This document shows positions 1 to 64,000 of a stretch of 64,000 bases of DNA, piece by piece. Position 1 is the first letter of the stretch; each line of letters starts with the position of its first letter. A program made the translations under genes and the position numbers. Source of the DNA: Bacteroidota bacterium (GTDB lineage: Bacteria; Bacteroidota; Ignavibacteria; Ignavibacteriales; Ignavibacteriaceae); contig JAMCWE010000102.1 of NCBI GenBank assembly GCA_023475265.1, positions 1 through 64,000 on the forward strand, given 5' to 3'. Under the pieces are notes generated by a model. The model searched no databases, had not been told where the DNA came from, and saw nothing but the letters and a program-made list of their open reading frames with translations.

Positions 1-218
1 GTTTCTTTTGACAGTCTCTCGGCATTTGCTCTTAGCTTTTCACGGTATGGTTCTGCAAATTTTGGATAGTCAAATATGCGTATCCCTTTTGTATATAAAT
101 ATCTTGTCATTCCCTCTGCATAGCATAGACCAGGTAATGTACCGGTAAATATTAACCGGTCATAACAGCCGAGGCTTCCGGCTATTTTTTCTTTGTAGCG
201 CTCCGTTAGCAATTCCAT
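1..218 (-). CDS. Partial CDS (N-terminus only) of a conserved hypothetical protein, MELLTERYKEKIAGSLGCYDRLIFTGTLPGLCYAEGMTRYLYTKGIRIFDYPKFAEPYREKLRANAERLSKE..., running off the window
   Basis: Open reverse frame from ATG at 218 to the window edge; resembles a family often found in multiple copies per genome (recalled, not searched). Confidence 0.6.
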   Translation of the reverse strand, partial: MELLTERYKEKIAGSLGCYDRLIFTGTLPGLCYAEGMTRYLYTKGIRIFDYPKFAEPYREKLRANAERLSKE

Positions 219-553
219 CGCTTATCCTTTTTTTGCAAAGATAATCTTTTTTTACCTCTTTGGGTCTGGCTTGTCCAGGTTAGGTCATTCCGAATGGATG
301 GCTTTGCCGGAAGGTTTGATTGCTACACTAACATGTCCCTTATCTCCGCTTTAAGTAGAAAAATATTTACAAGGCACCGCTGTTAGAGACTTTCATTTCC
401 CACATCTGAGAAGTTAAAATATCATTTTATAGATTAAATTAACATTTTATTTTCTAAATATTGAATCTATAGTTATAAATCTATATTCAAAAATGGCACG
501 GTTTGTGGTTTTATCAATTCCGGTCTTTTATTTTTAATTAAAGAGATGAGGCA

Positions 554-2401
554 ATGGTAAAAGAAAAAGAAGTTCAACAAATTACCGAAGTTACGGTTAG
601 ATTTGCCGGTGATTCCGGAGATGGAATGCAGCTTACCGGCAGCCAGTTCAGTGAAACTACTGCAATTTTTGGAAACGATCTAAGCACACTTCCGGATTAT
701 CCAGCAGAAATTAGAGCTCCTATTGGAACTGTTTACGGTGTAAGCGGATTTCAACTTCACTTCAGCAGCGCTGATATTCATACTCCTGGCGACAGACCAG
801 ATGTATTAGTGGCAATGAATCCAGCGGCTATAAAGAAAAATATTGGTGAATTAAAACCAGGCGCAATGATTATTGCTAACACAGATTCATTCGATAAAAA
901 AAATCTTCAATTAGCAAAGTATGAAACAAATCCTTTAGAAGATAACAGCTTAATAGGATATGAAGTTTATCCTGTTCCAATTGCACATTTAACATCAAAG
1001 GCACTTGAAGGAACAAAGCTTTCACCAAAAGAAGTTTCGCGTTGTAAAAATTTCTTTGCTCTCGGTTTGATGTACTGGCTTTATGACAGGCCGCTTGAAC
1101 CGACTCAAAAATGGATTCATGATAAATTTAAAAACAAACCTGAGTTTATTGAAGCAAATGAAAAAGCATTAATTGCAGGTTATAATTATGGTGAAAATAC
1201 AGAAATATTTACGACAAGATATAATGTTGAACCAGCAAAGCTTCCTAAAGGAATTTATAGAAGCATCTCCGGTAATGAAGCCACTGCGCTTGGATTTTTA
1301 GCTGCTTCAGTAAAAAGCGGACTTCCTCTTTTCTTAGGTTCCTATCCAATTACTCCTGCATCAGAAATTCTTCAGTATCTTAGCTATTATAAAAATTTTG
1401 GAGTAAAAACTCTTCAGGCTGAAGATGAGATTGCAGGAATTACTTCTGCAATCGGCGCTGCTTATGCTGGCAATCTTGCGCTTACTACAACAAGCGGCCC
1501 CGGACTTGCATTGAAGACTGAAGCAATCGGACTCGCAGTTATGACTGAATTACCTTTGGTTATTGTTGATGTTCAGCGCGGCGGTCCGAGTACAGGCTTA
1601 CCAACAAAGACAGAACAAGCTGATCTACTTCAGGCTGTGTATGGAAGAAATGGAGAATCGCCGGTAGCTGTTGTTGCGGCTTCAACACCAAGCGATTGTT
1701 TCAACATGGCTTTGGAAGCGGCAAGAATTGCAATCAAGTTTATGACGCCGGTAATTCTTTTAACCGATGGTTATCTCGGCAACGGTTCTGAGCCGTGGAA
1801 TGTACCTCATGTAAAAGACCTTCCGGAAATACCGGTTAAGTTTAGAACAGAGAAAGAAGGATTCGCTCCTTACTTAAGAGATGAAAATCTAGCACGTCCA
1901 TGGGTAAAACCTGGAACACCAGGTTTAGAACATAGAGTCGGCGGACTTGAAAAAGCAAACATCACCGGCAATGTAAGCTACGATCCGGACAATCATGATT
2001 TGATGATTAAGCTGAGAGAAAAGAAAGTTAAAGGAATAGCAAAAGATATTCCTTTACTTGATATCGATGGCGATCAATCAGGTGAATTATTGGTACTTGG
2101 CTGGGGCGGAACTTACGGCGCAATTAAAGAAGCTGTAATAAAAGTGCGAGAAGCAGGATATAAAGTATCTCAAGCACATTTAAGATATTTAAATCCTTTC
2201 CCTTCAAATACTGAAAAAGTTCTTAAATCATTTAAGAAGATTTTAATACCGGAAATAAATTTAGGCCAATTAGCAAAAATAATTCGAAGTGAATATTTAA
2301 TTCCGGTTGAACAATTTAATGTTGTAAGAGGCTTACCATTCAGAGTATCTGATATTGAAAATAAAATTATTGAAATGTTAGGAGGCAGCAGCAATGGGTG
2401 A
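554..2401 (+). CDS. korA: 2-oxoacid:acceptor oxidoreductase subunit alpha (fused gamma-alpha, 2-oxoglutarate:ferredoxin oxidoreductase-like)
   Basis: [17 protein letters not shown] gamma-domain motif; [15 protein letters not shown]; overlaps a KorB-type beta subunit. Confidence 0.9.
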   Translation: MVKEKEVQQITEVTVRFAGDSGDGMQLTGSQFSETTAIFGNDLSTLPDYPAEIRAPIGTVYGVSGFQLHFSSADIHTPGDRPDVLVAMNPAAIKKNIGELKPGAMIIANTDSFDKKNLQLAKYETNPLEDNSLIGYEVYPVPIAHLTSKALEGTKLSPKEVSRCKNFFALGLMYWLYDRPLEPTQKWIHDKFKNKPEFIEANEKALIAGYNYGENTEIFTTRYNVEPAKLPKGIYRSISGNEATALGFLAASVKSGLPLFLGSYPITPASEILQYLSYYKNFGVKTLQAEDEIAGITSAIGAAYAGNLALTTTSGPGLALKTEAIGLAVMTELPLVIVDVQRGGPSTGLPTKTEQADLLQAVYGRNGESPVAVVAASTPSDCFNMALEAARIAIKFMTPVILLTDGYLGNGSEPWNVPHVKDLPEIPVKFRTEKEGFAPYLRDENLARPWVKPGTPGLEHRVGGLEKANITGNVSYDPDNHDLMIKLREKKVKGIAKDIPLLDIDGDQSGELLVLGWGGTYGAIKEAVIKVREAGYKVSQAHLRYLNPFPSNTEKVLKSFKKILIPEINLGQLAKIIRSEYLIPVEQFNVVRGLPFRVSDIENKIIEMLGGSSNG

Positions 2402-3434
2402 TAATGGAAAAGAAATTAAAGAGATAAAATTAACAGCGAAGGATTTTGCAAGCGATCAGGATGTAAGATGGTGTCCCGGCTGCGGTGATTATTCTATCCT
2501 TGCTCAAGTTCAAAGATCTTTCCCGGATATGATCGGTGTAAAGAAGGAAAACATTGTTTGGATTTCAGGAATCGGCTGCTCTTCACGTTTTCCTTATTAT
2601 ATGGATACATACGGATATCATACAATCCACGGCAGGGCACCTGCAATTGCAACCGGAGTTAAAGTTGCAATGCCCGATCTATCTGTTTGGGTTGCTGCAG
2701 GCGATGGAGATTTGTTAAGCATTGGAGGAAACCATTTTATTCATGCATGCAGAAAAAATATCGATCTGAAAATCCTCCTATTCAACAATAGAATTTATGG
2801 ATTAACAAAAGGACAATATTCACCTACATCAGAAAAAGGAAAGAAGACGAAAACAAGTCCGTACGGAAGCGTTGATAATCCTTTTAATCCTGCAGCGCTT
2901 GCATTAGGTTCTGATGCAACATTCGTTGGAAGAGCTCTGGACGGCGATGCAAAACATCTACAAGCAATGATTAAAAGAGTTGCTGAACATAAAGGTGCGG
3001 CGTTCCTAGAAATTTTCCAGAACTGCGTAATATTTAACGACGGCGCTTTCGATAAGTTGACTGATAAGAAAACAAGAGACGATAATGTTCTTTATCTTGA
3101 GCACGGCAAGCCGATGATATTTGGAATCAATAAAAACAAAGGAATAGTTTTGGAAAACGGGAAGCCTGCAGTTGTTGAGATTGGAGAAGGCAAACGAAGA
3201 GTTGAGGATTTAATAGTTCATGATGAAAATGACGAAAGCTTTTTGATTGCAACTATGCTTGCACATATGACTGATAATCCAAATATGCCAACTCCGGTCG
3301 GAGTGTTTAGACAGGTTAGCAGACCTACATTAGATGGTGAAATTGAAGATCAGATTGAACAGGTAAAGAAAATGAAGAAGGAAGGGGATTTGGAAAAAGT
3401 TTTGTTCAGTGGAAATACTTGGTCGGTTAACTAA
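2394..3434 (+). CDS. korB: 2-oxoacid:ferredoxin oxidoreductase subunit beta (TPP-binding)
   Basis: [64 protein letters not shown]-type TPP motif. Confidence 0.9.
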   Translation: MGDNGKEIKEIKLTAKDFASDQDVRWCPGCGDYSILAQVQRSFPDMIGVKKENIVWISGIGCSSRFPYYMDTYGYHTIHGRAPAIATGVKVAMPDLSVWVAAGDGDLLSIGGNHFIHACRKNIDLKILLFNNRIYGLTKGQYSPTSEKGKKTKTSPYGSVDNPFNPAALALGSDATFVGRALDGDAKHLQAMIKRVAEHKGAAFLEIFQNCVIFNDGAFDKLTDKKTRDDNVLYLEHGKPMIFGINKNKGIVLENGKPAVVEIGEGKRRVEDLIVHDENDESFLIATMLAHMTDNPNMPTPVGVFRQVSRPTLDGEIEDQIEQVKKMKKEGDLEKVLFSGNTWSVN

Positions 3435-3464
3435 GACAAAAGTATAGTTCTTATATTCCTCCTA

Positions 3465-3492
3465 AAAAGGATCCGTAACTGCGGATCCTTTT
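3465..3492 (+). terminator. Rho-independent-like terminator hairpin after korB
   Basis: AAAAGGATCCG-taactg-CGGATCCTTTT perfect stem with T-run. Confidence 0.75.
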
Positions 3493-3550
3493 CTTATTAA
3501 TTCATATTCTGCAATGATTTGATTAGGAACTAAATAGAATAATAGTTTAG

Positions 3551-6127
3551 CTATTTTAGAAATAGTATTTTAGCTGAACTAACTTGATCTGAGGCTCGCA
3601 AGTTCATCAAGTACACACCACTTGAAACATTTATTCCGTTGTTATTTCTACCATCCCATTTGTACAGATAATTACCAGCGGCTAAATTTTGGTTAATTAA
3701 TTTCTTTACTAATCTCCCTTGAATATCATAAACAAAAAGCTGGACTAATGAATTTGATAATTTTGAAGGAATAGTAATACTTAATGTTGTAGTAGGATTA
3801 AACGGATTTGGGAATGCTTTAACTATTAAGTAACTGTCGGGAATATTTTGTTGATCTTTATATAAAATACCTGTAATTAGACTTTCACCCGGACCTCTGC
3901 TTGCGCCATTTATATCAGCGAGATAATTATTTACCCAGGTTGGGCGTAACGCTGAAGTTAAAGCTGAATCTTTCCACTCTTGATCGGTTAATCTTAAAAA
4001 ATTTGTTGATGTATATTCGTAGTAACTCATAACAGGACCAACAAAAGCTGTTATTTGATTACCTGGAAGCGGCGCAATAAATATTCCTAAATTAACAGGA
4101 CCGGTACCTACATGCTTTACCCAGCCCATAACATTTCCTACGCAATCTGTTGGAATAGTATGAACATCAGCAACCAAATAATTTTTGTCAAAAAGTTGTA
4201 TATCATTAAAGCCATAATACAATGTATTGTACCAGCCAATAAACGGAGGTAAATCTCCGCTGCATCCAGTATTAACAGGATTGAAAGCATGTTTCAGAAA
4301 ATTAATTTCATTAGAGGTAAAAGAAATTCCGTTCAATTCTTTTTGAGCTATTGTATAAAGAGTATCCGCAACTTTGCCAAGATTGTCTAGATAATTAATA
4401 ACTCTAGGCATTAAATAATTGTTTGTTATATTCAGATTGGAAAAGTCTTTTTGAGCAACCTCTGCCAATGTTTTTAAGTTTTTATAAAATTCGGGGAAAG
4501 GCTCAATATAAGTGTATGGATATGAACATGTACTCATTCCAGTGTATGACTGCTTTGCATATAATAAATTATCATGCCGCAGTTCAGTCCACGAAGCAAG
4601 CTGAGTATTTAACTTTTCCTGCCAGAAGCCGGCGGTCTGCATAAATAGAGGCAAGCTGCTTTTATCAACCGGAGGATTTAATGATCTTATGGAATTAAGC
4701 CATAAGTTATAAAAGCTTTTATTCCAGAAGTCAGAGCCATAAGAATCAATTAAATATCTTAGAGCGGCAAGATTTCCGCCGTAAACATATTTTGTAATTT
4801 CATCTTGCAGCAGCTGAGCCGCAGCGTTGTTGCCTAGGGCAAACATAGGATCGAGCGAAGAAGGGAAAAGCCTGCACGATTTAGTTCTATCGTAAACAAC
4901 ATTTCCAAGGACATACGAATCAATAATAAATCTTTGTCCGAATAAAAGAAATGATGAGGCAGGAATAATGCTGTCCGGTTGAAGAGGATTTTCAGCAAGC
5001 AATTGAGATAAGATCATTTGATAAGCTAAGGATTGATTTTTCAAAGTATCCTGGAATGTTACAAGTTTTAAGCTATCAAGAAGATCACTTGCATTATTTA
5101 AGCTGACTGCATTTTTCAGGTAAGCAAGATTATCAATTGTTACATTATCCTGTTCGCCGACAAAAAAAGTTAAAACGCTTTCAATTAAGTTGTAAGTACC
5201 TGCGACATTAGTTTTATCAAAAAGCTCACGGATTAACATTGCATTAATTGTTTGCCGCTGTATGGAATTAAAGATTTCAATTGAGTCCGCATCAACAAGT
5301 GCCCTTGGCTGAAGCAGATAAATTTCTGTTCTTCCAAGCCACATCATCGCTCTGAAATAATTTGCAAGAATAGGATGCAAGTCATCAACATAATGCCCGC
5401 GCGGTTTAAACTGACTCCAATCATATAAAACCTTAATCGAAGAGAATAAAGTATCATAACCAATTCCATTTGCAGCGTTGATCTTTGAAATAACTCCGCT
5501 GATTTTAGTTGTATTATCCGGATAGATTGGGTTTACCTGTTGTCCAAATAGATCAATTCCTACAGCGAGATAGAAGTCAACATCTTTTAACATTTGAATC
5601 ATCGCCGGATTATTAGAATAAGAAGCTGCTAAAACCGGAATACCCGAACGCATTTGTGTTAACATACTTTTAACAGAATCAACAAGAACGCTAAGCTCAA
5701 TATCTTTTAAAATATTATCATAAGACATGTGGAGAGCATGAAGAATAGCATCCGTAGAAATAAATACTGGTAAATCTTTTGCATAGATATCATTTAAGGC
5801 ATCTCCAAATGAATTCATTGTAAGCCTTTCGCTGACAACAAATCCATTCTGCTGCAGAAGAGATTTTTCGTAATTCGTTAAATTATATTTTGCATCGATG
5901 CTGTCGAAGTAAACCGCTGAATTGTAATCCTGTTTTATGTTTGCTGAAAACCTTCCGGCATTATAAAGCTGCAGCAAAGATTGAGTAGAAATGTTTTGAT
6001 GCGATTGAAGAAATTGTTTATATGCATCTAAATTAAAATTAGAGCTTTGAGCTTTAACGTTTATCAAGAAGCAAAACTGAAAAAAGAAAATGCTAAAGAA
6101 CTTAAAATGATTTTTCATAATAAACAC
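3551..6127 (-). CDS. DUF3160-like secreted protein with C-terminal T9SS type A sorting domain
   Basis: Signal peptide (MKNHFKFFSIFFFQFCFLINVKAQ); C-terminus AFPNPFNPTTTLSITIPSKL...YDIQGRLVKKLINQNLAAGNYLYKWDGRNNNGINVSSGVYLMNL...AKILFLK typical of T9SS CTD; start probably the second Met (6118). Confidence 0.8.
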   Translation of the reverse strand: MFIMKNHFKFFSIFFFQFCFLINVKAQSSNFNLDAYKQFLQSHQNISTQSLLQLYNAGRFSANIKQDYNSAVYFDSIDAKYNLTNYEKSLLQQNGFVVSERLTMNSFGDALNDIYAKDLPVFISTDAILHALHMSYDNILKDIELSVLVDSVKSMLTQMRSGIPVLAASYSNNPAMIQMLKDVDFYLAVGIDLFGQQVNPIYPDNTTKISGVISKINAANGIGYDTLFSSIKVLYDWSQFKPRGHYVDDLHPILANYFRAMMWLGRTEIYLLQPRALVDADSIEIFNSIQRQTINAMLIRELFDKTNVAGTYNLIESVLTFFVGEQDNVTIDNLAYLKNAVSLNNASDLLDSLKLVTFQDTLKNQSLAYQMILSQLLAENPLQPDSIIPASSFLLFGQRFIIDSYVLGNVVYDRTKSCRLFPSSLDPMFALGNNAAAQLLQDEITKYVYGGNLAALRYLIDSYGSDFWNKSFYNLWLNSIRSLNPPVDKSSLPLFMQTAGFWQEKLNTQLASWTELRHDNLLYAKQSYTGMSTCSYPYTYIEPFPEFYKNLKTLAEVAQKDFSNLNITNNYLMPRVINYLDNLGKVADTLYTIAQKELNGISFTSNEINFLKHAFNPVNTGCSGDLPPFIGWYNTLYYGFNDIQLFDKNYLVADVHTIPTDCVGNVMGWVKHVGTGPVNLGIFIAPLPGNQITAFVGPVMSYYEYTSTNFLRLTDQEWKDSALTSALRPTWVNNYLADINGASRGPGESLITGILYKDQQNIPDSYLIVKAFPNPFNPTTTLSITIPSKLSNSLVQLFVYDIQGRLVKKLINQNLAAGNYLYKWDGRNNNGINVSSGVYLMNLRASDQVSSAKILFLK

Positions 6128-6523
6128 CCTGATTACTCATTCAATAATAGAGAATTGAAGAAAGATATTCAATTCATTGCTTAGGTTCTATGTGCAGCAT
6201 ACAAAAATTTTCTAAGTAAATCTTTATTGTGATTGAATATTATTATTATGGATTTACCCATTAAATTTCAGAGACAGTAAAGGAATATTATAGTATTGTT
6301 AAAATTCGGTAACAGCTTTTCCTTGAGATTCTGGTTATCAAATTCATTTTAATATTATTTTTTATAAGTTTGTAACTATCAATTCAAGAGCTGCGGAACA
6401 TCTCTTGGAAAAATAAAATAGCAGATTATTTGTCTTCAACTTCTTGAACTTACAGTTGAACTTGGACTATTGAGTTTAAGTGTACGTTTAAGTATAAGAT
6501 AGAATTAATTAAGTAAATATTTT

Positions 6524-8359
6524 ATGGAAAAAGAAGTATTAGGATTAAACGACGTTACGATTAGGTTTGCCGGAGATTCCGGTGACGGAATGCAGCTAAC
6601 CGGAACGCAATTTACAAATACAACTGCATTAGTTGGAAATGATTTAAGCACCTTACCGGATTATCCCGCTGAGATTCGTGCACCGGCAGGAACAACATAC
6701 GGTGTAAGCGGATTCCAACTTCACTTCAGCAACAGCGATATACAAACTCCCGGGGATTCACCGGATGTATTGGTTGCTATGAATCCTGCTGCGCTAAAAG
6801 TTAATTTAAAAGATCTGAAACACGGTGCGGCGATAATCGTCAACATAAATTCTTTCGACGCGAAAAATCTAAAATTGGCAGGATACGAAAACAATCCTCT
6901 TGAAGATGATTCATTCGAAGGATTTGAAGTTGTTCCGGTCCCATTGTCAAAGCTTACAACAACTGCACTTGAAGACAGCGGCTTAAGTGCAAAAGAAATT
7001 TCTCGATGTAAAAACTTTTTTGCACTAGGCTTAATGTACTGGTTATATAGCCGTCCTGTCGAACCGACTCTCAAGTGGATTAAAAGTAAATTTAAAGATG
7101 AGCCGATGATTGCTGCTGCAAATGAAAAAGCTTTGCTCGCAGGTTATTATTACGGCGAAAATACCGAGCAGTTCACAACAAGATATCATGTAGAGCCTGC
7201 AAAGCTTCCGAAAGGAACTTACAGAAATATTTCCGGAAATGAAGCGCTTGCACTTGGATTTATAACGGCATCCGTAAAAACAGGATTACCTTTGTTCCTT
7301 GGTTCTTATCCAATCACTCCGGCATCAGATATTCTTCATGAATTGAGCAAGCATAAAAATTTTGATGTGCGAACATTTCAAGCTGAGGATGAGATAGCCG
7401 CGGTTAGTGCAGCAATTGGCGCATCATTCAGCGGTGCACTTGCTATAACAACAACAAGCGGTCCCGGCGTTGCATTGAAGTCTGAGGCGATAGGTCTTGC
7501 AGTAATGACAGAACTCCCATTAATTATTGTTGACGTTCAACGCGGCGGACCAAGTACAGGACTTCCAACAAAGACTGAACAATCGGATTTACAGCAAGCG
7601 ATTTTAGGACGAAACGGTGAAGCTCCGGTTGTTGTAATTGCGGCATCAACTCCGGCAGATTGTTTTTACACTGCAATTGAAGCGGTACGAATAGCCACAA
7701 AATACATGGTGCCGGTTATGCTTATGTCGGACGGATATATTGCTAATGGTTCTGAGCCCTGGCGTATTCCAGAGCCGGACAGCATTCCTGAAATCAAAGT
7801 GGAATTCAGAAAAGAGAAAGAAGGATTTGCGCCATACTTAAGAGACGAAAACTTCGCGCGTCCATGGGCAGTTCCTGGGACTCCGGGGCTTGAGCACCGG
7901 ATTGGCGGATTGGAAAAATCAAACATATCCGGTAATGTAAATTATGAACCAGAGAACCATGAATTCATGGTAAGATTAAGGGCTCAAAAAGTAAAGAATA
8001 TTGAAAACGATATTCCCGATCTTGAAGTTACGGATGATGTTGATTCAAATATTCTTGTTGTAGGTTGGGGCGGAACTTACGGTTCAATTACCGAAGCGGT
8101 AACAAGGCTCAGACAAAGAGGAATTAAAATTGCACAAGCACATTTCAAGTATTTAAATCCTTTTCCTAAAAATACCGGAATGGTTTTAAATAAATATAAA
8201 AGGATTATCTGTCCAGAGCTAAACATGGGGCAGCTTGCAAGATTTCTTAAAAGCGAATTTCTTGTGGAAGTAGATTCATTTAATAAAATTCAAGGGATAC
8301 CTTTTAAGACAACCGAAATTGAAAATAAGATATTAGCAGTGATTGGAGAATTAGTATGA
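6524..8359 (+). CDS. korA: 2-oxoacid:acceptor oxidoreductase subunit alpha, second copy
   Basis: Strong full-length similarity to the 554-2401 product ([31 protein letters not shown]). Confidence 0.9.
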
Positions 8360-9402
8360 AAGAAGAAACTGAAAGCATTTCGAAAGCTGAACATCCAAAA
8401 TATACTTCAAAAGATTTTACTTCATCGCAGGATGTAAGGTGGTGCCCCGGATGCGGTGATTATTCAATACTAGCGCAGATGCAAAGAACTTCGCCTGATC
8501 TTGGAATTGAAAAAGAATATATGGTTTGGATTTCAGGGATAGGATGCTCGTCGCGTTTTCCGTATTACATGGATACTTACGGCTTTCATAGCATTCACGG
8601 AAGAGCTCCTGCAATTGCAACCGGAGTTAAGCTGAACAATCCAAAGCTTTCTGTTTGGGTTGCAACAGGAGACGGTGATCTTTTAAGCATCGGCGGCAAT
8701 CATTTTATTCATGCATGCAGAAGAAATATTGATTTAAAAATTATTTTGTTCAATAACAGAATTTACGGATTAACCAAAGGACAATATTCTCCGACATCAG
8801 AGAAAGGAAAGAAAACTAAAAGTACTCCTTTCGGCAGTGTTGATTTTCCATTTAATCCGGTTGGTCTTGCGCTTGGTGCGGAAGCAACATTTGTAGCAAG
8901 AACACTCGACAGAGATCCGAAACATCTTCAGGAGATGATTAAAAAAGCTGCAGAACATAAAGGAACAGCTTTAATTGAAGTCTTTCAGAACTGCAACATT
9001 TTTAATGACGGAGCTTTTTCACTATTCACAGATAAAGAAACCAAAGCTGACAATGTATTAATTCTTGAACAAAACAAACCGATGGTATTCGGAAAGAATA
9101 ATGATAAAGGAATCAGATTGAATGGGCTTGAACCGGAAGTAATAGATTTATCGGACGGCAAATATTCTGTAAATGATGTTTGGGTCCATAATGAAAATGA
9201 TAAGAATCCGGCGCGTGCATTTATTCTATCGCAATTTTCCGAAAGGGAAGGATTACCCTTGCCAATCGGCGTTATTCGTAAAATTTCAAAAACAACATAC
9301 GATCATGATTTTCACGAACAGATTTCAGAAGTTAAGAAGCAAAAAGGCAAAGGCGATTTGAGAAAGCTTCTGTTCAGTGGTAATATGTGGGAGGTGAATT
9401 AA
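8356..9402 (+). CDS. korB: 2-oxoacid:ferredoxin oxidoreductase subunit beta, second copy
   Basis: Full-length similarity to the 2394-3434 product; ATGA overlap with upstream gene. Confidence 0.9.
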
Positions 9403-9589
9403 TCAAATTGCTTAATTGTCTAATAGTTCAATTGCTATAAATAGAGAGTTCAAATCCTAAGTTTTCAAAGTAACATTTGGTAAAAACAATTTAACAGTTT
9501 AACAATGAAGCAATTAAAAAGGTTACTTTTCTTTTAACTCTAAAATTTTTATGTTTAATGCAAGAATAAATTGATTCGTGAGGTTGTAT

Positions 9590-9853
9590 ATGGACTTGAA
9601 ATCGTTGGAAACGGAATTACTTAAATTGTCACCAAAGGACAAAGCTGCAATTGCGTATATGCTTTTGGAAAATATTGAAGATGATGAATCCGTTGATTTT
9701 GAAGAAGTAAGGATTACTGAAGTTTTGCAAAGATACAGCCAGTTAACAGAAGAACAGAAGAAATTGATTTTGTATTCTTACCAGCAAAGTGAATCTGAGA
9801 ATAATTTAATTAGCCACAAAGCGGTAATTTCTAATATCAAAAATGAGCTATAA
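9590..9853 (+). CDS. Putative addiction-module antitoxin-like protein
   Basis: Small acidic protein overlapping the start of a RelE/ParE-like gene; ATG at 9590 preferred over the GTG at 9578. Confidence 0.6.
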   Translation: MDLKSLETELLKLSPKDKAAIAYMLLENIEDDESVDFEEVRITEVLQRYSQLTEEQKKLILYSYQQSESENNLISHKAVISNIKNEL

Positions 9854-10190
9854 AATATTCTGGACTTCGCACGCATATTCAGATTTTTCTCAGATAGTTC
9901 GATTTATAAAAGAAACTTGGGGTAAAAAATCGGCTGAAGAGTTTATAGACCAAATAGATGCAATAGTAAATCTTCTTTCCAATTTTCCCTTCATTGGAAA
10001 AATTATTTATCTTCAAAAACATATTAGGTCATTTGTTATTTCGAAACAAACGACGCTTATTTATCGAATTAAAGATGAGAAAATAACCATACTTAATTTA
10101 TTTGATAATAGGCAAAGTCCGGACAAACTAAAAGTAAATGAAAATGTTGGCAAATATTTCCATTCAACGGAAACCAAAATTGTGAAATGA
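9843..10190 (+). CDS. Type II toxin RelE/ParE family protein
   Basis: MSYKIFWTSHAYSDFSQIVRFIKETWGKKSAEEFIDQIDAIVNLLSNFPFIGK; ParE/RelE pattern. Confidence 0.75.
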   Translation: MSYKIFWTSHAYSDFSQIVRFIKETWGKKSAEEFIDQIDAIVNLLSNFPFIGKIIYLQKHIRSFVISKQTTLIYRIKDEKITILNLFDNRQSPDKLKVNENVGKYFHSTETKIVK

Positions 10191-10236
10191 TTTGACAAAG
10201 AAGCATCTTTCAGTTCATTTAACTCAAAAATAAAAC

Positions 10237-11232
10237 ATGATTGATTTTTCGGAATTAAAAAAAATAATAGAGGACAACAACTCATTCTTACTAACCACAC
10301 ACGTTAATCCCGATGCAGATGCGATTGGCTCGGAGATAGCTTTCTATTTTATACTAAAAGAATTGGGCAAGAAAGTTTTTGTAATCAACCACAGTGAGAC
10401 TCCATACAATCTGGAGTTTCTGGATACGGATAATGTAATTGAAAAGTATGATGAGCAAAAGCATTCAAAAATCTTTGATGAGGTTGATGTTCTTGTCGCG
10501 CTTGATTTCAACCGTTCCGACCGTGTTGTGAGAATGCAGAAAAGATTTAATGAATCTAAAAAATTAAAAATCTGCATCGATCATCATCAAGATGAAGAAA
10601 ATTTTGTAAACCATTTCTTCATCGATACTAATTACAGCGCAACGGGGCAAATAATTTATGATTTGATAACGAAGACCGAAATAGTAAAACTAAATTACCA
10701 GACTTCCTATCCTATTTACGCCGCAATAATGACTGATACCGGCTCATTCCGTTTTGAAAGAACATCGCCGGAAATTCATTATATCGCAGCCAATTTAATT
10801 CAGCAAGGTGTTAATCCTGGAGAAGTGTTTGACAAAATTTATGATCAAAGCAAGTTCAGTAAAATAAGATTGCTTGGTGCAGCGTTGGATTCTATGCAGC
10901 TTTTCGGTGAAGATAAAAAAATATCTTATATGATTATCCGCCAGGAAACATTTAAGAAACTTGATGCGGTTGAATCGGATACGGAAAATTTTGTGAATTA
11001 TAATTTATCGGTTGAAGGGGTTGTTATCGGGCTTTTATTCATCGAGTTGAAAGAAGGCTTTAAGGTAAGCTTCCGTTCAAAGGGAACAATACCGATGAAT
11101 AAATTAGCAGCAGAGTTTGGCGGCGGAGGGCATATAAATGCAGCGGGCGCAAGAATCCGTGATGGAAAATTAGATGAGTACATGCAAAAAATATTAAGTA
11201 AAACCGAAGAATATCTCACAATAAAAAAATAG
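10237..11232 (+). CDS. DHH/DHHA1 family phosphoesterase (NrnA-like oligoribonuclease/pAp phosphatase)
   Basis: THVNPDADAIGSE, DHHQDEENF, GGGGHINAAG motifs. Confidence 0.88.
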   Translation: MIDFSELKKIIEDNNSFLLTTHVNPDADAIGSEIAFYFILKELGKKVFVINHSETPYNLEFLDTDNVIEKYDEQKHSKIFDEVDVLVALDFNRSDRVVRMQKRFNESKKLKICIDHHQDEENFVNHFFIDTNYSATGQIIYDLITKTEIVKLNYQTSYPIYAAIMTDTGSFRFERTSPEIHYIAANLIQQGVNPGEVFDKIYDQSKFSKIRLLGAALDSMQLFGEDKKISYMIIRQETFKKLDAVESDTENFVNYNLSVEGVVIGLLFIELKEGFKVSFRSKGTIPMNKLAAEFGGGGHINAAGARIRDGKLDEYMQKILSKTEEYLTIKK

Positions 11233-11240
11233 GGAATGCA

Positions 11241-12746
11241 ATGTTCATATTGAAATTAAAATCCGGTGATAAAAAAATATCATATAAGCCTTTAAGCATC
11301 AGCGTTAAGTTTTTGATTGATGAAAAAAAATTAAAGCAGAGTCTTGAAAATTTTATTAAGGTTACAAACGTTCAATTATCGGAACTTCAGAAAAAAAGTT
11401 TTCTTTCCAAAGAAGGTAATGAGATTAGGATTTCAAAACATGATGGCAAGCCGGATGAGTTATTCATTTCAAAAATAATTATCGATGATAAATTTTCATC
11501 TGATCATTTTAGAAATCATCTTGCAGGCTTCATTCAAAATATCGGCAATGAAGAAGTAAAATACCTTCACATTTCAATTCCAAAGTATGAACACTTTAAG
11601 AAATATTTTGAGAGTGAGGAATATTTTTATAGAACTTTCATGGAAGGAATTTATCTCGGCAATTATTCTTTCGACAAATATAAAAAAGACAAGAAGGCTG
11701 AGAAGCTACTGGAAGTATATTTTTATGCCGATGATGGAAAGAAATTAAGCTCAGCAATAAATAAAACTGTAAATCTTATGGAAGGTGTTGGCTTTACAAA
11801 AGATTTACAGAATGAGCCGTCAAATGTTTTAGTGCCGTCGATACTTGCTGAAAGAATATCTTCAACTTTGAAAGAAGAAGGAGTAAAAGTAAAAGTATTT
11901 GACGAAAAGGAAATTAAAAAAAGAAAGATGGGCGGCGTGCTTGCAGTTGGAAGCGGCAGTAATAATCCGCCGAGGTTCATTGTTATTGAATACAACGGTG
12001 CAGCTAAGAAATATAAAAAGAAACTAGTTGCATTAGTTGGCAAGGGAGTTACTTTCGACTCCGGTGGAATTTCCATTAAGCCATCAGCACATATGGGAGA
12101 GATGAAAGCCGATATGTCAGGCGCTGCTGTTGTAGCGGGAACAATCCTGGCTGCTGCAAAAGCAAAACTACCTGTTGATATTTTAGGAGTTATTCCATCA
12201 GTTGAAAATATGCCATCGGGAAAATCTTTTAAACCAGGTGACATAGTGATTACAGCTTCCGGAAAAAGCATTGAAATTGAAGATACCGATGCTGAAGGAA
12301 GAGTAATTCTATCTGATGCACTTGATTTCGCATCCAAGGCTAAACCGGATGTAATAATTGATTTAGCAACACTAACCGGCGCATGTGTAGTTGCGCTGGG
12401 AGAATTTGTCGGCGGTTTATTTACAAAAGATGATAAGCTTGCCGATGAACTTTATAAAACCGGGCAACAAACTTTTGACAGATTATGGCGACTTCCGTTG
12501 TGGGATGATTATAATTTTTTAATCAAGACTGATGTTGCGGATGTTAAAAACCTTGGCGGCAGGTGGGGAGGTGCAATAACTGCGGCAAAGTTTCTTGAAA
12601 ATTTTGTCGATAAGAAAATATCATGGGCGCATCTTGATATTGCTGGTCCGGCGATGGCAAATGATTTCAACAACTATACAAAGAAATTTATGACTGGATA
12701 TGGAGTGAGACTGCTGTTTGAGTATTTAGAAAATTTAAATAGATGA
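11241..12746 (+). CDS. pepA: Leucyl aminopeptidase, M17 family
   Basis: GKGVTFDSGGISIKPS, NTDAEGR-like EDTDAEGRVILSDAL, M17 metal-binding motifs. Confidence 0.9.
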   Translation: MFILKLKSGDKKISYKPLSISVKFLIDEKKLKQSLENFIKVTNVQLSELQKKSFLSKEGNEIRISKHDGKPDELFISKIIIDDKFSSDHFRNHLAGFIQNIGNEEVKYLHISIPKYEHFKKYFESEEYFYRTFMEGIYLGNYSFDKYKKDKKAEKLLEVYFYADDGKKLSSAINKTVNLMEGVGFTKDLQNEPSNVLVPSILAERISSTLKEEGVKVKVFDEKEIKKRKMGGVLAVGSGSNNPPRFIVIEYNGAAKKYKKKLVALVGKGVTFDSGGISIKPSAHMGEMKADMSGAAVVAGTILAAAKAKLPVDILGVIPSVENMPSGKSFKPGDIVITASGKSIEIEDTDAEGRVILSDALDFASKAKPDVIIDLATLTGACVVALGEFVGGLFTKDDKLADELYKTGQQTFDRLWRLPLWDDYNFLIKTDVADVKNLGGRWGGAITAAKFLENFVDKKISWAHLDIAGPAMANDFNNYTKKFMTGYGVRLLFEYLENLNR

Positions 12747-12765
12747 TTAAATTTTTTCTAACTAA

Positions 12766-13095
12766 ATAAGCACTATAAAATCTCTCTGGAACTCTCTAAA
12801 AGTTGTTACGAGCACTTTGTGAACTCTCTTGAGAAGCTTTCGGGCTGTCATGAGAACTTGTAGAGTCCTCTGAAGAACCTTATTAGTGCTTAATAGCACA
12901 TTTAAGGCTCTCGGTTCCACTCTTTGAGTCCTTCTGAGAACCCTTAGGGTTGTTTGGAGAACTTTTAGAGTCCTCTGAAGGACTTGTTTAGTGCTTAATA
13001 GCACATTGAAAGCCCTCGCTACCACTTGTTGAGTTCTCTGTAGAACCTTTAGAGTAGTCGGGAGAGCTTATTGGGTTCTTACAAGAGTTCTATCT
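12766..13095. repeat. Degenerate 21-bp tandem repeat array (~16 units; consensus approx. tggagaacttttagagtcctc) with a 105-bp higher-order repeat
   Basis: Manual register: units start at 12766, 12787, 12808 ... every 21 bp; units at 12850-12954 are similar to units at 12955-13059. Confidence 0.9.
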
Positions 13096-13239
13096 TTTAT
13101 ATTTACAATGAATTTGAGTAAAAACTGGTGAATTCCATTTTCTTGCCTTCGAATTAATTCTATGATATGATTTTAATGATCAGCATGCGACATTTTCTAA
13201 TGTAAACACTAACATACAAGCGAAACATATTGACTTTTT

Positions 13240-13268
13240 GCATAACGGTGTTGAGCGGCGGGTTAGGC
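13240..13268 (-). other. Possible truncated attC-like (integron cassette) sequence downstream of the SnoaL-like gene
   Basis: Reverse strand GCCTAAC-CCGCCGCTCAACACC-GTTATGC begins 17 bp after the stop codon; shorter than a normal attC. Confidence 0.3.
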
Positions 13269-13285
13269 ATAAAGACCCCATAGTG

Positions 13286-13711
13286 TTACTTTCGGTAGGC
13301 GTCCTTCTGCAGAACCTGCAAACCAAACCAACCCCAATAAACGCGGTGCCTTTGAATCAGTCCTTCTTCGTTAAGCTCCATTACCTCCACAAAGTCCATT
13401 TGCTCGCCTTCGGGACCGGAGCGTGGGTATTCGAACATCAGTTTTTTGCCATCAGTGAGATAGCCAGTACGGAAATACTGCCGCACCTTTGGTTTGCGCT
13501 CAACAACTTTTTCAAACAGCAGTCGCAGCTGTTCGTGGCCACGCAAGACACCATTTTCAGTGCCCATCAAATGAGGTATTACGGGACTCTCCAGCGTTGC
13601 ATCGGGCGCATAGAGGGCGAGAAGTGCTTGCGCGTCATTGTTTGACAACGCCTTGTCCCACTCGTGATATATCCTTTCAACAGGGCTGGATAGTTTGTGC
13701 TTCTGATTCAT
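13286..13711 (-). CDS. Nuclear transport factor 2/SnoaL-like family protein
   Basis: HEWDKALSNNDAQALLALYAPDATLESPVIPHL...; visibly higher GC than neighbours. Confidence 0.75.
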   Translation of the reverse strand: MNQKHKLSSPVERIYHEWDKALSNNDAQALLALYAPDATLESPVIPHLMGTENGVLRGHEQLRLLFEKVVERKPKVRQYFRTGYLTDGKKLMFEYPRSGPEGEQMDFVEVMELNEEGLIQRHRVYWGWFGLQVLQKDAYRK

Positions 13712-13805
13712 ACTTGCCTCCTGAGCTTCCTATAATAAACATTATGAGAAAGCATATTCTTCTTTTGCAGAATAAATTATGATATTGCTGTCAATTAATT
13801 TCATG

Positions 13806-14042
13806 CTATGAGATATTTATACTTCGATCCTCTCTCACTTTTTTTTGCCATTGAGATGGATCGCCGTAATTGGAAACATCAACAATTTTATTAATTATTT
13901 TATAATAATGTTCTAAATTCTTTTCGGAATTGCCTGGTGCAGGTATAGTTTGAATTTTATAACTAATATTTAAACGCTCAGCTAATTCTTTAATCAGCAT
14001 AACATCATTTTTATTTTTCGATTCTAAAATTATTCTTGTCAT
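13806..14042 (-). CDS. Small hypothetical protein (antitoxin-like, no toxin partner seen)
   Basis: 78-aa ORF with plausible composition; conserved small ORF type in related genomes (recalled). Confidence 0.5.
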   Translation of the reverse strand: MTRIILESKNKNDVMLIKELAERLNISYKIQTIPAPGNSEKNLEHYYKIINKIVDVSNYGDPSQWQKKVREDRSINIS

Positions 14043-14258
14043 TTTTCTTCTCTTATGAAATCGTTCTTCTTTGTTTAACTAAATACTTCACCTAACATAT
14101 TAAAAGTAATTTCCGATACATTTATTCTGTTATAATTTACTACTTAGGATATTATTAAACAAGCATTTGTGTAAATTTCTCAATTCATGCTTCCGCTGTC
14201 ATCAAGAGGTTCGGTTTAATGCAAACTTAATTAGCAAAGCATGCACTCATGCATCCGT

Positions 14259-14930
14259 TCAGTTATTTATCTTCCCATCTTTAATTTCAAAAACTGTATC
14301 AGCAAGTTTTACTAACTCCGGGTTGTGCGTAACAATTACGAATGACTTTCCAAGATTATCGCGCAAATTAAGTATAATTTGATGAATTATTTCACTGTTT
14401 GCCGAATCAAGGTTTCCGGTCGGTTCATCTGCAAAAATAATTGAAGGGTCATTTGCGAGCGCTCTGGCAACGGCTACTCTCTGCTGCTCGCCGCCGGAAA
14501 GCTCTGCAGGTTTATGATGTGCTCTGTCCAATAGTCCGACAGATTCTAAAAGCTCTAAAGCTTTCTTTGTAGATTTTTCTAAAGAAACTCCATGAATCAT
14601 TTTGGGGATTGCAACATTTTCGATTGCAGTAAACTCAGGCAGCAGGTGATGGAACTGAAATACAAAGCCGATATTTTTATTCCTAAATTTTGTAAGCTTG
14701 TCATCTGATAATTTAAAAATATCATGATCTTCATAATACACAGAACCGCTGTCCGGTCTATCTAATCCGCCGAGAAGATGAAGCAAAGTGCTTTTCCCTG
14801 CGCCTGAAGCGCCGACAATGACGGAAATCTTTTTCTCTTCAATCTCAAGTGAAACAGATTTAAGAACTTCAAGCTTTAGCTTCTGGTTGTTTTGATATGC
14901 CTTAACTAAATTTTCTGCTTTTAAAATCAT
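14259..14930 (-). CDS. lolD: ABC transporter ATP-binding protein, LolD-like
   Basis: Walker A GASGAGKST, signature LSGGEQQRVAVARAL, Walker B IIFADEPTGNLD; next to LolC/E permeases. Confidence 0.85.
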   Translation of the reverse strand: MILKAENLVKAYQNNQKLKLEVLKSVSLEIEEKKISVIVGASGAGKSTLLHLLGGLDRPDSGSVYYEDHDIFKLSDDKLTKFRNKNIGFVFQFHHLLPEFTAIENVAIPKMIHGVSLEKSTKKALELLESVGLLDRAHHKPAELSGGEQQRVAVARALANDPSIIFADEPTGNLDSANSEIIHQIILNLRDNLGKSFVIVTHNPELVKLADTVFEIKDGKINN

Positions 14931-15078
14931 TCCGATTACTATTAAATATTTGTAATTAATTTTAATATCATTAATAAAAATATCAGCATGGCTGCATGTT
15001 TGCTGCGGCTTAGCATGATTGCATGAAGGACATATGCTTCTCGTTCATGCAACCATACATTCATGCATTTGTGTTTTC

Positions 15079-16311
15079 TCATTCCCATTTAATTGCCTCA
15101 AGCGGGTCAACTTTTGCGGCGCGTCTTGCCGGTATTAAAGATGCAATAAAAGAAAGAAACATCGCAGCGCCGGAAACAAAAAAGAAATCCGATATTCTAA
15201 CTTGAAGCGGCAGTGCATCGATTTTATATTGAGTCGGATCTAAAGGATAAATTTTGTATTTCAATTGGAGGAAGCAGATGAAATATCCTAGCAGCAGTCC
15301 GGCAATTGTTCCTATTATTCCGATCAAAAGACCTTCGTACATAAATATTTTTAAAATGGATTTCTCGCTCGCTCCCATCGACCTTAAAACTCCAATATCG
15401 CGTTTCTTTTCAATTACGGACATAGATAGAGAGCCGAGAATATTGAAAGTTGCAACTGCCACAATCAAACATAAAACAATGTACGCAGTCCATCTTTCAA
15501 TCTTCATAACAATGTAAAGTTCTTTATGGAAATCATACCAGGTATTTATACTGAACAAATTTTTATCCAATTTATGTTGAAGCTGGGATTTTACTTCATC
15601 AGCTTCACTCAGATTATTTAATCGAACATCGTACCCTTGAACATTATTTCCGTAGCCTAAAAGATTTTGTGCTGTCTCAAGATTTGTAAAAATATAAGAT
15701 TCATCATATTCGTTGTTATTGGAACTGTAAATTCCAGCTACAATGAATTTTTGAGATTTTGGCTGAGCCATTTGTGTGATAACATTTTCTATTCCGACAG
15801 GCGAAATTATTGTCACTGTATCTCCAACAACCGATTGAAGTCGGTCTGCTAATGTTAAGCCGAGAATCATTCTTGGCAATCCATCATGAAATGAAATATC
15901 ATATTGACCGAAAAGCATGCTTGCTTTAATGCCATAAATATCGTTACCGGATTTTTCTTTGATACCTTTTAGATTTACAACTTGTGTTTGTCCGGCGTTG
16001 TAAGCCAATACCTTTCCAGAAACATAAGGTGCAAACTTTTGTATATCTGGAATAGAATTTAATGATTCAACTATTTTGTTTTGTTGATTAAATCCCTCCG
16101 GAGAAATTATTTCGACTCTAACATGCGGATCAAAATTAATAAGGAATGAAGTAACCAAACTTCCAAATCCGTTGAAGACAGATAGGACAACTATTAATGC
16201 GGCAACTCCAATTGTAATTCCGAATATCGAAATAAAAGAAATTATAGTTATGAAATTAATCTTGTGCTTTGATATTAAATATCTTTTCGATATGAATGAT
16301 TCGAATTTCAT
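15079..16311 (-). CDS. LolC/LolE-like lipoprotein-releasing ABC permease (MacB/FtsX fold)
   Basis: MKFESFISKRYLISKHKINFITIISFISIFGITIGVAALIVVLSVFNGF; start placed at internal Met (16311) because the track ORF start overlaps the upstream gene. Confidence 0.85.
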   Translation of the reverse strand: MKFESFISKRYLISKHKINFITIISFISIFGITIGVAALIVVLSVFNGFGSLVTSFLINFDPHVRVEIISPEGFNQQNKIVESLNSIPDIQKFAPYVSGKVLAYNAGQTQVVNLKGIKEKSGNDIYGIKASMLFGQYDISFHDGLPRMILGLTLADRLQSVVGDTVTIISPVGIENVITQMAQPKSQKFIVAGIYSSNNNEYDESYIFTNLETAQNLLGYGNNVQGYDVRLNNLSEADEVKSQLQHKLDKNLFSINTWYDFHKELYIVMKIERWTAYIVLCLIVAVATFNILGSLSMSVIEKKRDIGVLRSMGASEKSILKIFMYEGLLIGIIGTIAGLLLGYFICFLQLKYKIYPLDPTQYKIDALPLQVRISDFFFVSGAAMFLSFIASLIPARRAAKVDPLEAIKWE

Positions 16312-17534
16312 CAACCAAACCTCAATGTTGAGACAGGCTGAACTTTGGATGCAATATAGCTCGGGACGAATGACGAGATGATACACAAAAGAAAAGTCAA
16401 AACTGAAACACCGATGAAATCCTGATATGAAAAAAGGATAGGCACCGTTGACATAAAATAAACTGAAGAGGGGATTGAAATAATTTTATATTTAAATTGA
16501 AGATAGGTAAGAGTAAAAGCGATAATATTTCCAATTAAGATACCGGTAATTGCAAGATAAATCCCTTGATAAATGAAGACAGAAATTATCTGCCGTCTAT
16601 TTGCGCCAAGTGATTTTAGAATTCCAATTGCGTTTGTTTTCTCAAGAACAATCATTAAAAGTGTTCCGATGATATTGAAGACTGCAACGATAATTATTAA
16701 ACCCAAAATAATCGGGATAGGTTTTTTCTGAAGAGCTATCCAAGTAAAAATATTTCTATGGATTTGATAAATAGATCTAGTTGCATATGGATAGCTTAAA
16801 TGGTCTGTTAAGTAATTTGTCAGGCTGTCAATTTTGGAAATATTATTTACACGTATGTCATAGCCGCTTATATAATTTCCGATATTAAATAGTCTCTGAG
16901 CAGTTTTAATATCAACATAGGCGACAAGATCATCAAAAGCTGCCATTCCGCTTTCGAAAATTCCGGTAATAATAAATCTCTGAATGTTCGGAGGATTTTG
17001 CGCTGAAGGAATTTGATCTTTGTTTAGTGCAAAGACAGTTACTCTATCTCCAACCTTCACCATTAATTTATCAGCTAATTTTTTCCCGATGATTATGGCG
17101 GGAAGATTTTCGTCATCGTACAAATTGAATTTGCCATTGACAATATCTTCTTTGACGCCTTTCCAATAATCTTCTGATCGAATTCCCTTAATGCTTACTC
17201 CATCCTTAATTGTTCTACTGCTAATTATTGCAAGCTTTGATACAAACGGATTTATGCTTACGGCATAAGGTTGTATTTTATTTTTAAGAATAGGAAGCGC
17301 GTAATGATAATCCGGTAAAGTTTCGGTAAATGAAGAAATTTGGATATGGGAATCGAAATCAATGATTTTATTAGTTATAGTATTTTCGAAACCATTTAAA
17401 ATGCTTAAAGCAATAATTAAGGTAGCAACGCCAAGAGCAATTCCGGTAATTGAAATTCCGGAAATAAACGAAATGAACTTGGAATCCTTTTTAGAGAAGA
17501 TATACCGTTTAGAGATGTAAAACGAAAAGGACAT
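16311..17534 (-). CDS. LolC/LolE-like lipoprotein-releasing ABC permease, second copy
   Basis: MSFSFYISKRYIFSKKDSKFISFISGISITGIALGVATLIIALSILNGFE... Confidence 0.85.
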   Translation of the reverse strand: MSFSFYISKRYIFSKKDSKFISFISGISITGIALGVATLIIALSILNGFENTITNKIIDFDSHIQISSFTETLPDYHYALPILKNKIQPYAVSINPFVSKLAIISSRTIKDGVSIKGIRSEDYWKGVKEDIVNGKFNLYDDENLPAIIIGKKLADKLMVKVGDRVTVFALNKDQIPSAQNPPNIQRFIITGIFESGMAAFDDLVAYVDIKTAQRLFNIGNYISGYDIRVNNISKIDSLTNYLTDHLSYPYATRSIYQIHRNIFTWIALQKKPIPIILGLIIIVAVFNIIGTLLMIVLEKTNAIGILKSLGANRRQIISVFIYQGIYLAITGILIGNIIAFTLTYLQFKYKIISIPSSVYFMSTVPILFSYQDFIGVSVLTFLLCIISSFVPSYIASKVQPVSTLRFG

Positions 17535-17712
17535 TTGTTGAGATAAAATAATTTTTATATGTTAATTTAAATAAGAAAGAGATTACAAAAAAATTTCAAA
17601 ATTAAGTTGAGATTGTAGTTTGATTCTTTTGTTTTTTTACATGCTATAATTTATATTTGACAGCTAATTTGAAAAAGTTTTCAATTGTTGTTTGAAATTT
17701 GGAATAATTTAT

Positions 17713-17788
17713 CGGGGCGTAGCGTAGCCCGGTTCATCGCGCCTGCTTTGGGAGCAGGAGGTCGCAGGTTCGAATCCTGCCGCCCCGA
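17713..17788 (+). tRNA. tRNA-Pro (TGG)
   Basis: Acceptor CGGGGCG/CGCCCCG; anticodon loop in ctgctTTGGGAgcag; T-arm GGTTCGAATCC. Confidence 0.95.
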
Positions 17789-17897
17789 CAAATAAAAACT
17801 GTTCTTAGATTTAATGATGAGAATTTATTAATTGTAATTCATTTCATCCTGATCTAATCGGGAAATTAAGTATTTCAATTTATTAAGATTTATTTAA

Positions 17898-17971
17898 GCG
17901 CCCATAGCTCAATTGGATAGAGCAACAGCCTTCTAAGCTGTAGGTTAGTGGTTCGATTCCACTTGGGCGTA
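17898..17971 (+). tRNA. tRNA-Arg (TCT)
   Basis: Acceptor GCGCCCA/TGGGCGT; ACAGC-CTTCTAA-GCTGT anticodon arm; GGTTCGATTCC. Confidence 0.95.
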
Positions 17972-18057
17972 CGAAAAACAATTCAAAATTAAAAATTCGA
18001 ATTTATTTTATGAAATTTTGAGTTTTTAATTTAACATTTGTATTGTTCTTTTTTCAT

Positions 18058-18132
18058 GGTGGGCATAGCTCAGTTGGTTAGAGTATCAGGTTGTGGCCCT
18101 GAGGGTCGTGGGTTCAAATCCCACTGCCCACC
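18058..18132 (+). tRNA. tRNA-His (GTG) with G-1
   Basis: G-1 plus GTGGGCA/TGCCCAC acceptor; TCAGG-TTGTGGC-CCTGA anticodon arm. Confidence 0.95.
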
Positions 18133-18155
18133 CTAGGAAAATTTTGAATGACTTA

Positions 18156-18227
18156 GGCCCCATCGTCTAATGGTTAGGACATCGCCCTTTCACGGCGGTA
18201 ATATGGGTTCGAATCCCGTTGGGGTCA
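18156..18227 (+). tRNA. tRNA-Glu (TTC)
   Basis: Acceptor GGCCCCA/TGGGGTC; CTTTCAC anticodon loop; GGTTCGAATCC. Confidence 0.95.
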
Positions 18228-18229
18228 CT

Positions 18230-18262
18230 AAAAGCCTTAAAGAAATCTTTAAGGCTTTTTTT
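18230..18262 (+). terminator. Terminator hairpin after tRNA cluster
   Basis: AAAAGCCTTAAAGA-aa-TCTTTAAGGCTTTTTTT. Confidence 0.8.
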
Positions 18263-18570
18263 ATTTCCTCTAACTGATATTTAATTAAAATTCTAGAATG
18301 TCTTCTTCAATTCTTAACAAATTCTTAATCCTTTGGTAATCTTATCTTAATGTTGATTTTCTATAATTACGATCAAATAGTCAAACTATAAATTAAATTT
18401 TGTTCGGTTTTGTTGAGATAAGCAATTATGATACAAATCAAATTAAACTTTGTGTAGGAAAATTCGATTATAATTGTAGATATCATCACGCAGACATTCT
18501 ATTATAATTGATATTCTTAAAGAGGATTATTTGAGATTTTTGTTTATGATTTTACGATAAGTATAATTTC

Positions 18571-18795
18571 TTGATTGGAAGGATGAATATCATGGAAATA
18601 AAAAAGGAAACAAAAAGACAAAATCCTTTGATGAATAATCAAAGATCAAAACTTGGATTAGAAATCCATAAACATAAAATTTTACCGCAGTTATATAAGA
18701 AAAATTTATTGGAACACGTTTCGAATGAAAATGAATGGGAACAAGAGTATTATATTATTTATAATTCTTATGTTCTAGAAGAAAAAGATTTTTAG
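18571..18795 (+). CDS. Small hypothetical protein
   Basis: 74-aa ORF in an intergenic gap; start may be internal Met. Confidence 0.4.
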   Translation: MIGRMNIMEIKKETKRQNPLMNNQRSKLGLEIHKHKILPQLYKKNLLEHVSNENEWEQEYYIIYNSYVLEEKDF

Positions 18796-18808
18796 CACGA
18801 AAGATTAG

Positions 18809-20179
18809 TTAGACTAATTTCTTCTTCCAGAAATCAATTCTTTCTTTAACTAACTGCGGATTTGTGGAACCGATTGTTTTTTTCTTTTTTAATTCTGAGT
18901 TCATGTCTAAATATTCCATAACCGATTCATCAAAAACCTGCGAAATACTTTTCAATTCATCCAGGCTCATTGAACTAAATTTTTTTCCATCCTTTTCACA
19001 CTTCTGTACAACAAGTCCAACTATTCTATGAGCATCTCGGAACGGCATGCCTTTTAAAACAAGCCAGTCGGCAATATCTGTAGCTAAAGAAAAATCGCCT
19101 TGGAGTTCTTCTGCAAATCTTTTTACATTGAACGCAGCAGTTGAAATCATTCCATTAATAATTTCAAGAGAATCTTCATAAGTGAATGATGAATCGAATA
19201 ACGGTTCTTTGTCTTCCTGCAAATCACGATTGTAGCTGAGTGGAAGTGATTTCATTGTAGATGCAAAGCCGATATAATTTCCATAAACTCTTCCGGTTTT
19301 ACCCCGGATTAGCTCTGCCATATCCGGATTTTTTTTCTGAGGCATTAAAGATGAACCGGTAGTGAAGCTATCACTAAGCTTTATGAAATTCCATTCCGAT
19401 GAAGACCAAATAATTATTTCTTCCGAGAATCTACTTAAGTGCATCATTCCTACAGAACAAGCGTGAAGATAATCCAGAATAAAATCTCTGTTGGAAACCG
19501 AATCCAGTGCATTTCCTGTTGGTGATTCAAATCCGAGTTTATCAGCAGAATAATTTCTGTCAAGCGGTAAAGTTGAACCGGCTAATGCACCGGAACCAAG
19601 AGGGGACTGATTCAAATTATTTTTTATAAAGTAAAATCGCGACTTGTCTCTTTCAAGCATTTCAACATAAGCGAGAAGGTGGAAAGCCAGCGATATTGGC
19701 TGCGCTCTTTGAAGATGAGTATAACCCGGAATTAAAGTCTCAACGTGAGCGCTCGATATTTCAAGAAGTGTTTTTTGAAATTCAATAATCAAACTATTTA
19801 TTAAAGAACATCTTTTATTAATCCATAAAATAATATCCAATGCAATTTGATCATTTCTACTTCTGCCTGTATGAAGTTTGCCGGCAGTATCTCCAATCAA
19901 TTCAAATAATCTTGATTCAACTGCCGAATGAACATCTTCAAATTTCCCCGCATCAGGTTTCCAAGAATTGTTCTGCCATTCTTCGGAAATTTGTTTAAGT
20001 CCCGAGACTATTTTTTTGCATTCATCATTAGAAAGAATGTTAATTGAAGAAAGCATTTCTGCATGCGCAATGCTTCCCTCAATATCTTCTTGAAGAAGAT
20101 TTATATCGTATTTAAGCGAGGACGAAAATTTTAACGCCCTGGAATTAAGTTCTTCTTTAAATCTTCCGCCCCATAACAT
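18809..20179 (-). CDS. argH: Argininosuccinate lyase
   Basis: GSSLMPQKKNPDMAELIRGK signature; HTGRSRNDQ. Confidence 0.95.
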   Translation of the reverse strand: MLWGGRFKEELNSRALKFSSSLKYDINLLQEDIEGSIAHAEMLSSINILSNDECKKIVSGLKQISEEWQNNSWKPDAGKFEDVHSAVESRLFELIGDTAGKLHTGRSRNDQIALDIILWINKRCSLINSLIIEFQKTLLEISSAHVETLIPGYTHLQRAQPISLAFHLLAYVEMLERDKSRFYFIKNNLNQSPLGSGALAGSTLPLDRNYSADKLGFESPTGNALDSVSNRDFILDYLHACSVGMMHLSRFSEEIIIWSSSEWNFIKLSDSFTTGSSLMPQKKNPDMAELIRGKTGRVYGNYIGFASTMKSLPLSYNRDLQEDKEPLFDSSFTYEDSLEIINGMISTAAFNVKRFAEELQGDFSLATDIADWLVLKGMPFRDAHRIVGLVVQKCEKDGKKFSSMSLDELKSISQVFDESVMEYLDMNSELKKKKTIGSTNPQLVKERIDFWKKKLV

Positions 20180-21400
20180 TTATGCAGTTACCTCTTCTTT
20201 CGATGAACTTTTTACTTGAGCTAAAGTTTTGTAAGGAAGTCCATAAATTTTTATGAAACCTTCCGAAGCTTTATGATCAAAAGTATCTTCAATTGTATAG
20301 GTTGCAAGATTCTTATTGTATAAGCTAAATACAGAATTTCTTGAAAGAGTTTTTATATTGCCTTTATAAAATTCCAACTTAATCTCGCCAGTAATATTTT
20401 CTTGAGTTGAATCAACAAATGCCATCAATGATTTGAACAATGGAGAATACCACAAACCGTCGTAGATTAAATTAGCAATTTTGTTAGAAACATTCTGTTT
20501 ATATCTAAAAGTTTCTTTGTCGAGAACAAGTCTTTCTAATTCTGAGTGTGCATGATGAAGAATAACCGCAGCCGGAGCTTCGTAAATCTCTCTCGATTTA
20601 ATTCCAACTACTCTGTTCTCAATCATATCTAATCTGCCGATTCCATATGCAGCGCCTAGATCTCTCAACTGCGAGACAAGTTCAACCGGATTTAACTCAA
20701 CTCCGTTAAGAGTTGTAGGAATTCCTTTTTCAAAGCCAATGGTAATTGCAGCAGGCTGGTCAGGTGCATTTTTAGGATTGATTGTTATTTGATATGCGTC
20801 TTCCGGAGGCGCAACAGTTGGGTCTTCAAGAACGCCGCATTCAACAGCTAAGCCCCAAAGATTTTCATCAATAGAATAGGGATTGTCTTTTGTAGCTTTG
20901 ATTGGAATATTATTATTCAAAGCATATTCCATTTCTTCTTCTCGACTTTTAAATTCCCAAATTCTTAGCGGAGCAATTACATTCAAACTTGGTGCAAGTG
21001 ATTGTACACCAACTTCAAATCTTACTTGATCATTGCCTTTGCCGGTACATCCATGAGCAACAGAATCTGCACCTTCTTGAATAGCAACATCGACAAGCAT
21101 CTTTGCTAAAAGCGGTCTTCCAATTGCCGTTGCCATTGGATACGTTCCTTCATAAAGAGCGCTTGCTTTCAATGCCTTCCATGCATAGTTTGAAATAAAT
21201 TCTTCTCTTAAATCGAAAATATATGATTTAACAGCGCCAGTTAATTTAGCTTTTTCTTTTACACCTTCAATTTCTTTTACCTGTCCGAGGAAGCCGGTTG
21301 CAGTGATAATTTCTGCATTATATTTTTCGCTTAACCATTTAACCATAACGGAGGTGTCAAGGCCTCCGGAATATGCGACTACTATTTTTCTCTTTGACAT
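20180..21400 (-). CDS. argG: Argininosuccinate synthase
   Basis: VVAYSGGLDTSVMVKWL; GCTGKGNDQVRFE. Confidence 0.95.
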   Translation of the reverse strand: MSKRKIVVAYSGGLDTSVMVKWLSEKYNAEIITATGFLGQVKEIEGVKEKAKLTGAVKSYIFDLREEFISNYAWKALKASALYEGTYPMATAIGRPLLAKMLVDVAIQEGADSVAHGCTGKGNDQVRFEVGVQSLAPSLNVIAPLRIWEFKSREEEMEYALNNNIPIKATKDNPYSIDENLWGLAVECGVLEDPTVAPPEDAYQITINPKNAPDQPAAITIGFEKGIPTTLNGVELNPVELVSQLRDLGAAYGIGRLDMIENRVVGIKSREIYEAPAAVILHHAHSELERLVLDKETFRYKQNVSNKIANLIYDGLWYSPLFKSLMAFVDSTQENITGEIKLEFYKGNIKTLSRNSVFSLYNKNLATYTIEDTFDHKASEGFIKIYGLPYKTLAQVKSSSKEEVTA

Positions 21401-21425
21401 TTTTTTTCTCCTTATAAATTTTTTA

Positions 21426-21881
21426 TCAACCGACTTGCTCGGTCATCATTTTTTTTACCATTGAAACAATATTAGGAATATATTTTTGTGAACTAGGAAT
21501 AACGAGGACGGTATCATCGCCGCCAACAGTTCCGAGAATTTCAGGAGAGTTCATTCGATCAACAAAATGAGCGATCCCTTGAGCTCTTCCAGATAATGTT
21601 CTGATTAGAACCATTGATTCATTATGTTCGACGCTTAGAATTTCAAAGCCGATCAACTTAGCAATTTGTTTTCCAGATTCATGTGAATCCAAGATATATC
21701 TTGGACCATGTTCAGTAATTGTTCTGATTACTCCAAGTTCAGCAAAGTCGCGGCTTAAAGTTGCTTGCGTAACTTGCACTCCTTCTTCACTTAATATTTT
21801 TACAAGACCTTCATGAGAAGAAATATTTTTATTATTCAATATTTCTTTAATTCTATTTAGCCTTTTTAATTTAGCAGACAT
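21426..21881 (-). CDS. argR: Arginine repressor
   Basis: VQVTQATLSRDFAELGVIR wHTH and GTVGGDDTVLVI C-terminal arginine-binding motif. Confidence 0.93.
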   Translation of the reverse strand: MSAKLKRLNRIKEILNNKNISSHEGLVKILSEEGVQVTQATLSRDFAELGVIRTITEHGPRYILDSHESGKQIAKLIGFEILSVEHNESMVLIRTLSGRAQGIAHFVDRMNSPEILGTVGGDDTVLVIPSSQKYIPNIVSMVKKMMTEQVG

Positions 21882-21898
21882 AAATTCACCTTTTTAAT

Positions 21899-23074
21899 TT
21901 AATTTTCCTTTTTAGAAACATCTGTGACAGCTTTCTTTAACGCTGAAATGAATTTGCTTATTTCAATTTCAGTAATAATAAACGGAGGTAAAATTCTTAA
22001 AACAGAATCGCCTGATGTTCCGACTAAAAATCCTTCCTCAAGCAATTTTTTTGCAATCTCTTTACAAGAAATTCCATTAATAAATTCTACTCCGATGATT
22101 AAACCTTTTCCTCTAATATCTTTTATTGCATAAAGATTCAAATCCTTAATAGATTTCATCAAAGTATTTCCAAGCTGCTCAATCTTATTTAAAAGTTTTT
22201 CATCTAGAAGATCAACAACTTTATTTGCTGCTGCAATAGCGACCGGGTTGCCGCCGAATGTAGAACCATGATTGCCAGGTTTAATACAATCAGCAACTTC
22301 TTTAGAACATATAGTTGCACCAAGCGGTAAACCGTTTGCAATACCTTTTGCGGTTGCAACAATATCTGGGACAATTCCATGATGAATATATGAAAAGAAT
22401 TTTCCTGTCCTTCCCATTCCCGTTTGAACTTCATCTATGATCAATAAAATATTTTTGTCAGAGCAAAGTTTTCTTAGGCCTTTTAAATAATCAGTTGAAG
22501 CAACATTAACTCCGCCTTCACCTTGAATGGTTTCAATTAAAACTGCAACAGTATTTTTGTTTATTGAGTTCTTTACAGCTTCCAAATCGTTGTATGGGAC
22601 ATGAGTAAAACCGGGAACAAATGGTTCAAATCCTTCCCAGAATTTATATTGGCCGGTAGCTGACAAACTGCCGTAAGTTCGGCCATGAAAACCGCCATGA
22701 GTTGAAATTATTTCATTCCTTCCCTGGCCCCATTTCCTAGCAAACTTTATTGAAGCTTCAATTGATTCGGTCCCGGAATTAGAAAAGAAAACATAATCTA
22801 ATCCGGATTGCTTGGAAAGTTTTTGAGCTAAATTTTCTTGGGGAGTTGATGTAAAAAGATTTGAAACGTGCCAAAAACTTTCAATCTGTTTAATTACAGC
22901 AGAGGTTATTTCCGGATGATTGTGTCCAAAGCTTGTAACGGCAATCCCGCATAAAAAATCTATATATTCTTTGCCTGAAGAATCGTAGAGATATGCACCT
23001 TTTCCTTTAACAGGCTCGACAGGATATCGCGAATAATTATTAAGCAGTTTTGAGTAATTCATATTGTTTTTCAT
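21899..23074 (-). CDS. argD: Acetylornithine aminotransferase family protein
   Basis: Class III aminotransferase; FFSNSGTESIEASIKFARKW, LIIDEVQTGMGRTGKFF; in arg cluster. Confidence 0.9.
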   Translation of the reverse strand: MKNNMNYSKLLNNYSRYPVEPVKGKGAYLYDSSGKEYIDFLCGIAVTSFGHNHPEITSAVIKQIESFWHVSNLFTSTPQENLAQKLSKQSGLDYVFFSNSGTESIEASIKFARKWGQGRNEIISTHGGFHGRTYGSLSATGQYKFWEGFEPFVPGFTHVPYNDLEAVKNSINKNTVAVLIETIQGEGGVNVASTDYLKGLRKLCSDKNILLIIDEVQTGMGRTGKFFSYIHHGIVPDIVATAKGIANGLPLGATICSKEVADCIKPGNHGSTFGGNPVAIAAANKVVDLLDEKLLNKIEQLGNTLMKSIKDLNLYAIKDIRGKGLIIGVEFINGISCKEIAKKLLEEGFLVGTSGDSVLRILPPFIITEIEISKFISALKKAVTDVSKKEN

Positions 23075-23825
23075 TTGAGTTTACAATCCACGTTCCATTA
23101 TTTGGAAGATTATTTAATTCGCACCCGATCCAGATTTTGTTAATACCTTTCTTTAACAAATCAACGCAGCTTTGAAGTTTTGGAATCATTCCGTCTTTTA
23201 TTTCACCTTCAACAATTCCAGCTATTATATCGCTCTCGGTTAAATACTCTTTAACGCTGCCTCCGAGAATAACTCCGGCAACATCTGAAACAAAGAAAAC
23301 AGTATCGATCTGAAGAGCCGCTGCAAGGCTTTCAGCAAACACATCTGCATTTACATTCATTAAGTTTCCATTTGAGTCCGCACATACGCTTGAGAAAACC
23401 GGGATAACATTGGAATCGATCAAGTCTTTAACCCAGGTAATTGAGCCAACCAATTCAGGTTTGCCGACAAATCCAAGTTCTTCTTGAAAATAATTTGCAG
23501 TAAAAGTTCCTCTATCAATTCCGGATAGCCCAACGGCTTCTAGTCCCGACGAAATTAATTTTGCAGTCAACTGGCTATTTAAAACGCCTGCTTGAACTGC
23601 CGCAACAACTTCCATTTGTTCTTTTGTTGTAACTCTTTGACCGTTAATAAATTTTGTTTCTAGTCCAAGTTTTTCAGACCATTCCGAAATACTTTTACCG
23701 GCTCCATGAACAAGAATAATTCCGTCAAACTCAGATTTTAAATTCTTAAATATTTCTATCCATTTATTGGTAGATAAAAATTCACTTATTGTTTTTCCGC
23801 TTATTTTTACTAATGCAGTTTTCAT
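23040..23825 (-). CDS. argB: Acetylglutamate kinase
   Basis: Amino acid kinase fold; ILVHGAGKSISEW, MNVNADVFAESLAAAL; in arg cluster. Confidence 0.88.
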   Translation of the reverse strand: MKTALVKISGKTISEFLSTNKWIEIFKNLKSEFDGIILVHGAGKSISEWSEKLGLETKFINGQRVTTKEQMEVVAAVQAGVLNSQLTAKLISSGLEAVGLSGIDRGTFTANYFQEELGFVGKPELVGSITWVKDLIDSNVIPVFSSVCADSNGNLMNVNADVFAESLAAALQIDTVFFVSDVAGVILGGSVKEYLTESDIIAGIVEGEIKDGMIPKLQSCVDLLKKGINKIWIGCELNNLPNNGTWIVNSNEKQYELLKTA

Positions 23826-23842
23826 TTTAAATTCCTTTCAGA

Positions 23843-25048
23843 TTATGTTCGATAATCAGCGTTAATTCGGACATATTCTTCGGTCAGATCGCAAGTCCAC
23901 CAAGTGCAATCTTCGGAACCACTACCAAGATCAATATTAATAGAGAATTCTGATTGAGAAAGTATTTTAGAAGCTTTTTCTTCATCCAATGCTAAAGTAT
24001 ATTCAGGCAACAGAACCGGTAAATCATTAAAATGAATTGAAACATTTGCGGGATCAAAATCAGCGCCGCTTTGGCCTGCTGCACTTAATATTCTTCCCCA
24101 ATTTGCATCAGCGCCATAGATAGCAGTTTTTACAAGAGAAGAATTAGCAATTGATTTTCCAACAAGATCAGCATCTAATTTTGATTTTGCATTTTTTACA
24201 TTAACGGTTACTAACTTTGTGGCGCCTTCACCATCAGAAACTATTGATTTAGCCATCTCAATACTAATTGCGGTTAAAGCTTCTTGAAATATTTGCATGT
24301 CTTCGGAATTCTTTTCAATAGAAATTCCCGAAGCGCCATTTGCTAAAATTACAACCATATCGTTAGTACTTGTTTCGCCATCGACAGAAATTTTATTAAA
24401 AGATTTCTGAACAGAGTTTAACAAAAGTTCAGAAAGCAAATCTTTTTCTATTGCCGCATCAGTGGAAAGAAAACCCAGCATTGTAGCCATATTCGGCATT
24501 ATCATTCCGCTGCCCTTGCATATACCGCCAATAGTTACGCTGCTTTTTTTCAATTTTACTTCGAAAGCAAATGATTTAATTTTAGTATCGGTCGTCATAA
24601 TTGCTTCAGCAGCATTGAAGCCGCCGTGTTCTGAAAGATGATTCACGATTTCATCAATACCAGATTTGATTTTTTCCATCGGCATTTTTTGTCCAATAAC
24701 ACCGGTAGAACTTATCAGAACTTCATCTTGAGAAATATTAAGTTTTTCGGCACACCACTTTTGCATATCCAAAGCATCATTGTAACCTTCATCGCCGGTG
24801 CATGCATTTGCATTTCCAGAATTTACTAGAACGGCTTTTGTAAAATTGTTTTTCTTAATTACTTCTTTGGAGATTAGAAGTGGAGCTGCTTTTACTTTAT
24901 TTAAAGTGAAAGTGCCTGCAGTTGTACAAGGTAATTCAGAATATATTAAAGCTAAATCTTTTTTCTTTCTTTTAATGCCGCAAAATATTCCGGCGGCTTT
25001 AAATCCTTTTGCAGATGTTACAGAGCCATTTTCAATACATCGATACAT
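23843..25048 (-). CDS. argJ: Bifunctional glutamate N-acetyltransferase/amino-acid acetyltransferase
   Basis: VNSGNANACTGDEG; GGICKGSGMIMPNMATMLGF autoprocessing motif. Confidence 0.95.
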   Translation of the reverse strand: MYRCIENGSVTSAKGFKAAGIFCGIKRKKKDLALIYSELPCTTAGTFTLNKVKAAPLLISKEVIKKNNFTKAVLVNSGNANACTGDEGYNDALDMQKWCAEKLNISQDEVLISSTGVIGQKMPMEKIKSGIDEIVNHLSEHGGFNAAEAIMTTDTKIKSFAFEVKLKKSSVTIGGICKGSGMIMPNMATMLGFLSTDAAIEKDLLSELLLNSVQKSFNKISVDGETSTNDMVVILANGASGISIEKNSEDMQIFQEALTAISIEMAKSIVSDGEGATKLVTVNVKNAKSKLDADLVGKSIANSSLVKTAIYGADANWGRILSAAGQSGADFDPANVSIHFNDLPVLLPEYTLALDEEKASKILSQSEFSINIDLGSGSEDCTWWTCDLTEEYVRINADYRT

Positions 25049-26066
25049 TTTTGGCTCCTTGTAATTTTAGTCCTAAATTTTCGTCCCATCCAAATAGCTT
25101 ATTCATATTTTGGAATGCTTGTCCAGATGCACCTTTAATTAGATTGTCAATTGCAGAGGTGATAATTACTACTTTTTCTTTTACGGAAATATTTATATCG
25201 CAATAATTTGTATTTACCACCCAGCTTAACTGTGGAGGAACTTCTCTTAACCTAACGAAATTAGAATTTTCATAAAATAATTTGTAATAATTTTTTATAG
25301 TTTGTTCGTCAATTGAATTTTTGAGATGAACAGAGGTTGTTGCATAAATTCCAACAGCAACCGGAAGCAAATGAGTTGTAAAAGAAAAAGGAGAATCAAA
25401 ACCAAATTTCTTCAGCATTTGTAAAATTTCCGGTTGATGTCTGTGTTTATTCACATTATATGCGGAAACGTTTCCATCCATTTCAGACATCATTAATTCT
25501 TGTTTCGGAGTTTTACCAGCGCCGCTCGTTCCGGAATATGCTGATGTGCTTACAGAAAAAATTTCATCACCGAATCCAGCCATTAATGGCAAAATTCCAA
25601 GCAGAGTTGCAGTTGGATAACAGCCAGGATTTGCAACTAAATTATAGTTTGAATATTGAGTTCCATAATAATCAGCAAGACCATAGATTTTATTATTTAA
25701 AAGTTCGGCAGATGAATGCTGAATATTATACCATTTTTCATATTCACTTTTAGAATCTAATCGATAATCACCGCCAAGATCAATTACTTTTTTATCATTC
25801 TTTATTAGCGAAGGAACATATTTTAGTGCTTCGCCGTGGGGAAGAGCTATAAAATATAAATCATGCGAGTTCGAAATGTTATCAACACTTTCAATTTGTG
25901 AATCTGTCATTTGGCCGACTAGTTCAGGAAATAATTCAGACAGAAATTGACCGGAAGTTTTATTGCCATATACTTTATAATCACTAATAAACGGATGAGA
26001 ATTACAAAATTGAATTAACTTTTTTCCTGTGTATCCGCTTCCACCAATAATACCAATAGAGATCAT
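25032..26066 (-). CDS. argC: N-acetyl-gamma-glutamyl-phosphate reductase
   Basis: IIGGSGYTGKKLIQ; NPGCYPTATLLGI. Confidence 0.95.
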   Translation of the reverse strand: MISIGIIGGSGYTGKKLIQFCNSHPFISDYKVYGNKTSGQFLSELFPELVGQMTDSQIESVDNISNSHDLYFIALPHGEALKYVPSLIKNDKKVIDLGGDYRLDSKSEYEKWYNIQHSSAELLNNKIYGLADYYGTQYSNYNLVANPGCYPTATLLGILPLMAGFGDEIFSVSTSAYSGTSGAGKTPKQELMMSEMDGNVSAYNVNKHRHQPEILQMLKKFGFDSPFSFTTHLLPVAVGIYATTSVHLKNSIDEQTIKNYYKLFYENSNFVRLREVPPQLSWVVNTNYCDINISVKEKVVIITSAIDNLIKGASGQAFQNMNKLFGWDENLGLKLQGAKNVSMY

Positions 26067-26310
26067 GTTTTTAAATCCTTTTTATTTTTTACAAATATTT
26101 ATGAAATGTTATCAATGAAATGAATATTTTACCCCAAAAGGGGACGGTAGATTGGATTGGTTAGAAAAGAAGTTAATTTATATTTATAAAGTTTTTGCAT
26201 TTGTAAAAAATTTAATCATTTTCAATTTTCTAGAGGTAAACATAAGATAAAAAAAATAATTTGTCAATTAGAAAATGAATAAGATTACATGTAAAGCTAA
26301 AAATAAGTGA

Positions 26311-26466
26311 TAAATATCTGTAATTAGGAATTTATATCCATGATTATTCATAATTATATGTATTTTGTATCATACCAGCAAATCAAATATTTAATCAAAT
26401 AAAATTAATCTTCATCTTGAAGATTTTATATTTTGAAATAATTATGCATAAAAATTCCTAATCAGA
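26311..26466 (-). promoter_or_regulatory. Putative arg operon control region with AT-rich ArgR-box-like palindromes and a long-range inverted repeat
   Basis: ATTAGGAATTT (26323-26333) and AAATTCCTAAT (26452-26462) inverted; tgaaataattatgcata and ttcataattatatgta resemble ARG boxes; atcttca-tct-tgaagat hairpin between. Confidence 0.35.
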
Positions 26467-26554
26467 AAAGATTGGTTGTTGTTTAGAAACGTCAATTAGT
26501 AAAAATTGAGATAAAAGGGAAATAGATAATGAAAAACTGTGAAGTAAAAATGGA

Positions 26555-27085
26555 TTACATTTTTCCCTTAAGCTTTATGATAAGTTCTGCAAATTCTCGA
26601 AAAGCACCGTTTCCGCCTTTGTTTTTGCAAATATAATCTACAATTTTTTTAATTTCCTGAATTCCGTCAGCTGGCGTTGCGGTTAATCCAACCAATTTCA
26701 TTAATTCAAGATCATTAACATCGTCTCCAATAAATGCAACATTTTCTGGTTTTAATCCATTTTTCTTTAGAATTTTTGGAAAAAGCAAATGTTTTTCTTT
26801 TACTCCTAAATAAAGTTCAGTAATTTTTAATTTTTCAGCTCTTTTTAAAACTGTGCCGGATTCTTCACCTGTAATAATTACTGTCTCAACTGAAGCAATT
26901 TCACGTAATCTTTCTACGCCCATGCCGTCTCTAATTGAAAATCTTTTAAATTCTTCACCTTTTGCAGAATAGTAAACACCGGTATCTGTAAGAACTCCAT
27001 CATTATCTGTCAATAATAATTTGATTTTTTTTGCTTTGTTCTTTAATGCTAACTTATTATTTTTCAAGTTATTAGTTGTAGGCAT
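26555..27085 (-). CDS. kdsC: 3-deoxy-D-manno-octulosonate 8-phosphate phosphatase-like HAD-IIIA hydrolase
   Basis: LLLTDNDGVLTDTGVYYSAKGEEFKRFSIRDGMGV; FIGDDVNDLELM. Confidence 0.88.
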   Translation of the reverse strand: MPTTNNLKNNKLALKNKAKKIKLLLTDNDGVLTDTGVYYSAKGEEFKRFSIRDGMGVERLREIASVETVIITGEESGTVLKRAEKLKITELYLGVKEKHLLFPKILKKNGLKPENVAFIGDDVNDLELMKLVGLTATPADGIQEIKKIVDYICKNKGGNGAFREFAELIIKLKGKM

Positions 27086-27191
27086 AAAATATTTACTCCA
27101 TTATCAAAGAAACTGAAATTAAAAATTGAAATTATTGTTACACAAATTTAATCATCTATAATAAACTTCAAATCAAACATAGTGGGAAATT

Positions 27192-28133
27192 ATGAAAATT
27201 ATTAAACCTAAAAAACTTTCTAAAGGAGATGTAATAGGAATTATTTCTCCAGCATCTTCACCTGATGACTTTTCAAAAATAGAATCCGGAGTTAAATATT
27301 TAGAAAAACTTGGTTATAGAGTTGATGTTGGTAAGAATGTTGGAAAATTTCATGGCTATTTAGCAGGCACTGATGAGGAAAGGTTAGATGATTTTCATTA
27401 TATGTTTAAGAAAAAAGATATCAAAGCAATTATGTGTGTAAGAGGAGGTTACGGTTCGCCGCGCTTGTTAGATAAAATTGATTATAAATTGATTGAAAGA
27501 AATCCTAAAATATTTATTGGTTATAGCGATATAACAGCATTGCAGCTGGCTATCCTTCAGAAAACCGGACTTGTAACTTTTGCCGGGCCTATGTTAGCTG
27601 TTGATTTTTCAGATGAAGTAAGCAAATATACTGAAGAAATGTTTTGGCCGTTGATAACTTCAAATAAAAAATTCGGCAAAATTGAATTACCAGAAGATGA
27701 AAAAATATTTTCGCTGGTAAAAGGAAATGAGAAAGCTAGAATTGTCGGCGGTAATTTAGCTTTAGTTGTTTCATTAATCGGGACGGATTATTTGCCTTCA
27801 TTGAAAGATAAAATTCTTTTTATAGAAGAAGTTGGAGAGATGCCTTATCGTATCGACCGAATGCTTAATCAGCTAAGACTTACAAAAGCATTCAATCAAG
27901 TTAAAGGAATTATTTTAGGTGCTTTTATTGATTGTAATGAAACAGATCCATCAAAAAGAACTTTAACTTTAGGTGAAGTTATATCGCATTATTTTGAAAA
28001 TTTAGATATTCCAGTAGTATATAATTTTAAACATGGGCACATAAAAGATAGTGCCACAATTCCTTTTGGAATAATGGTGAAGATTAATGCGTCGAGAAAT
28101 TATATAGAGATTGCCGAAAGTGCCGTCAAATAA
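27192..28133 (+). CDS. LD-carboxypeptidase (S66 family)
   Basis: GDVIGIISPAS; CVRGGYGSPRLLDKIDY; GYSDITALQLAI. Confidence 0.9.
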   Translation: MKIIKPKKLSKGDVIGIISPASSPDDFSKIESGVKYLEKLGYRVDVGKNVGKFHGYLAGTDEERLDDFHYMFKKKDIKAIMCVRGGYGSPRLLDKIDYKLIERNPKIFIGYSDITALQLAILQKTGLVTFAGPMLAVDFSDEVSKYTEEMFWPLITSNKKFGKIELPEDEKIFSLVKGNEKARIVGGNLALVVSLIGTDYLPSLKDKILFIEEVGEMPYRIDRMLNQLRLTKAFNQVKGIILGAFIDCNETDPSKRTLTLGEVISHYFENLDIPVVYNFKHGHIKDSATIPFGIMVKINASRNYIEIAESAVK

Positions 28134-28135
28134 AA

Positions 28136-28972
28136 TTAATCTTCCGCGTGAACGAAAGTAAAATAATTTTTTGGAAATTTTTCTTTAGCAGTTTGTGCAG
28201 AAGCAATATCCGGAAAAATTCCAAAAACGGTTGAGCCCGTACCAGTCATTAATGAAAACAAAGCTCCATTATCATAAAGTTGTTTTTTAATCTTTTCAAT
28301 AGCAGGAAAGTTTTGAAAGACAATTTCTTCAAAATCATTAGTTATTTCATTTCTTAGTTTAGCAAAATCAATTGTCTTTCCGGTAATCAAATTTAGATTG
28401 AATTTCTTAGTAGATTTAATTTGTAAATTATCATATGCCCACTTAGTTGAAATGTGTATTCCAGGATTAACAATAAGTATCGGGTATGGAATTGATAAAT
28501 TAATTTTCTGAATTACTTCACCTCTAGATTGAGCAAAACTTGCCGAAGGATCAACAAAGAAAGGTGAATCGGAGCCGATATTTAACGCTAAATCTTTTAA
28601 CTTATTTGATGTTAATTTTAATTTATAAAATGTATTTAACGCGATTAAAGCTGCTGTACCATCAGAACTTCCGCCGCCCATTCCGGCACCAATGGGAATA
28701 TTTTTTTCTAAAGAGATTTTAACATTAAACTTTTGATTGCTATAAGTTTCTAAAAGTCGGACAGCTTTTAAAACTGAATTAGAAAAATCATTAGATAATT
28801 CATTATTGTTACATTCGAATGCAAAGGAATCGCAAGAGGAAACAGTTAAAATATCAAAAAGATTAATTGGATAAAAAATTGTTTCGATGTCGTGATATCC
28901 ATCTGATCTTTTTCTTAAAATATTCAATCCGAAGTTTATCTTAGCGGGAGTTTTAATTTTTACTGTTTCCAT
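28136..28972 (-). CDS. ispE: 4-diphosphocytidyl-2-C-methyl-D-erythritol kinase
   Basis: KTPAKINFGLNILRKRSDGYHDIETIFYPI; PIGAGMGGGSSDGTAAL. Confidence 0.93.
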   Translation of the reverse strand: METVKIKTPAKINFGLNILRKRSDGYHDIETIFYPINLFDILTVSSCDSFAFECNNNELSNDFSNSVLKAVRLLETYSNQKFNVKISLEKNIPIGAGMGGGSSDGTAALIALNTFYKLKLTSNKLKDLALNIGSDSPFFVDPSASFAQSRGEVIQKINLSIPYPILIVNPGIHISTKWAYDNLQIKSTKKFNLNLITGKTIDFAKLRNEITNDFEEIVFQNFPAIEKIKKQLYDNGALFSLMTGTGSTVFGIFPDIASAQTAKEKFPKNYFTFVHAED

Positions 28973-29852
28973 CGAGTAACATTTTTATTTGTTTAATATG
29001 TTCAGGAGAAGAGCCGCAGCAAGCACCAATGAAGGAAGGAGATTTAACTAAGATTTTCTTTATCAAATTATTGTATTCAACTGGTGAAACGCCACAAGTA
29101 ATATCCTCATCGGTGAATTCTCCGCTGCCGCAATTTAGATAAGTTCCCCAATTAAAATCAAAATTTGGTCTATTAAAAAATTTGAAAAATGTTTCTTGCC
29201 TAATGCAGTTCAAAGAAATAGCCAAAGGCGAGTAATCCAAAATGAAATTAATAACGTATTCAATTCTTTCACCGGAAAGCAGTTTTAGATTTTCATTCGT
29301 AAAGAGGCTAATGATGTAAGGAATTTTATTCTTGCTGCAGTAATTGCAAATTAATTTAATTTCATCAAAATGGCTTTGAGTTTCATTTAAGATGAAATGA
29401 CATCCATTGTCAATTAACAGTTCAATGTGTTCCTTATGATTTAGTTCAAGAGCTTTTTTAGAAATTTTTCTTTGAACTTGATAACAATCTTCCGCAGGTG
29501 CATTTGAACCGGCGATAAATACTGGAAGATCTTTCGCAGCATCGATCGCTATTCCTACACTTTGTTTAATCAATTTATTTATGTCGATTTTCTTTTTATA
29601 GTTATCAATGGCAGCGGGATTTGTTCTAAAAGTATTCGTTGTAATTATGTCGGCTCCTGCTAAAATATATTGCTCATGAATTCTTAAAACTTGTTCGGGA
29701 TGAGTAAGATTTATCATCGACATCCACATGGAACCTTCAGGTTTATTTCCGATTTGTTGAAGCATACTTCCCATTGCACCGTCAAGAATCAGCGGTCTGT
29801 TTATTCTTTTTGCAAGAGCGAAAGGATTTATTTCAGATTTTATTTTGAACAT
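28953..29852 (-). CDS. Homocysteine S-methyltransferase family protein
   Basis: LILDGAMGSMLQQ; ITTNTFRTNP; C-terminal GACCGSSPEHI zinc-binding Cys motif. Confidence 0.88.
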   Translation of the reverse strand: MFKIKSEINPFALAKRINRPLILDGAMGSMLQQIGNKPEGSMWMSMINLTHPEQVLRIHEQYILAGADIITTNTFRTNPAAIDNYKKKIDINKLIKQSVGIAIDAAKDLPVFIAGSNAPAEDCYQVQRKISKKALELNHKEHIELLIDNGCHFILNETQSHFDEIKLICNYCSKNKIPYIISLFTNENLKLLSGERIEYVINFILDYSPLAISLNCIRQETFFKFFNRPNFDFNWGTYLNCGSGEFTDEDITCGVSPVEYNNLIKKILVKSPSFIGACCGSSPEHIKQIKMLLDGNSKN

Positions 29853-30930
29853 CTTTGATCAGTAATTTTTCTAAAAACGGTTTAAGCTTTGTTAAAACTT
29901 GCTCACCAGTTACATTATTTAAATTTGGCTCTTCGGTTATAACGCAATCAAAATTTGTGTTGTACGGAGACCAAATCATATCTTGAGTATTATACTTTAC
30001 GTAAATTCCGAATGTTGGAATTCCAAATGCTGAAGCTAAATGTACTGCCGCCGTATCGGGAGAAAACAAGAAATTCAATTTGGAAATCATTGCTGCGAAC
30101 TCATCAAACTCAGATGAATAAAAATAATTAAAATGATCTCCGGAAATTTGCTTACATAATTCTTTATCTGATGGTGATGATAATAAAAGAATATTAAGAT
30201 CATATTTAGAAAAATAATTAAGCAGATTCTTGAAATTATCTATACCCCAAAATCTTGCATAGCTTCCGGCGGAAATATTAATTCCGGCTAAAAAATTATT
30301 CTGAAGTTTTTTATTTGATAAAAAGCTTTCTGCTTTTTTCATTGACTCATTAGAAGGAAAGTATTGAACCTTGCTTTTTGATCTATCAAGTTCGAAGTTA
30401 AAAAGTTTAGATAATTCAAGAATCCGGGTAATTACATGATTCTGATGTCTATCTAATTGAGGAATAGTTTTGGTGTAAATGCTCTTATTTTTTTTTTCTA
30501 ATCCATATTTATTTCTAGCCGCTGATAATGCGATTAAAAAGCTAACCGTAGCTGAAATATCATCATGCGTATCAACTATAGTTTCTATTTTTTCCTTCTT
30601 TATAAAATCTAAAACTTTGAATATTCCTTTTAAGCCTTTCTCATAAATTATTAATTTATCGATATCCGGATTGTTATTAAAAGCTACGTAGTTCTTCCGA
30701 TCAGCCAAAACATAAATTTTAGGTTTCAGTTTTAATTTTACTTCATGAAGTAGTGGAGTAGTAATTAAAGCGTCGCCAATTCGGTTCAATCTAATGAAAA
30801 GTATTTTGGAATTATTTCCCAAAATTGTTTCACCAATAGACTTTTTATCCTGAAATAAAAGCAGGAGATTCAGAAGTAAATTCTTAAAAAAATATTCAAG
30901 CTTTTTCATTTGATGCAATAGCTTTTTCAC
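29833..30930 (-). CDS. Glycosyltransferase family 9 (heptosyltransferase-like)
   Basis: ILFIRLNRIGDALITTPLL; FSPDTAAVHLASAFGIPTFGIY. Confidence 0.88.
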   Translation of the reverse strand: MKKLLHQMKKLEYFFKNLLLNLLLLFQDKKSIGETILGNNSKILFIRLNRIGDALITTPLLHEVKLKLKPKIYVLADRKNYVAFNNNPDIDKLIIYEKGLKGIFKVLDFIKKEKIETIVDTHDDISATVSFLIALSAARNKYGLEKKNKSIYTKTIPQLDRHQNHVITRILELSKLFNFELDRSKSKVQYFPSNESMKKAESFLSNKKLQNNFLAGINISAGSYARFWGIDNFKNLLNYFSKYDLNILLLSSPSDKELCKQISGDHFNYFYSSEFDEFAAMISKLNFLFSPDTAAVHLASAFGIPTFGIYVKYNTQDMIWSPYNTNFDCVITEEPNLNNVTGEQVLTKLKPFLEKLLIKDVQNKI

Positions 30931-31942
30931 TTTTTTCTAAAAGTAAGGAAACTTTTTCTACAATAATATCTAATGACATGTCGTTAAAACATTCATGTTT
31001 ATAAAGACATTTTTGAAGATTACATATTCTGCAAAACAAATTTTCGTTGATCACATAAGCGGAATTTTCTGAATAAGGTCCGTGTGTTTTAGGATCAGTT
31101 GGACCGAATAATCCTAAAGTTGGAATTCCGAGGGCAGCGGATATATGCATTGGACCGGAATCATTTGCTATTATCATGCTGCAATTTTTTATTAACCCCG
31201 ACATTCGTTTAACACTTGTTCTGGGTGCTAAAATGCTTAAATCCGATAAATGATTTTTAATATAATTTGCGTCATCTTCATCGCCAGGGCCCCAAAGAAT
31301 TAGAAACTTTGATTTAAATTTAGCAGATATAGCTTTACAAATTTCAACCCACTTTGAAGAATCACATCTTTTAGACTCCCAGCCGCCTGAAGGGACTATT
31401 CCTATAATTGCTGCGTTATCAGAAAAATTATTTTTAATGAAATCCTTTCCGAAATTATCATCTTCTTGAGAAATATAGTAATGAATTATTTTTGAGTGAA
31501 CCGGAATTGATAGAGCATGTAATAATTCTAAATTGTGTTCGGCAGAATGGTGCGCACCACGGTCAGATGTTGCTAAAATATTGTAAGCGTATTTTCTTCC
31601 GCGGTATCCAAAACCGACTCGATATTTTACTCTTGATAAAAAAGTAATTTGAGCACTTCGCGGATTTGACCAAAGATCTAAGATCAAATTATATTTTTCT
31701 TTTCTAATTCTGTAAGCAACTTTTAGAGGAAATTCAGTCCTTTCCATCGTTAATAGTTTGTTGATCAGAGGATTATTATCAACTGCATCTTTTGCAAAGT
31801 ATTCAGTCAGATAATCTATTTTAACTCCAGGAAAATATGCGATTAGATTATCAAGAATAATGGTAGAAAGTACAATATCACCAATTCCCCTCGGTTTAAT
31901 ACAAAGAATTTTTTTTATTTCATTAGAATTAAATTTACGCAT
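30896..31942 (-). CDS. Glycosyltransferase family 9 (heptosyltransferase-like)
   Basis: ILCIKPRGIGDIVLSTIIL; ANDSGPMHISAALGIPTLGLFGPTDP. Confidence 0.9.
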   Translation of the reverse strand: MRKFNSNEIKKILCIKPRGIGDIVLSTIILDNLIAYFPGVKIDYLTEYFAKDAVDNNPLINKLLTMERTEFPLKVAYRIRKEKYNLILDLWSNPRSAQITFLSRVKYRVGFGYRGRKYAYNILATSDRGAHHSAEHNLELLHALSIPVHSKIIHYYISQEDDNFGKDFIKNNFSDNAAIIGIVPSGGWESKRCDSSKWVEICKAISAKFKSKFLILWGPGDEDDANYIKNHLSDLSILAPRTSVKRMSGLIKNCSMIIANDSGPMHISAALGIPTLGLFGPTDPKTHGPYSENSAYVINENLFCRICNLQKCLYKHECFNDMSLDIIVEKVSLLLEKSEKAIASNEKA

Positions 31943-32007
31943 TCCTTATCAGACTTATTTCTTATTCTTGAACTTGCTCTTGAACTTAATCTTAAACTTG
32001 AACTTCA

Positions 32008-34779
32008 TTAGTGTGCATCGAGCCAATTATCGCCAATTCCGATCTCAACTAATATTGGCACATTCATCGGAATAGTATTTTCCATCAATTTCTTAACTAA
32101 TGGTTTTATTTCTTCAACTTCATCTTTGTGAACATCAAACAAAAGTTCGTCGTGTACTTGAAGAACCATTTTTGTTTTCAATTTTTTCTTTGTCAATTCT
32201 TTATGAATGTTTATCATCGCGATTTTAATCATATCTGCCGCAGTACCTTGTATAGGCATGTTGATAGCAACTCTTTCTTCAAACTGACGAACGACATGAT
32301 TGCTGCTGTTTATATTTCGCAAAAATCTTCTTCTCCCAAGAAGTGTTTCTGCAAAACCTTTTTCTCTAGCTTTAAGAACGCAATCATCCATATAATTCTT
32401 TACACGTTTGAAAGTGCCGAAGTAAGTCTCAATTATTTCTTTAGCGTGAGCTTGAGTTACGCCTAATCTTGTTTTCAATCCGAATGGACCAATGCCATAG
32501 AGAATTCCGAAATTAACTTCTTTAGCTTTGCGTCTCATATCCGGAGTAACATCTTCGGGCTTAACCATAAATACTAAAGCCGCTGTGCTGCGATGAATAT
32601 CTTCGCCTTTCTTAAATGCTTTAGTTAATCCTTCGTCGCCGGTTATGCTGGCAAGAATTCGAAGTTCAATCTGACTGTAATCTGCACTGAGCAAAACATA
32701 TTCTTTATTTCTCGAGACAAATGCTTTCCGAATTTCTTTTCCCATTTCAGTTCTGATCGGAATGTTTTGAAGATTTGGATCGTTACTGGATAATCTTCCG
32801 GTGGATGCAACTGTTTGATTGAAGCTTGTATGAATTCTTCCGGTGTTGGGATGAATAAGATCGGGAAGAGAATCGGCGTAAGTTGATTTTAATTTTGATA
32901 CCTGTCGATAATCTAAAATCATTCCGATGATTTCATGTTCGCCTCTTAGAGCTTCAAGAGAACGTGCATCAGTTGAGAAACCGGTTTTAGTTTTTTTACC
33001 GGTTGCTAATTTTAATTTATCAAAAAGAATTTTTTGAAGCTGCTGTGGAGAATTGATATTAAAATCTTCCCCAGCCAATTCAATTATTTCTTTTGAGTAA
33101 TTATCAATTAGAATCTGGAGGTCTTTGCTTAAAGACTTAAGAGCATTTTTGTCGACATTCACTCCCTCACGTTCCATATCTTCTAGGACAGGGGCAAGAG
33201 GAAATTCAACATCGTAAGCAACTTTGTTTAGTTTGTTTTTCTCGACTTCTTTTTCTAAAATTTCATAAAGCCGAAAAGTAATATCGGCATCTTCAGCGGA
33301 ATAATTAGAAAGCTCATTAAGATCAACATCAAAGATTTTAGAAGGATCTTTTTTTATACCGATTAAATCAGAAAGAGGAATTGGTTTGTACTTTAAATAT
33401 TTTTGTGAGAGATCATCCATTCCATGCTTTTGATCAGGATCGATTACATAGCTTGCAAGCATAGTATCGAAATAGAAATTGTTAACCTGAATTCCTTGGC
33501 TTCTTAAAACAGAAATGTCAAACTTACCATTCTGACAAACCTTTTTAATTTTCTTATCTTCAAAAACCGGTTTGAAAATTTTAACAAAGTCGCTGAGAGG
33601 AAGTCTGTCCGCAACATTTTTAGAGAAAAGTTCATTGCCTTTTTGATTAGGATTAAGCGCAACAAAATATGCTTCGCTGGGTTTAACTGCGAAAGATGCA
33701 CCTACCAAATTTAAGGTGAAATAATCAAGGCTATCGGTTTCGGTATCAAATACAAAAAGAGACTGCTTGCTAAGCTTATCCGCAAGCGCTTTTGCTTTTT
33801 TAGCATCAACTATTAATTGGTAACTTACTTTTGATTTATCAAAAACTGAAATATCTTCAGTAACAATATTTTCAATTTCTGCTTCTTCTTTAGCAACGCT
33901 GTCATAAACATTGAGCAGCTTGCTGTATAAAGTTTTGAATTCCAGTTCTAAAAAGATTGAACGAAGCTTATCGAAGTCCGGTTTCTCAAATTTTGCTGAT
34001 TCGAAATTCATTTCAAATGGAACGTTGCAATCTATAGTAGCAAGTTCTTTGGAGATGAAAGCACTTTCTTTTCCATCAAGTAATTTTTTCTTTGTTCCTT
34101 CTTTCAGGATTTTGTCAATATGTTTATAAATGTTTTCAACAGAACCAAATTCCTGGATTAGAGGAATTGCAGTTTTAGGACCGATTCCAGCAACACCAGG
34201 AATATCATCTGAACTGTCACCGATTAGTGCGAGATAATCAATCATCTGTTTCGGTTCAAATCCAAATTCATCTTTTACTTTTTTAACATCGTAAATAATT
34301 ATTTCGTCTGTTGATTTTCCAGGTTTAACAATTCTTACTTTGTCACTTACAAGCTGGTTAAAATCTTTATCCGGAGTAAAGACAAACGATTGCAATCCTT
34401 TTTCTTCAGCTTCTCTAACAGCAGTGCCTATTAAATCATCAGCTTCATATTTGGGAAGAATATAAATCGGAATTTTTAATACTTCGATAATTTGTTTAAT
34501 CCTATCGATCTGTGGAATCATATCTTCAGGCATAGCTGCACGAGATGATTTATAGCTTTCAAACTTTTCGTGCCGGAAAGTTTTTTCCTTTGAATCGAAA
34601 GCAACAGCAATATAATCAGGCTTGTTCTCTTCAAGAATTTTTATCAACTGAGATACAAAACCATAAACTGCTGAAGTTGGTTCGCCTTTGGATGTAACCA
34701 ATGGCCGGTTTATGAAAGCGAAATATGCTTTATAAGTAAGCGCCATCGCATCAATAATTACAAATTTTTTGTTTTTCAT
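32008..34779 (-). CDS. polA: DNA polymerase I
   Basis: 5'-3' exo, 3'-5' exo (FVFDTETDSLDYF) and pol domains (LSADYSQIELRILASITGD; QVHDELLFDV). Confidence 0.97.
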   Translation of the reverse strand: MKNKKFVIIDAMALTYKAYFAFINRPLVTSKGEPTSAVYGFVSQLIKILEENKPDYIAVAFDSKEKTFRHEKFESYKSSRAAMPEDMIPQIDRIKQIIEVLKIPIYILPKYEADDLIGTAVREAEEKGLQSFVFTPDKDFNQLVSDKVRIVKPGKSTDEIIIYDVKKVKDEFGFEPKQMIDYLALIGDSSDDIPGVAGIGPKTAIPLIQEFGSVENIYKHIDKILKEGTKKKLLDGKESAFISKELATIDCNVPFEMNFESAKFEKPDFDKLRSIFLELEFKTLYSKLLNVYDSVAKEEAEIENIVTEDISVFDKSKVSYQLIVDAKKAKALADKLSKQSLFVFDTETDSLDYFTLNLVGASFAVKPSEAYFVALNPNQKGNELFSKNVADRLPLSDFVKIFKPVFEDKKIKKVCQNGKFDISVLRSQGIQVNNFYFDTMLASYVIDPDQKHGMDDLSQKYLKYKPIPLSDLIGIKKDPSKIFDVDLNELSNYSAEDADITFRLYEILEKEVEKNKLNKVAYDVEFPLAPVLEDMEREGVNVDKNALKSLSKDLQILIDNYSKEIIELAGEDFNINSPQQLQKILFDKLKLATGKKTKTGFSTDARSLEALRGEHEIIGMILDYRQVSKLKSTYADSLPDLIHPNTGRIHTSFNQTVASTGRLSSNDPNLQNIPIRTEMGKEIRKAFVSRNKEYVLLSADYSQIELRILASITGDEGLTKAFKKGEDIHRSTAALVFMVKPEDVTPDMRRKAKEVNFGILYGIGPFGLKTRLGVTQAHAKEIIETYFGTFKRVKNYMDDCVLKAREKGFAETLLGRRRFLRNINSSNHVVRQFEERVAINMPIQGTAADMIKIAMINIHKELTKKKLKTKMVLQVHDELLFDVHKDEVEEIKPLVKKLMENTIPMNVPILVEIGIGDNWLDAH

Positions 34780-34800
34780 ATTTTATTAAGTATAAAAATT

Positions 34801-36222
34801 TTACTCGGTACTTGTTGAATTTTTTGATTTATATTTCCAATAAAAATAAAATGGCAATCCTAATAAGATTAATAAAAGTCCCATAGCAGCCTCGCTTGTA
34901 TCGGATACTACTGTGTTAAGCAAATATATAATAGAAAAAATAACAAAGATTGCCGGAACATAAGGATAGCCCCAAACTTTATAAGGACGCGGAGTTTGAG
35001 GCATCTTTCGTCTAAGGACGAAGACTCCGAATGCGCCTAGTGCATAAAATAGCCACGCAGCAAAAATAACATAGTCAGTAATTGTATCAAAGGTACCGGA
35101 CATTACCAGCACACATGACCAGATCCCCTGGACAACAAGTGAAATATGCGGCGTACAAAATTTAGGATGAATTTTGCCTATGCTTTTAAAGAATAAATTA
35201 TCGCGGGACATTGCAAATTGAACCCGTGCAGTTGAAAGTATGCTGCCGTTAAGAGCGCCGAATGTTGAAATGATAACAGCAATAGATATTAGAGAAGCGC
35301 CGCTTGTTCCGAATATTACATTTGCGGCAGAAGCGGCAACTAAAGGAGACTTTGCCATTACATTTACAGGAAGTACATAAAGAAATGCAATGTTAATTAA
35401 AACATAAACTCCCATCACAATCAATGTTCCAAAAAGTAATGCGCGGGGAACATTCCGTTGCGGCTGCTTTATTTCACCGGCAACAAACGTAACATTATTC
35501 CAACCATCATAAGCCCAGAAGGCACCGGAAAGTGCAAGGCCAATTAGTATGAAAATATTTTGTGGTAAGTTTTGCGGTAATGTAAAGTTGGTATAAACAT
35601 TCGAGATGCTTCCGTTGCCGAAGGAGAATAATAAAACTGAAAGTATAATTATCGAAGCAATTTTTATAAATGTCATTATTGTTTGAACAATTCCACCAAG
35701 CAGTACGCCGAGGTAATTTATTCCAGTAAGAAATAAGATACAAAGTATGGCAACTGCTTTTGTTCCGAATTCTATGAAAGGGTGAATATTTCCAATGACC
35801 GGTATATAAAAAGAAAAACTTTGAATTGATTGTGGTAGTTGCGGATACTTTATAAAGTATCCGAGATATTCTGCGAATACATAGGCGATGGCAGCCTGAC
35901 TTCCGGTTTGTATTACAGCAAGAATAGACCAGCCGTAAAAGAATGCAGTTGCATCACCATACATTTTTCTAAAGTAAGCATATTGCCCGCCGGTTGCGTC
36001 AATCATTCCGGCTATTTCGGAATTAGTTAATGCACCGATGAATGTAACTATACCTGCTATTATCCAAACGAGAATAAGCAGCTCTGGTGACATAAGCTGA
36101 CCGGCCATTGTTGCAGGCTTTCTAAATATTCCCGATCCTATCATAGAACCGGCGACGATCATTACAGCAGCAGTTAAACCTAAACCCCTTACAAGCTCAG
36201 TCTTTTTTCCGGAAATTTCCAT
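34801..36222 (-). CDS. APC-family amino acid permease
   Basis: AAVMIVAGSMIGSGIFRKPATMAG; multi-TM hydropathy. Confidence 0.88.
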   Translation of the reverse strand: MEISGKKTELVRGLGLTAAVMIVAGSMIGSGIFRKPATMAGQLMSPELLILVWIIAGIVTFIGALTNSEIAGMIDATGGQYAYFRKMYGDATAFFYGWSILAVIQTGSQAAIAYVFAEYLGYFIKYPQLPQSIQSFSFYIPVIGNIHPFIEFGTKAVAILCILFLTGINYLGVLLGGIVQTIMTFIKIASIIILSVLLFSFGNGSISNVYTNFTLPQNLPQNIFILIGLALSGAFWAYDGWNNVTFVAGEIKQPQRNVPRALLFGTLIVMGVYVLINIAFLYVLPVNVMAKSPLVAASAANVIFGTSGASLISIAVIISTFGALNGSILSTARVQFAMSRDNLFFKSIGKIHPKFCTPHISLVVQGIWSCVLVMSGTFDTITDYVIFAAWLFYALGAFGVFVLRRKMPQTPRPYKVWGYPYVPAIFVIFSIIYLLNTVVSDTSEAAMGLLLILLGLPFYFYWKYKSKNSTSTE

Positions 36223-36468
36223 GATACCCCATTCAATTTTATTATTAGAATTTATGAAAATAAATATTTGAATTATAAGTTCAAATTAGAAAAGAATTAG
36301 ATATCAAGAAAATATTTTTTCCTTTTAATGTTGAGTTTATGTAGTTGAGTAATATTGCTTTTAGATTCTGTTTGTTTTTCTTTTCGAAAAGTGTTAAGTA
36401 TAGAACCATTATTTAGAAATCTGTTTTATTCATAAATTAAATTTTTTTATAAAAGGGAATAGTTCAAT

Positions 36469-38007
36469 TTGAAAAGAATAAAATTACCAAAGCTTCATCA
36501 TCAAATATTAGCTGCATTAATCCTTGGGGCAATCTTTGGCTCTATATTTAATGTAAATAAAGATAAGCTTGTTATATCTTTCTTATCAGGAAATTCTATT
36601 AAGACTGCGACTGTAAAAGGCTGGGAACAATTCAGCTTTATTATTCCCGGTCAAGCTGACACAGTAAAGTTTGGAAAGACACAGCAGCAGGAAATTATTT
36701 CATACCATTCTAAATTAAAGAAGGAAAGTAAAAGCTTTAAGATACTTATATCAGGTATTCCTTTGCCGGAAGATAAAGCTGTAAATAGAATACAAACATT
36801 TTCCAACGTAGTTTCTATTTCAAAGGAAGGGGCAATATCTACAGACATAAAATGGATAGGAGATATATTTATCCGGCTATTAAGCATGATCGCCATACCG
36901 TTGGTATTTGCATCATTAACTGTTGGGGCAGCAAGTCTTGGAGATATAAGAAAGTTTGCAAGAATTGGCGGTAAAACTATTTCGTATTATTTGATTACTA
37001 CTGTTATTGCTATTACGATTGGATTAGTTTTAGCTAATCTTGTAAAGCCGGGCGAAAGAATGTCGGTTGATACAAAGAAAAGAATGCTTTCTACTTATAC
37101 CGAAGATGCTTCTTCTAAAATTGAAAACCTTGGCAGCTATGATATTAAGCAGCAAATAGTAAATATAATTCCAAGAAATCCTATTAAGGCATTTACCGAT
37201 GGGGACATGCTACAGATTATATTCTTCTCAGTATTTTTAGGTTTGATATTATCACTTATCTCAAAAGAAAAAGCTTCACCGTTGATTAAGTTCTTTGATG
37301 GATTGAGTGATTCAATGATTAAGATGGTTGACGTAATAATGCTGATGGCACCTATCGGCGTATTTGCATTAATCTCAGCAACTGTAGGAGAATTTGGATT
37401 TGATATTTTACAAACTTTAATATGGTATGCGGCAGTTGTAATTGTTGGTTTAATGATTCATACTTTCGGTGTCTATCCAATATTGTTAAGAATATTTTCC
37501 AAGATTAAGACAATTACATTTTTTAAAGGAATTAGAAGAGTGCAGACCATTGCATTTAGTACAAGCTCAAGTGCGGCAACATTACCGGTTAATATGGAAT
37601 GCTGCCAGGAAAATCTTGGGGTATCAAAATCAATTACGAGCTTTGTACTTCCATTAGGCGCAACAATAAACATGGACGGTACTGCGCTTTACCAAGGTGT
37701 AGCTGCTGTTTTCATTGCACAGGTATTTGGTATTGATCTAAATTTTACCCAGCAGATTACTATTATTATTACCGCAACATTAGCTTCAATAGGAACAGCG
37801 CCGGTGCCGGGCGTTGGAATAATAATGCTTATCATAATACTTAAATCTGTCGGTATTCCTGAAGAAGGAATTGCTTTGATCATGGGTGTTGATAGAATAC
37901 TTGATATGTGCAGAACAATTACTAATGTTACCGGCGATGCTGCAGGAGCTGTTATAATAGCCTCATCTGAAAAAGAAATACTTCATCCTGATTTATCGAA
38001 TGCGTAG
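36469..38007 (+). CDS. Dicarboxylate/amino acid:cation symporter (DAACS/SLC1 family)
   Basis: TIAFSTSSSAATLPVNMECC; FVLPLGATINMDGTALYQGVAAVFIAQ; TTG start. Confidence 0.92.
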   Translation: MKRIKLPKLHHQILAALILGAIFGSIFNVNKDKLVISFLSGNSIKTATVKGWEQFSFIIPGQADTVKFGKTQQQEIISYHSKLKKESKSFKILISGIPLPEDKAVNRIQTFSNVVSISKEGAISTDIKWIGDIFIRLLSMIAIPLVFASLTVGAASLGDIRKFARIGGKTISYYLITTVIAITIGLVLANLVKPGERMSVDTKKRMLSTYTEDASSKIENLGSYDIKQQIVNIIPRNPIKAFTDGDMLQIIFFSVFLGLILSLISKEKASPLIKFFDGLSDSMIKMVDVIMLMAPIGVFALISATVGEFGFDILQTLIWYAAVVIVGLMIHTFGVYPILLRIFSKIKTITFFKGIRRVQTIAFSTSSSAATLPVNMECCQENLGVSKSITSFVLPLGATINMDGTALYQGVAAVFIAQVFGIDLNFTQQITIIITATLASIGTAPVPGVGIIMLIIILKSVGIPEEGIALIMGVDRILDMCRTITNVTGDAAGAVIIASSEKEILHPDLSNA

Positions 38008-38169
38008 TTAAATTATGAAAGAAGTACTAGAAATTATTTTTAATTTATTTTTTGAGAATGCGTGGTTAAGATATGAATTATGCCAGTAGTTGTATTATTA
38101 ATGACCTGTAAATTACTAACGAAAACTATATAATTTTATTTTATTGAAAGGAATTATTGGAAATAACAA

Positions 38170-39990
38170 ATGGTAATTAGTAGAAAATTCTCTTCTTTCA
38201 AGGAAATAATCCAGGCTATGGGATTAGTTTTTGGGGATATTGGCACAAGTCCGATTTATACTTTAACTGTAGTGTATACTTTAACGCCTCCTACTTATGA
38301 AAATATAATTGGAATTTTATCTTTAATATTTTGGACTCTAGTCATGCTGGTTACTGTTGAATATGCATGGCTGGCAATGAGCTTGAGTATTAAAGGTGAA
38401 GGCGGAATAATTGTACTAAAAGAAATATTAACAAGCAGTGTTAAGACAGGGAGGAAAGCTGCCTTTGCTACATTTTTAGGATTTGTAGGAGTTTCATTAT
38501 TAATGGGTGATGGTGTTATAACACCTGCTATAAGTATTTTATCAGCTGTAGAAGGATTGGAATTAATTCCAGGGATAGGCCATATTTCGATTACGACAGT
38601 TATTATTATAACATGCATCATTACTATTTTCCTATTTCTATTTCAATATAAAGGAAGTGATAAAGTTTCATTTACCTTCGGGCCAATAATGCTAATCTGG
38701 TTTTCAGTTCTTTTAATAACCGGGTTGTATTATATTTTTGAAAGTGTAGATGTAATAAAGGCAATAAGTCCATATTACGCAGTAAACTTTATGCTAAAGA
38801 ATGGCATTACTGGAATTTTGGTATTAAGTGAAGTAATTCTTTGTGCAACCGGAGGAGAAGCTTTATATGCTGACATGGGACATTTAGGAAGCAAGCCGAT
38901 AAGACACGCATGGTACTTTGTTTTTTTTGCACTGGTTATAAATTATTTCGGTCAGGGAGCTTTTCTAATTAAACATCATGTAAATAATATTGTTTTATTT
39001 TCGATGTTCAAATCAATCTCGGAAGTGCTATATATACCTATGCTTATTCTTACTCTGCTTGCAACTATTATAGCATCACAAGCAATGATAAGCGCTGTAA
39101 TGTCTTTAATATATCAAGGAATTACTACGCGTGTTTTTCCATTAATGAAGATTAAGTACACTTCTGCTCAATTGAAATCTCAAATTTATATTGGAAGCGT
39201 AAATTGGATTTTGATGATAGCCGTAATATTTATGGTACTGGTATTTCAGAAGTCGGGTAACCTAGCAGCGGCATATGGTTTCGCAGTAACGGCAACGATG
39301 ACAATAAGTGCCACATTTATGATTTGGATATTTAAGATAAAGAAGAATAAAGCTAAGATGTTAATTGCTGTTATTGTATCGATGGTAGATTTCCTTTTCC
39401 TTATTGCAGTCTTTAATAAATTACCGCATGGCGGATATTGGTCAATTATTATAGCAGCAATACCTTTTATAGTAATTCAACTTTGGACAAATGGCGGCAA
39501 TGCTATGCATAAATCATTTAGACCTCTTGCAATAGATATATTTAATGAAAGCTATAACCAGATTTACCAGCAAGGCAATGTATTAAAAGGTACGGCATTA
39601 TATTTTACGCGAAGCTTAGAAGAAGTGCCTCCTTATATTGTTCATTGCATGATAAGATGCAATATTATTTATGAAAAGAATATTTTGATTTCTATACGGA
39701 CGACTGATAGTCCGTATGGAATTGAGTTTAACCAGATAGATAATATTGCCCAAGGATTATCCGGGATACAAATATTAGCAGGTTATCAGGAGATAGTTCA
39801 TATAACTCAATTATTAAAAGAGCATGGAGTTGATGAAAAAGTTATCTTCTATGGAGTCGATGATATTACTACAAATAAAGTATTATTAAAGTTATATGCA
39901 TTCATGAAGACTATTACTCCGGCTTTTGTAAGATTTTATGATCTGCCTTATAATAAATTACATGGAGTTGTTACGAGGCTGGAACTTTAG
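38170..39990 (+). CDS. kup: KUP/HAK/KT family potassium uptake protein
   Basis: LVFGDIGTSPIYTL; GVSLLMGDGVITPAISILSAVEGL; GGEALYADMGHLG. Confidence 0.93.
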   Translation: MVISRKFSSFKEIIQAMGLVFGDIGTSPIYTLTVVYTLTPPTYENIIGILSLIFWTLVMLVTVEYAWLAMSLSIKGEGGIIVLKEILTSSVKTGRKAAFATFLGFVGVSLLMGDGVITPAISILSAVEGLELIPGIGHISITTVIIITCIITIFLFLFQYKGSDKVSFTFGPIMLIWFSVLLITGLYYIFESVDVIKAISPYYAVNFMLKNGITGILVLSEVILCATGGEALYADMGHLGSKPIRHAWYFVFFALVINYFGQGAFLIKHHVNNIVLFSMFKSISEVLYIPMLILTLLATIIASQAMISAVMSLIYQGITTRVFPLMKIKYTSAQLKSQIYIGSVNWILMIAVIFMVLVFQKSGNLAAAYGFAVTATMTISATFMIWIFKIKKNKAKMLIAVIVSMVDFLFLIAVFNKLPHGGYWSIIIAAIPFIVIQLWTNGGNAMHKSFRPLAIDIFNESYNQIYQQGNVLKGTALYFTRSLEEVPPYIVHCMIRCNIIYEKNILISIRTTDSPYGIEFNQIDNIAQGLSGIQILAGYQEIVHITQLLKEHGVDEKVIFYGVDDITTNKVLLKLYAFMKTITPAFVRFYDLPYNKLHGVVTRLEL

Positions 39991-40069
39991 TATAGAAGAT
40001 GTGTATTATATCGTATGTTGAAAATTTCATTTGTTAAAATTAATTATACATTCAAATTGAGATAAGCTT

Positions 40070-40774
40070 ATGAAAAAAGAACTGTTGATCTTTGGAGCTT
40101 ACGGGGCATTAGGATTAGGAGTCACCAAGACTTTAATTAAAAAAGATTTTGATAAAGTTTATCTTTTTGGTTCAAATGCTAGTAAGAATAAGGAATTATT
40201 TATGGAACCTAATATTGAAAATATTGACACTGAGGATTTATCAAATGAGAATAATGTAATTAAAGCAATGCAGTCAGTTAAGCCTGGGAATGAAAAACTG
40301 TTTTTCTTATTCAGTGCTATTGGGGGATTTACTGGTGGAAAGTTTCTGTGGGATACTGAGGAATCCGAATGGAATAAGATGATGGATATGAATCTTAAAT
40401 CAAGTTTTTTATTGGCGAAACATTTTGCAAAATTAGTGCATGATTCGGCAGGAGGATCTATTTGTTTTACTGCGGCATATACAGGTATGCATGCTGAGAC
40501 AAAAAAAAGCGCATACGGGATTTCGAAAAGTGCTCTGATACATTTAATGAAAACTTTAGCTCTAGAAGGGAAAGCCATAAATTTAAGCGCGAATGTTATT
40601 GCCCCAAACATTATTGATACTCCGGCTAATAGAGAATGGATGAGTAATGGAGATTATTCTAAATGGACTAAACCTGAGGAAATAGGAGAACTGGTTTGGA
40701 GCATGTTTCATAATTATAATTTTATGACTGGGAATGTAATTGAACTGGTGGAAAGATTTGATGTAAAAACATAA
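40070..40774 (+). CDS. Short-chain dehydrogenase/reductase family protein
   Basis: LLIFGAYGALGLGVTKTL; YGISKSALIHLMKTLALE; NVIAPNIIDTPANREW. Confidence 0.85.
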   Translation: MKKELLIFGAYGALGLGVTKTLIKKDFDKVYLFGSNASKNKELFMEPNIENIDTEDLSNENNVIKAMQSVKPGNEKLFFLFSAIGGFTGGKFLWDTEESEWNKMMDMNLKSSFLLAKHFAKLVHDSAGGSICFTAAYTGMHAETKKSAYGISKSALIHLMKTLALEGKAINLSANVIAPNIIDTPANREWMSNGDYSKWTKPEEIGELVWSMFHNYNFMTGNVIELVERFDVKT

Positions 40775-41182
40775 ATGTGTAGATGAATGAAGAAAAAATA
40801 TCTGATTGAAGTAATCGAGTAAAACGAAAAACGTTTTAATAAGTTAGATTTATAAAATATAATTGTTCTTGATTGACAATAATAAAATATTTTGAGAAGT
40901 TAAACACTGATATTTGAACTGGATTGAAAAAACTGGGGATTAACTACAGACTTTCATTCCATTATTCCTTCATATTAAGTAAATATTTAGCTAGGATTTG
41001 AGCGAATGGTCTCGTGCTTATAAATTGCATTTTAATTAAGCGGCTGGTGTTCATTCAAAATAGATAGTTCGTTAAAGCAGCTTAATAGTTTTTAATTTAT
41101 CTGTATATAGCAGGGATAAAATCTAGTTACATAGTTTCCCCGCTTCAAAACAATTTATTAAACACAAAAGAAAGGTAAAGCT

Positions 41183-41743
41183 ATGAGCCCGCATGTAATT
41201 TTCTGGATAGTATTTCTGGTATTGTTATTTTTAGTTATCTACTTCAATATAAAATACAGCTTATTGAAGGACCTAAGCACTGCCGACCGCAAACCTTACA
41301 GCTTTTCACGTGTTCAGCTTGCATGGTGGAGCGTAATTATACTTTCTTCGCTAATCAGCATACTTTTTTTCAAGGGGGTTATTCCGACATTTGATACCTC
41401 TACTATTATCCTGCTTGGAATAAGCGCTGCCACAACTGCAACGGGGCGCATCATCGATGACTCCGATAAGTCTAAAGACATTTTAAGAATTCAAAATCAG
41501 AACAGCGAAAACTTTATCCTGGATATATTATCCGATTCAAACGGAGTAAGCATACACCGCTTCCAGACAGTTGTTTTCAATTTGGCATTCGGAATCTGGT
41601 TTATATGTACAGTGCTATATAATCTTGATCATTTAACAGGCAGTGTAAATAACATTATCCCGGTAGTGGTTGAAAATAATTTAATTCTTTTGGGCTTAAG
41701 CTCCGGTACTTATGCTGCGATAAAGACAACGGAAAATAAATAA
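41183..41743 (+). CDS. Multi-TM membrane protein of unknown function
   Basis: Hydrophobic segments at the N-terminus, centre and C-terminus; conserved-looking ILLGISAATTATGRIIDDSDK and SDSNGVSIHRFQTVVFNLAFGIWF motifs. Confidence 0.75.
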   Translation: MSPHVIFWIVFLVLLFLVIYFNIKYSLLKDLSTADRKPYSFSRVQLAWWSVIILSSLISILFFKGVIPTFDTSTIILLGISAATTATGRIIDDSDKSKDILRIQNQNSENFILDILSDSNGVSIHRFQTVVFNLAFGIWFICTVLYNLDHLTGSVNNIIPVVVENNLILLGLSSGTYAAIKTTENK

Positions 41744-41808
41744 TAATGAGTTAAGTAATGTTCGAATATTAAATTATTTAAATTACTCCAATTATTTAAG
41801 GATACATT

Positions 41809-42693
41809 ATGATAACTTTTACAAGGGATATGGCAATTGATGTTGTTAAAAAAGCTTTGCATTCGGTTGCGGACTTTAACAATTCGGCAGATGTAACCAA
41901 ATTCTCATTTAAAAACTTCCAAGATTACCATAAAAATACTTTTATGGTGTCATTAAAAAAAGAAATATTAAATATAAGAGGAAGCGATTATTATTTTGAT
42001 GTGCCCTTGAATCCTGATAATATTAATAATTGGTCGACTACTAATGATTGCATTAATTATTTATTTCAATATACATCCAGATTTCCGGGAAAGTTTCAAG
42101 AATCTGAAAATATTGGAAAAAATAAGATTGTAAGTACTGAAGAATTAAAAAGGAAATCTAAAATAAACTTAATGGATCTAATTAATGAAGGTGAGAATTT
42201 CCATATCGAGTTTAAATCTTCATTGCGATGGGACTATAAAGAAGCTAAAATGAATAAATCTTTGGAATTCGAAGTTATTAGGTCTGTGGCGGCATTTTTA
42301 AATTCTGAAGGAGGATATCTATTAATCGGAGTAGATGATAATAAAAAAATCTTAGGATTAGAAAAAGACTTTTCTACTCTTCAAAAGAATAGCTGTGACG
42401 GATTCCAGTTACATTTTAATAATTTGCTAAATACACAATTTGGAAAAAACATTCACCAATTCATAAGAATTTACTTTAATCCCATCGATGGTAAAACAGT
42501 CTGTCTTGTAAAAATATTAAAGAGTACCATTCCTCAATTTTTGAAAAAAGAGAAGGAATTATTTACGATAAGAATAAATGGTGCGTCTCAGAATTTAAAT
42601 ACAAAAGAAGCAGTAGAATACGCAGTAACACATTGGCGTCCCAAAGTTATTATTAATTCCCAGAATAAAAATATATATCTACGATTAAAATAA
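41809..42693 (+). CDS. AlbA_2 (divergent AAA-4/Schlafen-like) domain protein with a distinct ~95-aa N-terminal domain
   Basis: NEGENFHIEFKSSLRWDYKEAKMNKSLEFEVIRSVAAFLNSEGGYLLIGVDDNKKILGLEKDF is AlbA_2-like; N-terminus is repeated in the next gene. Confidence 0.82.
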   Translation: MITFTRDMAIDVVKKALHSVADFNNSADVTKFSFKNFQDYHKNTFMVSLKKEILNIRGSDYYFDVPLNPDNINNWSTTNDCINYLFQYTSRFPGKFQESENIGKNKIVSTEELKRKSKINLMDLINEGENFHIEFKSSLRWDYKEAKMNKSLEFEVIRSVAAFLNSEGGYLLIGVDDNKKILGLEKDFSTLQKNSCDGFQLHFNNLLNTQFGKNIHQFIRIYFNPIDGKTVCLVKILKSTIPQFLKKEKELFTIRINGASQNLNTKEAVEYAVTHWRPKVIINSQNKNIYLRLK

Positions 42694-42719
42694 ATTGATT
42701 TAATCAAATTGGAGGCAGT

Positions 42720-43025
42720 ATGATAGACTTTACAAGGCAAATAGCAATTGAAGTTGTTAAAAAAGCTTTGCATTCTGTTGCGGACTTTAATGACACGGCT
42801 GATGTAACAGTATTTACGTTTGCTCATTTTCTGGATTATCATAAAACTACTTTCATGTCGTCCTTAAAACAAGAAGTGTTAAACATTAAAGGTGATGATT
42901 ATTATTTTGATGTGCCACTAAACCCTGATGATATTAATAATTGGCAGACTATAAACGACTGCATAAATTATTTATTGCAGTATACTGCAAGGTATCCGGG
43001 ACAAACCGGGAGACTTCAATTATGA
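42720..43025 (+). CDS. Standalone copy of the N-terminal domain of the preceding AlbA_2 protein
   Basis: Hand alignment ~71/95 identical to residues 1-95 of the 41809 product; TGA overlaps ATG of the next gene (ATGA). Confidence 0.78.
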   Translation: MIDFTRQIAIEVVKKALHSVADFNDTADVTVFTFAHFLDYHKTTFMSSLKQEVLNIKGDDYYFDVPLNPDDINNWQTINDCINYLLQYTARYPGQTGRLQL

Positions 43026-44194
43026 GAACAATTTTTTTCTTATTTCTAATTGTTATTCAATTCAATTTATTCGCACAGTCTAATGAAGTTACAAAGGTTG
43101 AAGTAAAAATAAATACTTATAGTTCTTCGTGTATTTATTATTATATTTTTTTTAGGGATAAAATGGATGAAGATAAGACGTTCCAAGATATAACTAAATA
43201 CAAGGTTGAACTTGTAAGATTAACTGACGGGACAAAAGTGGATAGTACTACATGTAAGATAGGTATTAACCCGAATTCAATTTCGTTTAGCGTAAATTTA
43301 ATAAATTCTAATAAGGAACTAATTGAAAAAATATTTTCAAAGGATTTCCCTACATATTTATCCGTATCCGAACCGGTAATCATATATATGCCCGGCGGAA
43401 AGGAACCATTCGTGCTTACGCAGGATAAATTAAAAGAATTAACATTATCGACAAAAAATTTAACAGATGACCAAAAGCAGATTTTAATTAATAATATTAA
43501 TCAAAACGCACCTGAGTTTAGAAACAAGATCAGCTTTTCTAAAAGTGTAAACGGCAGCGATTCTACTCAAAATGAATACATCGCAGAGTTTGATATTCAG
43601 AAGCCGTTCTTAAGCGATTTGACAGGCTCTTATTTTTATTACAAAATAAAAGGTAGAGTAAGTACATTTGAGCAGAACCCATTAAACTCTATTGAAGCTT
43701 ATATAATTTACAATATTCAAGATCATCTATATTTTGAAGCCGGAAGGATAGGACCGCAAAAGTTCGATGTAAATTCATTACGCGCAAATCTCGGCTATGA
43801 AACTTTAATTCCGAATTTAATTGATCTGACGGGAGGAAAACCGAGATTCCGCTTAAAGCCGGATATTAAATTCGGGTTAGCTTACCAGCAAAACTTTCAG
43901 AGCAATAATCCTTTTGAAAACAAGGAAGGAAACCTGCTGTTATTTGCAAACGGATATTATTACATACCGGTGCTTGATAAGTTTGCAATAATAGCCGAGG
44001 GTGAAGCACGATATTCGGATAAGTTTTATAACGGCGATAAATTTATTTTTAATTATTCTCTTACTTTCGGATACGAAACTCCGTTAAACGATCTTAAAGT
44101 TCTGTTCCAGGTTATTAATGGTAAGAATGAAGTTAATCTTGGAGGAGCGACCTCATATTCTTTGGGACTGCTGTTGAATTTTATTCCGTTTTAA
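43022..44194 (+). CDS. Predicted exported/outer-membrane protein
   Basis: ATG 43022 gives MRTIFFLFLIVIQFNLFAQS signal peptide; alternating beta-like C-terminal half ending ...LLLNFIPF; track ORF start 42941 overlaps upstream gene. Confidence 0.72.
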   Translation: MRTIFFLFLIVIQFNLFAQSNEVTKVEVKINTYSSSCIYYYIFFRDKMDEDKTFQDITKYKVELVRLTDGTKVDSTTCKIGINPNSISFSVNLINSNKELIEKIFSKDFPTYLSVSEPVIIYMPGGKEPFVLTQDKLKELTLSTKNLTDDQKQILINNINQNAPEFRNKISFSKSVNGSDSTQNEYIAEFDIQKPFLSDLTGSYFYYKIKGRVSTFEQNPLNSIEAYIIYNIQDHLYFEAGRIGPQKFDVNSLRANLGYETLIPNLIDLTGGKPRFRLKPDIKFGLAYQQNFQSNNPFENKEGNLLLFANGYYYIPVLDKFAIIAEGEARYSDKFYNGDKFIFNYSLTFGYETPLNDLKVLFQVINGKNEVNLGGATSYSLGLLLNFIPF

Positions 44195-44210
44195 ATTTGA
44201 AGTACAGACT

Positions 44211-44244
44211 AAAGATGACATCTTTTCCTAAAGATGTCATCTTT
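44211..44244. repeat. REP-like perfect hairpin, left copy flanking RAYT
   Basis: AAAGATGACATCTTT-TCCT-AAAGATGTCATCTTT. Confidence 0.95.
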
Positions 44245-44260
44245 AAGAGTGAAAGAAACT

Positions 44261-44845
44261 ATGAAAAAGTTAGATTACCACACTCCATTATACAAAGACT
44301 GTATATACCATATTTACAACCGTGCAAACGGAAAGGAGAAAATATTTTTTACCGAAGAAAATTATATTTATTTCTTAAAACAATATGCAAAGTATATGGG
44401 TGGACTGGTAGATACCTTTGCATTTTGTCAGCTGTCAAATCATTTCCATTTATTAGTAAGAATAAAAACAGACAAACTTAAATTAATTAGTGAGGGTTTT
44501 AGGAAATTCTTCATTTCATATTCAATGTCTATAAATAAGCAGGAAAAAAGGAGCGGTAATTTGTTCCAGAGGAATTATAAGCGGAAGATTATAGAGGATA
44601 AAAAATATTTTTTAGCCGCGGTATATTATATACACGCAAACCCTGTGCATCACGGGATAGTAAAAGATTTTAGAAATTATAAATACAGTTCATATAATTC
44701 ATTGATAGGAGATAAGGGTACTAAGCTTAAAAGAGATGAAGTATTAGAACTATTCGGAGGTAAAGAACAATTTATAAATTATCATTCTGAATTTAGGAAA
44801 GGCGGGTTAATGGATAATCCCATTATCGAGGATGATGAAAGATGA
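44261..44845 (+). CDS. REP-associated tyrosine transposase (RAYT)/Y1_Tnp-like transposase
   Basis: YHIYNRANGKEKIF; FCQLSNHFHLLVRI (HxH motif); GNLFQRNYKRKIIEDKKYFLAAVYYIHANPVHHGIV; stop codon lies inside the right hairpin. Confidence 0.88.
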   Translation: MKKLDYHTPLYKDCIYHIYNRANGKEKIFFTEENYIYFLKQYAKYMGGLVDTFAFCQLSNHFHLLVRIKTDKLKLISEGFRKFFISYSMSINKQEKRSGNLFQRNYKRKIIEDKKYFLAAVYYIHANPVHHGIVKDFRNYKYSSYNSLIGDKGTKLKRDEVLELFGGKEQFINYHSEFRKGGLMDNPIIEDDER

Positions 44846-44871
44846 CATCTTTTCCTAAAGATGTCATCTTT
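44838..44871. repeat. REP-like perfect hairpin, right copy flanking RAYT (identical to left copy)
   Basis: AAAGATGACATCTTT-TCCT-AAAGATGTCATCTTT. Confidence 0.95.
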
Positions 44872-44875
44872 CTAT

Positions 44876-45195
44876 TTAAGAAGCCAACTGCTGACAGTTG
44901 TATGCAATCGCCGGGATGCCGTAAGCCGACTGTAACTTGCTGTATGCTATCGCCGGAGAGATTGAAGCCGGCTGCATTATGTTGTAAACCACCGCCGTTA
45001 ATATTGAAGCTAAAGGCGGAAGGTTGGAAGCCATCGCCGGGTAGTTGGAAATCATCGCCATGTGATTGGAAGCTAACATAATGTGATTGGAAGGCATCAC
45101 CGTATCGTTGGAAACCGGAAGCGAAACGCTGGAAGCAATCTTCTATTGCTGGATATTAAAAGAAAGATGCTGGAAATCAAAAGAAGATGGTTTGA
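44876..45195. repeat. Degenerate 21-bp tandem repeat array (~15 units; consensus approx. gttggaagccatcgccgggta)
   Basis: Manual register every 21 bp: gttgtatgcaatcgccgggat, gctgtatgctatcgccggaga, gttggaagccatcgccgggta, gttggaaatcatcgccatgtg, attggaaggcatcaccgtatc... Confidence 0.88.
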
Positions 45196-45330
45196 CGTAA
45201 GTTGCCTGCTCGCCGAAGCTATCTGAATAAAATTTTTTGGATAGGAAAATTAGTGCAGGCGGGTTGTTTGGAATTTATTGTTTGTCATTCATAGTCATTC
45301 ATTGTTTTTAAATTACTGGTTGAACTTTGA

Positions 45331-45858
45331 TTTGCAACTGCCCACTAACAACTATTTACTGCTGGAGACTTCTGAAAAATTCAAAATGTCATTCCCGTGA
45401 AAACGCATAGGCGTCAACTTAAGGCGCGAGGAATTAAATTGTTTTAAGTAAATATTGTGTTAAAACCTAAATAATATTAAAGGAAATGTTGTTGGTGGGC
45501 AGTTGCAAAATGCAAAGATATATTTGAAAAATAAGTCTCTCCCTTGTAAGGGAGAGATTAGAGAGAGTTCAAAAGGATAATCAGGCCAACGAACTCATTC
45601 CCACCCTTCTCTTAAAAAACGAAGGTCTTATTAGCAGGAAAAACTTTAACATTATCATTCTGACAACTAATAACATTAAAAAGAGTTCCGGCATTAAAAA
45701 GTAAAATTAAGTTGACGCTAATGCGTGAAAACGGGAATCCATTGATTATGAACGAGATTCCCACCCCGCCTTGCCCGCTTCGCCGAATCGAGGCGAGCCC
45801 AGTCGGGCAGGTTTTGTGGGAATGACAACTTAGTATATAATCTATTTTTCAGAAGTCT
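45331..45858. repeat. Cluster of interleaved inverted repeats (fossil MITE/palindromic elements)
   Basis: TTTGCAACTGCCCAC 45331 / GTGGGCAGTTGCAAA 45495; AGACTTCTGAAAAAT 45366 / ATTTTTCAGAAGTCT 45844; attcccgtgaaaacgcataggcgtcaactt 45391 / aagttgacgctaatgcgtgaaaacgggaat 45709. Confidence 0.85.
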
Positions 45859-46051
45859 ATGCTGATTATTTTAGGCTGAAAGCTGACCGCTGAAAGCTAA
45901 AAGCTAAATACTGAAAGCCAAAAGGTTTTAGTCGCCACTGTATGTTGGTGTATTTCCAGGAGTAATATAGAAAGGAGAATGGTGTTATAGAAAGCGAAGG
46001 CTCATCTTTTCCGGGGTGAGCGGCATAAACCTGATCCATCGGAGGAATGTT

Positions 46052-46765
46052 ATGAATAACAAATTCATAAACACGTATCAAGCTCATAAACGCATCAACG
46101 ATCTTTTTGATGAAAAGAAAGAAGTAGTCGATAGCATTCCGGCATTTAGGAGATATGCAGATATATTCAGTGCAAACCTAAAGGCAATTGAGCAGAAAGA
46201 AAGCGGTCATAAAGACCTGACCGAAGGTAAAACCGATGTTAAGGCTGAAGCGCGGCATGATTTAATTGCAGCAATTGTTAAAGTCGCTGATGCGGAAAAC
46301 AATTACGCATCCGAAAATAATTTGGTTGAGCTCGAAGCCAAGAGCAATCTAACTGAATCTACTTTACGGAACATGCGTGATACCCAACTAGGCGAAAAAG
46401 CGAAAGCTGTATTAGATCTTTCAGCCGGTATAGAAGCTGGTCTAATCGACCACGGTTTGAAGGCTGAAAAGCTGGAAGCCGCTAAAGCCTGTCTCACTGC
46501 ATACAACGGGTCAATTACTTCAAGGGACCTTGGAGAGAACCTCAGCGTAGCAGTAACCAAGAGCGTAGCTCAATTAATGAGCGAAGACAGTTCAATTGTA
46601 TTGGACAGATTTCGCCGTTATGTCGGGAACCTCGAGGATGAACAACCCGAGTTCTGCGCCCGTTATCATGTTGCCAAGCGCGTGATAAACCTGGGCGGAG
46701 GGCATAAGGGTAATGACGGAGGCGGTGATAATCCGCCGCCGGATACTCCAACAGACCCGGCTTAA
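46052..46765 (+). CDS. Helical hypothetical protein with Gly/Pro-rich low-complexity tail
   Basis: RBS ggagga before ATG 46052; tail GGGHKGNDGGGDNPPPDTPTDPA. Confidence 0.7.
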   Translation: MNNKFINTYQAHKRINDLFDEKKEVVDSIPAFRRYADIFSANLKAIEQKESGHKDLTEGKTDVKAEARHDLIAAIVKVADAENNYASENNLVELEAKSNLTESTLRNMRDTQLGEKAKAVLDLSAGIEAGLIDHGLKAEKLEAAKACLTAYNGSITSRDLGENLSVAVTKSVAQLMSEDSSIVLDRFRRYVGNLEDEQPEFCARYHVAKRVINLGGGHKGNDGGGDNPPPDTPTDPA

Positions 46766-46779
46766 CGATTATATTAATT

Positions 46780-46812
46780 AAAGATGACATCTTTTAAAAA
46801 GATGTCATCTTT
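46780..46812. repeat. Solo REP-like hairpin, same arms as the RAYT-flanking hairpins, different loop
   Basis: AAAGATGACATCTTT-taa-AAAGATGTCATCTTT directly after a CDS. Confidence 0.93.
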
Positions 46813-46931
46813 ATCCTAAATGGATAGGGATTAGATCGAAGCAAGCCAAAGATAGATTTAATTGCAAATCTATCCGGCATTGCGGAAATCGAAATCCGGA
46901 TTAATTAACTAATTCCGCCGCAGCCCCGGGA

Positions 46932-47020
46932 ATTTTTATAGAAGACAGAAGTCAGGAGCAAGAAGTAAGAAGTGAGGAGACAGAAGTCAGAAGATAAAAA
47001 ATAGAAAACAGAAAATAGAA
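46932..47020. repeat. Purine-rich degenerate short repeat (agaagtc/agaagta motif)
   Basis: gaagacagaagtcaggagcaagaagtaagaagtgaggagacagaagtcagaagataaaaaatagaaaacagaaaatag. Confidence 0.6.
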
Positions 47021-47273
47021 TTCATTGGCGTGCCGGGGCGTATCCCGGTTTTACCGGAAGAAGCCCGGTCATTCAATCGTCTATTGGTCATTTGACTTTC
47101 ATTCGATGGGTCATTCATAATCATTATGCGGGATAGGATAATGACCTTTGTAAAAATGTAATTAAATAATTTTTAGAATTAAATTCTTTATTAAGAAAAT
47201 TATAATGTTTATTTTCAATTGTGCTTTTAGATTCTTTAAACAAAAACATTCTGTGAAAAATTAAAGAGATTAA

Positions 47274-49257
47274 ATGGACGGCAAATCATTAGACATCCTT
47301 TCCGATAAAATTACTAAGCTTAAAGAAATATTACCAGAAGCATTTACCGAAGAAAAGATAGATTGGGAAAAATTAAAGGCTGCGCTTGGCGAAGATGTAA
47401 ATTTTGAAAACGAGAGATACAATCTTAACTGGGCGGGGTAAGTCGGATGCATTTAGAGTTTTACAGCAGAGGACTTCCGGTACGTTGAGACCTATGTTTG
47501 GGGAAGGTGTTAATGATGTGCCGGCGTGGAGAACTCATCCCCCGGCTCTCCCGATTAAATCGGGAAGAAGGGGAGAAGAAACGGAGCGGGAATCCGAAAA
47601 TGTTTTTATTGAAGGGGAAAATCTTGAGGTGCTGAAGATTTTGCAGAAGTCTTACTTCGGCAAGATAAAAATGATTTATATCGACCCGCCGTATAATACC
47701 GGCAGCGACAGCTTTATTTATCCCGATAAGTTTTCCGAAACAAAAGATGAATATCTAAAGCGCATCGGCGACAAGGATGAAGAAGGCTTTTTGTTAAGGG
47801 AAGGATTTTTTAGGAAGAATAGTAAGGAAAGCGGACACTACCATAGCAACTGGCTATCGATGATGTACCCAAGGCTTTACACAGCGCGTAACTTATTGCG
47901 TGATGACGGAGTAATATTTGTCTCCATTGACGATAACGAAGTGCATAACCTTAGAATGATTATGAATGAAATTTTTGGGGAGGAAAATTTTTTAGCATCT
48001 ATTATCTGGCAGAAAAAATATGCTGCTTCAAATGATGCAAAAGGTATTGCTACAATGCATGATTATATTTTAGTCTATCAGAAAAGCTATGAATTTGAAA
48101 GAAATCTTTTCCCAAGAACAGAGAAGCAGGATTCATTGTATAAATATGATGATAATGATGGAAAGGGATTATGGAGATCTGATAATCTTTTAGTAAAGAG
48201 TTTCCAAGCAGACTATGTCTTCCCAATTAAAAATCCTAACACTGGTAAAGAATATTTACCACCACAGGGAAGTTGTTGGAGAGCGAGTAAGGATACAATT
48301 GAAAAATGGATTGAAGATAATAGAATATTTTTCGGAAGAGATGGAAAAGGTGCACCACAATTAAAGAGACATTTAAATGAAGTACAACAAGGAATTGTTC
48401 CAACAACTTGGTGGTCATTTCAGGAAGCTGGACATAATGACGAAGCTAATAAAGAATTAAAGAAACTATTTGAAACAAAAGCGCCTTTTGATACACCTAA
48501 GCCATCGCGTTTGATAAAAAGGATATTACAATTATCTACTATACCAAATGATAATGATATTATACTTGACTTCTTTTCAGGTTCCGGAACAACAGCGCAG
48601 GCGGTAATGGAATTAAATAAGGAAGACGGTGGAAATAGAAAATTTATTCTTGTACAGCTTCCGGAAAAGACGGATGAAAGCAGCGAGGCGTATAAGGCAA
48701 AATATTTTACTATTGCGGATATATGCAAGGAGAGAATTAGGAGAGTAATAAATCGTCTGAACCTTGATTCAGCAGGATTAAAGGATGAACAGGATGAATC
48801 GCAAAAAAGTTTATTCAATAATCCGGGTAATCCTAAAATCCCGAATAATCCAGGTTCAGACAATGGTTTTAAGGTTTTCAAGTTAGCGCCGAGTAATTTT
48901 AAGATGTGGCGGAGCGATGTAATTGAAACGGAAGATGACTTAAATAAAATGGTCGACCTTTTTGATACGCAGATTAAACCGGATGCGAAAAAAGAAAATA
49001 TGCTTTATGAATTAATGCTTAAATCGGGATTTACATTGACGGATAAGGTTGAAAAGATAAACGGGTATTATTCGGTTAATCATGGGCAGGCAGTTTTTGT
49101 ATTAGATAAGATTGACCAGAATATTGTTGACGCAATAATAAAATTAAAGCCGCAGAGCTGCATTATACTTGATGACCTCTTTGCAGGCAATGACCAGTTG
49201 AAAACAAACACCGCATTGCAGATGAAGGATGCGGGGGTGGAACTTAGCACTGTATAA
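47274..49257 (+). pseudogene. mod: Type III restriction-modification methyltransferase (Mod), interrupted by an apparent +1 frameshift at ~47435-47441; downstream frame is ORF 47404-49257
   Basis: [55 protein letters not shown](stop) then [18 protein letters not shown]... in +1 frame; motifs [13 protein letters not shown] and [17 protein letters not shown]. Confidence 0.8.
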
Positions 49258-49269
49258 AGAGTAATTTGT

Positions 49270-50106
49270 ATGAGCAACATAAAATTATTTGAATCGAAAA
49301 AAATACGTTCTGTTTGGAATGAAGAAGAACAGAAGTGGTACTTCTCGGTTATTGATATAATTGAAGTATTAACCGAAAGTAATAGACCGAGAAAATACTG
49401 GAGTGATCTAAAGAAGAAGCTTCATAATGAAGGGTATGATCAGTTGTCCGAGAAAATCGGACAACTGAAATTAGAAGCTGATGACGGTAAAAAATATATG
49501 ACTGATGTCGCTGATACAGAGACATTGATGCGATTAATCCAATCAATACCCTCACCAAAAGCCGAACCGTTTAAGCGCTGGTTAGCACAAGTTGGTTATG
49601 AGCGACTGGAAGAAATAGAAAACCCGGAGATTGCGTCTCAAAGAATGCGGGAGATATATAAAGCCAAAGGTTACAGCGATGAATGGATAGAAAAAAGAAT
49701 GCGCGGCATTGCTGTTAGAGATGAACTGACGGAAGAATGGAAAAAACGCGGCGTAAAAGAAAAGGTAGAATTTGCAATATTAACTTCTGAAATAAGCAAG
49801 GCAACATTTGGATTAACGCCAACTGAATACAAAGTTGTAAAAAACCTGCCCGGTAAAGGTGAAAACTTGCGCGACCACATGAATGATTTAGAGCTTATAT
49901 TTACTATGCTCGGTGAAGCATCGACAACGGAAATTGCACGGAAAAAAGACGCAAGGGGTTTTGAACAAAACAAAGGCGCTGCACAAAAGGGCGGTAAAAT
50001 TGCCGGTGATGCAAGAGAAGCACTTGAAAAACAGACCGGTAAGGAAGTAGTTTCTAAAGAAAACTATCTTCAGCTTGGTGAAAAGAAAAGAAGAAGATTG
50101 AAATGA
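49270..50106 (+). CDS. BRO-N/DinD-like family protein
   Basis: IRSVWNEEEQKWYFSVIDIIEVLTESNRPRKYWSDLKKKL...; MREIYKAKGYSDEWIEKRMRGIAVRDELTEEWKKRGV. Confidence 0.85.
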   Translation: MSNIKLFESKKIRSVWNEEEQKWYFSVIDIIEVLTESNRPRKYWSDLKKKLHNEGYDQLSEKIGQLKLEADDGKKYMTDVADTETLMRLIQSIPSPKAEPFKRWLAQVGYERLEEIENPEIASQRMREIYKAKGYSDEWIEKRMRGIAVRDELTEEWKKRGVKEKVEFAILTSEISKATFGLTPTEYKVVKNLPGKGENLRDHMNDLELIFTMLGEASTTEIARKKDARGFEQNKGAAQKGGKIAGDAREALEKQTGKEVVSKENYLQLGEKKRRRLK

Positions 50107-50120
50107 AGAACAGTTTTAAA

Positions 50121-50159
50121 TTAAAAACAAATACCGCATTGCAGATGCAGGATGCATGA
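50121..50159 (+). pseudogene. Remnant of a mod 3' end ([12 protein letters not shown])
   Basis: ttaaaaacaaataccgcattgcagatgcaggatgca matches mod C-terminus [12 protein letters not shown] at ~49199-49234. Confidence 0.8.
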
Positions 50160-50192
50160 ATTGATTTTAAAACAATATAAAGATATTTATTT

Positions 50193-51389
50193 ATGGATAA
50201 AATAAATCTAGTACGAGAAATTCAAGAACTCAAAAATCATTTGTCATATTCAAAAAATATGGGCTTTTTCTTTGGCGCGGGGACATCATGTGCATTAAAG
50301 ATTCCAAATGTAGAACAACTTACTGATGAAATACAAGCTGCACTAACAGATGATAATAAAACTAATTTTCAATTGATAAAAGATGATTTAGCATCAAAAG
50401 TTACTCCGAGAAAAGTTAATATCGAGGACATTCTAAATCAAATTAGAAGGATTAGAGAATTAACTGGAGAATCAAAAAAACAATATCAAGGAGTAAGTGG
50501 TGAATCATCAAAAGCATTGGATAAAATAATTTGTACTAAGATTTACGAAATCATTCTAGATAAAGAAAGGAGTGCAGATCTTGAAAGTACAAAAAAGTTT
50601 TTTGCATGGTTGAGCATTTTAAATAGAGATTTTTCCAAAGAAGTTTTCACTACAAATTATGATTTAATCATTGAAAAGTCACTTGAAGCAAGTCGTATAC
50701 CATACTTTGACGGATTTGTTGGTTCTTACGAACCTTTCTTTTGGCAAGAAAGCATTGATAAATTGGTGAAAAAGGACGACTTGACGCAAAATTGGATACG
50801 TTTATGGAAAATTCATGGTTCATTAAGTTGGTTTTGGAAAGAAGATACGAAAGCAAAATCTCCCAAGATTGTAAGAATTGGAAAAATTGAAGATATTAAG
50901 AAGGAAGAAAATGAGTTGGTAATATATCCATCTAAGGAAAAATATGATTCATCAAGAAAGCAACCTTTTATTGCATACTTTGATAGATTGAAGAATTATC
51001 TTTTGAATGGTGAACTACTTTTTATTTTTACTGGCTATTCCTTTTCAGATCAACACATAAATGAAATTATTTTTAATTGCATGAGAGAAAACAACCGCCT
51101 TTCAGTTTTGGTGTTTTTCTATAAAGACGAAGAAGTAGAGAATCTGTATAAAGAAACTTCCGCTTTCTTGAATATAAATGTCTTTGGACCAACAAAAGCA
51201 ATCATAAATGGTAACATAGGTGAATGGGAATTCCCCGAATTAGCAGAATATAAAAAAGAAAATAAAAAGTTTGATCACTTTTGGAACGATACTGAAAATA
51301 ATCTCACGCTTGGCGATTTTAATTTACTTGTAAATTTTCTCATAACAAGTTCCGGTAAAAGAGAAGCGATTGAATCAATTGTAAAATGA
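50193..51389 (+). CDS. SIR2-family domain protein (defence-type SIR2)
   Basis: GFFFGAGTSCALKIPNVEQLT; FTTNYDLIIEKSL; KIHGSLSWFW; LLFIFTGYSFSDQHINEII. Confidence 0.88.
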   Translation: MDKINLVREIQELKNHLSYSKNMGFFFGAGTSCALKIPNVEQLTDEIQAALTDDNKTNFQLIKDDLASKVTPRKVNIEDILNQIRRIRELTGESKKQYQGVSGESSKALDKIICTKIYEIILDKERSADLESTKKFFAWLSILNRDFSKEVFTTNYDLIIEKSLEASRIPYFDGFVGSYEPFFWQESIDKLVKKDDLTQNWIRLWKIHGSLSWFWKEDTKAKSPKIVRIGKIEDIKKEENELVIYPSKEKYDSSRKQPFIAYFDRLKNYLLNGELLFIFTGYSFSDQHINEIIFNCMRENNRLSVLVFFYKDEEVENLYKETSAFLNINVFGPTKAIINGNIGEWEFPELAEYKKENKKFDHFWNDTENNLTLGDFNLLVNFLITSSGKREAIESIVK

Positions 51390-53155
51390 CAACAGATATA
51401 ACATACTTAGGTAAAATCATACATGTTGATTCTGGAATAGTCGAAGTTGAAGTTTCTGATGAAATTCCATCGGCTGCACCAATCATAAATGGCAGACTAT
51501 ATAAAATTGGGCAGATCGGAACATTTGTAAAAATGCTGATTGGTAACATTACAATTTATGGAATAGTTTCCGCTGTTAGTAATGCGCCAAGCAATTCAGA
51601 TGAGACTAATTTAAAATTTAATTTTGGCTCAAGGTTTTTGTCAGTACAGCTCATTGGAGAAAAAATTGGTGAAGATGATTTTGAAAAAGGGGTAGGTACA
51701 TATCCAACGATAAATGATGAAGTACATTTGGTAGTTGAGAAAGACCTTTTTGACATATACGGAAAACACGATGAAGGTTCAATTGAAATTGGTAAACATT
51801 CATCCTCTGAAAACCTCTCTGTCTATATTGATATTCATAAATTAATTTTAAGACATTGTGCAATTTTGGGATCCACTGGTAGCGGTAAGTCTAACACTAC
51901 TGTAAGCATACTAAAAGCAATTCTTAATCATTATATTGGCTCAAGGGTGGTTTTAGTTGATCCACATGGTGAATATGCAAGTGCATTTCCTGAAGCAAAG
52001 GTTTTTAAAATAAATGATTCAACCAATCCATTATTCATTCCTTTTTGGTTAATGAACTTTGATGAATTAGCTTACTTTCTTGTCGGTGCTAAGCCAGCAG
52101 ACGATCAAAAAGTGGAATATAGAAAATTTAGAGAATTGATAACCGAGTTGAAGAAAGAAAATAATATATTAGTTTCAGGAACTGTGGACAAGAACTATAT
52201 AACAGCGGATTCTCCTATCCCGTTTAGTGCAAGAAAATTATGGTGGAAAATGAATTGGTGGTTGAATGCAAGTTTTACAACAACTAAAAAGGACGAACAG
52301 ACAGAAGAGACAGCAGTTTTAGAAAATAACGGTGATTATGAAAATTTGATAGGAGCAAAATTTACTTCTCATTTATCAACTCCTTTTGCAAATTCTCCAC
52401 ATGTATCCCAACACAAAGAATTTTATTCTTACGAGAAGAAAATGCTTTCAAGGTTAAAAGACAGCCGTTTTGATTTTCTTTTTAATCCTGGTGATTTCAA
52501 AGGAATACCTGGCACGAAAGATTTACACAACTTATTAAATGAATGGATAGGCAGTACACAAAAGCTCACAATTTTAGATTTAAGTGGAGTCCCGTTTGAA
52601 GTATTAGATATTACAGTGGGATTAATTACTCGTTTTATATATGATAGCATGTTTTGGGGGCGTAACGAAGCATACACAGGTAAGAATAGACCTCTTTTAC
52701 TTGCTTATGAAGAAGCTCATACTTATTTAAATAAAAATGATGATAACAGTTATTCCAGGCAGGCTGTTGAACAAGTTTTTAAAGAGGGTAGAAAATTTGG
52801 TTTAGGTGCACTTGTCATTTCACAGAGACCATCAGAAATTTCAGAAACTATTCTTGCTCAAGTAGGCACTTATATTGCATTAAGGCTAACAAACAGCGGT
52901 GATCAGTCAATTGTAAAATCTTCCGCACCTGATAATCTAAATAACTTGATTGATCTACTGCCAACATTAAGGACTGGTGAAGCAATTATTGTTGGAGAAG
53001 CAATTAAAATTCCATCAAGGGTAAGAATTAAATTGAATAACCCAAGACCAACAAGTGATGACCCAAAATTAGTTGAAGCATGGAGTAAAGCACACCCTGA
53101 AAATCCAGATAATTATAAATCGGTAGTAACAAGTATAAGACAACAAAAACTTTAA
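51386..53155 (+). CDS. HerA-like helicase/ATPase (DUF87), partner of SIR2
   Basis: HCAILGSTGSGKSNTTVSIL Walker A; RPLLLAYEEAHTYLNK Walker B; ATGA overlap with SIR2 gene. Confidence 0.9.
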   Translation: MTTDITYLGKIIHVDSGIVEVEVSDEIPSAAPIINGRLYKIGQIGTFVKMLIGNITIYGIVSAVSNAPSNSDETNLKFNFGSRFLSVQLIGEKIGEDDFEKGVGTYPTINDEVHLVVEKDLFDIYGKHDEGSIEIGKHSSSENLSVYIDIHKLILRHCAILGSTGSGKSNTTVSILKAILNHYIGSRVVLVDPHGEYASAFPEAKVFKINDSTNPLFIPFWLMNFDELAYFLVGAKPADDQKVEYRKFRELITELKKENNILVSGTVDKNYITADSPIPFSARKLWWKMNWWLNASFTTTKKDEQTEETAVLENNGDYENLIGAKFTSHLSTPFANSPHVSQHKEFYSYEKKMLSRLKDSRFDFLFNPGDFKGIPGTKDLHNLLNEWIGSTQKLTILDLSGVPFEVLDITVGLITRFIYDSMFWGRNEAYTGKNRPLLLAYEEAHTYLNKNDDNSYSRQAVEQVFKEGRKFGLGALVISQRPSEISETILAQVGTYIALRLTNSGDQSIVKSSAPDNLNNLIDLLPTLRTGEAIIVGEAIKIPSRVRIKLNNPRPTSDDPKLVEAWSKAHPENPDNYKSVVTSIRQQKL

Positions 53156-53171
53156 AATTAGGAGAACTAAA

Positions 53172-53384
53172 ATGGAAAGACAAAACGTAGAATCAAGTTT
53201 AGCAGCAAGTGTAGGTTATGATCCTACAACTTCGACTCTTGAAATTGAATTCAAAACAACAGGAGCAGTCTGGCAGTATTATGATGTTCCGGAAAACGTT
53301 TTCAATGAAATGATGAATGGCTCAATAGGTAAATATTTTCATGCAAATATTAAAGGACAATATTCTGAATCGCAAGTCGGTTAA
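53172..53384 (+). CDS. KTSC domain small protein
   Basis: SSLAASVGYDPTTSTLEIEFKTTGAVWQYYDVPENVFNEMMNGSIGKYFHANIKGQY. Confidence 0.8.
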   Translation: MERQNVESSLAASVGYDPTTSTLEIEFKTTGAVWQYYDVPENVFNEMMNGSIGKYFHANIKGQYSESQVG

Positions 53385-53417
53385 AAAAGTGAATAACTTT
53401 AGTGTAGCAAAAAAAGT

Positions 53418-53501
53418 ATGAAACTTTATTTTGATGCAAACCAGACATACCATAAAGAAGCGATAGATCCTGCTATTAAACTTTTAGGAAATTATTTATG
53501 A
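53418..53501 (+). pseudogene. Remnant of a type III res 5' end (MKLYFDANQTYHKEAIDPAIKLLGNYL*)
   Basis: Aligns to intact Res N-terminus MKLHFDANQTYQKDAISSVVKLFEGQP at 54621. Confidence 0.85.
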
Positions 53502-53605
53502 AACCCTTCATCCCGCATACGCTCCCTTTAAAAAATATTAAGCGGGAGAATTATATTACATTGATTGCGCAGGAAAATTTAGAGTCTACGCGGTACAACG
53601 GGTTA
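53498..53605 (+). pseudogene. Remnant of a Fic-family gene N-terminus (MKPFIPHTLPLKNIKRENYITLIAQENLESTRYNGL)
   Basis: Resembles N-terminal segment of Fic proteins (FIP..LPL...L...AN..L.R.DGL); frame then runs into the downstream RNA region. Confidence 0.65.
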
Positions 53606-53647
53606 GCCAAAATATTTTTGAAATTTGTTAATACTTTTATATATTTA

Positions 53648-53699
53648 CATCAACAAGCCTGCCAGGCCTCTCGAAGAAGCCCAAATCGGTGGGCTTTTT
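53648..53699 (+). ncRNA. Probable small structured RNA immediately upstream of the Abi_2/AbiF gene, ending in a terminator hairpin
   Basis: catcaacaaGCCTgccAGGCctctcgaagaAGCCCAaatcggTGGGCTtttt preceded by TTTG...TATATTTAC promoter-like sequence, 12 nt before ATG 53712. Confidence 0.6.
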
Positions 53700-53711
53700 A
53701 GTTTTAAAAAG

Positions 53712-54611
53712 ATGAAAACTCCATATACTAAAACTGCCCTAACATTTAAAGATCAAATAAACCGGCTTAAATCTAGGGGACTCACAATTGAAGACGAACC
53801 TAATACTCTTCATTACTTAACTCATATTAACTATTACCGGCTTAGCGCATATATGTATCCTTTTCTTGAAGACAAGGAACATCATATTTTCAAAAAGGGT
53901 GTAACATTTCAAAATATCCTTAACGTATATAATTTTGACCGTGAATTACGTTTATTGATATTAGATGCAATTGAGAGAATAGAAATATCTCTTAGGACAA
54001 ATATTATTTATGTTCTTTCGCATAAACATGGTCCATTTTGGGTTAGCAACAATGTACTTTATTTCAATCAAAATTATTTTCATGAACATATTAAAAGGCT
54101 AAAAGAAGAAATTGGTCGCTCCGACGAGAAATTCATAGAACATTATTTTTCAAAGTATTCAGAAGAGATTCCACCTGCATGGATATCCATGGAAATAGCC
54201 TCTTTTGGACTGCTGTCTCTTTTATTCCAAAACTTAAAGTCATTTAAGGATATGAAAGAAATTGCCCAAAGGTATGGATTGAACCGTATTGTATTTGAAT
54301 CATGGTTTCATTCACTTGTTTATGTTAGAAATGTATGTGCTCATCATGCAAGATTGTGGAATCGCAGACTTGGAGTACGACCCAATATACCAAAGTCAAT
54401 CGGCGGCAATTGGCTAAACAAGCTGGATGCATTAAGAAATGATCGTGTATTTATAATAATAGGAATTATAATTTATTTTTTAGAAATAATTAATACATCA
54501 AGTAGTTTTAAACTTGGGCTACATAAGCTTTTCGAAAAATATTCTATGATAGATTTAGCGCCGATGGGATTTCCCAAAAATTGGAAAGAAGAAGAATTAT
54601 TTAAGATATAA
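53712..54611 (+). CDS. Abi_2/AbiD/AbiF-family abortive infection protein (HEPN-like)
   Basis: KTALTFKDQINRLKSRGLTIEDEPNTLHYLTHINYYRLSAYMYPF; FDRELRLLILDAIERIEISLRTNIIY; VYVRNVCAHHARLWNRRL (RN...H HEPN-type motif). Confidence 0.88.
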   Translation: MKTPYTKTALTFKDQINRLKSRGLTIEDEPNTLHYLTHINYYRLSAYMYPFLEDKEHHIFKKGVTFQNILNVYNFDRELRLLILDAIERIEISLRTNIIYVLSHKHGPFWVSNNVLYFNQNYFHEHIKRLKEEIGRSDEKFIEHYFSKYSEEIPPAWISMEIASFGLLSLLFQNLKSFKDMKEIAQRYGLNRIVFESWFHSLVYVRNVCAHHARLWNRRLGVRPNIPKSIGGNWLNKLDALRNDRVFIIIGIIIYFLEIINTSSSFKLGLHKLFEKYSMIDLAPMGFPKNWKEEELFKI

Positions 54612-54620
54612 AACAATATT

Positions 54621-57314
54621 ATGAAACTTCATTTTGATGCAAACCAAACATACCAGAAAGACGCGATAAGCTCGGTTGTTAAACTGTTTGAAGGGCAGCC
54701 GTTAAACAAGGGAGATTTTGAAATATCAGGCAACGGAGGCGCTTTAACTCTTTCAGAGCTTGGATTCGGGAATAATATTTCTTTAACCGAATATGAAATA
54801 CTAAAGAACCTTAATCAAGTACAAAGTGAGAATGAAATAAATCTATCCGGACAGCTTGAGAGATTTTCTTTTAGAGACATTAACGGGGACGGGAAAGAAA
54901 AACCGGTTGAAACAGCATTCCCGAACTTTACAATTGAAATGGAAACGGGCACCGGCAAGACGTATGTTTATTTAAGAACAATTTACGAGCTTAATAAAGT
55001 TTACGGGTTTTCTAAATTTGTTATAGTTGTACCGAGCATTGCAATAAGGGAAGGCGTGTTAAAGAGTCTTCAAATAACTGAAGATCATTTGCAAAATCTT
55101 TATAACCGCACACCAATTAACTATTATGTTTACGACAGCCGCCGCTTGCCGCAGCTAAAGAATTTTGCCACAAGCAATGCAATACAAATCTTGATTATCA
55201 ATATAGATTCTTTTACAAAAGACACGAACATAATAAATCAATACCGGGACTCAACAAACGGCAAAAGACCGATTGAATATGTACAGGCAACAAATCCAAT
55301 CGTTATACTTGACGAACCGCAGAATATGGAAACCGATGCGAGGAAAAAAGGTATTACAAATCTTAACCCGCTTTTTGTTTTAAGGTACTCCGCTACACAC
55401 AAGTATATTTACAATCTTATTTACAAGCTTGACCCGGTTAAAGCTTATGACCTTGGCTTAGTAAAACAGATTGAGGTTGATTCCGTTTATTCCGAAAATG
55501 ATTTTAATGATGCGTTCATTCAGCTTGAGAATATTTCATCTGCAAAAACGAAGATAACTGCAAAAATTAAAATTGATGTTAATACCGGCGGCGGAGTTAA
55601 AAGAAAATCAATAAAAATAGATTCGAAGCATTATGACTTATATGAACTGTCGGGTAAAAGAGATCAATACAAAGACCTTCTTGTAAACGGAATAAATTAC
55701 GAAGAGCAGTTTATAGAACTTTCAAACGGTAAAATATTAAAGGCAGGCGAAACAACCGGCGACTTTAGAAATGAGATAATGAAGATCCAAATTCAAAAAG
55801 CTGTTGAAGAACATTTTATAAAGGAGAAGCAGCTTGGTGAAAAGGGAATAAAGGCTTTGTCTCTTTTCTTTATAGACAGGGTAGCAAACTACCGCAGCTA
55901 TGATGAATCCGGGAACATAATACAAGGGAAATTTGCGACATGGTTTGAAGAATCGTTTGAACGCTTTCAAAAGAAATATCCCAGATTAATTAAATATGAC
56001 AAAGAGAAAGTTCATAACGGCTATTTTGCACAGGACAGGAGCGGACATTACAAAGATTCTTCTTCCGGCGAATCGAAGGACGACGACGACGCATACCATC
56101 TAATTATGAAAGACAAAGAAAGACTTCTTGATGCTAATGAACCGCTGAGATTTATATTCAGTCACTCTGCATTAAGAGAAGGCTGGGACAATACAAACGT
56201 ATTTCAGATTTGCACATTAAACGAGACCGGTTCGGTAATGAAAAAGCGGCAGGAAATAGGACGGGGTTTAAGACTGTGCGTTAATAAAGACGGATACAGA
56301 GTATTTGATAAAAATATTAATCGCCTTACGGTAATTGCAAATGAAAGCTACGAAACATTTGCCAGGACTCTTCAAAAAGAAATTGAAGATGACTGCGGAA
56401 TTCAATTTACCGGCAGAGTAAAAGATAAAAGAGACCGTGTATCGATAAAATTAAAAAAGAATTATGAATTGGATCAGAGATTTTTAGACCTATGGGATAA
56501 AATAAAATATAATACCAGATACAGGGTAAATTATTCTACTGAAGAATTAATTAAATCGGCAGTAAAAGCAATTAAGAAAATGCCTGAAGTAACTGTCCCA
56601 GTGATTCGCTCAATAAAGACCGGTGTAGACATTGTTAAAGAAGGAGTAGGAGGACATCAAATAAATTTCAATTCTTATAGGATTAATGATTATAATTCAG
56701 TTGTACCGGATGTAGCAGGCTTTATTCAAAGCAGAACGGAACTTACAAGGTCGACAATAATAAAAATTTTAAGAGAGTCGGGAAGACTAAACGATGTAAT
56801 AAAAAATCCTCAACTGTTTTTAGATATGGCTGTAAAGGAGATAAAAGACGTACTAACCGATTTGATGATTGAAGGGATTAAATATGAAAGAATGGGAGAA
56901 ACGGAATATTACAAGATGGAGCTATTTGCCGACAAAGATCTGGAAGGATATAAGGAATATCTTTATAAGGTAAGGAAAGAGGATAAGACTTTATATAATT
57001 ATATTCCATGGGAATCTGAAGTTGAGAGAAAATTTGCTGAGGATTGCGAAACGAATGAGAACATAGAATTTTATATAAAGCTTCCAAATTGGTTTGTTAT
57101 AAACACACCAATCGGCACTTACAACCCAGATTGGGCATTGATTTATAAGAACGACGAGAAAATTTATTTTGTTGCTGAAACAAAGTATTCATTAGACCCG
57201 ATGAAGAGATATTCATACGAAAACTATAAAATAAAATGCGGAGAAAAACATTTTGAAGAATTTGAGGATGTTAAATACCAGGATGTTCGAAAGTTGAATG
57301 AGTTAAAAGTTTAA
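54621..57314 (+). CDS. res: Type III restriction endonuclease subunit (Res), helicase plus nuclease
   Basis: IEMETGTGKTYVYLRTIYELNKVYGFSKFVIVVPSIAIREGV; VILDEPQNME; FSHSALREGWDNTNVFQICTL; C-terminal NPDWALIYKNDEKIYFVAETK nuclease motif. Confidence 0.93.
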   Translation: MKLHFDANQTYQKDAISSVVKLFEGQPLNKGDFEISGNGGALTLSELGFGNNISLTEYEILKNLNQVQSENEINLSGQLERFSFRDINGDGKEKPVETAFPNFTIEMETGTGKTYVYLRTIYELNKVYGFSKFVIVVPSIAIREGVLKSLQITEDHLQNLYNRTPINYYVYDSRRLPQLKNFATSNAIQILIINIDSFTKDTNIINQYRDSTNGKRPIEYVQATNPIVILDEPQNMETDARKKGITNLNPLFVLRYSATHKYIYNLIYKLDPVKAYDLGLVKQIEVDSVYSENDFNDAFIQLENISSAKTKITAKIKIDVNTGGGVKRKSIKIDSKHYDLYELSGKRDQYKDLLVNGINYEEQFIELSNGKILKAGETTGDFRNEIMKIQIQKAVEEHFIKEKQLGEKGIKALSLFFIDRVANYRSYDESGNIIQGKFATWFEESFERFQKKYPRLIKYDKEKVHNGYFAQDRSGHYKDSSSGESKDDDDAYHLIMKDKERLLDANEPLRFIFSHSALREGWDNTNVFQICTLNETGSVMKKRQEIGRGLRLCVNKDGYRVFDKNINRLTVIANESYETFARTLQKEIEDDCGIQFTGRVKDKRDRVSIKLKKNYELDQRFLDLWDKIKYNTRYRVNYSTEELIKSAVKAIKKMPEVTVPVIRSIKTGVDIVKEGVGGHQINFNSYRINDYNSVVPDVAGFIQSRTELTRSTIIKILRESGRLNDVIKNPQLFLDMAVKEIKDVLTDLMIEGIKYERMGETEYYKMELFADKDLEGYKEYLYKVRKEDKTLYNYIPWESEVERKFAEDCETNENIEFYIKLPNWFVINTPIGTYNPDWALIYKNDEKIYFVAETKYSLDPMKRYSYENYKIKCGEKHFEEFEDVKYQDVRKLNELKV

Positions 57315-57722
57315 GGTGTTACTATGCCGCCCAAAATATATAAAAACAATCCGTGAAGAAATTTATTACGATAATTCAAATCTAATGTTGAGATAGACAT
57401 CCAGTGGAAAATTTTATTTCATTTCCACTAAGTCTTGTACATTAAAAGGGAAAAAATAGAAGCTCCATTCGCATAAAAGAAAATCGTAAAATCAGCTTAA
57501 CTTTCAAAAATATATTCCGATAATAAAAGTCGTCAGAAAATATTTATCTAAAACTATTTTCTATTACAGATAGAACATATAATCAGTTGGGATAAAGGTT
57601 ATGAACAAATACGATGTAACAAATTTTACAAAAGAGTTTGAAATATGTTTGCTTTGTAATTTAACTTTTCAATTCAACTATTAGTTTATAAACTTCATCT
57701 AATATAGAGGGAAAAACATACC

Positions 57723-58103
57723 ATGTACAAAAACAAATCCAATTTCATGAAAAACAGGATGCATTTAATGTTAAAAGGACGCATAGATGTTGTGGAAATG
57801 CAAGCCTGGTCGGACGATTTAATTTCGGGACTGAAAAGATTAAAACCGGGGTTCAGTGTTATATCGGAAATTCTTGAATGCCAGCCAACTACCGAGGAAG
57901 GAAGGCAAATTCTTGTAGAGACCCAACGAAAAGCAAAGGAATTGGGAATGGGAAATGTTGTAAGAATAGTAAAGATGATGAACGCAGTTACTGCAAATCA
58001 GTGGCAGAGAAGCTCGCGCTCGGTCGGCTACAGTGCACTGGAAGCTGAAAGTGTTGAAGATGCGGATAAAATTCTTGATGAATTAGATAGAAAGAAAAAT
58101 TGA
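57723..58103 (+). CDS. Hypothetical protein (STAS/SpoIIAA-like pattern)
   Basis: MHLMLKGRIDVVEMQAWSDDLISGLKRLKPGFSVISEI...; likely start at internal Met. Confidence 0.55.
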   Translation: MYKNKSNFMKNRMHLMLKGRIDVVEMQAWSDDLISGLKRLKPGFSVISEILECQPTTEEGRQILVETQRKAKELGMGNVVRIVKMMNAVTANQWQRSSRSVGYSALEAESVEDADKILDELDRKKN

Positions 58104-58376
58104 GAAAATCTAATTTATGATTTCCGGTTAACCCTCCGGCAGTGCTCGCTTCCAAACAAGTTTGTTTAGAATGCAGCGAAATATGCCTTCAGAAACGGCC
58201 TGCATTTACTTATTGCTGTTGTTTGTACTGCAATAAAACTAAGTGTCATTAATATGAATCTTCTAATTGATTTACTGAAATACAAACAAACATTTGACGG
58301 ATAAATTTTATAAATTCCTATCAAGTTTTACCGCACTATATTCAAAAATTATTTACTTACTATTTAAGGATAACAA

Positions 58377-58835
58377 ATGCTTACTCTGCGCAGGACTAAT
58401 TCCGGAAATAAAGATTTTATTAATCTTATAGCTTTGCTGGATGAATATTTACAGGTAAAAGACGGGGATGATCATTCCTTCTACGCACAGTTCAATAAGC
58501 TGGACAAAGTAAAACATGTAATAGTAGCGTATGAAAATAATAAGCCGGTTGGCTGCGGTGCAATTAAAGAATATGATGGAAATACTATGGAAATAAAGAG
58601 GATGTTTGTATTGCCTGAAGTCAGAGGCAGAAAAATTGGGAGTAAAATTTTAATTGAATTGGAGAATTGGGCAAGTGAGCTGCATTATACAAAGTGCATA
58701 CTGGAAACTGGCAAGAGGCAGATTGAGGCTGTCCGTTTATATAAGAATAGCGGTTATGAAATAATACCGAATTATGGTCAGTACAGAGATGTAGAAAATA
58801 GTGTATGCTTTGAAAAGAGGATTGGGGAAGTTTAA
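58377..58835 (+). CDS. GNAT-family N-acetyltransferase
   Basis: MEIKRMFVLPEVRGRKIGSKILIELENWASELHYTKCILETGKRQIEAVRLYKNSGYEII. Confidence 0.9.
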   Translation: MLTLRRTNSGNKDFINLIALLDEYLQVKDGDDHSFYAQFNKLDKVKHVIVAYENNKPVGCGAIKEYDGNTMEIKRMFVLPEVRGRKIGSKILIELENWASELHYTKCILETGKRQIEAVRLYKNSGYEIIPNYGQYRDVENSVCFEKRIGEV

Positions 58836-59051
58836 AAACTTTAAAGTCAGCTCATTAATATTTTAGTCAATTAGGGTATTGTTGGTTAAATCACATGCAA
58901 TCAGAAGAAAGAAATATTTAAATATTTTTTCTTGATATTATTACTTTAGATTTTTTACTCAAGTGCTTATTATTAAAATTAATTCTGAGTGATAATTCAA
59001 AAACCTGTTCAAATTTCCGGGTAAACTTTTTTATTAAATAAAAATAATTAG

Positions 59052-61163
59052 TTGGTGCCCATGAACATTTATTCTATCATTCCTATAATTGCATTTTTAT
59101 TTAACGGTTTTGTTTGGACTTATATATTTGCTCAGAAAAAACAAAATCAAATAAATAGAGCCTTCCTAATTTATGCTTCATTTTTAGCCGGCTGGATTTT
59201 AATTGTAATAATTTTACGACAAAATATTTCTCCCTGGCTTGTTATGCCTTTGATGAAGGCGGCATCAATCTCCTGGCTTTCACTGGCTTTTTTATTCATG
59301 AGCTTTACATACCAGTTCATAAACAAAAAGAATGATATCTTTTATTATTTGTGCTTGTCTGTTGTAGTTGTTTCAATTGTAATCAGCTTAACCACAAACA
59401 TGGTGCTTAAAGATTTTGGATATGTAGGTTGGGGAGTAAATAAAATTGTAGGTCCATTATTTCTGCCGTTTGTCTTAATCGATATTGCTTTCCCGGGAGC
59501 CTACTCAATTTATTTGATCTCTAAGGAAATGCATTGGACAACGAATAATAATTTAAAGCATTCTTTGTTTCTAATGATGTTAGGCTCATTGATTACTTTA
59601 ATAATCGGACTTATTTCAAACGTGATTATACCTCTATTTCTTGGTAACATACATTTCGTTGAGTTTGCTGAATCGGGTACGGTAATTCAATCAGTATTGA
59701 TTTTCAGGGCTGTAATAAAATACAAACTTTTCTCGGTCGGATTTGAAGAAGCCGCAAAAGATATTTTTACTCATGTTCAGGATGCTGTAATTATAGTTGA
59801 CACGCAAGGGAATATAAACCAAATGAATAAAGCTGCAGAGAAAATATTCAACGTAATGTTTTCTCATTTGGACAAAAAAGAAATATCATCGTTGATACCT
59901 GACTTTAACACGCTGGAAGATAATAAGAACGTAGAATTAGATATCAATTTGGGCGGAACTTTAAAATATATTTTACTTACGAAAGCGAGGATTTCAAAGG
60001 ACGGGGAAGAGATCGGCAGAGTAATTATAATAAAAGATATTTCCGAGCGAAAAATATCCGAAGAAGCGATAAGAAAATCCGAAATCAAATTCAGGTCGGT
60101 TTGGGAGAATTCAGTGGACGCAATGCGGTTAACTGATGAGAATGGAACGATTATCTCTGTAAACAGAGCTTTCTGTAATCTTGTAGAAATGGAAGAAGAA
60201 AGCTTAATCGGTAAGCCGTTAACAGTTACGTATAAAGGCCCTAAAGCTGTTTCGTTGATGATAGATAATTACAAATCGAGGTTTGTGGTAAAAGATATTC
60301 CTGCAAATCTTGAACAAAAAATTATATTAGAAAATTCGAAAATATTATTCCTAGAAATTTCCAATTCGTTTGTTGAACTGGAAAGCGGCAAATCATCTTT
60401 GCTTGGAATTTTCAGAAATGTTACCGAACGAAAAGAGATACAAAAGAAACTTGAAGAAACTGTGAACGAGAGAATAATCGACATGCAGAAGTTTAATGTT
60501 TCTCTTCAAAGGGCGCATGAAGCAGAGAGGACAAAGATAGCGCGTGAAATTCACGACGAGTTGGGGCAGGTGCTTACCGCATTAAAGATGGATGTAATAC
60601 TTTTATCAGAGGATATAAAAGAAGGAATTAAAAATTCGCCGGAAAAAATAATAAGCGAACTTGAATCAATTGCAAAATTGATTGACGGATCGATATTAAC
60701 CGTAAGGAATATTGCAACGGAACTACGCCCGGATATTCTTGATCATTTAGGTTTGATAGCTGCAATTAAATGGCAGCTGCAGGAATTCCAAAAGAGGAAT
60801 AGGATTAAATGTACATTTTATTCTGAAACGGATTTTATAGAACTGGATAAAAACAAAACAACTGCTGCATTCAGAATATTTCAAGAAATACTTACGAATA
60901 TTTTACGGCATGCCGATGCAAATGAAGTAAACGTGCAGATACTGAGAGAAGCCGGCAGCTTTATTCTTCAAGTAAGCGACAACGGAAAGGGAATAAACGC
61001 CGATGAAATTAATAATTTAAAATCTATTGGAATATTGGGCATGAGGGAGCGAACGGAAATAATCGGCGGGCAATTTAATATCATCAGCGAAAAGGATAAA
61101 GGAACTAAAGTAATGCTAAAGGTTCCGGTAACAAATGAAAATATTAAAATGGAAATAAATTAA
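59052..61163 (+). CDS. PAS-domain sensor histidine kinase (HisKA_3/NarX type)
   Basis: N-terminal TM segments; two PAS-like segments; EIHDELGQVLTALKMDVILL; HADANEVNVQIL; VSDNGKGI; GILGMRERTEIIGG. Confidence 0.92.
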   Translation: MVPMNIYSIIPIIAFLFNGFVWTYIFAQKKQNQINRAFLIYASFLAGWILIVIILRQNISPWLVMPLMKAASISWLSLAFLFMSFTYQFINKKNDIFYYLCLSVVVVSIVISLTTNMVLKDFGYVGWGVNKIVGPLFLPFVLIDIAFPGAYSIYLISKEMHWTTNNNLKHSLFLMMLGSLITLIIGLISNVIIPLFLGNIHFVEFAESGTVIQSVLIFRAVIKYKLFSVGFEEAAKDIFTHVQDAVIIVDTQGNINQMNKAAEKIFNVMFSHLDKKEISSLIPDFNTLEDNKNVELDINLGGTLKYILLTKARISKDGEEIGRVIIIKDISERKISEEAIRKSEIKFRSVWENSVDAMRLTDENGTIISVNRAFCNLVEMEEESLIGKPLTVTYKGPKAVSLMIDNYKSRFVVKDIPANLEQKIILENSKILFLEISNSFVELESGKSSLLGIFRNVTERKEIQKKLEETVNERIIDMQKFNVSLQRAHEAERTKIAREIHDELGQVLTALKMDVILLSEDIKEGIKNSPEKIISELESIAKLIDGSILTVRNIATELRPDILDHLGLIAAIKWQLQEFQKRNRIKCTFYSETDFIELDKNKTTAAFRIFQEILTNILRHADANEVNVQILREAGSFILQVSDNGKGINADEINNLKSIGILGMRERTEIIGGQFNIISEKDKGTKVMLKVPVTNENIKMEIN

Positions 61164-61172
61164 CATCAGAGT

Positions 61173-61808
61173 ATGAAGATGAATATACTTATTGTAGATG
61201 ACCATGAATTAATAAGAGAGGGATTAAAAAAAGTTCTTCACAAGCAGCCGGATTTCATAGTAGCCGGCGAAGCTTCAAATTCGGCCGATATGTTTAAGCA
61301 GCTTGAGAAAAATGAAGTCGACATTATTATTCTTGATATTTCGATGCCGGGAAGAACCGGCCTAGATTCACTTAACGAGCTAAAAAGTAGATTTCCCTCG
61401 GTTAAAGTTTTAGTGCTCAGCATGCATCCTGAAGAAAGGTTTGCAGTAAGAGCCTTAAAAGCCGGTGCCGCAGGCTATATGACGAAAGAATCTGCAGCAC
61501 AAGAATTGGTGCAGGCTATTAGAAAAATTTCCGGCGGCGGAAAATATATAAGCTCCGCACTTGCCGAATATCTTGCTATGGAAATAGGATCGGAAAATAA
61601 CAAGCCGGTTCATGAAATACTTTCGAACCGTGAATATGAAATCTTGATAATGATTAGCACCGGTAAATCGATCAGTAAAATTGCAGAAGAATTATCATTG
61701 AGCATTAACACGGTTACTTCTTACCGCGCACGCATCCTTGAAAAAATGAATATGAAAACGAATGCCGAAATAATCCGGTACGCTGTTAAACATCAATTGG
61801 TGGATTAA
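61173..61808 (+). CDS. NarL/FixJ-family response regulator (LuxR HTH)
   Basis: ILIVDDHELIREGLKKVL; VDIIILDISMPGRTGLD; LSNREYEILIMISTGKSISKIAEELSLSINTVTSYRARILEKM. Confidence 0.95.
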   Translation: MKMNILIVDDHELIREGLKKVLHKQPDFIVAGEASNSADMFKQLEKNEVDIIILDISMPGRTGLDSLNELKSRFPSVKVLVLSMHPEERFAVRALKAGAAGYMTKESAAQELVQAIRKISGGGKYISSALAEYLAMEIGSENNKPVHEILSNREYEILIMISTGKSISKIAEELSLSINTVTSYRARILEKMNMKTNAEIIRYAVKHQLVD

Positions 61809-61848
61809 TAAAAGGATTCAAAAAAGGTAAAATCTTTTTAAGAATGGA

Positions 61849-61885
61849 ACACGGATGACACGGATTTAGCTGATATGCACGGATT
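61849..61885. repeat. Short interspersed CACGGAT repeat cluster
   Basis: ACACGGATgACACGGATttagctgatatGCACGGAT. Confidence 0.55.
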
Positions 61886-62032
61886 TTTAAATTTGTAGCA
61901 ATTTTAGCGGCAAGGCAATTCGAATAACCAACCAGGAATATTTAAAAATCCTTCACAGAAAAAACAAAACTTTCGCTATACCGCATTACCTTTCCTAATA
62001 ATTAACTTATTACAAGAAGTTCAGGACTTATT

Positions 62033-62401
62033 ATGAAAGTCTTAATTGCAGATGAATCTGAAATTATTAGAAAAAGAATTACAAAGCTTCTTTCATCTTT
62101 TAATAAGATAGAATTGATTGCAGAATCAGAAAGCGCAAGGGATACAGCGGAAAGTATCCGGACCATTTCTCCTGATGTAGTTATACTAGATATACAATTT
62201 AAAGATGGAACTGCTTTAGATGTTCTCCATGAAATTGGAAAAGATGATTGCAAGCCGTTTATAATTGTACTTACTAATTACAACGTACAAGCTTATATAA
62301 AAGAATACAGTAAATACGGTGTAAAATATTTCTTAGATAAGTCGAAAGATTTTATAAAAATAAAAGATATAGTTAAAGAATTGATAAGCGTACTGGAATG
62401 A
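62033..62401 (+). CDS. Single-domain response regulator receiver protein
   Basis: VLIADESEIIRKRI; DVVILDIQFKDGTALDVL; FIIVLTNY. Confidence 0.88.
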   Translation: MKVLIADESEIIRKRITKLLSSFNKIELIAESESARDTAESIRTISPDVVILDIQFKDGTALDVLHEIGKDDCKPFIIVLTNYNVQAYIKEYSKYGVKYFLDKSKDFIKIKDIVKELISVLE

Positions 62402-62511
62402 AAATCTTTAAATAATAACTAACTAAAATCTGTGTTCCGGATACATTCGCAAGACGAATATATAAGGAACCTCAGCAATAATTACATAAATAATTAAATC
62501 AGGAGTAATGT

Positions 62512-64000
62512 ATGAAAATCTTTTCTAGGGCTATCGTCGTTCTAACTTCACTAATATTTTTTTCAGGGGTAATCTTACCGCAAGCAGACATAGATCCGCA
62601 GTTAACTGCTGCACTAGCAAGTGTAGCAGGGTCTGTTCAAGCTGTTGTTGTTTTTAATTCACAAGGCGCTCCTTCCGTTTCAGAAACAAGTTTACTTCAA
62701 AGCGTTGGGATTACTCAGGGAGTAACGATGCTTTCATTACCAATGGCAGGAGTTATTGTTACTGCTGCTCAAGTAAAGCAATTATCTGCCAACCCGATGG
62801 TGAGATCGATTTTTTTTAATAAGCAGCTTACTTATTTTAATTATAAGAGCCGGAATATAATCGGTGTTGATAGATTAAGAAGCGATCAGCAAATTACAAC
62901 ACGCAACGGCGGATTACCTGTCTCCGGTAAAGGAGTAACCGTTCTTGTAAACGATACAGGAATAGACGGGACACATGCTGATTTACAATATGGAACTCAT
63001 GTAATTCAAAATGTTTTAGCGACAATAAATTTAAATGCAGAAAGCAGCCTGCTTCCGGTTACTTACCAGGAAAATATACCTAATACAGATTTAACCGGTG
63101 GGCATGGAACACATGTAGCTGGCACAGTTGGAGGAACCGGAGCTAAGTCTAATGGAAAATATCAAGGAGTGGCGCCGGGTGCAAATTTAATAGGCTATGG
63201 ATCAGGCGCTGAACTTTTTGTACTAGATGCATTAGGCGGATTTGATTATGCTCTTACACATCAATTCCAATATGGTATAAGAATAGTAACCAATTCATGG
63301 GGAACTTCTGCCGCACCTTTTGATCCGAATGATCCAGTCAATGTTGCTACAAAAATGTGTTATGACAGAGGAATGGTAATAACATTTGCTGCCGGAAATG
63401 ACGGGCCGGCTGAGAATACACTTAATCCTTATTCAGTTGCACCCTGGGTAATATCTGTTGCAGCAGGCGATGATAACGGAATGCTTGCCAGCTTTTCTTC
63501 CAGAGGCGTAAAAGGGCAAACAGGAACTTTTACTGTAGACGGCAAAACTTGGACTTACCAGGAAACTCCGACTGTTACTGCGCCAGGCATGCTGGTGGTA
63601 TCATGCAGAGCTTTACTTACAAATCTAGTTGCGAACGGCTTAACCGATGATACAACAATTGAATTAGCATATCTGCCTTATTATACTAGGATTAGCGGTA
63701 CTTCGATGGCAACACCGCACGTTGCAGGTGTAGCAGCATTAATGCTGGAAGCAAATCCTTCATTATCCCCGGCACAAGTAAAAAGCATTCTACAGGAAAC
63801 GGCAACCAACATGCAGGGCAGGGAATCATGGGAAGTCGGCGCCGGATATGTAAATGCATACGATGCAGTTGAAAAGGTTTTCAATTCCGAATTAGAATTC
63901 GGCAGCACACTTAATTACGATAAAAATTTTAACAGCAATGTAAACGAGAACATTACCCGCACACCGGTAACAATTGATTATAATCCGGTACCATCATTAT
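62512..64000 (+). CDS. S8 family serine peptidase (subtilase), truncated by window end
   Basis: Signal peptide MKIFSRAIVVLTSLIFFSGVILPQ; catalytic motifs VNDTGIDGTH, GGHGTHVAG, SGTSMATPHVAG; no stop before 64000, so absent from ORF track. Confidence 0.92.
   Translation, partial: MKIFSRAIVVLTSLIFFSGVILPQADIDPQLTAALASVAGSVQAVVVFNSQGAPSVSETSLLQSVGITQGVTMLSLPMAGVIVTAAQVKQLSANPMVRSIFFNKQLTYFNYKSRNIIGVDRLRSDQQITTRNGGLPVSGKGVTVLVNDTGIDGTHADLQYGTHVIQNVLATINLNAESSLLPVTYQENIPNTDLTGGHGTHVAGTVGGTGAKSNGKYQGVAPGANLIGYGSGAELFVLDALGGFDYALTHQFQYGIRIVTNSWGTSAAPFDPNDPVNVATKMCYDRGMVITFAAGNDGPAENTLNPYSVAPWVISVAAGDDNGMLASFSSRGVKGQTGTFTVDGKTWTYQETPTVTAPGMLVVSCRALLTNLVANGLTDDTTIELAYLPYYTRISGTSMATPHVAGVAALMLEANPSLSPAQVKSILQETATNMQGRESWEVGAGYVNAYDAVEKVFNSELEFGSTLNYDKNFNSNVNENITRTPVTIDYNPVPSL

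Follow-up and report, generated by a model that had tools for sequence, protein, structure and literature searches.

A degenerate 21-bp tandem array in an Ignavibacteriaceae genome as member of a dispersed, lineage-specific population of intergenic arrays

How can the length of a tandem unit stay constant while its bases change? This question is raised by a degenerate array (array 1) located within positions 1 to 64,000 of contig JAMCWE010000102.1 (assembly GCA_023475265.1, Ignavibacteriaceae), a stretch of 64,000 nucleotides which is referred to as the window in the following. Array 1 was found to consist of about 15 head-to-tail units, the register of which was traced to about position 13091, thereby confirming with one unit less the preliminary description, which had counted about 16 units in a 21-bp register free of indels. 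Identity within the array amounts to 0.511 at lag 21 and 0.542 at lag 42, with dinucleotide shuffles staying far below (0.258 +/- 0.026; maximum of 500 shuffles across lags 10-59: 0.363). A scan of the whole window with lags of 15-129 gave z values of up to 11.0 for array 1 and of up to 9.8 for array 2, which is the sole other site in the window with a comparable signal (next best value 4.8). The five-unit superrepeat of 105 bp, which had been claimed from reading the letters alone, was borne out, as TRF called a period of 105 on array 1 and the in-register identity of the two copies (Table 1) drops to 28-35 of 105 positions when they are shifted by one or two bases. Together, the TRF result and the superrepeats give the array the character of a head-to-tail tandem repeat (minisatellite). 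Within this register the units have diverged considerably, with a mean pairwise identity of 55% among 14 units and at least 77 substitutions in their minimum spanning tree, and no indel was found between the units of array 1. A CRISPR array was rejected, as the contiguous 21-bp units all resemble one another and no unrelated spacers are present, and so was a 7-bp sub-repeat, for which no lag-7 signal at letter level but only a weak 7-bp AT/GC harmonic was obtained.

Array 1 is intergenic, located between the M17 aminopeptidase gene and the SnoaL_2 gene, and belongs to a lineage-specific segment of about 1.48 kb which also holds the SnoaL gene and a small ORF (Table 1). In relatives whose aminopeptidase is 85-87% identical, as well as in more distant Ignavibacteria, pepA is followed by the ABC ATPase gene within tens to about 150 bp, and array 1 is missing at the orthologous pepA-lolD site of close relatives; since sites orthologous to those of arrays are empty in close relatives, no single array is essential. 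No match to most of the segment was obtained from the 12 further genomes of the genus, exceptions being a 296-bp part (13747-14042) which matches one locus of the sister species G009 and short matches elsewhere. In addition, a stretch of about 70 bp (14116-14192) was observed to have recurrent matches about 0.85-1.0 kb apart in G007 contig 52, G012 contig 250 and G001 contig 8, as if marking the boundaries of repeated gene units. On the minus strand downstream of the SnoaL gene (13240-13268) an attC-like half palindrome, GCCTAACCCGCCGCTCAACACCGTTATGC, was noticed, which occurs once in this genome and in none of 20 relatives. Matches to integron integrases above the curated cut-off were obtained for the genome of the window (G000 contigs 134, 232 and 54), for G001 (contigs 1 and 16) and for G007 (contig 111), hence some members of the genus carry integrons. 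For array 1 itself, an integron attC site or cassette unit was rejected, as by inspection the 21-bp units do not possess GTTRRRY ends.

Table 1. Positions of array 1, of its internal superrepeat, of its genomic surroundings and of array 2 within the window
Feature	Position	Strand	Remarks
Array 1	12766-13095		about 15 degenerate 21-bp units; consensus GYNCT-N4-AGNRC; T-rich between sites
105-bp higher-order repeat, copy 1 (five units)	12850-12954		TRF and in-register identity
105-bp higher-order repeat, copy 2	12955-13059		82 of 105 positions identical to copy 1
pepA, M17 leucyl aminopeptidase	11241-12746	+	left neighbour of array 1; conserved in relatives
SnoaL_2-domain gene	13286-13711	-	right neighbour of array 1, within the lineage-specific segment
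ABC-transporter ATPase gene	14259-14930	-	LolD-like judged from the adjoining FtsX/MacB permease; right border of the segment; conserved in relatives
Lineage-specific segment	12757-14239		between pepA and the ABC ATPase gene; contains array 1
Array 2	44884-45180 (about)		about 14 units of 21 bp, approximately TTGGAAGCCATCGCCGGGTAG; sequence unrelated to array 1

Directly before array 2, a gene encoding a Y1 (IS200-like/RAYT) transposase was identified (44234-44845). Within 44210-46815 this gene is bracketed on both sides by the palindrome AAAGATGACATCTTTTCCTAAAGATGTCATCTTT, a variant of which is found again near 46787, and array 2 begins just past the second AAAGATGACATCTTTTCCTAAAGATGTCATCTTT copy. 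Furthermore, the window holds a probable defence island (47404-57314) with genes for an N6/N4 DNA methylase, a SIR2-like protein with a HerA helicase, an Abi_2 (AbiF-type) protein and a type III restriction subunit, whereby an Rfam abiF RNA match (53658-53694) locates to the start of the Abi_2 gene.

The distribution of such arrays was determined on stretches sampled from the genome of the window (G000), two sister species (G001 and G009), two further genomes of the genus (G005 and G008) and three other genera of the family (G013, G018 and G020, about 1.0 Mb in total). Fixed-lag autocorrelation scans were carried out and arrays with a fundamental period of 21, 42, 43 or 63 were counted, which applied to 28 of 38 arrays in the first three genomes and to 1 of 21 from the remaining sampled stretches. 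Eleven such arrays were found in 586 kb of G000, five in 391 kb of G001 and twelve in 389 kb of G009. None was obtained from 148 kb of G005, 398 kb of G013, 240 kb of G020 or 511 kb around pepA in other genomes; 400 kb of G018 revealed one 63-bp candidate only and G008, a fourth species of the genus, one array. When indel-tolerant TRF was used for arrays of at least 100 bp, lengths of the 21-bp series (21, 22, 42, 43, 63, 64, 84, 85, 105 and 126) made up 18 of 50 arrays in G000, G001 and G009 versus 3 of 48 elsewhere, with the sampled sister genera possessing tandem repeats of mixed periods. In the strongest arrays, TRF revealed superrepeats (42, 63, 84, 105 and 126 bp) in which indels are few or absent. 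The rough figure of some tens to about 90 arrays per genome is an overestimate, because part of the sampled stretches had been picked for weak protein-search hits, and the array densities are to be taken as upper figures for the same reason. Nearly all arrays are intergenic and comprise 185-470 bp, corresponding to about 9-22 units; their placement is not clearly related to promoters or to the orientation of genes, and no flanking element or gene common to them was found beside the arrays examined. The 21-bp spacing is not absolute, as some units (e.g., in the array on G000 contig 38) are 22 bp long. Long open frames were observed in some 21-bp arrays (L017:1465-1737, L152:8461-8733 and L101:18098-18470; that of L152 is coiled-coil-like on one strand, LEKLSEELEKL), hence a few members of this census may be coding. 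The preliminary description would have been refuted by the lack of a 21-bp peak; the outcome spoke against refutation, as arrays of the same period were found in sampled stretches of this genome and of the sister species. Array 1 itself is missing from the relatives' orthologous site.

Profile comparison revealed the units to be unrelated for most pairs of arrays, so that the period is the feature which they share, and the earlier view that spacing is kept while bases diverge thus gained support, as the 21-bp period is common to unrelated arrays across the genus. Families of related units recur: family A comprises array 1, L005 of G001 and L003 and L146 of G009, L032 groups with L157 and L181 with L150, L147 and L151 are two loci of one genome with related units, and two G009 loci share one dimer unit. 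In the sampled flanks, the genes next to members of one family are non-orthologous. For L032, L148 and L178 the flanking genes occur in the genus without an array at that site, and array-only matches were found at other loci, including a second locus of G000. When 59 genomes were searched with a sequence model of family A, only G000, G001 and G009 yielded members; both strands of most family-A arrays were matched, and family-A units reside at few loci per genome. DNA similarity searches with array 1 returned its own copy only when directed against relatives and nothing from plasmid and phage DNA, which is explained by the units diverging too fast for BLAST; a search with the exact pattern AGAACTYTNAARGTTCTC yielded one chance match. 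A protein search with the minus-strand frame of array 1 gave weak matches which led to other non-coding arrays, and the open-frame matches L008, L009, L012, L016, L019 and L020 were set aside as heptad-repeat, coiled-coil-like stretches in long ORFs. At L178:15687-15729 an AT-rich palindrome was seen (AATTGTTTAATTGT...ACAATTAAACAATT), diverged copies of which (82-91% identical) are present on several contigs of the genus and which appears terminator- or REP-like. Array 1 is a member of a dispersed and lineage-specific population of intergenic, non-coding arrays, the unit length of which is held at 21 bp.

Structure within the unit was identified upon alignment of family-A units from the three species, which proceeds without gaps over three units and yields the consensus G-Y-N-C-T-N4-A-G-N-R-C, with the T of CT being invariant and the G, C, A and AC nearly so, whereby several positions besides the T exceed 90%. 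The "free base divergence" of the preliminary description was therefore overstated: the units did diverge, but while some columns are free, others are near-invariant, and the same columns are kept in four family arrays. Per-column conservation is correlated among these four non-orthologous arrays (rho 0.47-0.70, permuted P 0 to 0.0225), as compared to a mean rho of 0.04 for unrelated array pairs. Sharing of unit variants is seen chiefly between arrays of the same genome (z 3.4 for array 1 with the array on G000 contig 38) and is weaker for the pair of array 1 and L005 (z 2.6). As arrays of different species mostly do not share unit variants, constraint on columns is favoured over inherited variation, even though part of this constraint might go back to an ancestral array which varied at the same columns. 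None of 1000 column-permuted controls was as palindromic as the unit profile of array 1, and such controls are exceeded at P <= 0.003 in 11 of 26 arrays, about half of the arrays being non-palindromic. In four arrays no covariation was obtained between the two arms (191 Watson-Crick cells versus 192 expected, P = 0.60), which fits DNA half-sites rather than a hairpin. On the level of sequence, the palindrome and the shared conserved columns look like DNA half-sites under constraint and not like an RNA hairpin, whereby the conserved columns may represent protein contacts. In its 21-bp period and its columns conserved across species, the array has the sequence character of the iteron/parS type.

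Considering the palindromic consensus and the shared columns, together with the lack of arm covariation, of a conserved frame and of AT phasing, array 1 is tentatively explained as binding sites in tandem, at which a homodimeric DNA-binding protein would place one dimer per two helical turns, a reading to which a probability of roughly 0.42 is assigned. Here, each family-A unit would serve as degenerate palindromic site for one dimer, and dimers placed every two helical turns would all face the same side of the DNA and contact their neighbours. As a consequence of this proposed contact the spacing could not slip, while bases not read by the protein would be free to drift; the absence of any indel next to the many substitutions in array 1 supports such a constraint. 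The arrays would grow and shrink by in-register unequal exchange, giving rise to the superrepeats of 42 to 126 bp, and copies of them would spread to new loci. The putative binding protein would bind cooperatively and may act in chromosome organisation or local silencing; no such protein was identified, and the flanks of array 1 encode the aminopeptidase and the SnoaL protein. A single dimer model cannot cover all arrays, because about half of them are not palindromic. The "two helical turns" considered earlier may reflect the distance between bound proteins, but AT-phased curvature is not a tenable reading of them: intrinsically curved DNA with phased A-tracts was rejected, since the 10.5-bp second harmonic of AT/GC is absent (mean z -0.2 over 25 arrays).

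Two rival explanations assume a gene product of the array itself, and both are considered very improbable. Array 1 might be a minus-strand gene, perhaps decayed, for a protein with seven-residue repeats (roughly R-T-L-K-V-L-Q), as its minus strand is open over 93-98 codons, a length borderline against column-shuffled arrays (P = 0.053), and its most variable phase coincides with third codon positions. Yet this codon-phase effect is not significant (P = 0.31), the only usable start in the frame is an internal GTG, and the frame is without Pfam match. Across 25 arrays neither an excess of open frames nor a codon-phase signal was found, the homologous G009 array contains four in-frame stops, the open frame of the G001 array is by inspection in a different register from that of array 1, and the 22-bp units of some arrays likewise argue against a coding heptad repeat. 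The "seven codons" of the preliminary description are hence disfavoured, and a protein-coding heptad repeat was rejected with no conserved frame showing third-position variability and bounded by start and stop. A similarly slight chance is given to the idea that array 1 is transcribed and functions through small RNA hairpins in a row. Compared to dinucleotide shuffles, both strands fold better (z -3.2 and -5.1) and several units are perfect hairpins (e.g., AGTGCT-TAAT-AGCACA), but this folding follows from the palindromic consensus, because the array reads nearly alike on both strands. As the arms show no compensatory changes and no Rfam match to array 1 was obtained, a structured non-coding RNA was rejected.

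Of greater weight is the explanation by a drifting, functionless satellite, which is possible and almost as likely as the row of dimer sites. It assumes that replication slippage and unequal exchange, with occasional moves to new loci, act on arrays which inherited the 21-bp period from one or a few founders, the sequences of which are by now too diverged to be recognised. Repeated in-register block duplication is evident from the superrepeats (42 to 126 bp), the same dimer unit is found at two G009 loci, array 1 shares unit variants with the contig 38 array of its own genome, the relatives' orthologous sites are empty and the gene context of the arrays is inconsistent, all of which such a satellite would readily explain. 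It accounts less well for zero indels among at least 77 substitutions, for unrelated sequence families holding one period and for conserved columns agreeing between species; moreover, recently homogenised arrays (e.g., L155, L156 and L157) also possess 21-bp units instead of a spread of lengths. The latter would be expected if a dedicated copying or insertion enzyme made units of fixed length, as the preliminary description had considered; the period would then be fixed when units arise rather than through selection, just as CRISPR adaptation makes spacers of fixed length. Fresh-looking arrays of unrelated sequence, all with 21-bp units, are in line with this idea, and so is the confinement of the population to part of one genus, as expected if the enzyme were present only there. 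It is nevertheless regarded as improbable: arrays are not accompanied by a common flanking element or gene, no candidate enzyme was found, and many arrays were homogenised as dimers to hexamers of diverged 21-mers, which renders block duplication the visible process. Hardly any credence is given to an artefact of assembly or binning. The genome is a metagenome assembly of 270 contigs, but the units are too diverged for collapse or expansion by an assembler, array 1 resides inside a 78.8-kb contig with flanking genes in conserved order, and the same kind of array occurs in other assemblies.

Comparison with known systems places the arrays next to plasmid iterons and parS/parC centromere arrays, the protein-binding repeats of which measure about 20-22 bp and are lined up in tandem on one helix face in non-coding DNA. 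The arrays described here are likewise tandem and non-coding with units of about two turns, but they are many, chromosomal and of unrelated units, show strong divergence within the array and have no initiator or partition gene adjoining the arrays examined. With REP/BIME elements and their RAYT (Y1) transposases they share an intergenic and dispersed location and palindromic units, and array 2 adjoins a Y1 gene; unlike these, they keep a strict 21-bp tandem period over 10-20 units, the unit differs between arrays, and hairpin covariation is absent. For array 1, REP/BIME was rejected considering the few loci per genome with family-A units, the non-covarying arms and the lack of a Y1 gene beside it. 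Tandem repeats within one bacterial genome are normally of mixed lengths, and whilst the arrays resemble bacterial minisatellites/VNTRs in being intergenic tandem repeats, they differ from these in that one period dominates. Eukaryotic satellite DNA with higher-order repeats is similar in that its diverged monomers keep a fixed length, multimers form superrepeats, turnover is rapid and locations are non-orthologous, the differences being the bacterial host, the size of 200-470 bp, the dozens of loci and the two-turn monomer. The nearest published case is that of the intergenic TAACTGA heptamer arrays of Beggiatoaceae, Cyanobacteria and some Bacteroidetes, the function of which is unknown (PMC4679880). 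Common to both are many intergenic tandem arrays per genome in few lineages, but the published arrays consist of one fixed heptamer, often just before start codons (PMC4679880), as opposed to many unit sequences of 21 bp without a 7-bp sub-period at letter level. A description of such a population of 21-bp arrays was not found in the open-access literature.

One may ask whether a hitherto undescribed class of bacterial chromosomal element is at hand. Each genome would possess dozens of dispersed "two-turn" satellite arrays, the length of 21 bp being imposed by selection or by a dedicated machine irrespective of the sequence, and each family would be read by its own DNA-binding protein, possibly organising the nucleoid. 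In this full form the proposal is rather unlikely. Arrays which share only a two-turn period, with unrelated sequences and empty sister sites, would imply that these cells possess something which reads or makes DNA in steps of 21 bp. If spacing-dependent binding proteins turn out to be true, chromosome organisation in an uncultured lineage would become accessible in a new way; if a copying enzyme does, it would represent a new way to make repeats. Should either be shown, the arrays would constitute a new class.
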